A DNA stretch of 64,000 bases from Tetrahymena thermophila SB210 (taxonomy: Eukaryota; Ciliophora; Oligohymenophorea; Hymenostomatida; Tetrahymenidae): contig NW_002476407.1 in the NCBI RefSeq assembly GCF_000189635.1, forward strand, positions 372,001 through 436,000, given 5' to 3'. Position numbers and translations under genes: made by a program. Position 1 is the stretch's first letter. Every line of letters begins with the position of its first letter. The notes under the pieces are model-generated. The model searched no databases and had not been told where the DNA came from. It worked only from the letters and a program-made list of their open reading frames with translations. Below are positions 1-64,000 of the stretch, piece by piece.

Positions 1-2648
1 GAATTTTGCATAGCTATCTAACAACTGACAATCTCATTTACTGCATAGAGTCATATTCTTATAAGTTGTAAAACTTTTCATTAAGTTAGGCATTTAGTGC
101 TTCAGATCTATCAAAGAATTAAAGGATTTATAATATATATTATAAATAGCCTTATATTTAGAATGAATAGAACTCATAAACGAATTCTAAATAATGTAAT
201 TTTACTCCTTTTTATGCTGACAGATACGCATTAGCCATCTCCTTTTTCTGCATATAATAGCTGATAGAACCTACTGAAATAAACTAAAATGTTATTTCTA
301 GAGCTATCAAGTTAATGGAATAAAAGAAAGATAATGCATCAGTAAGTAATTAAGTAATTCTACATCTGTTAAATTTTTCAAATCAGCAACAATAAGATAC
401 TTATAGTGTTAATTAGTTTTGGAGCTAAATTTTTAATTTACTTGACAGTATTTAGCATATATAACCTGATGACGAAGAACTAGCTTCTGTAACAATATCA
501 AATTTAGATAACTAAGCATAAGATAAAAAGCATAATGTTGAGTATAGATCAGAAAGTGTTATCAAATAATTAGCTGATCAAAGCTACACAACATTTTAAT
601 TTTCAAAAAGTCTAGATTTGTATATACAATTGCTAGAATTGCAAGAGCAAAAATATGGAAAAAATGATGAAAAGTGCATACCCACATTAAATAAAATTTG
701 GAAAATATACTTTAGCAATAATGATTTCGAAAAAAGTTATATTTATTGTATTTAATATACAGAATTAGCTAAGCAAAACTATTAAAAACAAAAAAAATTG
801 CATTTATAGTAAACCAAAAAGACATAGTTAACATAAATTGACAGCCAATAAAATACGGAGTAGATGTCAGCTTTCAACAAGCTGTAAAGAAACTTAGTCA
901 CTGATTTTAACTTGAGTGGTTAGCTTAAGTGGTAGCTTGATAAAAAATAAGAAGCAATAGGTGATTATGAAATGGCACTCTAACTTTAAATAGAAATTTA
1001 TGGTGAAAATGAATACAATGTGATCAAAAATATTAATAACATAGGTGTGTATTATTCTAATATTAATTAAATGGATAAAGCTATTGAGATTATAAAAAAC
1101 GCTATTAGTAAAATGGAGCAGTAGAATATAACAGATTAATTATATACATCTGCTTTGTATAATATCGGAAATCTATTGAGTGATAATGGGTAATTATCAG
1201 AAGCTCTTCCTTATCTAACTAAGTCTTACGAAATCAAAAAGAAAACTCTAGGTAATAACTAAGAAGTGGGTAAATTGGCTCATCTGATTGGTACGCTTCA
1301 TTTCTAGCTTAAGAGCTATTAATAGAGTTTATCTTTCTTGGAGGAAGCTGTCTAAATTTTACAAAAGTTTTCAGAACCTGATGACTCAGAATATATTAAG
1401 TATAAAAGAAATTATATTGTCTCTCTCGTAAAAAATAATTTACATCAATAAGCAAATTAGTAAATAGAATCCATTCTTTAAGCTTTGTCTTAATCTACTT
1501 TTCAATCTTTTACAGAAACACCTTCATAGGTTTACTACGACTTGGGTAGTTTCTTGGAGAAAATACTTAAATATGACTATGCAAAATTATCATATGAATA
1601 AAGTATTAATTAATTGAAGTCTAGTAATGTTGAATAAGATGATGCAACATTACAGGCTTGTCTAAAACGAATAAATTCTTTGTAAAATAAAATAGAAAAT
1701 TAGTAAAAATCAGATTTAAAAAGTTAGAATTAGGAAGATTAGTAACAAATTGTGTCAGATAAAATGGCAGAAAATAAGTAAAATAAATAACAAGATTAGA
1801 AATAAGTTGTGCAGCAATAGATAATAGAGAATAAGTAAAATAAATAGTAAGATTAGAAATAAATTGTGTAAGGTAAAACAATAGTAAGTAGTTAGAATAA
1901 ATAGCCTGATTCGAAATAAGCTGTGTAAGATAAAATGGAAGAAAATAATTAAAATAAGTAGCAAGACTAGAAATAAAATAACCACTAGCTTGAAACATAA
2001 ATTAATAAATAAGAGCATAAAAGTATTGATTAAAATATTATTAATAATCCCTAATCTTTATAACCAGATAATAATCATGCTGATATAAAACCAAAACAAG
2101 CCCAATAAGAAGCAAATAATTAAAATATAAACAACATAGTGATAAATGATAACAATTAAAATAAGAAAGAAGTGAATAGTAGTAATCTTAACAGTAATAA
2201 CAATAAAACTAATAACAACAGCCACAGTGATAACAACAATACTAATAGCAACAAAAATATTATTGCTAATAACAATAACAATATTAGCACCAATAACAAT
2301 AATAACAACAAAAATAGCAATAGCAGTAATCATATTTAATCATTTAGCAACATTGTTTTTGATGATAATAAAAACAATTAATAACAATAATAAAACTTGA
2401 AAAATTCAACTAACAATAATTCTAAAGATGTAAATTAGAATAATTAGAATACCTCTATTCCATATTAACTTAAGGTTTCTAGTAATATTAAATAAAATTA
2501 AGCTATAAACCAGGATAAATAAACATAAGATGAAGCAAATAAATAGGGTGATTCACAAATAGCAAATTAAAATCAACACAATTAAATTAAAACTGATAAA
2601 AATAAAGACTCAAATTAAGGAACAAATAATCAATAACCAAAAATTTGA
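1..2648 (+). CDS. TPR-repeat protein with Gln/Asn-rich C terminus (5' end outside window)
   Basis: One uninterrupted ciliate-code frame runs from the window edge (codons from position 3) to TGA at 2646-2648, giving 881 residues with no start in view. Residues about 300-470 (roughly 900-1450) are tetratricopeptide repeats of the kinesin-light-chain type, with NIGVYYSN, YNIGNLLSDNGQ and AHLIGTLHF segments, so the protein is probably a scaffold binding partners through helical hairpins. From about 1680 the sequence turns low-complexity: four 19-residue tandem repeats (57-bp period) and then an Asn-rich tract. No intron is needed anywhere. TPR proteins of this layout are a large family in ciliates; the specific partner cannot be read from sequence. 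Confidence 0.85.
1755..1985 (+). repeat. Four tandem 57-bp repeats inside the TPR gene
   Basis: The same word recurs near 1773, 1830, 1887 and 1953-1960, and aligned copies are 57 bp apart. This encodes a 19-residue Gln/Lys/Asp-rich unit of the form NKQ-QDQKQ-VQ. The length is a multiple of three, so copy-number change would not break the frame. Confidence 0.8.
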
Positions 2649-3128
2649 AAATATAGTTATTAAAGTTCTTAAAAATAGGTCTAAGTTTTATGTTTTGATT
2701 TGGTTTGTCTCAAAAATTATAATTTGGGATATGTTTGTTTAATAAACAAATAAAACAAAATAATATTATCAATACTATTTTTAAATTATACTGTTTATAT
2801 TTTAATGTTAGAATAAGTTTATTATGATGTTTTTCATAGAAATAATTTATATAATAAAAAATATAAAAATTTTCTTAAATATTTGTTTTATTTCATTGTT
2901 TTGATAAAATATATTTAAATAATAACTATGAATCTTTTATTCAGTTTGGCTATCATAAAAAGATGTAATCAATAGTTTTACAATTTTATTATATAATAAT
3001 AATTCAATAAATAATTTTTAGATATTCAAAAAATAGCGCTCAAATAAAGAGTACACAAGCATTGAAATACAAACAATAGTCATAGATAATAATTATAATA
3101 AATAAAGGAAAATTAGATTAAATTAAAA
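2649..3128. other. Intergenic AT-rich stretch
   Basis: About 480 bp downstream of the TPR gene. Short ORFs occur on both strands but none shows codon structure unlike the surrounding AT-rich background. I see nothing else in it. Confidence 0.6.
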
Positions 3129-3384
3129 ATGGAAGAACCTAAAGATAATTACAAGCAAAAGTTTGAAATATTAAACGTAAGATATTTGAATAAGGGACAT
3201 CCATTTTAAATATTATTTCATTTTTATTAATAAATAGAAATTGTACAAAAATTTAGAACACACCTGTATAGAAACGCAAACTAAAATTGAATATATGAAT
3301 AAAAAGAAAGACACTCTAAAAAAGAAAATAGATTTTTTAAAATTGCAGTTAAATAAATTAGTAATTAATTTGTTTGTTAATTGA
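3129..3384 (+). CDS. Possible small coiled-coil protein (two exons)
   Basis: Candidate gene: exon 3129-3176, a 61-nt intron 3177-3237 (GTAAGA...AATAG), exon 3238-3384 ending TGA, giving 64 residues. The start has an A-rich context. The second exon is Lys/Glu/Leu-rich with heptad-like spacing (KKKIDFLKLQLNKL), suggesting a short coiled coil. I do not recognise a family. A GTAATT donor lies just before the stop, so a further exon is possible. It could also be a chance ORF pair; the codon content and clean phase-0 junction are the only support. Confidence 0.4.
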
Positions 3385-4267
3385 TAAAACATTTTAATAA
3401 AAGCATATTTACTTATTTTTCTTAAAAATAGAATGACATTTATGATGATTATCCACAATAATGAACAATTAATATTTAAAAATGGAATAGTTTCTTCTTT
3501 CAAAAGATATAAAAATATATTATATAAATCAATTTAACCAAAGCAGCTTTCTTTTAAATAGTCTATTATTGATTTAATAAACTATAAATATAAAAATACT
3601 TAAATTTTTCAATATTTTATCCTTTGCTCTGTTAATAGTAATTAATATTTATTGCACATTAAGATTTGTTTGAATTTAAGATAAAAAGATTTTTATATAA
3701 AATTAATCACATTTTTATTTAAATTGAAATAGTTTTTTGTATGAAATTTTAACTTTTTTATATTTTAAGTAATTAATATATTTTATTTTATTGCATTCAT
3801 ACACTGAAATTAAATTTGGAATTTTAATGAATAAATGTAAAAATTATTTTCGAGAATATTTACTATGATCCATAAATATCTCAAGCAATTTCTTATACTT
3901 GTGCTAAAAATTAAATTTATACTGATGACGATCAAAAATATTACAAAATATTACATAAGATTAGATAGTATGCAAATTGCAAGTAAAAATACTTCAATTT
4001 TAAAGCATCAAATAAAGTGTAAATGTTTTCAAACAGACTTATGCAACTTAGTGAGTCATTGATTGTACGTTTAGTGGTTTTGATTGGTTAAAGGAATATT
4101 ATGAAAATTCTTTTTCTATTTTTATCAAATTTCGCTAAATTAAGTAAAAATTTGGATCAATATTATGATAAAAGAAAAAATACTAAAGATATATTATCAT
4201 AATTTCTGATTAAGTTAAATAAATAATAAATAAAAAATTTTAAGTAAATTTAAAAACTACTAGCAGT
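3385..4267. other. Intergenic region before the lipin gene
   Basis: About 880 bp, strongly AT-rich. A 65-codon standard-code ORF at 3865-4062 and a frame from the ATG at 4101 lack any recognisable protein character. Probably holds the lipin promoter; no motif stands out. Confidence 0.5.
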
Positions 4268-7200
4268 ATGAGTGTTTTAAAAAAACTATAAGAAGTTTTT
4301 GATATAAATGAAGTAATTTATTTTTATTCTCCACTTGCAAGTTCTGCCTTCTTTTTATATACTCAAATTTTATTTTTATTACCTAAAGTCTACTTTGAGT
4401 GGTTGTGTTGATATTATTTGCATAGAGTAGCCTGATAAAACTCTTAAGTCCTCTTCTTTCCATGTTAGATTTGGAAAGTTCAAAGTACTTAAAAGCAATG
4501 AAAAGATAGTTACTATCAAGATTAATGATATAATTCAAAAAGTTACTATGAAGATGGATTCAACAGGAGAAGCTTATTTTGAAGATATTGTAATCAATTT
4601 TCATATCTATTTTTTAAATTAAAATTAGCAAAACTCATTTAATATTACTTTATTCTAAAAAAGAGAGATGAAAGCGCTTTGGAAAAAATATTTAATGCAG
4701 GTCTTTCATCAGATGATGCGTTTTCAGATTATGAAAGTATTTCCAAAATGTATATCATTTAAAGTAACAAATATACATAATTATATAGTACCAAATATGT
4801 AATCAGATGATGAAGGTGCATTTGACAAAGAAAAGATAAATGAACAGATAAGCAGTAAATAAAATTCAATTTATAATGAGTTTATAGCATTATAAACGTT
4901 AATAAAAGAAAATTAGTATAGGTTTGATGATTTAGTTTCTCCATACAAAGACGTAAAAGAAAAAGAAAAAGAAGGAAAGTAAGCAAATAACATAAATGTC
5001 AGTAATTAAGGATAGCAAACTAAGGAAAAGGAGGTATCAGCTCTACCTTAAAATTAAAATTAACCTGAATAGAAGAAAGGAGGATTTTGGCATTCTATTT
5101 TTGGTGGTAGAAAGAAATAAGAAGATAGTATAAGTAATCAGACTAGTAGAAAAAATTCAGAAAATCCTACTTTAGAAGAGCTACAAAAAATTACTTAAGA
5201 GTAGGTTAAAGAATAGAATATAAGTGAAGTAAAATAAGAAGGATCTACTTAACTGCCAAGTTCTTCATTTAATTCTAATGGTGTAGCTTCAAGTGATATC
5301 GAAAGCGAAGTTGATAAATTTGTTATCAATGACGAAATTTAGGAGCGCAGTAAAAATTAATAAAAGAATCAAAATATAAATAATAGCAAATCTTAAGTCA
5401 GTAATTCTAATAGCTTGTAATTCAAAGAAGATAAATATAAAATGAGTGAAGTAGTAGAAAATTTAGAAAAAAAGAAGCCTTCTCCTTCTATGGAAAAGAA
5501 ATCATCTACTGAAGGAGTAAGTGAAACCTTAGAGAGAAAAGAAAGTTAAAAATAATTAAACACTAATTAGAGCCAGACAAATACCTAAAATTCAGAAAGT
5601 AAATTATAATATAATAACTACCCACCATTAAAACTATTCAAAAGCAATAATTGAAACTGTTTGAAATTTTTTTCATATTTAAAAAAAGAGGATAAAAAGA
5701 AAGATGGAAAAGATTAAAATAAGATTGAGATGAAAGATCTCATTGATTAAAATAAAGATCTTAAAGATTTAATATCTTCAAAAAAGCAAGATAAATAGTA
5801 AGTAGCTTAATAGGAGGCTGGTAAAATCTAAGAAGTTAAAGAAGAAGGAAATGAAGAGGAAGAAGATGAAGAAGAAGAGGATGAAGATGAAATGGAAATA
5901 GGTTTATCACTTTGCAATAACGTTTAGCAGAAAAAAGGTGAAAATAAATCATTAGATTAGTTATTTGAAGATTATAAAGTTACTTATGAACAATTCAGTT
6001 AAGATCCAGTCAAGGTTAAAATTTATTTAAAGTCTTTAAATTAACTTAGGTAATTTGTATCTAAAAATAGATTTTAAATGATAAAAATCTTTTGCTTAAA
6101 ATTGGATATCATTTATATCCCTTAGAAATTGCTTCCACAATTCTTATTTGTCGTTTGGCATTCAAATAAGAAATCCCTGATAATGTTCTACAAAATATGA
6201 TTAAGCAATAAAAAAAGAAATCATCTTCTGGTTTCTTAGATTTCTTTTTCCGCCGTAACAAAAATGAAAGCACTCCACAGTAGAAGCCAGTAGAAGTAGA
6301 GCATACTTAGCAGAAAGATAAAACCCTCAAAAAAGATATTTCTAATTTACAGTTAAATTCAGGAGACAAAAATGATTAGTAAGTATCTAGCCCAATACAA
6401 TCCCCAAAAAGTGCTGATAATCTTGATATAAATAAAGCTAGAAAAAATAGTGATGAACTCTCAGTTGTGAGTGATTCTAACTCAGTATTTGGAAAATAAA
6501 AAATTAGAAAAACATTTAGACCAAAATCAGATATTCTCAAATCTTTTAATTTAAAACCTGGTGCTAACAAAATTAGTTTCACAGTAGTAACTAAATTGCT
6601 AGGAGAATAGACATTGGAAGGATATATTTATTTATGGTAGAGCAATGTCTAAATTGTAATTTCAGACATAGATGGAACAATCACCAAGTAAATTTTATAT
6701 TATTTCAATAATATTAATAATAATAAAAAATTATTATAATAAAGATCTGATGTACTTGGCTAAATTATGCCTATGCTTGATAAAGATTGGACTCATGAAG
6801 GCGTCATTAGTTTATATTAAAATATAGTCAAAAATGGCTATTAAATTTTATATTTAACTGCAAGAGCTATTGGGCAAGTAATTAATTAAATTAATTGATC
6901 TAATCTATATTTTAAAATATTATAATTAAAGTCGGAGTAAACCAGAAAATTTATCTATAATGTGAAGCAAGAAAACGTCAATCTCCCTTTAGGACCTGTA
7001 ATAATGTCATCTGATAGATTACTTAAATCTTTTAAAAGAGAAGTTATAGACAGAAAACCTGAGGTTTTTAAAATTGCTGTTTTAAGAGAAATTTAGTCTT
7101 TGTTCCCTAATAAAAACGTCTATTATGCAGGATTTGGAAATAGAGAAACAGTAGAATCAATTAATTTAATTTATAAAGTTAAATATTTTTTATATTAAAA

Positions 7201-7538
7201 TAAAGGATGCTGTAGCCTACAGAGCAGTTTAAGTTAGTATTTAAAAAATTTACATTATTAATCCAGCTTCAGAGCTTCACTAAATAAATAACACTTTCAA
7301 AAAAAGGTAAGGATTTAAAAAGTTTAATATAAATTTATTTTATTATTTTATTTATTTAAATAAATAAATAAATTTTTTATAATTGAAAAGCTATTTATAG
7401 TTAAATGATATGGTTGATTAAGTATTTCCTCCCATCAAGCAGGAAGAAGATTAAATTTAAGAAGAATATAATTCATTTAATTTCTGGAAAATAAAACCAC
7501 CAGCTGTTGAAGATATTAACTAACTATTAAGCGAATGA
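4268..7538 (+). CDS. Lipin-type phosphatidate phosphatase
   Basis: Mg-dependent phosphatidate phosphatase converting phosphatidic acid to diacylglycerol at ER/nuclear membranes, also a transcriptional co-regulator in some eukaryotes. Exons: 4268-4312, 4389-4589, 4664-4736, 4789-5598, 5689-6014, 6071-6687, 6745-6877, 6932-7150, 7206-7306, 7391-7538; total 890 residues with every junction in frame. N-terminal lipin domain at about residues 15-85 (TLSGCVDIICIEQPD, FHVRFGKF). A long acidic, Gln/Ser-rich linker follows. The C-terminal catalytic LNS2 half carries the haloacid-dehalogenase motif DIDGT at 684-688, then DKDWTHEG, LTARAIGQ and FGNRE, all in family order. The C terminus matches the lipin end (SYLQLNDMVDQVFPP). 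Catalytic aspartates are intact, so it should be active. Confidence 0.93.
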
Positions 7539-8368
7539 AATTATTTAATTAAAATAAAAAAAAATCTAATAATTTAATTTTAAGTATTTAACAAATTTGT
7601 TTGTTGATTTTATTAATTTAGCTGAAATAAATTATCATTTTTTTTTTTTCAAGTAAATTAATATTAAATTTTTCAAAGCTTCATTACTTTAAGCAAAAAT
7701 TACAAAAACTATTTGCTTAAACATTTAATCTTTAAATTAAGATTTTATTTATTTTACTATCTGATCGATTCAAAAATTATTTAGTATTTTTATTTCTAAA
7801 ATATTTCATTTTTTTATTTATTAAATAAAATATTATTTAAAAAAAATTTTAACACAAAAAATAATTAAAATTATAAAAAGCTAAATTATCTTATTTTTTA
7901 ATGATTAATAAATTTATTTGCTATTTTTGAGGATAATAAATAAAATTTTATTACTTTAAACAAATACAAAAGCTTTAATACATCAAGTAAAAAATATTTT
8001 TTTTAGAAAACATTAATTCAATAAATTAAAAATAGCAATCATAATTAATTTACTATATTAATTATTTAGTTAAATTTATCTAAATATTCATAAAACTTGT
8101 TCTTAATCATTGACTTATTAATTTATTTTAAAATCAAAAATGTTTTTGTTTTTAATATTGGCCATTCTTTTTTGTTGAAATAATTATTGTTATTATTATT
8201 ATCTTAGTTATATTGTCAATTTTATGCCAAAATATTTTTTGAATTGAAAGAAATACTTAAATTTTCAATGTTATTATTAAGAAACATCAAAAAAAGTTTG
8301 ATAAAATTTCAAATTAAAAGATTTGTAAAATTTAGATAAAATCTTTGTATCTTATTTTAAAATATTAA
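7539..8368. other. Intergenic AT-rich region
   Basis: 830 bp between two plus-strand genes, with long A and T runs and short ATT repeats. No gene or RNA is evident. Confidence 0.6.
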
Positions 8369-9761
8369 ATGGATAGCTCTTAAAAATAAATTAAAAGAAT
8401 TAAGAAACTTTATAATATTCTTTACGAATTAAATTTTTTTAGGTCTTTTGTTATACAAGATAAATGCAATCTCCCAAACTACATAGATCCAAATTAGTTT
8501 ACTGATGATGATGAATAATAAGTAACTCATTATTATTATTATTATTATTATTTTTATTTCATCTTTAAATTGAAATCAGAATTTTCTAACTATTCGTAAG
8601 TAAATAGGAAATACTATCTGAGTTTTTGATGCCATTTATTAAACCAGGAGATAAGCATTTAGATCTTATTGAATTTCTAATTAAAAAGTATTTTAAAAAC
8701 TTACTTAAACTAATTTTAGAAAATATTTAAAAAGCTATAAATTCATAATAATATTAGGATTTCCAAAGATACTTTTGAAAAATGTGTGCTTTATGAAGAT
8801 GACCCTTACGAGTTTAGAGTTAAAAGTATATTTTTTATTAAGCTGTATTGATTTATATAAAAGGTCATTTATTTAAATCTTAGGAATTAGAATTATGTCA
8901 AGTAGATTAGGAATACTAGGATAGTCTAAATTTTCAAAAAATTTAAATTTTAGTAAAGTAATTGAAGGAAAAAGTGGTGTAGAACCTAGTGTGAAATTTA
9001 TTTATGAATTGTCTAAATTAACTAAGTCGATATTGAAAACAAAAAGATAAGAGAGAGAATTAACTCATAGATAGCTATTTTTAGAATGCACTTATACTAT
9101 GGTTGAATTGTTTTTTATATAAAGAAATTTATTTAACAAAAAATATAAATAGAATAACCTCATAAATGTAGATATAAATCCTTTTTCAGTTGATTTTCCC
9201 ATAGAAAATGAATTACTGCAGCATGACGATATATAATTTTATGTAAACAACATCGAAGAAGAGGTAAACAAAGATAACGAGCTTTTAGAGGGAATTTAAG
9301 CTGAAAGAAGCAATAATCAATAAGACGATGAATAGTCATAATTAATGGATGCATACATAAATTAAATAGAAAAAGATGTTCTAGAGTCATTTGAGCTGTG
9401 TAAAGAAGATTTAGCAAGTTATAAAAATTAGTTAGACTTCCTTAAAGATTAAATTCTAAAGTAAATTTAAATATTATTTGTTTTAAATTAATAATTTTTG
9501 AAAAGGATATTTGATTTAGGTAGGAAAGAAACATCAAAGCTACAAAAAAAGATTTAATAGCAAGACTTCGATAAGTAAGATGAAAAAATCATTACTATAG
9601 ACTCTAAATTTTAAAAGATTTATAGAAACTTGCAATAAATTTAAGATTAGCTTATAACTTGTAACAATAAATATCACATTGATGATAGACTTTAAAATTT
9701 AGTAGAAAAAATTACTTAATTTGATTAGGATTTGAAATAAAGTAATAATGACTAAGTCTGA
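8369..9761 (+). CDS. Uncharacterised protein with C-terminal coiled coil
   Basis: Exons 8369-8521, 8608-8687, 8758-8825, 8884-9460, 9524-9761; 371 residues. All phases agree, including the 1- and 2-nt codon splits. The first intron contains an (ATT)n run. The last intron (63 nt) is in frame and stop-free, so the 21-codon read-through form is possible. Roughly the first 140 residues look globular (SEFLMPFIKPGD, YEDDPYEFR, SVKFIYELSKL). The remainder is charged, Gln-rich and predicted to coil. The globular-head-plus-coil plan recalls microtubule-associated subunits such as HAUS6, but I have no diagnostic residue and do not assign a function. It converges on the COMMD-like gene 163 bp downstream. 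Confidence 0.75.
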
Positions 9762-9924
9762 ATAGTAATTCAGGTTTTATTTTAAGAAAAATTAAATTTT
9801 TGGTTGATTATTTGATAGAATGAATGATTGATTGATAATAATTTTATGTGTCATAACAAGTTAGTTAGAACTTAATTTGAAGACAAAATAAAATAAATTT
9901 TACAGATAGTTTAATTAAATTAAT

Positions 9925-10915
9925 TCATACATTATATTACTCGCTAACTACACTTATTTCAGATATAATTTCTTTAAATGCCTATTTTTTAATTTTAAAG
10001 TAAAATTGATATTTTATATTGTTAATTTTTAAAAGTAAATTTAAAAAATTATTTATTTTAAGTATTAATAATTAATTATATAATTTTATTTATTTCATTT
10101 TTATATGTTTAATTTTTTATGAAAATGAATACCTTAAATTCTTATAATGAAAGAGCAAATTGGTCGTGGATTACTTCACCTGTACTAGTTTATACAGTTA
10201 GCTCTAATTTAACATAAATTTTATTAATTTCTTTGTTTTTTTGGTCACTTAAAAAGGAACAAACATTCCATTTCATATCTATCAACTTTCCTAAATTTAT
10301 CATTTTAACTATATTTTATTCCTTTTATTTATTAATATAAACTCTTTAATTCAATCATTCATTTATTATCTTTAATAATCTACATTTATTTGTGATTAGA
10401 ATAAGCTCACAAAGATAGACATTCTCTCTTCATCAATCATTGTATTTTCTTTCAAGAAACTCTGCATATTTTTTGCAGTGAGACCTTTCTTAGATCCAAA
10501 TCTACATTAAATTTATGATATTTTGAAATTACGAATCTTGCCAATTATTTTATAATCTATACCTTGAAATATTTACGAAAGAGTCCAAAACAGAATGAAC
10601 TTCTTCCTCTTTTAATTCAGGTGCTTCAGTCAAGCAGAGCTTTATATATTAATAAGAAAATTAAGATTTTTTAAAGCCTAAATTATCTTATTTTACCTCA
10701 GTTAATTAGGTTTTTTCAAATTCATTATTCTAATTCTTTGTAAATTTTATAATCTACTCAATCTAATAATTATAAATGTTCAAAATAAAAAATTAACATT
10801 TTATTTCTATTTTTTTAACATTTAGATTTACTATATAAATAAATAGTGCCTTAGGTATTTTGTTGCTAATATTGATACCTCTAATAATGTCTATGTTTAA
10901 TGCAAAATTTTCCAT
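9925..10915 (-). CDS. COMM-domain protein, COMMD10-like
   Basis: Exons on the minus strand: 10832-10915, 10697-10762, 10563-10639, 10384-10501, 10249-10285, 10133-10203, 9925-9981; 169 residues. COMMD proteins form a hetero-decameric ring that with CCDC22/CCDC93 makes the CCC complex of endosomal cargo recycling. The N-terminal helical part (IPKALFIYIIEQIIKF, EEEVHSVLDSFVNIS) resembles the COMMD10 HN domain. The C-terminal part has the COMM hallmark tryptophan (LIDMKWNV) followed by a beta strand (LKLTVQTSTGEV) and the closing helix (FKEIISEISVV). The intron at 10286-10383 is the least certain: the linker is shorter than usual, so extra coding sequence may lie there. The last intron is 151 nt. 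Confidence 0.75.
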
Positions 10916-11599
10916 TTTATTTAAACCTATTTTTTTTATTACTTCTTTTTCTTTTATAAAACAAGTGAAATCTTCAAATTAATTTTTGTTATATTTGTAA
11001 AAAGATTTGGAATTAATTAACTAAAAAGACCGATCCGAAATTAGTAAATAATTATTTTTTATTTCGTATCCAATCGATCATCATTTAGATAGATTTAAAT
11101 CATTTTCACTCAAATAATAGAATATCTTTTTATTTCTTTAATTATAATTTCTTTCCCTGGTATTTAACTTAAATTTTTAGCTTTTTTGCAGCAATTTGTA
11201 AATTAATAAATTTTATGTTGGCTAAAATAATTTGCAAATATTTACTTAAAAATTATAAACTAAAATTTTTATTTGTTATTAATAAAAACTAAAAATCATA
11301 TTATTAATTAAGAGATAAGAATTATTTGGAGTTTGTTAAAATATTTCATAAATCAAATAATAATAAACATTCAAAATCAATCCTTTTGAAAATACTAACA
11401 TTTATTTTTAATGAAATTTAATTTAAGGCTAGAGTCAAACTGAAGAAAAATCTTTACTTAGCAAATTTTATCTGTATATTTTCAAAGAGAAAAGAATACT
11501 TTTAGAAAACTAAAGAAAAATTAAAAACTTCTGAAAGCTTTTAATTAATTAATATTTTGAAGAGGAGTTTAATTTAGAGTAGAAATAGGATTAAGAAAA
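10916..11599. other. Divergent intergenic region
   Basis: 684 bp between the divergently transcribed COMMD-like and bL35m genes, presumably carrying both promoters. Base composition is uniformly AT-rich and no shared motif is visible. Confidence 0.6.
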
Positions 11600-12594
11600 A
11601 TGTTTCTTTTAAAAAAAGTAGGTTAAGCCTTATGTAAAAATACCATTAATGTGGTTAAATAGCAACCCTTGCAATAACAATCAAAGCAAATGATTCAAAG
11701 CTCATTTGATTTTAATTCTTTGATATTTATGCCTTACTAAACTTTTGCTTTTGCATAATTCCCAAAAATGTTTAAGACATAATACAAAAAAGGTAGATTA
11801 AGCTCTAGATTTAGAACTAAAAGTTCTACTTGGAAGAGAGGCCCTAAAACTGTTTTAAAAGCTCACAAATAATCAAATCATAGTGCTTTATTGAAGAGAA
11901 TTAGAATCGTAATATTTTAAAATATCTTTATTTTAATATTTAGATAATAAATTTTTATTTATCATTACCAAATTGGTTTTTGCAAAAATAGATATTAGTA
12001 TATGACAACTTTAACAAATTAATATAAAATATGAAAATTTTAAAATTTGAATATAATTTATTTTAAAAATCAATAACAGGTTGGTCCTTCTTGGGATAGA
12101 AAATTGAAGTTTAAGAGTGCTAATCATCGCCATTAATTGAGAAAGAAAAGTAGAGCTTGTTTAAAGTAATATCAAATTATATATAAAATCTAAATAAGAT
12201 TTTTTAAAGCCAAAATAAAAACAATAAAATCATAAATTGATATATAGAGAAATCATTTACTTGAAAAAAATAATTTATTTATGACAGATAATATTTGATT
12301 CAATAGAAAATTTTATTCTATCAAATTTAAATATTTATTTTAAAAATGAATCATAGATAATAACTTAATTAGCAATAAATATCATAATTTTAAAACTAAA
12401 TTGGTTGATTATTCTTCATACTACTTTGCTTGAATAATTACTCTTTTTATAAGAAAACATGTTTTTAAATAATATCTTAAAATTAAAATTATAGGAGAAA
12501 GAGAAGAGCTAGATATGCTCACCCTACCGATTTTAAAAGACTTAGAAGATTAATTCCTTCTCTTAAGAAGGCTAGCTTCAAGAATAACCATTGA
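11600..12594 (+). CDS. Mitochondrial large-subunit ribosomal protein bL35m
   Basis: Exons 11600-11908, 12080-12165, 12495-12594; 164 residues. The introns are long for this window (171 and 329 nt). The conserved bL35 core starts near residue 80: GPKTVLKAHKQSNHSALLKR, then LKFKSANHRHQLRKKSRACL (the bacterial HLLTKKS-RKR region), then the C-terminal FKRLRRLIPS. About 75 N-terminal residues, rich in Lys, Gln, Phe and hydroxylated residues, precede the core and fit a mitochondrial targeting region plus extension. bL35 is a small, very basic protein buried in the large subunit. Phases and stop agree. Confidence 0.85.
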
Positions 12595-13667
12595 AGGGTT
12601 TAATAATTATTTAAATAAAATAATGCACCAAAATATAAAATATTTAGTTAGTCAGCAAACATTTTTGTAAATGGTTTTTAGTTTAATATACTTGAAATAT
12701 CTTACAGTAAATAAATAAATAAAATTTTATTTTTATAATAATAATAAAATTTAAAACGTCTTTAAAATTTTATCTTATCAATTCATTTTATTTTTCATTT
12801 AATTCTTTATTTATCTTAATTAAATGATTGTAACCAACACATTGTGTAATAAATTAGAGAGTAGTAAGTGTATTATATAAAATAATAAGTTTATATTTTT
12901 AAATTTTATAAAAGATTTATTCATTCCCTCATTAGTATTTTCTAAAATGCAGCAATCTTATAATATTTAATTTTTAAGAATATCTTTTCAATATTCATTT
13001 TAAAGTGTTATAAAATGTGTAAATATTTAATTAATTTAATATAATTTGAAATTTTGTTACTTAAATTGATAAAATTTTATCCTCATAACTAAAATTAAAT
13101 AATTTTAAAAATATTATGCTATCAACTAATTTTTATTTTTTTATTTAATTATTCATTAACATAATTAAATCTTAGTTAAATGATTGTAACTAATACTTTT
13201 TGTTGTAATTTAGAGAGTAAAAATATATTAGATAAAATAACAAATAACTATTTTATAATTTTATAAAAAGATTAATTCATACATTCACTTTTTTGTTTTT
13301 TATAAAATGCAAAGTAAATAAAATCGAATTTTATTATTATTATTATTATATTTATATTTTAAGAATATCTTTTTAATATTCAATTCAAAGTATTACAAAA
13401 TGTCTAAATTTATTAAGTTTAAAAAAATTGAAATTCTGAAACTTAATTAAATAGATAAAATTTTATACTGATAATTAAAATTATATAATCTTTAAAATTT
13501 TATTCTATCAACTAATTTTTATTTTTTCATTTAATTCTTAATTAAATGATTGTAACTAACACTGTGTGTAATAAAATAGAGAGTAAAGAATATATTAGAT
13601 AATATAATAAATAAGTGTTTTTAAATTGTGTCGTAAGATAAATTCATTCATTCGTTTATTGATTGAT
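12595..13667. repeat. Diverged ~360-bp tandem repeats between convergent genes
   Basis: About 2.6 imperfect direct copies lie in the gap between two converging genes. The word AAATGATTGTAAC recurs at 12822, 13178 and 13544, giving periods of 356 and 366 bp. It is followed each time by a TAATAAA/TAGAGAGTAA-like stretch, and each copy also shares a TCATTCATTC...TTTATAAAATGCAG block and an AAGAATATCTTTT..AATATTC block. No copy encodes a convincing protein. The last copy runs up to the end of the minus-strand gene at 13668, so part of its terminator may derive from the repeat. Confidence 0.75.
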
Positions 13668-14239
13668 TCATTTTTTATAAACTGCAGCAAACAATACTGA
13701 GTTTAATTCTTATAATATATCTATATTTAGCATACCTTTTAATTATTATTTTCAAAGAATTAGAAATTATAATTCAAAATTTAATTAAATTTACCAAATG
13801 CAAATGGCCTTATTATTAGAATATCTTTTTAAGAATCATACGGCTTGTATTTGATTGATTTCATAGATGGTTCGAAGTCATTTGAAAATATAAGTTGCTG
13901 ATACATAACAAGATTGTCAGCTATGCTTTTTTCTCTTTTTTATTTGATAGAGAATTGTGGGAATATAATATTTTTTCCATCTTCTATTGGATTCAATTCT
14001 TATACAACTATTTTCCTCTCTCCTAGATCTTTGCATAAGCCATCAAAGTCTTTTTGTTGCTAGTCATTTTCTTTTTTTTGTTAAAAGCTTATGTAAAACA
14101 AAATATCTTTAAACTACTTTTTTAATTTACCCATTTAGACAATAAAGAAGAAAGTATTGGTGTGATGAGTTTCTATCAAGTAAATAGGATGGTACATAAA
14201 CTCAGAATTAGTTTAATATATACTGGAATAGCCTAGCAT
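13668..14239 (-). CDS. Uncharacterised 170-residue protein
   Basis: Exons 13795-14239 and 13668-13735 joined over a 59-nt intron (GTAAAT...AAAAG); 170 residues ending TGA. I chose the upstream ATG at 14239 because the frame stays open and protein-like from there; an internal Met at 14134 is an alternative. Visible features: an aromatic N-terminal segment (NTFFFIVQMGKLKKQFKDIL), a Gln/Lys/Asp-rich middle and a hydrophobic end (DILIIRPFAFG, LNSVLFAAVYKK). I do not recognise the family. Reading through the intron would instead extend the frame into the adjacent tandem repeats, which looks less plausible. Confidence 0.6.
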
Positions 14240-14400
14240 CTTTATTTTTTTATTACAATAATTTTTAATATATGAATAAGTATTTAAATGTAAAATACAA
14301 AGTTTATTCTGACATAAGGCAATTCATCTATCTAAATTTATTATGAAGAATTCCATCTAAAATACTGTTCTGTATTTGAGTAATATATCTTTTCATAAAA

Positions 14401-17400
14401 TCAAATTTAATAATATTAATTATATTAGGTTAAATTTACTTATTTCTTTTCCTTAATCTTATCAGAATAGTCAAAAATACTATTTAATCTACTTAAGTAA
14501 TCGTTAAGATCACTTGCTGTTGAGTACTCAGAATGCTTAATGTCCTTTATCAATTCATATTCCTTACTTAAATTTTCAAATTCTTAAACTTTTTACCAGT
14601 CACACTCTATACTTTAAATCTCTTATTTCAGTTCACCTTTCTGGATATCAAATAAAAGTGCTATATTCACAGAACCATTATTAATAAAGTTATTTTCTAA
14701 TTTTTATTTAATAATTCTTTTTTTAAGAAATTTATATTTAAAAACTTACCTTAAGACTGAGGAGTAGCTGAAGCTTATTCACCTTTAAGTGTTATACAAG
14801 ACTACAACTCATAGAACACAGGCTCGATCTACTGAAGCTACTACTTTTTAGGTTAGTTCTATGGTCTTTTGCAATCTATTTAATAATTAAATATAATATA
14901 AATATTTTTATCTTAATTTTCAATTTTACAATATAATTGGGAATCGTAATCGTCTTGGTATTCAACTTGAGTAAACTAATTTTATTTTATAGCAGACTCC
15001 ATTCTCTCATTAACTCCAAACATAAAATCATCCCTTTCGAATGTAACTAGAGCAATTAATATTTCAGAGCATGGATCATTTTGGAATAAAAACTTCTTTA
15101 CCTGATCAAGTGTTTTATCAAATAAGAAAGCATCTTATTCTAAGCTTAAATTTTATATTGAGAAATGTGATATGATGAGTTTTCTTTCATCAAAATTGTA
15201 TTTATCAATATGAGTTATTAGCAAACCTTTTTTGGTGTAGTCCCTAAAATAGATAAAAAATACATTTGTCTCTTGCTATATTTTTATTTCAGTAATCACT
15301 TCAATTTGGTCAAAAGGAAAGCTTTTTAAAAAAGGATTTTCTTCATCAGTACTTGCTTTAAATTCTTCGAAGTAATTTTTAATGAACAAATGCAGCTATT
15401 CTTCTGAAAGCATACATGGTTGTATTGAAATTTCCTCAAGCTATTTAGTTTTGTTAAATTTAGAAGGTAAATTTTTTATTTTTGAATTCTAGGGAGAGTT
15501 AAAGGCTGATCCACTTGGACTATTACCAGTATCAAACCTCTTTTTTTAACTAAATGAAGGCTAAAGAGATCTTTGTCTTAAATTAAATCTTGATAACGGT
15601 GTTTTTTCATTTCCCATTTATTAATTTGAGTTAGAAGCCGAACTTTAAGTTTTTAATGTTTGTCTTTTAAACTTTAAACTCTTTAACTTCATCAAGCTGC
15701 TACTGCTTACGCTGTTACTAGTGTAATTGATATAAATTAAAAGTTCAAATTTAAAATATTTTTAAATCAATTATTTATTACCTGTTATGTGACAAATACT
15801 ACGTAGCATTTGGATTGAAAAGAAGAAGTTGCTATTGTTTCTCATTTTCTTCACTAAATTACAATTCTTTTTAGAGTCTATCCTACAAATGCTCTAATCT
15901 CTTTTTTGCAAGCTTTGGAATGAAATGGGTAATTTGGTAAGGCTTATTGTTATCACTGATGGTAAGATTCATGAGAAAAGGATCTATACCAGTTGAAAAA
16001 TTAAAATATTCGCTTATGCTTCTATCACTGTATTCTATTAAATCTGTTTATATCTAAAAATTAATTTATTTTTACTATAATTAGAGTCAGTAATAATAAA
16101 AAAATATTCAATACTTTTAGGAGGTAATTATCATTATTATGAATGTAAGCTATGATAAATGATTATTTTTTATCATCAACAAAGCTTGAAAGATATAATT
16201 AGAGACTATCTTTCCACTTACAGATACTCTCTACTACGTATAAAGTAATTTATCTTATATGCACCAATAACTTTGAAATCTAAAATATTAAAAATTTAAG
16301 CTTATAAAAATTTTCATTTTAATAGTTCAAACCTTTTCAACTATATCGATTCTATGTTTTGTTTCTTAAACTTATTCATATTCGTTGACACAATCTTCTA
16401 ATTCTTAAATACTTTGTTCTCTTTAATCAATATACATCATACATTATTGTATATTGCTTTAGTTATTCTTAACTTTTTGTATTTCTTTTTGAATAAACCC
16501 TACTGCTTAATCTTTTGGAATATGCCTCAATAATTCAGCATAAATTTCTCTATATTTTAAAATTAAAAATTAACTTTTTCTACATATATTTGTTTGATAT
16601 ATTTTACTTATGATGCATTGGTATATTGAATAAGCTCCATTCATCCTTTAGCTATTAAAATAATTCTTCTAAATACATTTTAAGACTATACTGTGTCATG
16701 TGTATGTGTTGAGGTAAATTAACTTAAGGCTAATATTTTCTCAAAACCTATCTCTTAATTTCTAATGCTTAAACTAATTATTTAGTCAAAACGTTACTAG
16801 ATTTGAAATTTATATTAAAATATGTTTTACGTTACTGATTTCTAGGTGAAAGTAGACTATAAGTATTACTCATTGCACTTAAAGGAGCTACTTAAAATGA
16901 GCTTTAAGGTTTAGGTGGAAATTAATTCTGAGAATGATAATTTATCTAATTACTAATAAAAAATTGTGATTTTGTAAAGACTCTATTGTTTTTAAATAAT
17001 TTTAATTTCTTACTTAGAAAAACTTCTTGGATAGTAACCATCTTAGTTGATCTTTTCTATATTTTATATTATGGATTTAATTAATTAAAATAATATGTAG
17101 ATTTACAAAAATAATATTTATAATTTTTCTAAATAATTGTATACCTAAATGCCTTTCCTTTAGTTTCCTATATTGAGGAGTCATTTCTTTAGCAACTATT
17201 CTATCATTCCAACCATGTTCCTTATTAAACAATAAAAAAACTTCGTTTTGCACTCATAAATTTGCTTTTAATTCTATTCCTTTAAAAAGATTATTAAAAA
17301 TAAAATACTCTTTAAATCATGTGATTCATAACAATAAGGTTGCTATGTTACTATTTAGAGTCAAAAAAGCTACTTTGACCTTAAGATTTAGGAGTACTAA

Positions 17401-17404
17401 TCAT
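14401..17404 (-). CDS. Uncharacterised 812-residue protein with coiled coil
   Basis: Ten exons (minus): 17309-17404, 17145-17220, 17014-17041, 16608-16982, 16333-16549, 16115-16279, 15782-16053, 14930-15717, 14750-14875, 14401-14696; the total is divisible by three. Residues about 195-270 form a Gln/Glu/Lys-rich coiled coil (FIQKEIQKVKNNQ, SIQELEDCVNEYEQ) flanked by helical segments (MYLEELFQQLKDEW). The C-terminal third has an alternating beta-like region (NVFFIYFRDYTKKGLLITHI). I do not recognise the fold. Two points are less sure: the 28-nt third exon with a 31-nt intron (16983-17013), short for this genome, and the 54-nt intron 14876-14929, which is in frame and could be retained. Confidence 0.7.
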
Positions 17405-18723
17405 GGCTATATTGTTTTTATATAATTTATTAACTTGCTAAAGGAATTCGTAATAAATAACTATCTTAGATACTATTATATACTTTAAAATTAATTATGT
17501 TTAATATTGAGTTAGTTTTAATATTATTAATCACTGAAATAATAATAAATATAATAATTATTATCATTTTACAAAATAAACACAATATTTCACAATTTAA
17601 TTTTTACCAAACAAATGCAATTATTAAGCAATTATAATTAATTTATTAAAACTTATAATTTTATATTTTGCAATTTATTAATTAGTTCTTACTCTTAAAT
17701 TTATAAAAAAACATTTAAGAACAAACCACAGATAATATTTATTTAAATAGTATTGAACCATTTTTAAAATGATTAACTTTATGATTGTTGTCTTTTAAAA
17801 ACAAAAAAATAGCAACTAAGAATACATTCACAAAAATACAAAATATTTAAATTAAATTAAAAAAAATAACAAGTAAATAGTAAAAATTTTTAGGAAAGCT
17901 CAAATTAAAAAATTTTTATAATTTTTTTGAAATGATATTTTTTAAATAAAAATAATTTTTGCTTTATTATCAATTATTTAAAATATGTTCTTCATTTTTA
18001 TACATTTAATATAAAAATTTGAGAATAATTTAAACAAAATTTTTTGATAAAACTATTTTCAAATTTATCTAAATTGATATTAAAAAGCAAAATTTTACCA
18101 ATTCTTTCTTTAACTAACCAAAAAAAGGAATAAAAAAACTTACAAAAAATAACAAAATTCTCAAATAAAAATTATAGAAATAAATTCAAGATTTTTTTAA
18201 GAATAGTATTTGATGTTTTTATAAGATAATATTGTACTAATTCTGTCTTTTAACCAACCTAAAAAAGTAATAAATAAACTTAAAAAAAGCACATAAAGTT
18301 AAAGTAAAAGTGATAGAAATAACAATTAAAAATATTTTTTAGAAATATCAATTATTAATAATTTTAAAAGACTTTTAATTGATAAAATTTAGAATATAAA
18401 TATGATTAGCTTATTCATAATTTTTGATATATTTTTAATCCTTTTTAAGAAGAAATATTTTTAGAATAAATTAAAGAAGGAATCTGTATCCTGTCATACA
18501 TTTTAAATTAACCTAAAAATTATCAAATTGCATTAATAAAAATATTAAAACAAAAATATTAGATAAAATTAAATTTATTTTAAGACAAATTAAATTTAAT
18601 TTAATATAAAATTTTTTAAACAGTAAATTTTAACATAAATAGTTTTAATTTATTTACAATTATTTATGAAATTTTTTAATTTTAATTTAAATTTGTTTTT
18701 TATAAAGTAAATTATATGGTTTT
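17405..18723. other. Intergenic region with a diverged direct repeat
   Basis: 1.3 kb, extremely AT-rich. Two diverged copies of a ~140-bp segment start near 18100 and 18240: both contain an ATTCTTTCTT/TTCTGTCTTT block, an AACCAA block, an AATAAA.AAACTTA block, ATAGAAATAA and a closing TTTTTTAGAA-like block. No gene is visible. Confidence 0.5.
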
Positions 18724-20826
18724 TCATTCTAAAGTATTATCCAAATACTGTGTTATTATTTATTAACATATTTGATATATTTGTTTGCTTGAATCATACT
18801 AAAATTCATTTAAATATTCTAATTAGTGGTACTTTTATAGGATTGTTTTTATGGGATTTTCTGTATATATTAATGGCTGTTACTACTATATTTTATCTCC
18901 AGCATACAAGAAATGCTAAAGTAAACATAATTGTAATAAGATAGTTTATTTTTAGAAGTTTTGAGTTTAATTAAAATAATTTTAAAGCAATTCTGTCGAA
19001 TTAGCTATTTCAAATATTTCATTATAATCTTAGATTTCATCCATAAGTATAACATATGATCTAATGACGTCTAGACAAGTACTATAAGATTATTCATTCT
19101 ACTCAGACTATAAAATCTTGATTAATTTATTACATAGTTTAAATTATTTGCATTTTTAAAGACATTCATTTCCTGAAAGCAGAATATTTAAAAGAGTCAA
19201 ATATATTTTTTAATCAATATTAATGTCAACTTTTTCATCAAGACAAGATATCATAGCATTTAATAAGAAAAACTCGTTTATATTATCCTAATTATTCTAT
19301 TAAATATCTTAAAAATCAAATATGAGTCTATATATTAAACTCTCATTTTCGTCTATGCTTGTAACACAGCTTACTATATCAATAATTTCAGAAAACAATA
19401 AATAATTGTTACTATATTTCTTGGCTTAATCTTAAATCAACTATATATAATCATTTTCATTATTAAATACATTTACAAAGTTGCTTTCTTTTCTCATCAA
19501 AAAAGAAAGGCTTTTTAAAATTTAGTACTTAAAAATCTATTCAGATTACCCGTCTTCAATTTTCAATCTAAGCATATTTATGAACAAATTTATATTTGTA
19601 GCAAACTATATATATAAATTTATAAATTTTTAAATAACTTAGTTTGATTTGTTCACATCAGAATAATTAAAATTACATAATTGAGATGCTTTGGAAATTT
19701 GCAATGCTAAGCTAAGTTTGAATACACAGCTATCAAATAAATCCATGTAGTATCATCAAATTGCTCATCAAAATTTGCTTGTTAGCTAATATCAAAATTT
19801 TTGACACACTTTTCAATTATTTATTCTCTAATAATGTCATCTATAAATTTACTATCTCTTTCAGTGAAAACATACAAAGTATATAGAATCTTTTTTTTAA
19901 AGTAGTAGAATTAATTTCTATTTACTCAGAATTATTTGTTATTAAATTTATATTTTTTGGCATTTAATCCATAAATTATTCTTCTGAGGTTTATTAAATT
20001 ACGTCAGCAAAATTAACAAAAATTAGTAAAAAATTACATTGTTATGTACACTGATAGAAGAAGAAAGTGAAGTCGAAACCAATGAAGACAAAATCTTAAT
20101 AAAATGCTAATGATTCAATACATTCGGCAGAATCGAAGGCTGATTAAGCTCTAACTAAAAATAGTCTTGTATGGAACAAATGATTTGCATACATTTAATT
20201 AAGCAATTACTGTTAGAATGCGCATTCTTTAATATCTCTAATAAATAATAACTAAACTGTATGTGATTAGTATTTCCTACAAACTTATTATCAATTCTCA
20301 TCAATATGTAAATATCTTCTAATATTTCTTCTAGTTTATTTAATTCCCCTTTTTGGTAACTTTCATAAAGCTCTTTGATGCTATTTTCAAACTTCATTTA
20401 TTTAAATTCTTCACTGGCAGAGCTGTATTCATTTTCTTTTTAAGCTTCGCTTTTTTACCTAACTCCTTATATGTTCTATAAGTGCTATTAGAATTATTTC
20501 ATCATTGCTTTTCTTTTAGTCTAAAGTGTTTGTTTATTCTTTTTATTTCTGATTTCAACTCTGTATTTATCTTGCTTAAACTTGATTGCCAACTTTAGCT
20601 CTTCATTCGATTTATCTTCATCACTAGAGCTATTTTATGAGCCATTTTGCTATTTTTCTTCTTCTTTGTCTTCATCTGTTCTTCTTATACTATCATTATT
20701 CTAATTATACTTCAACGAGAAAACTCCAGCTCTTGGGAAGTTTTTTAAGTCTTAAAATATATTATGATTTGTGTATTCCTAGGTTTTAATTTATTCCTGT
20801 GAGTCTCTAATTTCTAAAATTTCCAT
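18724..20826 (-). CDS. Divergent importin subunit alpha-like protein (IBB plus ARM repeats)
   Basis: Adaptor that links nuclear-localisation-signal cargo to importin beta. Exons (minus): 20052-20826, 19926-19983, 19677-19857, 18724-19605; 631 residues with consistent phases. After an acidic 75-residue N terminus comes a basic importin-beta-binding-like stretch (DKYRVEIRNKKNKQTLQTKR). The rest is leucine-rich helical repeats of ARM type (TTWIYLIAVYSNLAQHC, QIFKYQILKSLSFLMRK, LLNAMISCLDEK). The end (LEYLNEFQYDSSKQIYQICQ) resembles the importin-alpha C-terminal ARM helix. It is longer than canonical importin alpha (about 520-550) and the ARM Trp/Asn ladders are poorly kept, so cargo specificity is probably unusual. 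Confidence 0.7.
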
Positions 20827-21366
20827 GTATTAAATAACTTTTAATTATGTTTTTGATAATTAAATTATAAAGAAAGTGTGTATTAATTATTTGATCAATA
20901 AATATAATAAAAATTATAAAATTTTGAATTTTTAATTTAGACGATGATTTCTCACATACTTAATCAGATTTCTAACGCGGGGTGTATGAGCTATTTATAA
21001 TGTCTACATCTTTTTATTAATTAATTAATTTTATAATTATTTTTCAAGCTATTTTCGTAGCAAGAATGCAAAGTTTGACTAATTTATGTCTTAATTTATA
21101 TTTAACTTATTTAAAGCAGCACAATTAATTATCAAAATTTTACTCTAAATAAAAAAATCCTCAAAAACAAATAAATTAATAATTTAATTCAATTTTAGGT
21201 TTATTTCAAAAAATCAGCCATATATTTTAGAAATACAAAAAACTATTTTAATTTATTTTTTTAATTAATTAATAAATAAAAATAAATACTTAAAAATTGA
21301 CTGTAATTCTTTATTAAATCTTTATATAATTGTTAGCTTAAATTATTTTATTATTAAAATAGATAA
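20827..21366. other. Intergenic region
   Basis: 540 bp between two minus-strand genes. It is AT-rich apart from a compact GC-richer block at about 20938-20992, listed separately. Confidence 0.6.
20938..20992. ncRNA. Possible small structured RNA
   Basis: A short GC-richer island in an AT desert. CTCACATAC (about 20952-20960) and GTATGAGC (about 20983-20990) can pair with one bulge, closing a loop that contains the CGCGGGGT run. No box C/D, H/ACA or tRNA signature was recognised, so strand and class are unknown. It could simply be a locally conserved promoter element of the importin-like gene. Confidence 0.25.
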
Positions 21367-22746
21367 TCAGAGAACAAAATCTAAATTGAACTCTTTTGAG
21401 TAGTCTTTCGGTGTGTATTACCTTCCCTTGCTTTCCAGATATTATGGATTGTAAAATTTGCTAAGGTATCTCATACCACTGTCACAGAATATGGTTACTA
21501 TTGTTTTACCTTTTCCATAGAGTCTTGCTGATTTAACTGCTGCACAAGCATTAACAGCACTTGAACTTCCTAAAAATAGACCTTCGTTTTGAATCAAAAA
21601 ATGAGCCATTTCTAAGGCTTCTTCATCAGTTACCAAAAAAGCTTTGTCAATTTATGCCTCATTAAAATTGTCTGTTTATCTATTAAGACCTATTCCCTCA
21701 GTTATGGTGTCAAAAGGATGCTTCAAGCGGTGTCCTTCAGCTTCTTCGCCTGTATAGCAAATTCCATAATTGACTTTATTTCTTAAAGATGATCCTTAAG
21801 GATCAGCTAAAATAACTTTAACTTAGGGTTTTTTAGATTTGATGTATCTTGAAACACCTGCAATTGTGCCACCAGTTCCTGAGCCACTTACAAAAATATC
21901 TATCTAAATAAAATTTACTTTAAATAGAATAATCGAAATTTGTTTAATATTACCTATCCATGAGTTTGGGTGTATATTTCTTTAGCAGTAGAATTGTAAT
22001 GTACTTTGAAATTTGATAAATTTTCAAATTAGTCAGAGAAAAAAGCACCATCTACTTCTGCTTGATTTTCAGCTAACTTGCAGTAATGCTAGCTATCAAC
22101 TATAGAGCATGGCTTAACTTTAACAAGTATTGCTTTCATAGTTTCTAAAATCAAATACTAAAATAAAAAATATAATTTTTTCAACCTTATTTTTCAAAAA
22201 GATAATTTGATACCTTTTCCTAAGCAAGATCATCTGGTAAAAATATTTTAGTTTAAAAGCCCATTGAATTTCCTAGTTGTGTTAAGCTTATACCTGTACT
22301 TCCAGAAGTACCTTCATAAATAAATTTTTTCTCTTTACTGAGTTCTCCATCTCTAAAATATAATAAAAATAAATAATAAATTATAAAATCCATAAATTTC
22401 AAGAAGAATTAATTACTTAATAGCATCTAATATTATTTATTTGCATGTTCTATCTTTAATACTACCTCCTGGATTCATAAATTCGCATTTAGCCTTTTGA
22501 TTTAAATTGATAATAAAATATTATAACTAATGGTTAAAAATGTTTTTTATCTACATATATTTCACATCCAGTCAATTTAGAAAGAGACTCTAGATAAATG
22601 AGATGAGTATTCCCTATTAAATCTATTAATTTTTTCTTTTCTATTTGCTTTTTTTATATAGATTGATAAATTTTCTTTGCTATCGTGTAAACTGTGAATG
22701 CACTTGTTGCAATCAAAGCTACGTCTTTTAATTTTTGACTTTCCAT
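21367..22746 (-). CDS. Cysteine synthase-like PLP enzyme with N-terminal membrane anchor
   Basis: Fold-type II PLP enzyme of the cysteine synthase / cystathionine beta-synthase family. Exons (minus): 22555-22746, 22417-22493, 22214-22352, 21954-22157, 21367-21903; 382 residues. Family marks: IGNTHLIYLESLSKLTGCEI, MNPGGSIKDR with the PLP Schiff-base lysine at 77, GTSGSTG (asparagine of the usual TSGNTG replaced by serine), and GSGTGGT for the phosphate. There is no C-terminal CBS domain. A hydrophobic N-terminal helix (residues about 8-24, VALIATSAFTVYTIAKKI) would anchor it, recalling the yeast mitochondrial outer-membrane protein Mcy1. Whether it makes cysteine or another beta-substituted product cannot be told from sequence. 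Confidence 0.88.
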
Positions 22747-23205
22747 ATATATTGATTGATACAAAAGTTAATTTTGATAAAATTAATATATTCTCTCAAG
22801 TATTTTAATTAAAATCAATGCTTAAAAGATTTCTTTATTTTAACTTCTAGTAGTGATATTTCTTCAAAAATAAATAAATAAAAAAGATTAAGGTTTTAGT
22901 AATAAATTTTACACAAAAAAAAATATCATAAATAAAAGCAACAAGTTTTGGAATAATCAGTGAGAAAGAAGAATTTTTTAAAGAATAATTCAATAGTTTT
23001 CTATATAATTAAACTAAATATAAATGATAATATAAATAAGTAATATCTATAACTAATAGTAAGCTAGATTGAATAATTAAATTTAAGTTTTCAATAAAAT
23101 GAATACTAAATTTAGTGCTAATTTGGATTAATTTGTTGGAACAATTTGAATTTCATTTATTCAAATCAACTTACTTTTAACTAATTTTAACTAATTTTTA
23201 ATTTT
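22747..23205. other. Intergenic region
   Basis: 459 bp of AT-rich sequence between two minus-strand genes. Nothing recognisable. Confidence 0.6.
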
Positions 23206-24621
23206 TCAAAGATTTAATATATACTAAGCTGTTTCTTATGGATTAAAGAAGGTAAATTAATGATCAAAGTGATCGAATTGAGTATAAGTACCTTCTACCT
23301 GTTTATTTTGAATTAGCTTTTTAGCTCCATCACTGCACATCCAATCAAGCTAGCCTCCATAGCAGAAATGAACAGGCACTTTTAGTCTTCCTGGGAATAG
23401 CTATTCTAAAGGTAAAAAAGCATTGCAACGAGGGAACTAAAGCATGTTAAAGACTGCTTTCTCTCCACTTTCAGGTAGCTTGAGCATTTTGTCCATGTAT
23501 TAAGACCAAGATTCATACTCTTCTGAAGGTAGTTTCAACATCTTCATATACTACCTCATGATAAGTTCTGCTGGTAAAATTTTTGTTTCTGAGTACAATC
23601 TAAATTTTCAAAAAATATTTTTTTACATTTAGAAATATGGAATTTTCTAAAAGAAACTTCTAAAACTAAATAAATAAATATATTTCAAAATTAGAATTCT
23701 TTCTTTTATTGAGAAAGGTTAAAAAAATCGTCACTAGCCAGAGATAAAACTTATCAAGTTTATAATTTATGTACAATAAGCTTTTAAATAAGTAACTCGC
23801 AAGTAAATTAAGATAAATTCACTAGATTTTTAGTATTCTTTTTGAATTCTTTGATTTTTTTAATCTTTGAAAAAAGAAAAAAAGTAGAAAAGCAGAGTTT
23901 TATTTTTCTAATCATTATAATATGACTTTAAAAGTTTATATAAAATAAATTACTTGTTAAAGGTTAATTAATTAGTCCAAATGTAGTCAAAAACTTTAAA
24001 CCAAAGCTTGTAGTGCAGAGGGCTTGTTTCCATGTGTCTTCTAATATCTTCATCGGTTTATTTTGTTACACCTGCAGAAGAAAGTAAGACAACTTTATCC
24101 AATCTATCAGGGTGAGCTAGTGCATAGTTACCGCTGATATACCCTCCAAGACTGTGTCCGACAAGAGTAAACTTTTCTATATTCATCTTTGTCCTCCATT
24201 ATTCGATGCTGTCAACGAAAAAGTTTATAACAGGCTCAGGTCCTTAAAAATTCCATTCAGGTTTAGAAGAAAGTCCCATGCCTGGTAAATCAATTGCATA
24301 AACTTCATATTTCTAAGAAAGTGGCATAAGCATTTTGTAATAGCTAAGGCTGCTTGCAGCAAATCCATGCACTAATACTAACTTAGGTTTTTAGGGGTCT
24401 TTACCACAGGCAAGAGTATGAATCCATTATTCATCATCGTCTTCATTTTTCAATGTTACATCAAATGATTCTAAATCCTTAGAAATATCTAGACCTTTTT
24501 ATATATTTTTGCATTATAAATAAGAATTACTTGATAATATTATACAGAATAACTAAAAAAATTATTCTATTTTCTAGGGTTTTAATTGCTATAAATTACA
24601 AATTCCCCATATGAACAACAT
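23206..24621 (-). CDS. Alpha/beta hydrolase of the ABHD4/ABHD5 type
   Basis: Exons 23954-24621 and 23206-23599 around an unusually long 354-nt intron; 353 residues. Family features in order: LVLVHGFAASS (oxyanion hole), AIDLPGMGLSS, and the nucleophile elbow GHSLGG at 155-160 (Ser157). The Asp/His candidates are in GGQLDWM and DHFDHQFTFFNP. ABHD4 and ABHD5 relatives are lysophospholipase/N-acyl-phospholipid hydrolases or lipase co-activators; the intact GHSLGG serine argues for catalysis (vertebrate ABHD5 has lost it). The ATG at 24621 gives a hydrophobic N terminus. Alternatively the frame from the acceptor at 24495 is fed by the exons of the small upstream gene through a GTAATG donor. Confidence 0.85.
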
Positions 24622-24656
24622 TGAGAATTATTCTCTATTAAAAATATTACAAATTT

Positions 24657-25037
24657 TCAGAATACATCTTCTTAATATATGATATCAAATGGCTTTTCAT
24701 TACTATAAAAAATATCTTCGAGTATTATGAATTGAAATGGCTTAATCTAAATAATTTCTTTATTAATTTAATTGAAATAATAATAATTACCTGAGTGATG
24801 CAACACTTATCTTTCACAATCCCTAGCTATTTCGTGGAGAGATTTTTGCAATTCATGCCTTTACTTTTTGGTCATACTTACCTGACTGCTTGGATCTGCG
24901 ATAGCGTTGGAATTATTACTATTGCTGATTTCATCATTGCTTTGTGGCAATACTTAAAAACATTATGCCTTTTTATCACCTAAATAGTTCTTGAAATTCA
25001 ATATGAATTAATTGAAAACAAAGTAAACTTAGTCCAT
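24657..25037 (-). CDS. Small hypothetical protein, or 5' exons of the ABHD gene
   Basis: Exons (minus) 24882-25037, 24791-24826 and 24657-24746, with introns of 55 nt (perfect GTAAGTATG donor) and 44 nt, all phase 0; 93 residues. The C-terminal exon is convincingly protein-like (IKPFQFIILEDIF, KPFDIIYQEDVF). Only 35 nt separate its stop from the ATG of the hydrolase, so it may instead supply N-terminal exons to that gene: splicing from the GTAATG inside the last exon to 24494 is also in frame. No family recognised. Confidence 0.5.
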
Positions 25038-25963
25038 TATAAGATAATCTTGTAATTAATTAAATTCAGTTTAGCTTTCTAAGACTTAATGATTAAGCCT
25101 TGTATTTTTTTACCTTCTTTGTTTTTACAAGCTTTTGTTATTAAAATTATTGAATTAATCTTTATAAAAATTTTGATTTTTAGTTTTTAAAGAATTTATC
25201 TTACATCAAGTGATTAGCTTTGTAATTAATCCTTAGCAATTGTTCTTATAAAACACAATTCAAATATCAGAATTAACAATTTTAAGATCAATATTTTTTA
25301 CGTTAAAAAATGTGAAAATCTATTGATTGGTTGATTGATTCCTTTCTATCTTCTTCATTTATTATAATAAAATTATTAAATATTTAATGTCTTCTGAGTT
25401 ACTTTAATAAATTACTTACATGTTTATGATATTTGTCTTTATTAAATTCAGGACATTCAAAAAATTAAGTGTAATATGTTTAATAATTACAAGCCACTTT
25501 TTTAATTTTGAATTTGATCTAACTAAAAAATTGAGATAAATTTCAAAAAAAATGAGAAAATATAATTTAGTAAAATTAAAAAATTTTGTAAATTTAAATG
25601 GGACATTTTAAAAATTAATTTAAATGAAAAATTAACTCTAACAATATATTAAAAATTTGATATTTTGCTATAATAAATTATTTATTTGACCACCTTTTTA
25701 ATATTTAATATTAAATATTGTTATTGAGTTTATTAGGTGGTTGCTCATAAACAGTCAAATAAATTTGTAAAAATGTTTATTTATTTATTTTTTGAATAAT
25801 TAAATATTATATAATTTAAGCAATTAGATTCTAAAAATAGCTAAACAAGATTTATTAATGAAAATTTACAAGTTATATATAAATTAATACATTATTATAA
25901 ATTATAGAATTATTTTAATTTATTAGTTTAATTATTTAATTATTTCTGAATCAAAATAATCAC
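25038..25963. other. Intergenic region containing a large inverted repeat
   Basis: 926 bp of AT-rich sequence with a TTGATTGG-like simple run near 25321. The palindrome at 25681-25763 is listed separately. No gene is seen; the short frame from the ATG at 25358 is built mainly from the simple run. Confidence 0.6.
25681..25763. repeat. Nested inverted repeat / potential cruciform
   Basis: An outer 10-bp arm (25681-25690) pairs perfectly with 25754-25763. An inner 6-bp arm CCACCT (25690-25695) pairs with AGGTGG (25735-25740). The apex carries a perfect 20-bp palindrome at 25700-25719. The two arms are offset by an asymmetric internal loop of about 13 nt. It could act as a structured RNA, a terminator for the minus-strand gene ending at 24657, or a remnant of a small inverted-repeat element. 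Confidence 0.7.
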
Positions 25964-28900
25964 TCATTTTGTTTCTTTTTTCAAAGCACTTACACTTTCA
26001 TCGTAACCAGCTTATATATTGTCATAGCAGTTTTCTATTTTTTAGAATATTGAGCTCATTGCATTATTTATTAGATAATTTGTGTCCTCATTCTATTTGT
26101 TTGTATTTGAACCTGATTCCAATTATTATAAATTTTATAATATACTTTTAAAAAATGTTTATTGATTACGGTATGTCGTCTATGCAGTATTGGTATTATA
26201 TTGAGAGTTAATTTAGCTTTATGAAGGCACATTATTAAATTAATTATGACTTATTTAAGATAAATTCTTGCTGTTGTTACTTATATTACTCATATTTTGA
26301 GGAATAAAATTACTTGATAATTCAACTGCAGTATTTTATTAGATACTTCTATGGCTTTTTAGACCTATTGAAAGGTTACTATTTGTCTTTGGTAAAGTTA
26401 ATGAAGGTGATGAGTTTTTCTTTTGGAAGGTAGATATTTAGCTTCTTTCATTTTACAATTATTTGGATTAATCTGATATATTCGAAATTTAATTAGGGGA
26501 AATAGAATTTTCAATTTGAGGCATAATAACCAATTTAAGAGGTTCTTTAATTGGTTCATTTTAATCGGGGAGCATTCCTTTGGCCTATTACTGATTTAAT
26601 TAGATTTAAACCTGATTCTCTTGGCTTTTATATTCATTTTTACTCTTTTTTTTAAATTCTTCAGGATTATACTGACGAGCTGTTATTATTTTTAAATAAA
26701 ATTTTATGATCAAATTATCCCAAAAAAAATTTATTTACGCATAAAATTATTCTTGTATTAATTCTTTGTTAGTTCACTAGAAGATATTTAATTTGGCTGA
26801 AGAGGCTATTTAGTGTTTTTTTGCATTAAAGAATAGGTATTATCTATATTTTATACTAACTTGTACTTACCAGTTATATTTGATTTTTTTAATTCCTGAT
26901 CTACTTTCTCTCTAATACCTCCAATTTATTTAAGAGCTTACTAACTATTCTTTTTATTGTCTAAATGAGCACTCATAATGTACTCATTTTTGCTTTTGTT
27001 TTCATCAATATTTTATTTTTTACTCATCTCATTTTTCCTTTAAAATTTAAAAAGAATATAAATTTTTGTTTAATAATTTATTTTACCTTGCAGTATTAGC
27101 TGTTGAGTAAGACTGATACTAACTTCTAGAATTATTTGTATTATAATTGCCATTTTAACTTTCTTTTGAGGAATATAATTGATTGTTTTGCTGCTTTTTA
27201 ACATAGTTCTATTCAATCTGCCTGTTCATACCTTCACTTGCTTTCATATCAGATTCATTCTAATTTTATTTCTAAGATTCATTAATATAAGGCTATAAAT
27301 TATCAAATCCAATAGAATTTTTAGAATCAAATAGCTGATTTTGAGGTTTAGAGGAAATACTTGATTTAGTTTGGTTTACTGCTGCCGTTGAAAAGGATCT
27401 GAAATGCTTGCCTGAAACTTTTAATTATTGTTCAGGGCTATTCTACTAAAATGTATCTTTTGTGTTGGTATAATTATCACCTAAGCTATTGTTGCCATAT
27501 GAATCTAATAATTTTGATTGTTAAGAAACTTTAGAAAAAGTCGGAATCATTTAATGATTAAATTGCTCTTAATTTCCAGAACTTTATTCAATAAATTTTT
27601 AGCTGTGATTATTTTAAGTAATCAATTCATTATCTAAATGATTAAATTAGGAATAGTTATTATTTATTTAAGGATCTTCATGAACTAAATGTTAAACAGT
27701 TATAGGAGCCATCTAATTCTAACTGTTGTATTACAACTAAGGGTTGTTAGACTAATAATCTGTATTAGAGTCATAATCATAAATATTTTTAGGAGAGTAA
27801 TTTATTTAAGGATGATCTTGATTATTTAAATCGAACATAGAAGATTTTTAACTTTCATAATTGCTTATGAAGTGATTATTATTCGATTTTATAGATGATA
27901 GATCTTTGCTTATTATGTCTTAGTTGCTCTTTTTTGTTTGTTGGAGAGTTTTAGATATATCTACATAAAATGTATTGTTGTTGGGAGTATTCGTTTTTGA
28001 ATTTTAAATACTTTTACTTTGGTTGAGTAAAAAGTTGACTGGTATGTTTTACCCATTTTTTTAATGATTATCTAGATCTTAATATGTTGTTTAATTGCTA
28101 TTTAAATTCATTTGAATAGAAATAACAGGTAAAGTGGCTTAAGCTACGTTGCTTTTTGTTAAACTATGATAAGATGAGTTATTAAGTTAGTGTAAAGATG
28201 GAGACTTCATTTTAAAAGAAAATTTTTGATTTTTAACAGGACTTTTTTAAGAATTTTTTAAGGGAGTTGAGTTAAGTCTTGATGAAGCTACTGCTGAGTC
28301 AAACTATTTATTAGTCGAAGTTGAATTAAATCCATTCAAACTTGATTAAATTGTGTTAACGTTTTAATTAACATTTATGATACATTCCATTTGCTTCTTT
28401 AATAGCTCATTTTGTTCTTTAAGTCTTAAATTCTAAATTCTGAGTTACTTATTTTATTCCTTAACTTAATTTTCTTGCTTCTAACCTTTCTCCTCAATTC
28501 TCTTTTAAAATTCTTATTCCCTCTAATTTACCAAATCTTTTTTCTTTTAAACTTTCTCATTTAGCTATTTAATTCTTTCTTGGGAAACTTAATATTTTAA
28601 TTCACTTGATTTTGTCATCTTAATCTACACGGGACTTGGTGAACGATTTTTTTTTTAAACATCAGGAGAAACTTTCTCAAAATTTTACTCTTAATATTGA
28701 TGATCTTATTAATTAGAGAATTATTTGCTTTAAATTTCACTCTATTATGACTAAGGTTAATTAGATTTATTTTATTAAAGAGAAGGTTTTTAACTTTATT
28801 CAAATTATGAAGACAAAGGATGATGAGATTCTCTTTGCATTTTAGAGGAATTCAAAAATTAGTTTTCGTTTGTAGACTCAAAATTTGTAAATTCTAAACC

Positions 28901-31900
28901 ATCTCTAGTAAAAATGATGGTGCCATCATTATTTTAACTCCAATCTTAGTTATTTTCATTTAATTTTTACTGCAAAGACTTATTTAATCTGATTGAACTT
29001 GCTTGTGATAGATTTTTAGAATTATCGCGATTTATAACAGAACCTTAATTATCAATTTGATAATCAGGATTTAAAAAGTATTGGTTTTAAAAATTATTTT
29101 GAATATTTTATTAAATTTAGTTGGGTTGATTAATTAAGTTATTATTTACTGGAAGTTGATGACGATCATGTCTTTGTGTGTAAGAAATTGATTGATATTA
29201 ACTTCGATCTTAATCTTAGCTTCTCGATAGCTAAAAAGATGAAGGTGCTTAGTATGCTTAATTTTGATTATACTTACTATTGAATTAGTTAGCATTTTAA
29301 TTACTTTGATCTGAATTTTCAAAATTAGGTGTGTTTTCATATTATTTAGATGGATGATTCATCATCAAATTCTAAGCTTAATTAGAGTATTATGCATTAT
29401 AATATTAATTATTGTAATTGTTTTCGCTACTTTATACACTACTTTAATTTGCTTTATTAATGTTAATATGCTCAAACATTTTTTCTTCTATTTCATGATT
29501 CTTTTATAAATTATAATTATTATGAGTGTTTTAAGCTTTTTTAACTGGATCTTACTGTTGAGAGTATAGTTGCTATTACATTTACTCTGTTTGTTAAATT
29601 ATTTAGATTAATTTTTGGTTGTCTTCTGTCTCATCATCTTTATTCATGAGAGCTGCTTCTATCCTTTATTTATCAAGAAGCTCTTAATTTGTGTTATTCA
29701 AAATTTAAGAGTTTTATCTTCCTGATTGTTTAGTTTTTTCTTCTCTAAAGCTATTAGCTTTCATGGATAACTATGACAAGGAATTTTAATCTGTATATTT
29801 AGGAGATGGATCTATAACTATAGGAGATGAAATTTACTCTAATTTTTCTAAATAAAGTGAAGGCTTGCTAAAGGGACTTGTCTAGCGAGAGGAAACTTAA
29901 GATCCATATTGAAGTTTTTCATTTTAAGTAACGTTTAACTCTTTATTAGTTTAATACTATGATATTTCTTGTAATTGTTTAGATGGGTTATTGGAAGAGT
30001 GATTACTCAACTATTGAATGCTATTAATTAGATTCTTCAATGCATTCTCATTAAAGATCTAATTGTTAGATAAGCTTGATTAAGATTTCACTTTAGGACT
30101 CAATTTATATGAAGGATCTATATCTATACTTCCTTCATGAATATAATGCTTATTTTCATCATCAGGAATTCTGCTATCCTCAGTATTTTCTTTCATAGTT
30201 TACAAATTTAAATTTTATTAATCTTGCATAAATAAATTTTATTCATTTTCAGGTGAAAGCGATAAGGCTAGATTATTTTTGTTGTTAGAATTTTAATCTA
30301 GGATAGTTTGCTCAAGTGCTCTATCAGTTTCTTATATCACATTTTGAATTTAGTTAGAAAGTTAGATAGTGTTTAGTTCTTTTGAATAAGGATCAGGAGT
30401 ATCAGACTACTTGAAGGTGTATTAAGAATATAAATTTGGATTTGAGGAAATGATTCCATTTTTCTAGTTCTTAGGAGTGAGGACACACTCACTCTTTTTG
30501 CGACCATCAATAGAATTTGTTAAAGTAGTAACTTGATTTAGCTATTAATTACTACTTATAGCATCATAGAAGTGGTGACTATTTAAATTGACTTGAGATA
30601 CCGTTCTTGCAGTATCATAATTTCCATTTTGATTAATTGATGCATATTAATTGATAGATGTATAATTATTTATGCTTGCCAAAGGAATGCTTTGTGTGTT
30701 AAAGCTATTTAGCATAACTTAATTTTATTAAAATTCCTTCTACTCTTATCCTTGAATATCCTTAACCTTTTTCATTATATGAGACATATCGATTTGACCC
30801 TATTAAACGCTGCTTCCTTAATGTGTATTATTTGAATAAATACTATCTCTATTAATATCTTAAGCATCATGGTCATCATTTTCATGATTATCGTTTTTTT
30901 AATTATTCTGCTCCTTCAAAACGACATAAGAGGTAAAATTATTAACATGAGATGGAGTAACAGGAATTTCATTTAAAGGTGTTTTAGATTTAGAATATTC
31001 ATGTACTTCACTATTGGTTGATAGGTTTACTACTCGATTCTAGCTGTTTTTATGTAAAGTATTCATTCCTTAGTTACTCTAATTAAGATTACTATTCTAA
31101 AGAACACTGTTATTTTGGATGGTTTAATTCTAAAAAAAGTTTGTGTTGTTAAAGCTATTAAAAAGATGTGAATCTGAAACTAAATCTCTTTTTTTCTTTT
31201 TATCATGCTGATGTAATAAATAATGTTTTGCCTACTATTCTTAGTCTACAGGATTAATTTCATTAATGCTTTAAGAATAGTTACATTTTATATCCTCTGA
31301 AATTTCCTAATCTCTCAAATTGCTTAATTGAGACTGATTTTCCAAAGGAGCTGAGTTCAAAAATAAGTAAGAATTTAAAGGATTATTGGTTGTTGGCAAA
31401 GAATTTAATAACTTAGCATTGTTATTGCTATTTGGATTATTTAATGTCTTGCTTAAGTTTCTCTAGGAGTAAGAGGTATATTCTGTGCCATGGCTACTTT
31501 CTACAGTGATAGGTCTATCTCCCTCTTGCTACTTAATTTATTAAGCTTCACTTTAAAAACTCACTTTTTCTGACTAATAAGAATTTATATTAACTACTTC
31601 ATACCCTTAAGGAATTTAATACATTTGCTATCCTTAGCTGTTTACATTAAATTTTTAGTTTTATTTTTACTAATTTAATTAAGAAATAGTTTAGAAGTTT
31701 TGAGGGTAAATATTTTTTTCATCTTGTAATTACTAACTTCTGTCATACGAATTATTCCTTTAAAAATTTTATATTTAATTTAAGCTGTTTTGCTTAAGAT
31801 TTATATTTTGCAAACTATTTTGTGCTCTTAAAAATTTTTATTTTTAAATATTTTAACTTAAATTGTTGATATCACCAGCGACTTTTTCTAAATATTAATT

Positions 31901-33109
31901 TTAGTCATCAGAATTGATAGATTATTCGCTTCTTTTACTGATACATACTCCATTCATCATCTATGAATATTTGTCTTATATATCTTATCCATCTGTTATT
32001 ATTTGTAACTACTATAATTGTTATTGTTATTATTATGACTGCTATTCTTGAGGGTTTTGCTATGTAAAATTTTGAGAGTTTAAACTAGCTGCATTTTAAT
32101 ACTGAGCATAATTATAAGCTAATTATTGATTATTTTAGTTTTTTATTTAATCAATGAGTAATAAATCCTAATCTATTTTTTATTGTAAAATCTTTTATAA
32201 CTAAGCATTATTTATGAATGCTGTGTCTTCAGTAAACCTAGGGCTAATTATTTGCTCTTCTTGTAAATTTTTAAAAGAAGGATCCTAACTAATAAATTAG
32301 TTTAGTTAATCTTTTTTACTATTATAATTAGTATTCCTACTACTAAAGTTTTAAGCATTAAATCTTTCTGAGCTTTCTAAATTATCTTGCTATTGTGATT
32401 CCTATAAAAATTGAATAAATTAATTTGTGTTTTCCATATTCTGCTAGTTTTAAGAAATATCCTTATTCAATAAAGAAGCATTTTTATCTGCTTAAAACCT
32501 CTATTCAAACCTCTTAACTATATTTTCATTTTCATAATGATATTTTTGAATATCTTCGTCTTCTCCTGATTCTGCATTTTCTGAATACTCGTATCCCAGT
32601 ACTCTGGCCAAGGGCTATTACCCCTATTAAAACTACATTGGCTAATTCTATTAAGATACCATTTATTCTTAAATTTGTAGATCATTTTAATATTAATATG
32701 GCTTGAAGGTATCATTATTATTCAATCTAGATTATTATGAGCTCTATAAATTTCCTTTCATCTTTAATATTGTTAAATATTTCCAAATTAAAAATAATTT
32801 TCAATCTAATTTAAATAAATATACTTTTAAAGAGCTTAAGGTATTTTTTTAAGTTAATGATGGCTAAACAAAATCCTTTTTTTATAAGGAGTCATCTAAT
32901 TTTTCAGACAAGCCATCTAACATATCACTTTCCTTTGAATCATTTAAGTTAATTTATTGCCTCATTTACTTTTCATTAATCTTTTAGAGCATCTGTAGTG
33001 CTCCAACTTAGCTTCCACTGATTTCATTTTGTGTTTATGAGTCGTTGCAACCCATAGAGCAAAACCTAATTCCAAAGTAGTTTGGAGGCTCTTTATAAGC
33101 TTAGCTCAT
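25964..33109 (-). CDS. Giant Gln/Asn-rich protein, 2324 residues
   Basis: Four exons (minus): 32825-33109, 27087-32761, 26739-27037, 25964-26679. The second is a single 5675-nt frame, and all phases agree. The sequence is dominated by Gln, Asn, Ser and Lys, with polyGln runs written as TAA/TAG and CAA. Such low-complexity proteins often act as condensate or scaffold components. A basic coiled coil lies at roughly residues 1470-1560 (VSQERIKQLNEKVQKKKDL, LRLKEQNELLKKQMECII). The only conserved-looking segment is the N terminus (YKEPPNYFGIRFCSMGCNDS). No enzyme domain is visible. Under the standard code this gene would be invisible, being cut by hundreds of false stops. Confidence 0.85.
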
Positions 33110-33980
33110 GTAAATTGAGTGAATATTTATGTATTACTGTTTAATATTTATTATAAAATAATTTTTTAGTTTTCTATTAGCAAATGTATTCTTTACTTAG
33201 CTTATTCTATTAAATTCAATTCGATAGATGAATTTAGTTGAATCAAATATTATTTTGTTAAAATATTGATTGTTTAAATAGTTAGCGAAATTTTTTTTTT
33301 CGTTAATATCTTTCAAGAATTATCAAATAAGATGAAGAAAACAGTAAGAATTTGATTTTTAACTACAAATTTTACTGTAAAATAAACGGAAAAAAAAAAA
33401 TTTAAACGAATACACCATTGAAAATCTTTTTTAATAGAATATAGTGGAAAATTGAAAAATATTTAATTGAATAGAAAATAGGTCAATCATAAATTGAAAA
33501 ATATTAAACTTAAAAAAGGCTTACAATAAAATTAAAGGTAAATAGAATAAAAATTTTTCAAATAAAATTTTAAATCTATAAAAGGATAAAATTTTTTAAA
33601 TTTTTGTTGGTTTTTAATAAACCTTAAAAATTATAAAATGAATTAATTAATGATTGATTTTTTTCAAAAAAATGTATTTATATAAGACTAATATACAGTG
33701 TTATCTAAATATTATATATATATAAATTTTTTTTATAGTTTTTAAACGAAATACACTAAATAATATCTTAACAAAGGTTGGTTAGTGTTATATAATCTAT
33801 CTATCTATTTTATCTAATTTTTTTGGTAAAAATCTAATATAATTATTCTAATTTACATTTTATTGTTTTATTTATTTATTTTAAAGAATTTTATATTTAA
33901 TTATATTTTAGTAAATCATTAATTCTAAAAATACACAGCAAAATAATAAATTTATTTATTTATTATTTGTTTACTCTCTT
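33110..33980. other. Intergenic region
   Basis: 871 bp between two minus-strand genes, with poly-A/T runs and a short TA repeat near 33713. It contains an AGGTTGGTT word (33775-33783) discussed under rejected items. Confidence 0.6.
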
Positions 33981-36900
33981 TCACATTTCATCTTTTTTAG
34001 AAAGCAAATTCCCAGATTTAATATCTTTGAGGACTCCATCTAGCTTATCTATGACACGCTCTGCTGAACCGAGTTTAGAATCTTAAGGACTTTATCGAAG
34101 AGACTTATTATTCCAAGGAGTAGTTCTGACTTGTGTGCTATTTTAGCTATTCCTAAACTAAGGTAAATAAGGAGATTGGGATTTGTTCGAATATAAATCT
34201 AATCCTGTTTCAGGGGACTCGCCTTCGTAGGGAGAGTAAAGATTTTGGGATAGTTCTTACTCTTTTTCTAATTCCTTCTACTTTAGGGCATAGTATCTAT
34301 TTACAGATCTCTTTTATGAAGATTTAGTCCGATTATGATTACTCGCTTTAACAATAGCATCAAGAATGTCTAAATTTTAATTTATTAAATTACTATTTTC
34401 AAGGAGTGTGTTTGGATTTGGCTCTGTCTATTGTTAGTCTCTCTCTGTTAAAAGAGAAGAAGACCTTAATTTTGGATTATTTTAATTGGTAGATTAATAT
34501 TGTGAATGAGGATATTTTTTATTTGAATACTGATCTTTGTTGTTATATTAAGGCTATGATTGTAATAGGGTATTATTTAAATAATCACTCATAGTTTGAT
34601 TTGCTAAATTATTGCTATCTATTGGATTATTTTGCTGTTTAATTTATTTTTGGTTCCATTAATCTATGTAACTCAATGTATTGGGATAGCTTTGATCAAA
34701 GTTTTAGTTTTAATACTTTGTACGATTAATTTTATTTTTTATATTATCATATTATCCTAAATCAAGACTTTCTCTTCTCTTCATCTGTGGTAAATAAATT
34801 TATGTAGAAGGCCTACCATTATAGCTTAATTAGGATTAGGCCATATTTTATCTTGAGCATGATCTCTTTTTTCTGCAAACAGGTTCTGGTAAAGGCTGTA
34901 GTTCTTTTACAAACATTTTAGAATCTACTTAGAACCCAGAGTCTTAGTAATTTATGGGATATGTTTGTATCGAGCTATTAATCATGCTATTTTATTTGAT
35001 GCTATGCTTTTTTCCTTATTGAGATGATAGTGGTCTTCTTGGTGTTTAAAATTAATCATAATGAAAATGCTGTGTGATAATTCCCTGTTTTTCTTTCCTT
35101 TCTGTCTTGTTTCCATCGTTATAAGAAAGGCCAGGGCTTTATGGTGATTATTAAGATCTATGAGTGTAATAATTTTATTAATCTTTAGGATTATGATGAA
35201 AATGTTATTCAAGAATAGGAAAATTTCTGAAATCGTTATCTCCCTCATGATAAGTCAAATTGTGTTTAGCTTGCCTATTACCAAATTCTTCATTTTGTGT
35301 TCTAGGAGTTTATTGCATAGTTGCCAAAGCTGTTTTTAAAAATAGAGCATTGCTATTTTAAGCATTGTCCATATCTTTTATCTTGTTTTTAAGAATTTTA
35401 TATCTCATTTCTTCCTTGAAATCCTTTTTCTATAACTCAACACTTAAATCTTAAATCATTTTTTCAGTTGTGTGTTTTTAAGTTTCAGAATCATGTTTCT
35501 ATTTTTCTTCTCTCATTCTTCTTTTATGCTCTTCTAAGAACTGCTTTTGCTGTTCATGAAGTTGCTTTAGCATATCATCCTGAGCTTCTTTCAAAAAATC
35601 TTTGCTCGATTATCTAGATTTTTTTTCATATTGATTATTAATCTTTGAAGGTGATAATTATTACTGTTGTTGTTGTTATTATTGTAGAGCTTTTTTTTAA
35701 TCTTCTAATTACTATTTAATCTAATTTTCTATTTTAGCTATTTCATTTACTATTAATCTCTCTTAAGATTGTAAAGCATTCAGTTACTTTTTATCTGTTT
35801 CTTTTTACTAATTACTCATATCTTCTTTCATTTTTTACAAATCTTATTGGATTTTTTTAGTTTAGTTTTGCAACTCTTATCTTAAATTTAATAAATCTTC
35901 ATTTTATGAATTTTACTAAGCCTCTTTTAATTTCTAGGAATTTTCATATAATTTTTATACAGGGTTAACAGCACTTATTGGAGGGTATTAAGATGGTTTT
36001 TACTTTAATTAGTTAAATTGAAGGCTATTAATTGGAAAAATTTCTTTTGGAGATTAAATACTATTTTATTATGGGCTTTATTAATAAATTGGTGATTAAT
36101 TTCCTTAATTTTAATTCCATTTTTATTAGCTTTCAAAAGAATTTAATGGAGGAACTTCTATTAAAGGTTGAGACATTTTTCTGCTTTGAGTGCTTGTATT
36201 TTACTTAAGCTTATTTTGCATTTCAACTGCTTCGTTTATGAGATGATTTTGCTTTTCTTACAATTTTTAATAGTTTTTTTATAGCTTTTTTTATTATTCT
36301 AAAATTTTTAAATTCTCATTATCAGTATCTTAAATAATTTTCTTTCTCTTTTTTGTTTCATTTTCCATTTATTTTCTTAAATCTTCTCTCTCCTTTTACA
36401 ATTTTTCTTCTTCTTTTTTTTCTTTTATTTTATCTATTTCGTTTTACATCTTCTTTTATTGCTTTTTTAGCTCTATTTATTCTTAGAGATCATTGTTATA
36501 TTATTCTAATTGCATGTCTCTCTTCATTTTTCTTACTTAGTTTTCGTCAGACATTTCTTAAAATATGCTTTTTTACTAAGGTTTATTATCAGACTGTGAA
36601 TAATGGTAATCATTTGCCATTTTCATCATTCGATCCTACTAAGTAAGATTGTTAGAAAATATATTTATATCATTTTGCATTTGTCTTTCAATATCTTTCA
36701 TATACTCATTATGCCTTTAAAGTCTATTTAGTTATCTCTCCTCTTGTCTGTCAAACATCTTATCCATAATACTTTTTCCTTCTTGTTCCATTTAATGTTA
36801 TAGCTACTGTTATTTTTTCAATTACGACTTTAAATTAGAAATTTTGTGCTCTTAGAAATACCCTTCTCCAAGTGTAGTTCTTGATCCCTTTACATTTTTA

Positions 36901-37935
36901 TTATTATTCCGCATAGGCGAGAAGCTTATTGAATTACCCTAATGTAGTTATTCACTGATTCCTCTAATATTTGCATTAATATTTCCGTATTCATCATAAA
37001 TTGGGTCACCTGAACCTCCACTTTAGTATAAAATGTAATTTTAAAATTAAAAAAAGAATATAATATTTCAATAAATATGTTTAAATCCATTTATTTATTT
37101 CAAATTCATCATTACTTTTTATGTAAATATTATAAAAATAATTTGAAATTACTTTTATTATGAAAACCTAAAAAAAATACTTGAAAAATTGATTAACAAT
37201 AATCAAGTAATCGCTAAAAATATAAATTAATTTTTTTAGATGTAAAGTTAGCAAATAAAATTATTCAACTAATTACTATATTTTTTTTATTGGTGTTAAA
37301 AATTAATTAGATGCACTCTATAAATCAAATACTTAAACTTCATTGTTTTTATTGACATCTATGTATTTTTAATTTGCTTGATTTCTATCTCCTTAGCTCG
37401 CAAACCTTTGCTGATTTTTTTCATCTATCTTTTATTTTATAGAATTGAATTTCTAAATGGTTATTTATGAGATAAATTTTCAATCAATAAATTTTCTTTC
37501 TTTCTATTTTCAATCAATTTTTTATATAAATATTAAATAAAATGAGTAATTTACTTATCTTTGCAGCTCTTAGGCATAAAATTTTTATTTTGCCTGCTTT
37601 AAATCTCTGGTTGAGGGTCTAGCTGCTAAGTTCATTATATCATTATGAAATTATTATTATGATTTAGGCTATTTCCCTAAAGACATCATATATTAACAAT
37701 AATCGAAGTATTCTTATTTCATTTTATCATGCTCTTTTCTCCTAGAATCCTAATCAAAAAATAAACCTCCTGGTTAGTTCTTTTCTAACGAGTATTGCTT
37801 TTATCCATCATATGGCTTAAATTAGGTAGGGGAAGGAACCTCAAAATGCTTAATATATTTCCCATCTGGACTATATGACATAGGATCCTTTGAAAAAAAA
37901 TTAGTTTTTTTTCTGCCACGATCTGAAAAGATCAT
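33981..37935 (-). CDS. Coiled-coil protein, CSPP-like N terminus, 1198 residues
   Basis: Exons (minus): 37555-37935, 37277-37452, 33981-37020; phases verified codon by codon to TGA at 33981-33983. The N terminus carries GGLFFDQDSRRKEHDKMKQE, whose frame-like Arg/Glu-rich helix recalls the GLP-Y-RRK--EEL-EY repeats of centrosome/spindle-pole CSPP1, and KQKFYAQELQRQ, like its KQ-YA-ELQ-QI motif. The middle is a long charged coiled coil (EQIELKKQQKKMQNEIDKIK; MLKQLHEQQKQFLEEHKRR) and the C terminus is Ser/Asn/Gln-rich. A basal-body or axoneme-tip role is plausible but is inference from short motifs. The 256-nt second intron is long for this window. Confidence 0.75.
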
Positions 37936-39257
37936 AATTTAAATAAAAGAACTATAATATGGAGTTTATTATAATAATATATTTTATTCCCTTTTAAAGA
38001 AAACTATAAAATGGGTTGTTTTTTGCTTTATTTAATTTTTGAGCCAAATATTATTGTAAAGATATTTATTTATTGGTAAAAAACAATAAGTATTTATTTC
38101 TTCAGTTTGGCTTTGGGGATTGCAATCAATCAATATTTAGATTGATTTGAGTTATATATTCTTAATGTAATTAAAATTTCTCAAATCATAATAAATTGAT
38201 GAAGAAGTAGAAACCATTCATTTTATAGTGATTGTGTTGCACTTCTAATAGAGAGCTATTCCATAAATTTAATACACTTTAAAAAATTGTATGATTACCA
38301 TTGAATTTATTATATTCATTTGTAAAAAAAAGATTGATATCAATTATAATTAAGATTCATTAAATCCAACTCTATGTAAAAAATTTAGTAATAAAATAAT
38401 AATTTTATTGTAAATTAAATTTTTTTATATAAATATTAAACTAAAAGATATTTAAAATAATTAATTAAATAAGTAGTATTCATAATTAATTGCCAAAATT
38501 TTTAATTTAATTCCATTATAATAAAAATTATTAAATAGGAATAAAAATAACTAACTAAAAAATATTTTTGCAATTATAGTATCTCAATTTTAAGTTAAAT
38601 AATTTTTTTCCAATATATTAATTGTTTATTTCAAAAATGATTAAATTTATATGATCCTCTTTAATATTTTATTAGCATATTTTACCAGTATCATTAATTT
38701 AGTTAAAAATTGTATTATTTAAGAAAAATGTTTAATTATACTTTGAAAAAAAATTATGATTTTCAACTTTAAACTGTAAATGAATGGTGTTTACAATTAT
38801 GAAATTTTAATTAAATCTCAAAATGATGTTCATAAATTATTTTTTTTACAGTGAATTTACTTTCCTCAAAATAAATACAGTCTACTGGCTTTACAAATTA
38901 TGCCTAAATAGTATAATGAAAAAGAAATAGAAGAATAATATTTAAATTTTCTAAAAAGATTCCATTCCTCTTTAATTTTAAATACTAGTAATCCAAAGCA
39001 ATCTAAATATTTAGAAATCAAAATATGAGAATAAAATAACACATAGGCTCAAATATTACTGGAAATATCTTAAATATTATTATATCATCAAAGTTTTATT
39101 TGATGTTTTGAACATGTAATCAAATTTGGTTAGTTATTATTTCTTAAATTTACTGCTTTCAATTAATTCATTAATTAGTATAGAAGTGCATCAAAAGTAA
39201 AGATAGTATAAAGTATTATCGTATTTACTTTTATTAAACAAAAATTAGAAAAGTTTT
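37936..39257. other. Divergent intergenic region
   Basis: 1.3 kb between divergent genes. A 42-codon ciliate-code ORF at 38900-39028 (starts MPKQYNEKEIEEQYLNFLKR) has a fairly protein-like composition but no supporting exon and may be chance. Nothing else is seen. Confidence 0.5.
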
Positions 39258-40664
39258 ATGGGATAGTCTAAGAGCATAATATAAAATGGAATTTAAATTG
39301 AAAAGTTTAGCTAATAAAATTACAGCGATGAACTAATAAATTAATAATCTTAGTCAACCATTATGATCTTAGAAGACTTCATAAATTTTTATAAGGATGA
39401 AAAATAAATTCACTTAAAAATTCTTGAAAAACTTCTCTAAAATATGTGCATAGAAGAGGAATGTTTAAAAAGATTAAAGATCACTTTGGATGAAGAAAAA
39501 AATGAATTCTTTTATAATGAAAATCTATTTAGGTATAAAGTGGCATTAAAAACAATTCATCTCCTTTTAAGCTAAAAGAAACTAAAATCTGATGCTTTGT
39601 TAGAAGATGCCTTTACAGAAGCAACTCAAATGCTAATATTTAAAAAAGAATTATTTTTTACTTATCCATTCTATTTCTTTTTTGAACTCCTTAAATTCTC
39701 AATAGTGCATATGATAATAGTCCATTTCATTTCAATAAATAAAACTGAAATATTCTAGCTCTATTAAAAATACTATTTTCTTTTATTTCATTAACTCTTG
39801 GATGGACTCTTAGCTAGAATTTCAATGATTTAGCCTTCTACTAGCGAATTATACTCTAAATTCTCAAAAAAACTTAGAAACGCTCACGAAATAAACGTTT
39901 AATACTTTGAAGATAAATTTGTAAATAGATGCTACGTGGTTAGGTTATAAGATGATACAGCAGATTCTTAGGAAAATTATAAATCAATAGAAGAGCTTAA
40001 TAAATTTCGTGTTAATTATATAAACTAAATTCTACTTTCATATGGTCAGACCAGAGTAGTTTAACTTATAAAAATATTTGATCAAATTTCTGAAGCAATA
40101 AATTGTGAGAAAATATGCTATAAGGATGTAAGAAAATAGCTATTAAATGAACAGGAAGAATTTCATAATTAAATAAATGTGACTATTCCCTCATTTCTTA
40201 AATCTATTGAAGAAGTTATTTATATGAAAAATACTTAAAAAAAAGAGATCCACTCATTAAAAAAATAGGTCAATGAAAAAAATTTGGAATATCTCTTTAC
40301 AAAATTAGAAAAAATTTAAAAGGAATTTAACCCAATGGAAACTAACAGCTTAAATAATTAAAATGGTAATGATACTCTAGACGATAGTGTTAGTAAAGTC
40401 TCTCATATCTTTAGTAACAAGCACTTGAATATATACAATCATTATAGCCGGTAGCTAATAATGGAGGATGAAAGTGGATTTAAAATAAGAGTTAATCAAG
40501 CTTTATAAGTTCTTGATGAACAAATTTAAGAATGTGAAGAGACAATAGAAAACAACTAAGAATAAAAAAAGCAGTATAAAGTAATGCTGAACTAAGTTAT
40601 TCATAAAATACACATTTTTAATTTCATAGAGAAAAAATGCATACTAAAAGATAAAATTTAATGA
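39258..40664 (+). CDS. Uncharacterised intronless protein, 468 residues
   Basis: A single ciliate-code frame of 468 codons without TGA, very unlikely by chance at this AT content. The sequence is helical and charged, with a hydrophobic stretch at about residues 129-160 (ELFFTYPFYFFFELLKF, IVHMIIVHFI) that may be one or two membrane segments or a buried helix. The C-terminal half has coiled-coil character (QTRVVQLIKIFDQISEAINC, LQVLDEQIQECEETIENNQE). I do not recognise a family. An intron within the hydrophobic stretch is unlikely because no GT donor lies just before it. Confidence 0.75.
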
Positions 40665-41696
40665 AATCCACAATTAATAACTCAAACTAAATTAATAAAT
40701 AAATAAATATATATATAAAAAATTTAATTAATTAACTAACAATCAAACCAATAATGAAAAATATATCTAACTAACCAACTTACTTACTTAAATACAAGAA
40801 TTTTAAACTAAAATTTGAATTTCTTTTTGAAAATCTACAATTTAACAAAATTTGTGAACTTAAAATATCAACAAAATAATAATAAACTTAATTTAACTTA
40901 CACAATCTATTATTATCATACTTAATAACACATAATTAACAAATGGAGTTATAAATTAAATTTATATTATTAAATCTCATTCTTTTTATAAATTTAGTAA
41001 TTGTCTATATCTCAGTGCCTAGAGCAACTTATATCTAGTTAATGTACAGTAGTATTTTTAATTTTATATTCCAATAAATATAGTATTTTTCATTCTATTA
41101 TTTATGTTTTAATTTTTCGTTTTACATTACATTTATCAAAAGAAAAAAATGTAATCAAAATATTCTTAAATCATTAATTCATATCATAAAATCGATAAAA
41201 ATTTCTTAGGAACTAAAATTTAATTTAATTTATTCATAGAATCTTAACTATCTTTAGATTAATTAAAATTTAAATATCAATAAGGCTAAAATCAATAAAA
41301 ACTATCTATTTTTAAAAATCATAAAAAAGAATTAAATGACCTAATAAATTCATAATAAAAAATTGTATTGACTTACTTAGTAAAAATGCACATCTTTCTT
41401 ATGTTTTATTGTAAATAATATTAAATTTTTTTAATAAACCAATTAATATATGTGGATATTATCAATCCAAATAAAAGGAAATTAAAAATTTTCATAAAGA
41501 TACTAGTCAATTTAAAATAAATAAAAATTAATATTAAATTAAACCTCAATAAATATATAGAAAATAAAATCATTAATTTGATTGAAAAATTGTAAGTAAT
41601 ATATATTCTTAACATACAATTCTTTTAGTTAACATTACATAAACCTTCATTTACATGTTAATTAATTTTACAGGAAATACAATTAAGGTTTTATCA
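40665..41696. other. Convergent intergenic region
   Basis: 1.03 kb between convergent genes, rich in TAACTAAC and CTTACTTACT-like simple words. No gene; short hydrophobic ORFs here are compositional. Confidence 0.6.
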
Positions 41697-44600
41697 TCAT
41701 TTCATTTCAATCATTTCAGATTACCCTTTTTCTGAAAGAATGCTGTTGTATTAATTACCTTGTGGAATACTTTCATTTTCTATATCACTGCGAGCTACAT
41801 TTCTCACATCATTCATTTCATATTAAAGTTTTTTGTGCATATTTTTATACCTTCTGTAGAGCTAAACTATAATTAACAATAATATAGCTATGCTCAAGAC
41901 ACAAATTACAACAATAACTGTTAAATTTGAGCTACTATCATCACTTTCTTTTGGTTAAATAATATTGTTATTGTTTTCTATTAAATTAGATCCATAAATA
42001 AAACGGAATCCTTTATTTGTCTAAGGTTCAGTATTTACCAAAACATTAGCTGTAACACTAACATATATTTTATCTTATTATTCAGGGATTTGGCTTTTTT
42101 CTATAGTAAATAATTATTTATCAGGGTTCATTAATGAAGATGATTATTTTTTTAGAGGGTTTACCTTAATAATAAGGTCTTTTGGTTCCTATTTTTAAAA
42201 TAAATGATATGTATAAAAGAAAATATGCATGAAAAAATTTACATATAATGAGCAATAACTTTGTCTTTATAAAGTCTCCCTCGAGTTGCTAATATGAAGA
42301 TAATACTCTATTTCAACAATTTTCAATCCATCAATTTTCCAGCAATCAGATTCTACACATTCCAATTCAGAAAAAGCTACAAAATAACTATTAAGATCTT
42401 ATCTTATTGTTAAAATACCTGAATCACCAATCTAAATATAGTCGTATATGATAGGTTATTTAGGTTTGTATACTTCAGTCGTAATAATAGATTTTGATAT
42501 TTTTTCCTTAGTTTACTTATTTGCTCTTTTTTAAATATAAATTGCACTTGTTGCAGGATTTTGGGGAGCTGTATCCTTAATGATTTGAATTTCATGATTT
42601 GATGTTGCCCTTCTTGTTACTCTTATTGCTTTGTCATTTTACACTTTTTAATTAAAATAAAATATGAGAAATTATCTAACAAAATTAAAAAACTATTATT
42701 TTTTACTTATCATATCATTAGCATTGGTGTAGATAAAGATATTTTAGTCAGAGATACAATTGAAGTTTTAAATAAGTAAAACACTTCCAAGTTACATATT
42801 TATTTGGTAATTAGACACTTCATGGATGGGAAGCACATCTAAAACAAAGCCACTTAAAATGGGGATATTTTTAGTATTTTATTCCTTTATCAGAATACTG
42901 AATTTATATTGTCTATCTCCTTTGTATTTTACGACTATATGATAAGATTAACTTCTAAAAGTCTAGAATTACATGGTAATCAAATCCTTTGTTTTGCTAA
43001 CAATATTGCCAATAACTGGTCTCTCTTTTCTATTTATTAACTCCATGTCAATTTCTGTCTCTTCTAGACCATATTCTTATCCATTCTCAGCAGAGAGGTT
43101 AACTATCAGAGATTACATCCCTTCTTGAGATGAGTAGTAAATAAATCTAACTTCTGATTTTGCTGCAATTACTGATTCAAGAGGAATACCTGAGTTAATC
43201 AATCTGTTTTCTGTACCAGACACAACTTGAACCAATACTTTTTCATCTGTAAATTTAGAAGTTAATTCAATTGTAAATGTATTCTACTGAGCTAATCCAG
43301 TTAAGGGTTAATCGTCTTTAAAAATATGTCTGATGAAAATACTTTTTGTTGTAAAGCCATTGCCTTAAGGATCAGTTGTCTTACATTCTGTACTTGTAAG
43401 TTATTTTTAAGGAGCAAATCCTCCCTTAACTGAAAGATCGATACAGCTACCTGAATAAGAAGAAACATATATGTTGAAATCATCTTAAGAGAAGAAACGT
43501 AATTTGGAAGAAATGTTTTGTTTTAAGAATATCAATTAGTTCTTATTGTTCTAAATTTGTGCTACTCCTCCATCGAAATTGATTGAAATACTATAAACCA
43601 ATTATTTTTAAATTGACTTAATGCCTATAACGTAAGTGCAATCATCACAACTATCATCTTCCCATCTAATGTATTCTTTATGTGATTCGTTTTTAGTTGT
43701 TAAATCAGCGCTGTTTGGGTCAGCTAAGTTACTTAAGAAATCTTTAGCTGATTTATCTGAATTTTTATATTCTTTAATGAACATATAGCTATCTCCAGAG
43801 TTACCAGATACCATGTTTGTAACAACAGTGAATTTACCTTTTTCTTTCTTGTGATAAATATAGTATGATGTTTGATTGCTATGCAAGTATGCTTATTGAA
43901 TTTAATTTTTGTCTATCTTGAAAATGTTATTATCTCCAACCTAATATTGAATCTAGTAAGTAGAGTTAGAATTACCATAAACTCCGACAATATAATAACC
44001 TGCAATGCCAGTGGAATTCTTTAATGTGCGATTATTTACCAATATGAAATCACCAGCTAAATCTTAAGAATTCAAATCGTATTCAGTTCTTGTGGGAATT
44101 TTTATGGAGTCTTTATTTAAAAATAAATCAGGATCTCCTTCATCTAGAGGAGTCAAATTGATAATCATCTTCATATTTCCTTTTTCTTGAGGAACATACA
44201 ATCTATAGTAGACCATCTCTTCCTTACCAACATTACCTTATACAACCTCACCTAAATTTTATAGATAAAATATTATAAATATTATTGCCAAATATATCAA
44301 AAAAATTCAATCAACCTTCATATAAATCGTATAATTTATCTCCATTCAATTAGAGCTTAATTATATTTCCTATAACTTTGGTATCAGGTACTATCGATTC
44401 TTAAGGCTGGATAACAGATATTAAAAGGAAGCAACCCTATTCGCAAGACTCTCCTTTATAGGTCTCAGGATGTATTCTAATTTACTAAACTACTTCAGAA
44501 TTAGTGTGAATCGCTAATTTTTTAACATCATCATTTAAAGTAGGAAAACCTTCTCCTTATCCTGCACCACTCGATTGGAATTGGCTGTAAGATAGAATCT

Positions 44601-47600
44601 TTCCCAAAACCTAAAATTCGTAGCTTTATGATTAGACAGTTAAAATAACTTCCTTTATTTCATATAAGAAGTAAATAAATTTCCTAATTTCCTTCTTTAG
44701 GGGGAATTGAGAAACTGTTTAGCCATAGCTGGAAATGTAAGTTGGCTTTTCAGGATAGACGATAGAGACAGTAATTCTTTCTTCTTGTGGTGACATCACT
44801 TCAATCTAGAATTGACAATCTTAGTATACATTCAAATCTAGCAAGTAAGGACACTCTTTGATCACATCTTATTTGTCTGCTTAAATATATTTAATTTAAT
44901 CATAATCTTTAAAGGTTGATATAGTCTTATTATTAACTGAAAAGCTTCCTTAAATCTTTTGTTGTAAACCAATACCACTTCCTACAACATACGCATATAT
45001 TTTATCAGTATCACTGATATCCTAGACCATGTAGCTGTAGATATTAAAGTAATAAGTTCTTTTCAGATTAGGAATCAAAATATCTTAGAAACTTTCATTT
45101 AAATTGAGGCTTACTTTGTCTGTCTAAACATAAATCACTACATTAATTTCTTTATCACTCACCTTAATATTAAAAAAAATTGTAAAAATACTTTAAAAAT
45201 TCAATTTTAGTTTAGTTAAAAATCAATATTTTACATTTTCGATTGTACCATATAAATAGCCTTCATCGCTAAAAAAGTTTTGATCTAATTCTATTCTTTT
45301 TTCTGTGGCTGTAGAAGCTATATTGCTATCAGCGTTATATTTATTGTAAATACTGGAGGGAGCTACATTCTTATCTTCGCCAACATATAACTTAATTTGC
45401 TAGTCACTTTTTGCAAAAATTGTTTATTGTACTCCATAAGAAAATCCAAACTTGATGTGACCTGAACTTTTAGGTTGAATGCTAAGTTTAGTTGGGACTC
45501 CTTAAATAACTTCTCTGAACTCTAATTGCTTTTAGCCTTTTCTCTAAACCTGAACAATTAACTGAGCATTTGTATGCTCGAGAGCTTTCACATAAATGAA
45601 ATAAGTGTAATCAGAAAGCTTCTTATTTTTTTCTAAATCATCAGTATTGTAAACAATTAGATTTTTAATAGATGAATGGACAAAGTCTTTTTCTGGTTTT
45701 TTATTTTTGATATTATCATAATTTCTGTCAGCAACGATCGAAGCAAAACCACTGTTATAACTTAGCTAAAACTTTATTTCAGTAATATCATAATCAAGAG
45801 ACATGGGCTAAAATGAATATGTCCTATATTCTGACTAGGCTAAAAAGGCATATTCTATTGAATTTTCTCTTAAGGGTATGATGCTTGAAGGATCGTTTGA
45901 AGCAGCTTTCAAAACATATCTGTTTCTTTCTTCATTACCTTTTAACAGAAACAAAAAAAATACATTTATAAATATTTTTAAAAATATGTATCATAATTTA
46001 CCTAATATTCCTATAGTAAAAATACAATAATTATAAAACATGTTGTCAGGGAACTTTTTTCTGTTAGCATCATCGTTATCGTTGTTATCATCGTTTTTTT
46101 CTTGATCAGAGTTGCATTTTTTAGGATCATATTATATTTTTATTGAATCAACGCCTTACTTGTTAACACTCCATCCAACGAACTTCTTTTCCTTGTCAAT
46201 ATATTAGTTCTTTACTAATTAATTAATTTCATCTAAAGTGATTGTTTAATCAGCGCCCTCTCCATACTTCCAACTTTTAACAAACAAATCAGGGTTTCCT
46301 TAAAGTGAGGTAAGAATAATCTCAATTTCTCTTTTCAAATCTCCATCAACTCTTAATTGATATAAAGTTAATTTTTGTTTACCAACAAAACTTGTGACTG
46401 GTTACTAGAGTTGTAATTAAATACCAGAATTGTATTCGTTCGAGTAAGTATCGCTTTAAATTAAATTAATTTGTTTAATCTGAATAAATCATATAAAAAA
46501 TATTATTACATCCTGATTTAGAAGGCACTGATCTATTTGCCATAAACTGCTATAAATATTTTCTTTTCACTGCTATATCCCTTTTTGTTTAGCTCATCAC
46601 TTGTAACAAGGATTAAATCTTCTCTAAAACTAGTTTTAGATTACCATTCATACTTATCTAAATCTTTTGGTCTTGTTTCGCCATAATGAACATACAAATC
46701 TGGATCTCCATTGTAGGGAATTAAGTTGAAAAGAAAATCAGAGAGGAATTTTCTTTTTCTGTTTTCACCTTAGAAAATTCTTTCAATTTCATAATCCAAC
46801 AAATCTAAAAAGTCTATTGTAAAATATTAAGTTTCTTCTTATTCAACTACTCCATTATAAAAATATTCAGAAAGTTTCAAATCCCTTTCATTATCATAAA
46901 GTATGGTGCTAAATTAAATGATAGCATTTTTTGGTCCTTTAACTTCCAAAGAAAACGAACAGTCGTTGCACATCTCTCTCTTTTCTTGAGAAAGTGGAAT
47001 AACTTTAATGTAATCGCTTATCCATATACTTTTTAACTAAGCATCATTTTTGTTTTAAGGCTGTCTTTCTCCTCTGTTTCCATAGAAATCAAATTCTGCC
47101 TATTCATTATACTCAAAGCTATACATATTCTTAAACTCTGCTTGTAAGAGCATGTTAGAGTACCCTTTATTCATCTTAGGGATCTTTACTAATATCTCTC
47201 TAACTTCATCATTTTTAAGTATAATATCAATACTTCCTCCCTCTTTATTATATTTTAAAAAGATTTAAATAAAATATCTAACAATAAAATAATAAATTCA
47301 AATTACTTTAAGCATCATATTCAATTCTTTCTTTATAAACTAAATTTAGAGAGTATTTGCATGGTGTGCTGCATTTTACTTCAACAACTAGGTCCATATC
47401 TTCACTGATGTCTTTATCATTAACTAAGCAGACATCATAGCCAATCTAGTCTGAAGTACAGTAAGGTTGAGTGTTTTATTTTGGTATTTTATCAGTATTA
47501 ATAAATACTGCAAGATCTGGATCGCTGTCAATAGAAAGATTATTAAGCTGAACGATGAGATCGACATTTCTATTCTTTTCTACAACTGTAGCTGTATAAT

Positions 47601-47742
47601 ACTTTTTACCTATCTTGGTATCTGTGATGTTAAAATAATGCACATCATTCAGATGAATCTTTTCTATAGTTTAAGCGATACATAAAGAGAGATAAATAAC
47701 AAGTATGGTAGATATCTACAACCACCCTCTCCTAAGTATCAT
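41697..47742 (-). CDS. Large type I membrane protein with repeated extracellular beta domains
   Basis: Eight exons (minus): 47307-47742, 46510-47242, 46002-46453, 45235-45938, 44316-45162, 42707-44251, 42243-42643, 41697-42188; 1869 residues, all phases consistent. A signal peptide (residues 1-24, hydrophobic ISTILVIYLSLCIAQ) starts the protein. A single transmembrane helix lies at about 1791-1808 (VIVVICVLSIAILLLIIV), followed by a basic stop-transfer and a 50-residue cytoplasmic tail. The ectodomain has repeated beta-sandwich-like units marked by SDPDLAV, GDPDLYV, GNPDLFV and GDPDLFL, a pattern seen in bacterial pre-peptidase C-terminal-like domains, with paired cysteines. Likely a surface adhesion or receptor-like protein; ligand unknown. 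Confidence 0.85.
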
Positions 47743-48297
47743 GTTAAATCCTGCTTAAATTGCTCTTTCTCTATTTAATTATGTTAAATTTAAAAATTTT
47801 TATTTTTCCTCGTAAGTTCTATTCTAAAGCTCTTTTAATTATCAAACGATTTAGATATTTACTTATTTATTATCAAAAATTATTCAGAAAAAGTCTGAAA
47901 AAAATAGCAAAATAAAAGAATAAATAAATTTTTAAATAAGTCTCTGTAACTTAAGTATTGTAAATTTATTTATTTTAAATCATAAATATAATAAACATTT
48001 TTTCTATTTTATAATTTTAAATTAGGAAACAAAACAGATGAGTATCGTTATTTACTTAAATCCATTGTAAATAATTATAAAATTTATGTGTCGAAAAATA
48101 AGACAAATGGCAATAAATAAAATATAAACTGATAAAATCCAGTTTTTAATCTTTTGAAAAGTCAAAATTAATATAGGAAAAAAGATACCGAATTTACACA
48201 AAATGAGTCAAAAACTTAAATCTTTTATTATTCAATTTCAAATAAAATATTACGAAAAGATATACATAAAACTACGAATAATGTTAATAACTTAAAA
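47743..48297. other. Intergenic region
   Basis: 555 bp separating two minus-strand genes. AT-rich, with no feature recognised. Confidence 0.6.
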
Positions 48298-51200
48298 TCA
48301 ATTGATATTATCTGGTAGTACTTATTAGAAGTTAGTAGACTGCTCGATCTTTGACTTGTAACTTTGATAAATATCTAAAAGATCGTTTGCATACTTTAGA
48401 AATATAAAATTTTTTAAAAATTCATATAAAAAATTAAGATTTTTACTTTCTATTTTAGTTTTTATTTCAAGAAGAATGTTTATTAATTAGCTTTTCTTTA
48501 GAAGAATTTTACCCACTAAAATATTTTAAAATATAAAATTTTTTTAAATTTAAAACAATTGTAAAAAAATTACTTTCTTTAAGATTAAAGATTTTAAATT
48601 AATAATTTATTTTTCTATCCAATAAGTTTACGTCCTATTAATAATTATTCCATTAATATTACGATTAATTTAAATTAAAATTTTACTATCTATTGATGAA
48701 ATGTATTAAATTTTATCTTTATTTCTAATTAATTTACTAGCTTTTAATTTAAATAATAATAATTTTTTTTATATCTTCTTTGATGTTGAATTTTACCATC
48801 TATTTTTAAAAAAAAATAATATTTAAATTATTTATGAATAGCATAATGTTTGGGGTGTGTTTAATACCTCGATTTCTTTTTTTTGAGTCTCTTTTGATGT
48901 TGAACCTGCAACAAATGCAAAGATGTTTAACTTTTAAATTTATTTTTAGGAATTAACTTTAAAAAAAGTAAAAAGTAAATTAAGTTTTTACTTCCTAATC
49001 ATATGAGTAAATATGAATTTATATTTATTTATGATATAAGCTTAAAAATTACTTCCTATATTTAAAAAATATCTATTTATCTGATTTTTTAACATTTAAT
49101 GTGTTATTACGAACTATTTTGAGAATATTCACTTAAAATTTTTATGAGTTTCAAGCTAATTTACTTTCTATAATTTTATTAGAATTTATTCATAACAGCT
49201 AATTAAAATATATCTTACGTTCTATTTAAATAAATAATTTTTAATCTTTGAAATTATTTTTTATTAAATAAATTTACTGTCTGTAACAATTAAAATCAGT
49301 TAATAAATAAGAGTGTCCTCTCTTTCAAGTAAACTAAATATTGTTACCAACTTTAGAAAAATATTATTTGAGATTTATCAATCATAAATAATTTACATTC
49401 TAAAAAAAATGAATTAGAAATTTTCCTCACTAAACAATTTACGATCTATATTATAATTTGCAAATTAATTTCATCTAAATTTATTTGAACTCATTAATTT
49501 ACGCACTTTTTTAAATAATTAATTTGAATATTTTAAATATTATCTTACTAGACTATAAATTTACTGGCTATTTTAGAAGTATAATAATTTAAAAATAAAA
49601 TTGATGATCTTAATAGTATGTACCCTCTAATTTTATTAAGCTAAGTTTAATAATAATTCATCTTCAAAAATGATTTACATACTTTTTTTATAAAAATTTT
49701 ATTAGAATTTAAATAAATTGATTAGTCTTACATTCTGTTAAATATCCATAAAATGATAAAATTAGCATCGAAACCATTAATGAAAACTATTTTACTCTCT
49801 TTAAAAAATATTAAGCAAGGACTATCACTGTTATTAATAAATTACTCCCTATTTTTATTAAAAAAGTATTTTTAAATAAAAACTTAGCAATAAGGAATTT
49901 ACATTCTTTTTATTTGTTAAAATAGTATAAAAATATCTGTCTCATATACAATTAATCTTCAATTTTACTTGCTAATTTTATTAATGTTATAAGTTTTTAT
50001 TGGTCATAGATAGCAATTAAATTTACGAACTTATTTTTTTTAAAAAAAGTATTAAAAAACATTTATTTTTTTTGTTATTAATAATATTACTGCCTTTTTA
50101 TATCAAAACAAATAAATTAAATTTATCATATTTTAAGATCTCTTATCTTACGTTCTAGTAATTTTTTAAGAAAATTTAGTTTTTAATCACTCATAGCTAA
50201 CAACAAATTATTTTACCATCTATATTTAATTTTAATAAGTTTATTATTTAATGCTTTAATTGCTATAAATTAAAATTTACATGCTAATTAAAAGATAAAA
50301 TATTAATATTTTATGTTTTTTGCAGTATTTTTGTCTCCTTACTTTCTGTTTATAATATGATAAATATCAAATTTATTAAAAATACTAAAATAATTTACAA
50401 TCTATTTTTGTTAAAACATGATTTTTACTTAATGATTTAATAATAATCAAAGCTTACTTCCTATTATTTAATAAAATACATAAAAATTTATATTTCACTT
50501 TAAAATATAATTTATTACAATGTCTTCCTAAAATTTCGTTTATTTAAACGATATAAATTAGTATTAACTCAGTTTAAAGTTTCTCCTAAATGAAATTTAC
50601 ATATTTTTCCCACTATTTACATTTTTAAAAATTCATTATTTTAGTATTCTAAATATATATAAAATTAAATACTCTCCATGATACATTCAGAAGCTCTAAC
50701 ATTTAATTGCACTTATCTAAACATACCTTCTGAATTAACCTCTTCTCTAGAATTGGATTGACTACATCACGGAAATTCTAAAGCTATTTTTTTATATCAA
50801 TTTTGAATTTTCATATTTCAAATGAGTGTGTATTGTATTGTATGTATATGTTAATATTTACTAGGTTTTTAAAAGATTTCTCACATTAATTAATTGTTTT
50901 AAGACATTGTTAACTGTATCCCTCTCTTCTCTTCTTTTCAGTTTCGTTGTAAATCTTCTCAAAATTCCACTCAATATATACATCTGTTTCATTAGAATTA
51001 TAAACAATTTTATCTTTAATTTATTAAAGTTATTCATTAATAATGGCTTAGCTAGATGACATTTATGCATTGTTTATAAGTCTTATCATATCTTCATACT
51101 CTTTCATTCTTCTCTTGTAACCATTCAAGGTATCATCTAAGATAAACTTCACCTATTTGTGCATATAATCATTTATAATAATATTTCCTTTTAAATATTT

Positions 51201-51625
51201 ATAACCTGCTGTATCTTGTTTAAAAGCTTATTTAAAGCTTTTTGAGACTCTAAAAGCAGGTCTACGAATCCAATATCTTAATCTGTCACTTGCTTATTCA
51301 TATACCTTTATCTTGTGTGGTCTTCAATCATTTATAAAACTAAATCAAGATCATCTTCTACTTTTAATTCATGCCTTTAGTGTTCATTTCTATGGCAATA
51401 AGGGCATATTAACTTAAAGTAATTTTCTCCGCAATCATGATTAAGGCATCTTAAAATGAATTAATGAATATTTAGAATTAATAATTTTATTAATTACACT
51501 AAACTCATATCTTTTGAAAGAGGACACTTAACACATCTAGGGTAATGTCTAAATGGTGACCTCATATTCCTAATAGCGTTTTCTATTTTTTCTTTAATTG
51601 GCTCTACTAATGAACTCCCCTACAT
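48298..51625 (-). CDS. B-box coiled-coil protein whose C-terminal half is encoded by single-codon microexons
   Basis: Ordinary exons (minus): 51498-51625, 51206-51449, 50862-51152, 50673-50783. Then 50601-50612 (12 nt) and 50519-50527 (9 nt); 26 exons of 3 nt between 50460 and 48992; 48868-48930 (63 nt); seven exons of 3 nt between 48799 and 48447; and a terminal exon 48298-48393 ending TGA. Total 40 exons and 350 residues. Zinc-binding residues fit a B-box: C31-x2-C34, C44, C49, C58-x2-C61, H66, H69. A coiled coil follows (GYKRRMKEYEDMIRLINNAQ), the TRIM-like order without a RING. The microexon part joins into an ordinary-looking sequence and leads in frame to KYANDLLDIYQSYKSK. Exon 4 onward is entirely phase 0. 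The first four exons are secure; the microexon part is inference from splice signals. Confidence 0.75.
48447..50527 (-). other. Array of 33 three-nucleotide exons (single codons) separated by 43-68-nt introns
   Basis: Lowest coordinate of each triplet, in transcript order: 50458, 50399, 50343, 50281, 50217, 50152, 50091, 50027, 49969, 49903, 49846, 49796, 49732, 49679, 49624, 49565, 49503, 49443, 49397, 49348, 49278, 49219, 49165, 49111, 49053, 48992; then, after the 63-nt exon, 48797, 48738, 48687, 48632, 48574, 48513, 48447. On the plus strand each reads AC-NNN-CT, that is AG|NNN|GT on the coding strand, nearly always TAG or AAG before and GTAA after. No triplet is TAA, TAG or TGA. By my count 30 of the 99 exon bases are G or C, clearly above the flanking introns. 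The 9-nt exon 50519-50527 begins the run. Confidence 0.75.
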
Positions 51626-52221
51626 CTTTATTCTATTTAATTCTCCTATTTATTTTCAAACTCTCAAAAAGTATTTAATAAAATATAAATCTTAACTTTA
51701 TATATAGAGAAGACCAGTATTTTGTTTTAAATTTAAAGAAAGATAAAACGATAATAAAAGTTGATTTAAATATCTTTTAAAAGCAATTGTAGTTAGTTAT
51801 ATTTTTAATTTGCCAAAACCATTCATACAATTTGAAAAAATATTTTAAATTCTACAAAAATATTTTTTATTTTTTTTGAGATTTGATTTTAAAATAATTT
51901 CTTTATTTTAGTAAAAACATGCCAAAGAACTCTATTTTATTATTAAATAATCAACAGTAAATTCTTAATTTTTATAAAATAAATAATTCCAAATCAAAAA
52001 TGAAATATAAAAACTATTTCATACAATTAAAATAAATTTAATTTTTTTATTAAATTTATGAAGAACATTTTAAAATAACAAATTTTATTTTATTTTTTTT
52101 AACTTAACAAATTTTTTCATATTTATAACATTGAAATAATATTTATATTGATCGTTAATAATTAAATCTAAATTTTTCTTATTTATAGTTGAATTTTTAA
52201 ATAGTATTTAAGTGCTAGTAA
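51626..52221. other. Intergenic region
   Basis: 596 bp between two minus-strand genes. AT-rich; no feature recognised. Confidence 0.6.
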
Positions 52222-53589
52222 TCAAATCTAAAATATTCTTATTTCTGGCTGAATATCTATAGTTTTATACATATTTTTTAAATCCTATCTGAGTCTTTCT
52301 TTAAATCCTTTCAGATTGAAATAATTACCTATGCAAATTACATTACTTAATATTTGTTCTATTTCTTCATAAGAAAATTTTCTTAATGTAGATCTTATAA
52401 TGTCTTAAAGACTTGGCAAGTAGCTATTTTTGCCTGTTGGGCTGAAGATAGATTCAGGGCAATCTATTTATTCATGACCTAAATACACTGTTAGCATTAA
52501 ATCATTAAAGCTTCTTCCATTATCTCTCAACTACTCTAAAGGTTTTTTATATACAGTCCAATGAATGTAGCTTTATATAAAATCTGCTTTTTCTGATTTG
52601 TAGTTTTATGCAAAGTAGCAATGTTTTAAAACAATCTCTTTACACATTTCATTTATCTCTTGATCAATAAAATTTGCAATTTAAAATTAATATAGAACAA
52701 GCTCCTTCATAATATCAACTAAAAAATTTGTGTCCATTGGATGTTTATAGCAATCACTTTCTTTAACCACAAATTCAAAAGAAGGTATTACAGATACTAC
52801 CCCAAAATTTTCAACTAGTATCAGACCTGTTCCATTATTTTATAAAACATTACTCAAATAGTTTTAGTTTGTATATTCTTTCATGATTATAGGGCTTATT
52901 CCTTAATACTTTGAATATTAATGATAATCTTCATTTAAAACTGAGAGCTATATGAGAGGCTAGAAAAAGTGAAAAAGATGAGAGTCTCTTCTATTCATTA
53001 AACTTGTCAATTTTTTACTTTCCCTTTTTATTTACGTGCTATTTATTAATTTTTACAATTCTGATACTTCATTATAAAATTATTATTTTTTAATTTAGTA
53101 TTTCGTTGAACCAAGTTAAAAGCCATTTTCTTCTTTAATTTCCTTATCAGATTTTTATTTCTTATTTTTGCTAAACAAATCAACTAAGCTTTTTGAAGTA
53201 TTTTTCTTAATAGATTAATGAGTTATTTAACTTTTTTATTCCTACGGAATCAGAGGCATGGAACTTGCAGATTAATTAATACACTCTAAAGTATCTTTAG
53301 TACTTATCAAAGACCTTAGTTTGTTGTTTGAGTGTAAAAAGTGTTCAGAATTATTATTTATTAATGGGCTGATTTAAGTATCGCTAGCAAATTTGACATG
53401 ATTATTTATTAATGTTGAGGATTTTCGTTGTTTATTTATTAGTTTTCCAAAGGATTAATTTCCAGCATCTGTTTCTATGCTCTTAATCGATACACATTTA
53501 ACACTTTCTTGAGATTTTATAGAAGGCAAAGCATTATTGTCTTTAATATAAGGGGAACTTTTATTTCTTTTTGACAAAAAATTCTTCAT
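52222..53589 (-). CDS. Divergent actin-related protein
   Basis: An intronless frame of 455 residues, TGA at 52222-52224. The second half aligns by eye with actin subdomains: GLILVENFGVVSVIPSFEF (actin GIVLDSGDGVTHTVPIYEG), FLVDIMKELVLYQ, then EINEMCKEIVLKHCYFAQNY (actin EREIVRDIKEKLCYVALDF), and SIFSPTGKNSYLPSLQDIIR with LSNVICIGNYFNLKGFKERL (actin LFQPSFIG..., TVMSGGTTMYPGIADRM). Nucleotide-contacting DSGDG and SGGT are not conserved (ENFGV, CIGNYF), so ATP binding is doubtful. The first ~170 residues are a Ser/Lys/Asn-rich extension with no actin similarity, in place of the usual first phosphate loop. Such divergent ARPs are often nuclear or basal-body components. Lack of introns is notable beside its neighbours. 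Confidence 0.65.
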
Positions 53590-54340
53590 TTAATTAATTT
53601 CTATTGCTTAATTTATTAATTTGTAAAATTCTATTATCTTTACAGTAAAACTTGAATCTTTTATCATGCATAGAAAAGACTTATAAATTTAACTATATTT
53701 TATCAATAATTATTACAAAATTACTATCTTTGCTTATTCAGCGTTTACAAAATATGATACCATTAGCAGTTTACTGCCTATAGATATAATATACGATAGA
53801 AACGTAAATAATTCTAGAGTTAAATCAATTAAACTATCTAAAATTTAACAGTAAAATATACTATCAATTACCATATTTTAGCATTAAATTTAGCAAATTT
53901 GAAGGTTTCTTAAACATATAATTTGAATAATTATTCATTAGATTTTTCTATTTTAAGTTTTTACACAAAAATAGATTTCTAATAAGATCCATTAAAATAA
54001 TTTCTAAATATAAATTTTTGTCTGAAAAAAAAAGATATATTTTAGTAAAAATATTTTTAATGATATATTTTATTGGAGATATTTGAAAGAAAATTATACT
54101 AACAATAATTCTACTAAAAATTATGATTTTATTTATTAATTTCAATAAGCATTTAATAATAATTATATTTATAGCAATCTAATAGACCCTTTAATAATAA
54201 TTAAGGAATGGATTAAATAGAAATTTTTTATTTTATTTTTTAATCTTCATAGATTATTTAAAGATACACTTTTTGATCTAACTAAATTAATACATTTAAG
54301 CCAAATATACTTAAAAGGAGAATAAATATAAATTCACAAT
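53590..54340. other. Divergent intergenic region
   Basis: 751 bp between the actin-related gene and the helicase gene, presumed to carry both promoters. The AT-rich hydrophobic ORF at 53948-54145 is compositional. Confidence 0.6.
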
Positions 54341-57300
54341 ATGAGTAATTAGAATCCTAAAGAAGAGATAGAAAAAAAGGATAACAGAATCTTAGATGGT
54401 CTTCATTATTATTTGTGCTCTAGGGATTATAACATTAATTTTGATGAATCTATTGACAACATTAATTTAAATGTAGAAGGAGATGATGAGAATAAAAATA
54501 GTGATTTAAATAATATAATTCCAGAGGAAACTGCTGATAAAAATGCAGATTAAGTTGAATAATAAAATACTTTATAGTAGCCTTAGATGAGTTTTACAAA
54601 TTTGGCAAATATTCCATTATCTTTTAACGACCCAGAAGATTATGTTAAAACATTTGAATAACATCTCTTTTCTGAAGCAAAAGCATAAATTATCAAAGCC
54701 CAAGTTACAGAAGTAAGTTTACTACAATTAAACAATATAGATTTGTTTTAAAATAAATATAAAATGTTTAAAAAAGTCAAGAGCTCCTGAAATTATGAGA
54801 TTAAAAAACTCTTAGGTAATTGCTCTAAAAAATAATTCAGAGCTTTTCTTCAGAAAGCTAACTATGGAGAAAGTTGCTGACTCAGAAACAAAATATGGAA
54901 CTCATGATTTTATAGTTATATCATTACAAGATGTAAATCAAATATTTTATTTCTACATAAATTGCAATCAATTTAAGATTAAAAATTTAATTGATTGTTG
55001 AATTTTAAAATATATTTTATTTTTAATCAATAAAGCCTTCCAAAGTAATATCAGGAGAACATATGTTAGGTGTAGTAGAAAGAGCTGAAGGAAATGAAAT
55101 TTTAGTCAAAGTAGTTTTTGATGAAAATAGCAGCGACCCACGTAATTAAAAAATACTTAAAGTCATGTAACAAGATGAAAGCGTTTGGAGAAATTGGTAT
55201 GTGAAAAAGTTTTGCAGTATAGTTACTATTCAAAGAGAATACGAAGTAAATTACTTTATTATATATTTATTTGTCTATTAGTCTTGGATATTTGTGGCAA
55301 AGTTTTATGATTTGATTTCGAAGTTATTAAAACTATTTTTATTATCGTAAAGGCTCTACACAATTTTAATGATTTGCTTTTAAAAGAGTTCATACTTAAT
55401 CCTGAAAAGTTAACTCAGAAGAAAGAAGAGAAGTTTTCTATCCCTGAATAGCTTTCAATTCGTTTAAATTAGATTTATAATCCCTCCCAAATTCAAGCTA
55501 TTAACTCAACACTAAAGAAATAAGGTGTTACTTTAATTTAAGGTCCTCCTGGTACAGGTAAAACACGTACTGTGCTAGGTACTGTTTCAGTGCTTATTAA
55601 TTCATTTAATGAAGACTAGCTTAAGTAAAAGCACTCTATGGAGATTGAAGATAAATCAAAGTTAGTTGAGCAGTCAGGCGAATTCCATTTCGAATTGTAA
55701 TATTTTATTCTAATTTTGTCTTTAAAAACTAATTAAAATTTTTAAAAATTAGAGCTATGCCATGGATGTAGCCTAATTATGTTGATTGGAGAGATAGTAC
55801 TTTTGATCACTTGCATAATGATTTTTCTAATTTTACTAAAACAAAAAAATATATCACTGCTGATTAAACTGATAAAGTCATTCCTATCCTAAAAGCTTAG
55901 GAAGAGCATGCACCCCCTGAAAAAATTTTAATTTGTGGTCCTTCAAATGCAGCTATAGATGAAATCGTTCGTAAAATGAAAAAAGAAGTAAAATAAAATA
56001 TTTTTTATAAATGCCAAATATTCATTTATTTCAGAAATTTCATTATTTTTATATATTTTATTTATTCAAAAGGGTTTATTGGACAAAAATGGTAATATTT
56101 ATGATCCTTCTAAAATTATAGTCAGAATTGGTGAGAATTATGATAAAGATTTGGAGGATGTATCTTTAGATTATTTAGTCAAGTAAAAACTTGGCGAATA
56201 AAATATCAGATCAGAAGATGCTTAAGAAATAAGAAAGAAAATATTAAAAGAAGCCAAGATTATCTGTGGTACTCTCAGTTCAACTGGTTCATAAATTTTA
56301 GCATCTGCTAACTTTGTAAATTAAAAAATAAATAATTCAACTATTTTGATTTAAATAATATGTTTATTTTCATCAAGAAATTTGATACTGTCGTAATTGA
56401 TGAAGCTGCTCAGTCTACAGAAATAAGTACTCTCATTCCTTTGCAATATTAATGTACTAGACTTATTTTAATTGGTGATCATAATTAATTGCCTGCTACT
56501 ATATTCTCTAAAAAATGTGAAAAGTTTAATTATCATTAGAGTTTATTCGAACGTTTTGAAAAATGTAAAGTTGAAGTTCATATGTTAAATGTAATAATTT
56601 ATTTATATCCCATTTTGAGTTTTAATTTAATAATATTTTTAGTAACAATATAGAATGAACCCCATTATTAGTAAGTTTATTTCTTAAACTTTTTACTAAG
56701 ACAAAATTTCAGATGCCGAAAAAATTAACGAGCTTGTAGGTTAACCTGAAATTTATTAGTTAAGACTATTTTAGCCTGTCGTTTTCTTTAACGTTGAAGT
56801 AATTTTTTATATATAAATTAAGATAGGTTAAATTAAAAATCAATTAAAAATTATAGGGTAATGAAATATTTGAAAAATCTTCATATAAGAACGAGGAAGA
56901 GTCAAAAGCTATTGTTGAAATTTATAATAAATTGAGAACTACCTTCCCTAATTTCGATTTGAATAAGTTAGGTATTATTACTGCTTACTCTCGTTAAGTT
57001 AAGGAAATAGAAAAAAAAATTAAAGCTCACGATAAAACAGACAAGTGTATGGTTGAAGTACACACAGTTGATGGTTTCTAAGGTAGAGAAAAGGATATAA
57101 TTATATTCTCTACTGTGAGAGCTAGTTAGGTAAATGGAGAAAAAAATACTAAAAAAACTATTGGTTTCTTAAATGACAGAAGAAGAATGAATGTCAGTTT
57201 AAGTAGAGCAAGATTATGTGTTATAGTTGTGGGTGATCTCAAATAACTTAAATTTTCTAAATTATGGAAAGGATTAGCAGAATATTCAATAGAATAAAGA

Positions 57301-57396
57301 AGTTGTTATAATATGGTTGCCCCATATTAAACTTTTGTTAGTAAATTAGAATTACACTTTGATTAATACAAAGTTTATAGGGCAACATAGAATTGA
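54341..57396 (+). CDS. Superfamily 1 RNA/DNA helicase of the Sen1/senataxin-UPF1 group
   Basis: ATP-dependent 5'-3' helicase of the Upf1-like family; Sen1 members act in transcription termination and R-loop removal. Exons: 54341-54712, 54777-54932, 55036-55245, 55353-55696, 55753-55987, 56073-56315, 56378-56590, 56643-56798, 56857-57396; 822 residues. Motifs in order: GPPGTGKTRT (Walker A, about 310-319), CGPSNAAIDEI (Ia), GTLSSTG, VVIDEAAQSTE (Walker B, about 525-535), LIGDHNQLPAT (III), QQYRMNP (IV), VEVHTVDGFQGREKDI (V) and NVSLSRAR (VI). The N terminus is acidic and short. It lacks the UPF1 cysteine/histidine-rich domain, and the long insert before DEAA fits Sen1/IGHMBP2-type proteins better. 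All motifs are intact, so it should be active. Confidence 0.92.
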
Positions 57397-58007
57397 AATT
57401 AAATAATTCTTTATTTAATTTTATTGGAGTCTTTTTTTATTTTAAACATGTCTTAAAAGCCAAATGTATATAAGTGTAGTTGTTTAAAGTATTATCAACA
57501 AAAACATTTTTTTAAAATTTAATTAATGAGTTCTATATAAAATAAATGTGATATTCGAAATTATTATTATTTTTTCAACTAATTATAGACTTATTTATTT
57601 TTTAAAGCATTAATATTATATATTATCAGCTTTAAAAATTATCAATTAAAAATGTTGTCAATAAAATTATTATTACTTCTCAAATAAAAAGTTGACTTTT
57701 AAATAAGAAATTGCTATCAAATATTTCACAACATAAAAACTCAATACTTGAAATATCTGATAAAGTAAAACTAAAAATTTAGCATTTACTATTTAAGAAT
57801 AGTTAAATTTTTGTAAATAAATAAGAAAAGTAGAAATATTTATCTTCTTTAATTTTTGATAAGCTTTTAACTGTTCAATACTAATATATTTTCTTTTTCT
57901 AATTGCCAGTTTTTTTTATCAGATATCAAGAATAACAATTTTATATTTCATTTAACTTTAAGCATCAAATTTAAATTATAATTTTTGAGAGATGGTATTT
58001 TATTGAT
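57397..58007. other. Convergent intergenic region
   Basis: 611 bp between convergent genes, AT-rich. Nothing recognised. Confidence 0.6.
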
Positions 58008-58475
58008 TCATTAAGAAATTTGGTTTTCTTATATAGAAATTTGGATTTAATGCTGATTAATATTGATCTACTCTTCATTTATAGGCTAGATTTAACAACA
58101 TTCTTATTTTTTCATATTTTTTTTTTACTCTAAATCATATTTTTTTAAATCTAATCTACAATTTGGACAGCATGGACTCAAATTTAACCATGGCTTTATA
58201 CATTTAGAGTGAAATATATGCTTACATGGTAATTAATTAATAATATCACCTATTTGATATAAACATATTTTATGAATTTATAGTTTGTTTGCCAACAATA
58301 TTAATCAAAAATATAGAAGTAGAATGATTATACCTTATTCGAATTTTATGAAGCATATAGAGCAATTCTTAGATGTCTTTCCAATTTTCATTTTTAAGCA
58401 ATATTTTTTATAAAGATTTAATGTAATTCCATTGCTATTGCTTTTGTTATAGATCCTATTGATTTATTATTCCAT
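58008..58475 (-). CDS. Small RING-H2 finger protein (probable E3 ubiquitin ligase)
   Basis: Exons 58334-58475 and 58008-58249 over an 84-nt intron; 127 residues. The RING-H2 pattern is complete: C38-x2-C41, C56-x-H58-x2-H61-x2-C64, C75-x2-C78, with the tryptophan of KPWL between. It is split by the intron between the second and third zinc ligands. RING-H2 fingers recruit E2 enzymes for ubiquitin transfer. The short N terminus has no clear transmembrane helix and the C-terminal tail is Gln/Asn-rich. Substrate unknown. Confidence 0.88.
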
Positions 58476-58805
58476 AAAAAGTAAAAATTCTTTTTTAAGA
58501 TGTTTTTTATTGCAAATATATAATAAATCTTATTAAGTGAATCAATCTTATTTTGTAAAATTAACATTTATTAAAAATTATCAGGTAACACATATTTTAA
58601 AAAACTATGGAGGCTACTTTAAAAATATATTTTTCTCTATTATTAAGTGATTACCAAGTTAAAAAAATGGCATACCATCTCTTTTAGCATTGAATATTTA
58701 TAATTAAAAAATATTTTTTATATTTTATTTATAGAAGAAGCATACAAAATATTTAGCTCGAAACAAACATAAATTTAAATTAACTTTTACTATAAAGCGT
58801 ATTAT
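58476..58805. other. Short intergenic region
   Basis: 330 bp between two minus-strand genes, with nothing recognised. Confidence 0.6.
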
Positions 58806-59165
58806 TCAAAATATATTACAACTATTACAGCAACAAATTTAAGTCTAATTTAATCTTTCATTGACCAGATTTCTCTATGTTTATGTAGTCTCAGCTTCCT
58901 TATTTATATTATTTTCTTTATTGAGCACACCTTTTTATTCTTCCAATTTTTTTACTAATTCTTCTAAATTGTCTAGTTTTTCTAGATTGCTTAGTTTATC
59001 ATTTATTTACTTAAGCAGACCTTTAATATCATCTGATTAGGTATTCAGATCACCTTTGGAAGATTCTGTTCTTATACTTATAGAATTGAGCTTCTCAGCT
59101 GATCCTAGAAATTATAGGTTTTATGAATTTCTATTTTTTAAATATAATTTATTTTTGAGTCCCAT
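58806..59165 (-). CDS. Small coiled-coil protein with N-terminal MG and cysteine-rich C terminus
   Basis: A single exon of 119 residues. A central coiled coil (IKGLLKQINDKLSNLEKLDN, EELVKKLEEQKGVL) has regular leucines. The N terminus begins MGLKNK, a possible myristoylation context though residue 6 is not serine. The end carries a cluster of four cysteines (ICCCNSC) that could be palmitoylated or bind metal. No family recognised; membrane association is inference. Confidence 0.75.
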
Positions 59166-59968
59166 TATATTAATAGTTAATAATTAAAAACTTAGATTTA
59201 TAAATTATTTTGATAACTTTTTTATAATCAAATAATCATAAGACGTTTAATTATCAAATTAAAAGTATCAAAAATATATAATCAATCATACATAAAAGTT
59301 TAAGTTAGAATTTAAATTTTATTTATAATGCATTTACATTTAATTTGAGGAATTCTATGTTGATTCTACTTAATTTATTTTAATTTGACATTTTAATATT
59401 TTTTAATATTATATTTCTATTTTTTCAATTTAATTTGATTAATTTTTTTTATTTAATTAAAAATTCATTTTGTTTACTTTTTAAATACCAAAAAGTTATT
59501 TATATTCTAAAATTTGGTATCTTTTTAAGATACATTTGTTGATACATAAGTGGAATTTTTATAAAATTATGAAAAAAGAATTCAAAAAAATGTATTTTAA
59601 ATCTATTCCTTCTATAATTTGAGTTATAACTTTTAAATTTTTTATTAAAAATATCCATACACTATATATTGCACTTCTTCAAGAATTTAAACTTCAGAAG
59701 ATTTTTGTAAACAACTTTACTTTTTTATAAAACATAATGTTTAATTTAGTATTTCATTCAAATCTACTTGAACTTCAAACTTAATTAAGGTGTAGAATAA
59801 AAAAAATTTAATTAATAATATATAAATTGTAATCACAATATCTAAGTTGTTGATATTTGAAATGCACGAAAAGGTATATATTATATCAATGATTTATAAA
59901 ATTAAATTTTGTAAAAGATACATGAAAATTTGTATGTAATGAAAATAAATATTTTTATTTATTGTTGT
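59166..59968. other. Intergenic AT-rich region
   Basis: 803 bp between two minus-strand genes, with long AT runs. Nothing recognised. Confidence 0.6.
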
Positions 59969-61017
59969 TCAAATTCCTTAATAGCTTGAATCTTTAAAAA
60001 GACCAGTTAAAAAAACTATCTAGATAGTTGTAATTGATATCATCAAAATCATTTTAATAATACTGCACCATTTTACTTTACTTTCTGTTGACTCCAAAAC
60101 TATTTTTTTAAAATATATATATAGTAATTTATTAATAAATGTGAAATGAATACTCTTATCTTAGACTTCTAGTCTTAATAATGTATGTCTCATATTAGTG
60201 TAAATATCGTTAAGTGTATAGTATGCCTAAACTGATTCATTATAAGCTTACTATAATTTTTCTATATAATATTAAATAATATTTTTTTATTTGAATATTA
60301 TTTTAAATTTATATGTAATTGATATATTGATATATTTCATGATTTTTAAGAATTCATTCAAAAATCATTAAAAACTTAAAATAAAAAACATTTTAAATTA
60401 TAATCCTTCATTATTTTAATAAAAATATTAACACGTAAAATTCCAAATTACTATCATCTGCATAGCTATCATCAGCAGAGTTGTTTATTCTATTTAGCTC
60501 AAACTATAAAATCTTTCCAGAATTATCAAGAGATTAAAAGCATACTTTGTATTCATGTTACTTAGTAGCTGTGAGGTTATAAATGTGAGATTTCTAATTA
60601 TATACTTCATATAAAGGCTATTTTGAAGTGTCTGAAAAATCTTCATAGACCTATCATATTATTATAATACTTTATTACTAATTAATTATCATATTTGAAT
60701 AGCCATAATTAAGCTAAACCAAATAAAAAACAACTTATTATAATTCATGATCCCTTATGTAAGGTAATTCAACAAAATCTTTATAATTTATTTTTGTAAA
60801 GCATTTATCAAATATTTTAAATATAATAGAATCAGTTTACAGAAAATCTAAACTAATCTGGTTTGTATCCTGAAACTTCATATCTAACAACTAAATGCTC
60901 GTTTTAAAAGAGTTATTAATATAAACAATAAATATCTCTCCCGTTTATGTTAATATCAAGAGCGTATGAACAACTAAACACTAATGTAGTTAACAATACA
61001 AACTAACTAAATTTCAT
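59969..61017 (-). CDS. p24/emp24-family (TMED) cargo receptor
   Basis: p24 proteins are type I membrane proteins cycling between ER and Golgi in COPI/COPII vesicles. Start at 61017 gives a signal peptide (FVLLTTLVFSCSYA). The GOLD domain includes CLYQQLFQNEHLVVRYEVSG, HIYNLTATKQHEYKVCFQ and ILQFELN, with the two conserved cysteines. A lumenal coil (ESVQAYYTLNDIYTNMR) precedes the membrane helix (KVKWCSIIKMILMISITTIQ, matching the family STxSRVxWW entry) and a short tail lacking the usual FF..KKxx. Good exons: 60435-60650, 60154-60250, 59969-60099. The junction between the first exon (to 60841) and the next piece (60740-60778, DFVELPYIRDHEL) is off by one base, so either the splice sites there are unusual or the sequence has an indel. 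Confidence 0.8.
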
Positions 61018-61605
61018 TTGCTAATTGCTTATATACTTATGAAAAACTTTAAATAATTTATTTTTTTATTTATTATATCTTTGATTTTTGATAATTTATT
61101 GATCTTTTATTACTTGAGTTTGATTATCATCTAAAATAAATATCTTATTTACAAATAAATAAATTCTATGCACTATATTATACGTATTCATACATAAAAA
61201 ATATATTTCTACTACCTTTTCAACAAAGAAATTTTGAATTAGCAAATATTATTCTATACTTTATAAGTAAAGAATCTAAAATTGTTATATCCATTTGATA
61301 TTTGATATCAAATTTTATTTTATGGCGAAATATTCTTATTAAGAATTAAATAAAATCTATGCAGTCATGATTCTAAATTTAGCATAACAAATAAAGATAG
61401 AACATAATTTTATGATATTCATAATCACACTAATCTATATTAAATTAGAGCTAGACTATATTACTCATTTATCTTTTTTATAAATTAAAGACAGTAAAAC
61501 ATAAAAATTGTTCTAATTAAATTATTGGTAATTATCAAACTAGTCTAACAAAAAATAATTAATATTTTTCACTTTTTTAGTAAATTTAAAAAAAGCTGAA
61601 ATTTA
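61018..61605. other. Divergent intergenic region
   Basis: 588 bp between divergent genes, AT-rich. No motif recognised. Confidence 0.6.
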
Positions 61606-62926
61606 ATGAAAATGTTTATGAATAATCAATACCTTGATACTACAAATTCTCAAGAAGAAACCACTTAAAATAGTTATAAATAAGTAGAATATTACTACAT
61701 CGAAAAGCAATAATATAAAACATAAGTTGTTTAGAGTGAATTGTTAGAAATTTTAGACAATAAGCGATTAGTACCAATTGTTCGCCCATTAAACTAATTT
61801 TATAATGGATACTTACTTGGAAATGACCTTTATATTAATTTAGATTTGATTCTTAACAAAGAAAGTTATGAGCAGCAGCATTAAATTATTAACTAATTCA
61901 AGTAACTAAAATAAATAAATTGGAATTAAAAGCGATCTTTTGTGTAGCTTCATTTAGAAACAAATTAAAAATATGTTTACGATTATTCCTTGATGCTCTA
62001 TTAACTTTCAAGCCTTTAGAACAGTAGATATGCTTAATGCATTATACCTCTAAAATAATATGAGCAGTATTGTATTGGTTAATATAAATTAAAGGAAAAT
62101 TTACAGCAAAAAGATTAAAGTTATGCGGAAAGATTAACATAATATTTTTAAGAAAAAAATGAAAGCGTGATAAATTCTATACAATTTGAAAATAAGTACA
62201 TTTTCATTCTCTAAAGGGGATTCGATCAGCATAATAATTAAGTTGCTTTATAATCAATTTATTATTCAGAAATTCTTTTGGATTTAATAGGAATATTTCA
62301 TGGACTAAAAATGTTTGTAAATATATATTAGTTTGATTATATTTATTGATTATATTAAGTTAATATTGCTAATTCATTTTGTATTAAATTATTAGGGTAT
62401 TGAAAGGACAGAAATGACTAATTTACTTAATAGGCTAGGAGTTTACAGCATATTCAATGATATTAATTCTATGGAATATAGTTTGGATTTTTTTATTAAC
62501 TAAAATGAAAGAAAAGATGAATAAATTTAAAATAAAATTGTAAACTTCGATTTTTAAACTCTTGATAATATTCGTGTTTAATGCTAAGGAAAAAGGATAT
62601 AACATAATATCAATCTTGATATAGATAGAAATTTGGATTCTAATCATAATTAACTTCTTACAACAAATTAATAAATTATATATGAATTATTTATTTCTAA
62701 AGAGTAGATAAACAAAATTAATGCTTAAAGAATTGAATAACTTAGATACTTTTCTAAACTTACTGACAAGTTAAAAAGAGAAGAAGCCAAATAATTTTGT
62801 ATGAATGGATAATATCCTGAAGAATGCAAACATTTTCTAACAAGATATTACAAAGATATATTCAATAAAGAAGTTAAAAATATAAATTCTAATTTCTATG
62901 ATTTATCATGGCTCAACAATCTATGA
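61606..62926 (+). CDS. Uncharacterised 413-residue protein
   Basis: Exons 61606-62316 and 62396-62926 joined over a 79-nt intron (GTAAAT...ATTAG), phase 0. The sequence is Gln/Asn/Tyr-rich but not repetitive. Local blocks look structured: VPIVRPLNQFYNGYLLGNDL, KYIFILQRGFDQHNNQVALQ, ILLDLIGIFHGLK and LNRLGVYSIFNDINSMEYSL. A short Lys/Glu-rich helix and four late cysteine/histidine positions (CMNGQYPEECKHF) are visible. No signal peptide or membrane segment. I do not recognise the family. The downstream gene is on the same strand, 813 bp away. Confidence 0.7.
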
Positions 62927-63739
62927 CTTAACTCCTAATATTAATCAAATAATTTTTATTTAAAGATAATAAATAAGAAACAATCAAATAATTTGTAATA
63001 AACAATTTAAAAAATAATTAATTTAAACTTACATCTTATCAAAAAATTTAAAAACTTGAATTTGAGTGGAATATAAAAAAAAGTTTTCTTTATAATTAAT
63101 ATAAATAAATACTAAAAATAAAATTATAAAATGTTAATATAATTAATTTATTGATTTAACATTTTTCTTTAAATTAAATTAATCTACTTAATGTATTTAA
63201 ATTGCATATTACTTCAAATTTAATATTTATTTTAAGATTAATAAATTTATTTATTTAAGATATATATAATGAAACTGAGTTAAATGCCTTTTTAATTTTG
63301 GATAGGCATATACTAATTAATGAATATTTAATTAAAAGAAATTTAGACAAATTTTTAGTTTTATTAATTTTAAGTGCTTCATTCTCAAAAATTCTAAAAA
63401 CCACCCCTACTGACTGAAAGGGTTAATAAACTAAACTTTTATAAATATATTGAAATATTTGATATATTTTTTTTAGTAGTTAAGTACATTTTGTTTAAAT
63501 TTAGAAGTAGAAGATATAATTAATTAATTAATTTGTTAAATTTCGAATTTTCTGACAAGCATTAATTAATTATAAAAAGAATATTAAAAACTTTTCTAAA
63601 ATTCTATGAATTTATTTGATATAATATTTAGTATAAATATTCTTTTTAGCATATCCTTTTTTATATAATTATTAATCAATACTAATCATTAAAAAGAAAA
63701 AACTTATTTTGATAATATAGAATATTTTAAATAGCAAAA
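62927..63739. other. Intergenic region
   Basis: 813 bp between two plus-strand genes. AT-rich apart from a short less AT-rich patch near 63400-63425. No gene or RNA recognised. Confidence 0.6.
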
Positions 63740-64000
63740 ATGTACCAAGAATTAAAGTTTGAAGTAACTTTTGAAGTCCCTTCTAAGTGCATCTTCTAAG
63801 CATTGACTGAACAATTGTAAATAATTTTCCTTTTCTAAAAACTCTAATTGCATTAAAGAAGCAACCATTTGCAAAAAGTAATTAATAGTATAAAATAATA
63901 TATTTTGAAAATAAAAGCGAAGTTATGAAATATACAAGATCTCCAGCTGTAGTAGAACCCAAGCCTTAAGGCAAGTACTCAATTTTGGAGGGAAGAATTA
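63740..64000 (+). CDS. Aha1-type Hsp90 co-chaperone, START/AHSA1 domain (3' end outside window)
   Basis: Exon 63740-63816, intron 63817-63917 and the start of exon 2 from 63918 to the window edge. The first residues (MYQELKFEVTFEVPSKCIFQ, ALTEQLFEVMKYTRSPAVVE, GKYSILEGRI) match the beginning of the AHSA1 domain found at the C terminus of Aha1 and in small AHSA1-like proteins (ETF-TSPEELY-VFT-QE-V--FT-APA, GGKF-M-DG-V). Aha1 stimulates Hsp90 ATPase. Here the domain begins at the N terminus, so this is probably the short AHSA1-domain form rather than full Aha1. Confidence 0.7.

Follow-up and report, generated by a model that had tools for sequence, protein, structure and literature searches.

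Can a gene be assembled from dozens of exons that consist of one codon each? The question is raised by a locus of Tetrahymena thermophila SB210, within a stretch of 64,000 nucleotides (the window), where 33 triplets, each between AG and GTA, occur over 2.3 kb of the minus strand. A script scan arranged them in two runs, of 26 and of 7 (table 1). The first-pass annotation had reported 33 triplets flanked by AG and GT, and all of them were recovered at the place and on the strand claimed, 32 with the donor GTAA. When the minus strand from 50680 to 48401 was scanned for AG-N{k}-GTA, 33 matches were obtained for k = 3, whereas each of the other 30 values of k (0 to 30) gave between 0 and 3; for AG-N{k}-GTAA, the count at k = 3 was 32. 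The opposite strand gave 1 match at k = 3, and 1000 dinucleotide shuffles of the array gave a mean of 1.6 and a maximum of 7 triplets, versus 33 in the real sequence.

The exons of 12, 9, 63, and 96 nt that had been proposed around the triplets, with lengths divisible by three, phase-0 junctions, and a final TGA, fit a joined model of 40 exons and 39 introns. All introns of this model are GT-AG and 43 to 78 nt long, every exon is a multiple of three, and the predicted product has 366 residues, with the terminal TGA as the sole stop in genetic code 6. The three upstream exons are our own placement, predicted from the sequence, and the first of them encodes a Cys/His cluster (CX2C...CX4C...CX2C...H). 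In the model, 36 of the 40 exons are shorter than 70 nt, and 36 micro-exons follow each other in a row (12 nt, 9 nt, 26 × 3 nt, 63 nt, and 7 × 3 nt). The 31 introns between neighbouring triplets had a mean length of 55.6 nt and 16% G+C; their donors were GTAA (30) and GTAC (1), and their acceptors TAG (19), AAG (9), and CAG (3). Aligned in pairs, the window introns scored somewhat better than shuffles (means 11.6 vs. 7.8).

Table 1. Predicted exons of the window gene, in the order of transcription (positions in the window)
Feature	Position	Strand	Basis
Exon 1, 420 nt, ATG start	51206..51625	-	Open frame in code 6, joined model; predicted
Exon 2, 291 nt, coiled-coil-like by eye	50862..51152	-	Phase-0 frame, GT-AG intron 51205-51153
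Exon 3, 111 nt, LQNFRDVV...LLNVSWR	50673..50783	-	Joined model
12-nt exon, WEKY	50601..50612	-	AG...GTAA, phase 0
9-nt exon, EDI	50519..50527	-	AG...GTAA, phase 0
Array 1, 26 consecutive 3-nt exons, EIKHMNAFQNGRNYRPCINLTNKFEE, 25 introns of 43-67 nt	48992..50460	-	Scan and joined model
63-nt exon, LNIFAFVAGSTSKETQKKEIE	48868..48930	-	Joined model
Array 2, 7 consecutive 3-nt exons, MLIDKWK, 6 introns of 48-63 nt	48447..48799	-	Scan and joined model
Last exon, 96 nt, YANDLLDIYQSYKSKIEQSTNFQQVLPDNIN, stop TGA	48298..48393	-	Joined model

As had been claimed, no triplet is a stop: TGA, TAA, and TAG were found in 0 of 33. Their higher G+C (30% vs. 16% in the introns) was also confirmed, but in codon content they did not surpass 94 AGNNNGTA triplets from the rest of the window (P = 0.74). 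Codon use was then scored with a reference of 5276 codons, drawn from six long open frames in the window. The part of the product that starts at the 12-nt exon scored -5.52 bits per codon in phase 0, with 0 TGA, and -5.84 and -5.95 at the other offsets, with 2 TGA each. For the run of 7 triplets alone the best-scoring frame was not phase 0, and in the run of 26 triplets offset 2 was also free of TGA. The frame of the window gene is supported mainly by its phase-0 flanking exons.

The upstream part had been described as a B-box coiled-coil protein. Exon 2 does look like a coiled coil by eye; the B-box was not borne out, with no Pfam match above cut-off. The whole product had no match above cut-off in Pfam, NCBIfam, or PDB, and no leucine-rich repeat (LRR) match in Pfam; the array peptides tried had no Pfam match above cut-off either. 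A search for paralogues of the window gene gave weak matches to exons 1 and 2 (27-29% identity) at C135, C278, and C138:231k, and one of these (L063, 3.5 kb) had no excess at k = 3. When the window array was used as a DNA query, the array itself was returned, along with 10 short matches at 74-90% identity. Seven of the 10 (L002-L008), together with L009 from a loose-pattern search, contained no run of 4 or more 3-nt exons.

The architecture was then sought by pattern in the 101-Mb assembly (445 contigs), with the reversed pattern as control. The strict pattern was GTAA-N{40,68}-TAG-NNN-GTAA-N{40,68}-TAG-NNN-GTAA, and exon lengths of 3, 4, and 6 nt were compared. Exons of 3 nt gave 676 matches versus 24 in the control, many of the 676 stemming from one repeated unit, while 4-nt exons gave 6 versus 35 and 6-nt exons 8 versus 181. 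With GTAAA as the middle donor, 106 matches to the 3-nt pattern were obtained (control, 14), and with two GTAAA 38 (control, 10). A loose pattern gave 1316 versus 248, part of which is accounted for by satellites on C11 and C12; because these match the loose pattern, TAG was required in the strict one. The satellites themselves (C11, 17-49 kb; C12, 0-20 kb) have units of about 365 and 450 bp with AGTAAGTAAG and contain no exon arrays. Chance and base composition as the source of the arrays were ruled out by the spectrum of k, the shuffles, and the reversed-pattern controls.

By our reading of the matches listed, at least 31 contigs carry either the repeated intron unit or a minimum of two matches outside satellites. 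Among the loci fetched as array candidates, 18 have at least one chain of five or more 3-nt exons (34 chains). On C209 and C426, short runs of 3-nt exons are mixed with exons of 6 to 12 nt, and C4 has an upstream open frame that is of the Cys/His and coiled-coil type by eye. On C26, a protein kinase domain lies upstream of the array (Pfam E = 3.2e-11, for a stretch translated by eye); C26 is the copy of this family in which the domain was sought, the other loci being linked by the common array or intron unit. No contiguous copy of the kinase-array peptide was found in the genome, although an empty result of such a search is uninformative. The piece C26:20001-30000 (L048) has no run of 4 or more 3-nt exons. 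C262 (L049, C262:212000-216200) has a phase-0 chain of 38 3-nt exons, two 12-nt exons, and a 9-nt exon. By eye, the sequence ahead of this chain is similar to that which follows the kinase domain of C26, although the two arrays differ in phase. Judged from these patterns, the same architecture recurs in many genes of this genome and the window gene is no freak. The first-pass annotation had treated it as a gene without a described counterpart, but it belongs to a class, and among known kinds the micro-exon genes of flatworms come close. Such arrays are probably undercounted, because they would be hard to annotate and to map reads to and several lie at contig ends. They were seen at or near the end of C7 and the starts of C9, C20, C26, and C29, so the assembly may break there, and the arrays may extend further than is visible.

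A triplet can itself make a splice site: GTN would make a donor and NAG an acceptor, and TAA would blur the junction. Among 531 triplets, we found 2 GTN (32.8 expected), 13 NAG (34.2), and 1 TAA (18.6), the expected counts being derived from the composition of the triplets themselves. TGA was not depleted overall (15 vs. 12.4 expected). Compared with AGNNNGTA triplets elsewhere in the window by Fisher tests, the differences were significant for GTN (P = 0.006), NAG (P = 0.002), and TAA (P = 2e-7). With one locus per family (226 triplets), the counts were GTN 0 (13.9 expected), NAG 8 (16.1), and TAA 1 (10.8), and for six diverged loci (125 triplets) GTN 0 (6.6), NAG 5 (10.1, P = 0.06), and TAA 1 (6.6). 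In the diverged arrays alone the avoidance of NAG is weak.

The reading frame was investigated further in 10 loci of the C26/C9 type. TGA occurred in 17 of 421 codons at offset 0, 0 of 398 at offset 1, and 11 of 398 at offset 2. The count at offset 1 was obtained after a terminal AAA had been removed from two segments; with it the count is 2 of 400, both of them the stop at the array end. When the order of the triplets was shuffled, offset 1 had 8.9 TGA on average, and 0 was never reached in 5000 shuffles. Offset 2 was also lower than its shuffles (11 vs. 22.3), perhaps owing to a triplet order common to related loci. Moreover, the variable zone of these arrays ends alike, ...YELF, in C26b, C440, C378, and C232. 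In C440, C378, and C232 a TGA follows, to which the next exon contributes its A; for C26b the retrieved piece does not include that exon, and in C378 the automatic chain took another exon.

An open offset 1 means phase-2 introns, with every codon split. The distribution of TGA implies such introns in the C26/C9-type arrays, but codon composition does not confirm them. With TGA set aside, codon use picked no frame (-5.96, -5.96, and -6.01). The G+C content by triplet position (0.54, 0.38, and 0.21) resembled phase 0, and G+C at the third codon position at offset 1 was 0.52, versus 0.23 in window genes. This G+C pattern may reflect the splice-site context and not the frame, because C262 has a similar one (0.41, 0.37, and 0.20) and is open in phase 0 only. 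There the codon score was -5.49 in phase 0, with 0 TGA, and -5.85 and -6.14 in the other frames, with 1 and 2 TGA.

Considering all this, the arrays are very probably genuine spliced one-codon exons, an extreme type of micro-exon gene. The codon composition of the C26/C9-type arrays led us to lower our confidence in this slightly, and the confidence concerns the splicing of one-codon exons, not the origin of the variable zone. That the triplets are real single-codon exons had been the first-pass reading, and it is supported by their recurrence across the genome, the restriction to 3 nt, the TGA-free frame and shared stop of the related family, the avoidance of splice-site triplets, and the hypervariable triplets described below. 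The anatomy, the restriction to 3 nt, the open frame, the rarity of triplets that would create splice sites, the independence of codon and intron variation, and one block transfer are all read from genomic sequence.

The triplets could instead be absent from the mRNA, either as ratchet points in the stepwise (recursive) excision of a single long composite intron or through skipping. 3-nt exons are difficult to define, the frame is preserved whichever of them is skipped, and the offset-1 frame is unconfirmed by codon composition. In a C205 paralogue, moreover, a zero-length exon AG|GT stands in place of a triplet (L052, ~2811-2816; its paralogues have GGA, GAA, or GAC there), which we read as the loss of a codon whose two splice sites remain. 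Ratcheting, however, would favour bare AG|GT, and k = 0 is not enriched, with 1 match in the window array. Discarded triplets would be indifferent to frame, yet TGA is absent from one frame of the C26/C9-type loci, and the variable zone closes on a common stop. Loss of the triplets from the transcript is an improbable account, and splicing would include all 3-nt exons.

The paralogues also bear on whether the arrays are functional. Array peptides of four loci can be aligned (IG.IK..DW...MIFYE......IG), with identical residues at 131 of 222 codons in the six pairs. In these 222 comparisons, which are not independent, nonsynonymous differences outnumbered synonymous ones by 91 to 7, and differences were about evenly spread over the codon positions (57/44/52). 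The nonsynonymous excess fits either diversifying selection or weak protein constraint. Read by eye in one alignment of four loci, exon lengths changed from 9 to 12, 9 to 6, 6 to 3, and 3 to 0 nt. In C26b, also by eye, the donor of one exon has been lost, as have sites around the next exon. C26 and C195 contain a possible 2-nt exon, AAG|AT|GTA (L043, minus strand, ~4740; L053, ~645), which is a possible counter-example to the multiple-of-three rule or a skipped exon. C205 has a 3-nt GAT at this place. Decaying pseudogene arrays would account for the nonsynonymous excess, the splice sites lost in C26b, and the possible 2-nt exon. They would hardly keep an open frame without internal TGA or change exon lengths by multiples of 3, as in that alignment, and the window gene is intact over 366 codons. 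We consider such decay very improbable.

In one zone of the C26/C9-type arrays the codons are hypervariable and the introns are nearly constant. Among 17 C9 units, the pairwise identity of the triplet columns was 0.27, 0.24, and 0.56, whereas the T that precedes AG and the AT that follows GTA did not vary; AG and GTA themselves are constant by selection of the units. In 106 units from ten loci, selected with a filter on an intron motif, so that portions of the intron ends were fixed beforehand, heterozygosity was 0.74, 0.73, and 0.64 at the triplet positions, versus a mean of 0.06 in the intron. Units of 72-76 bp are near-identical in several loci. In 532 unit pairs without intron substitution, 2.13 of the 3 triplet positions differed and 9% of the triplets were identical; in 237 pairs with ten or more intron substitutions, 2.0 of 3 differed. 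Inside loci, no link between triplet identity and intron similarity was found (permutation P = 0.18). One identical 69-nt intron, with 24 occurrences, had 11 different triplets on its upstream side and 9 on its downstream side, some of these units being copies of each other.

Near-identical units at several loci would also be produced by a satellite, that is, a noncoding tandem repeat with AGNNNGTAA by accident. Unrelated satellites with AGTAAGTAAG do exist on C11 and C12, and the window introns, aligning above shuffles, may share an old origin. Yet variation in otherwise near-identical units is greatest by far in the triplet, one frame lacks TGA, splice-site-making triplets are avoided, and the window array sits inside an open model of 366 codons, so that a satellite is extremely unlikely.

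Another explanation, compatible with real exons, is that a mobile intron invaded every codon boundary of an ordinary exon, leaving old codons between new, identical introns. The triplet difference of about 2.1 of 3 whatever the intron similarity, and the 11 upstream triplets beside the 24 identical introns, agree with it, and exons of 6 and 9 nt resemble codons still unseparated. On the other hand, random insertion would give exons of any length, yet genome-wide there is enrichment of 3-nt exons but not of 4- or 6-nt ones. Among the roughly 150 of 564 intron-unit matches that were listed, almost every one is on a contig that carries multiple tandem copies in steps of 72 or 76 bp. For comparison, introner elements are near-identical introns scattered over many unrelated genes. 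Codons of the variable zone, moreover, do not match between most paralogues. Invasion is possible but doubtful.

Between C26a and C440, 766 bp of the variable zone are identical up to the contig end, codons included; the 798 alignment columns before this part have 24 mismatches and 24 gap columns. This identity marks a recent block transfer of the variable zone, which also differs in unit number among arrays. Since the identical block includes the codons, blocks travel with their codons in the short term, while in the long term the histories of codons and introns are separate. Three origins of the variable zone can be envisaged: short-tract conversion of introns with selection for codon difference, the spread of introns between existing codons, and the triplet as a mutation target. 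The first is favoured here, short of proof. Intron homology would promote the in-frame exchange of single codons, and selection for variety would keep the codons different. It may tentatively be proposed that near-identical introns provide untranslated homology by which codons are gained, lost, replaced, and moved in frame in kinase-linked genes (or that the triplet is itself a mutation target), giving a hypervariable tail, perhaps for recognition. The window gene could then be an old, quiescent relative with the same architecture.

As for splicing itself, the short introns (~57 nt), nearly all starting with GTAA, would be recognised and removed one by one, and the 33 phase-0 codons would be left joined between the ordinary exons of the window gene. 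Splicing would be expected to proceed sequentially, because a 3-nt exon is too short for its two ends to be recognised at the same time. It is plausible that it works purely by intron definition, as had been suggested. If transcripts confirm the one-codon exons, the arrays represent an extreme for the spliceosome, with dozens of consecutive 3-nt exons and one family in which every codon is interrupted, and they would be a natural system for studying intron definition, the order of splicing, and its fidelity.

Tandem units that are near-identical except for a hypervariable payload are also found in TAL effectors. There the repeat is translated; here all but the payload is intron. Constant introns with random codons invert the usual rule of conserved exons and drifting introns, and the variable zone raises the question of whether introns can act as recombination homology for residue-by-residue protein evolution. 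In their mode of growth, the nearest relative of the 3-nt arrays is found in Tetrahymena itself. The parts of the report used here describe tandem arrays of 90-bp LRR exons with one exon size, more than 98% phase-2 introns, near-identical units, and a recent clonal expansion, and unequal crossing over was proposed (PMC6564038). In those arrays the exon is conserved and forms part of an LRR, whereas in the 3-nt arrays the exon is variable and the intron conserved; nearly all of their introns are phase 2, as against phase 0 in the window gene and in C262.

The micro-exon genes (MEGs) of schistosomes and tapeworms are, in the portions of the literature consulted, described as having consecutive tiny exons in multiples of three and as hard to annotate (PMC7653826; PMC10526429), with exons of 3 to 81 bp and introns of up to 5 kb (PMC10526429). 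For tapeworms they were defined operationally by at least 7 exons, half or more of them shorter than 70 nt and divisible by 3, and a run of at least 4 micro-exons (PMC7653826). The modelled window gene, likewise composed of runs of tiny consecutive exons, is a MEG on all three counts (40 exons; 36 of 40; 36 in a row). The ciliate arrays differ in having exons of exactly 3 nt in long runs and introns of about 57 nt (43-78 nt in the window gene, which lacks the long introns), and one class of them has near-identical introns with hypervariable codons. In flatworm MEGs, exon skipping drops residues without a frameshift (PMC7653826); since almost all exon lengths are divisible by three here, it would do the same. 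Spliced microexons of such lengths, 1 and 3 nt, are reported from plants (PMC8831610) and from Drosophila homothorax (PMC7392893). In the sections of these reports used here they stand singly or two adjacent, without the long uniform arrays of the ciliate. No description of such 3-nt exon arrays was found among the matches listed from the open-access literature searched, a collection that lacks the bulk of subscription papers and every bioRxiv preprint. Genes split in this way would escape ordinary gene finders.

The neighbouring gene upstream (window positions 52222-53934, minus strand) has a weak, sub-threshold Pfam match to actin (E = 3.3e-5), obtained with a query translated by eye from which stretches are missing.
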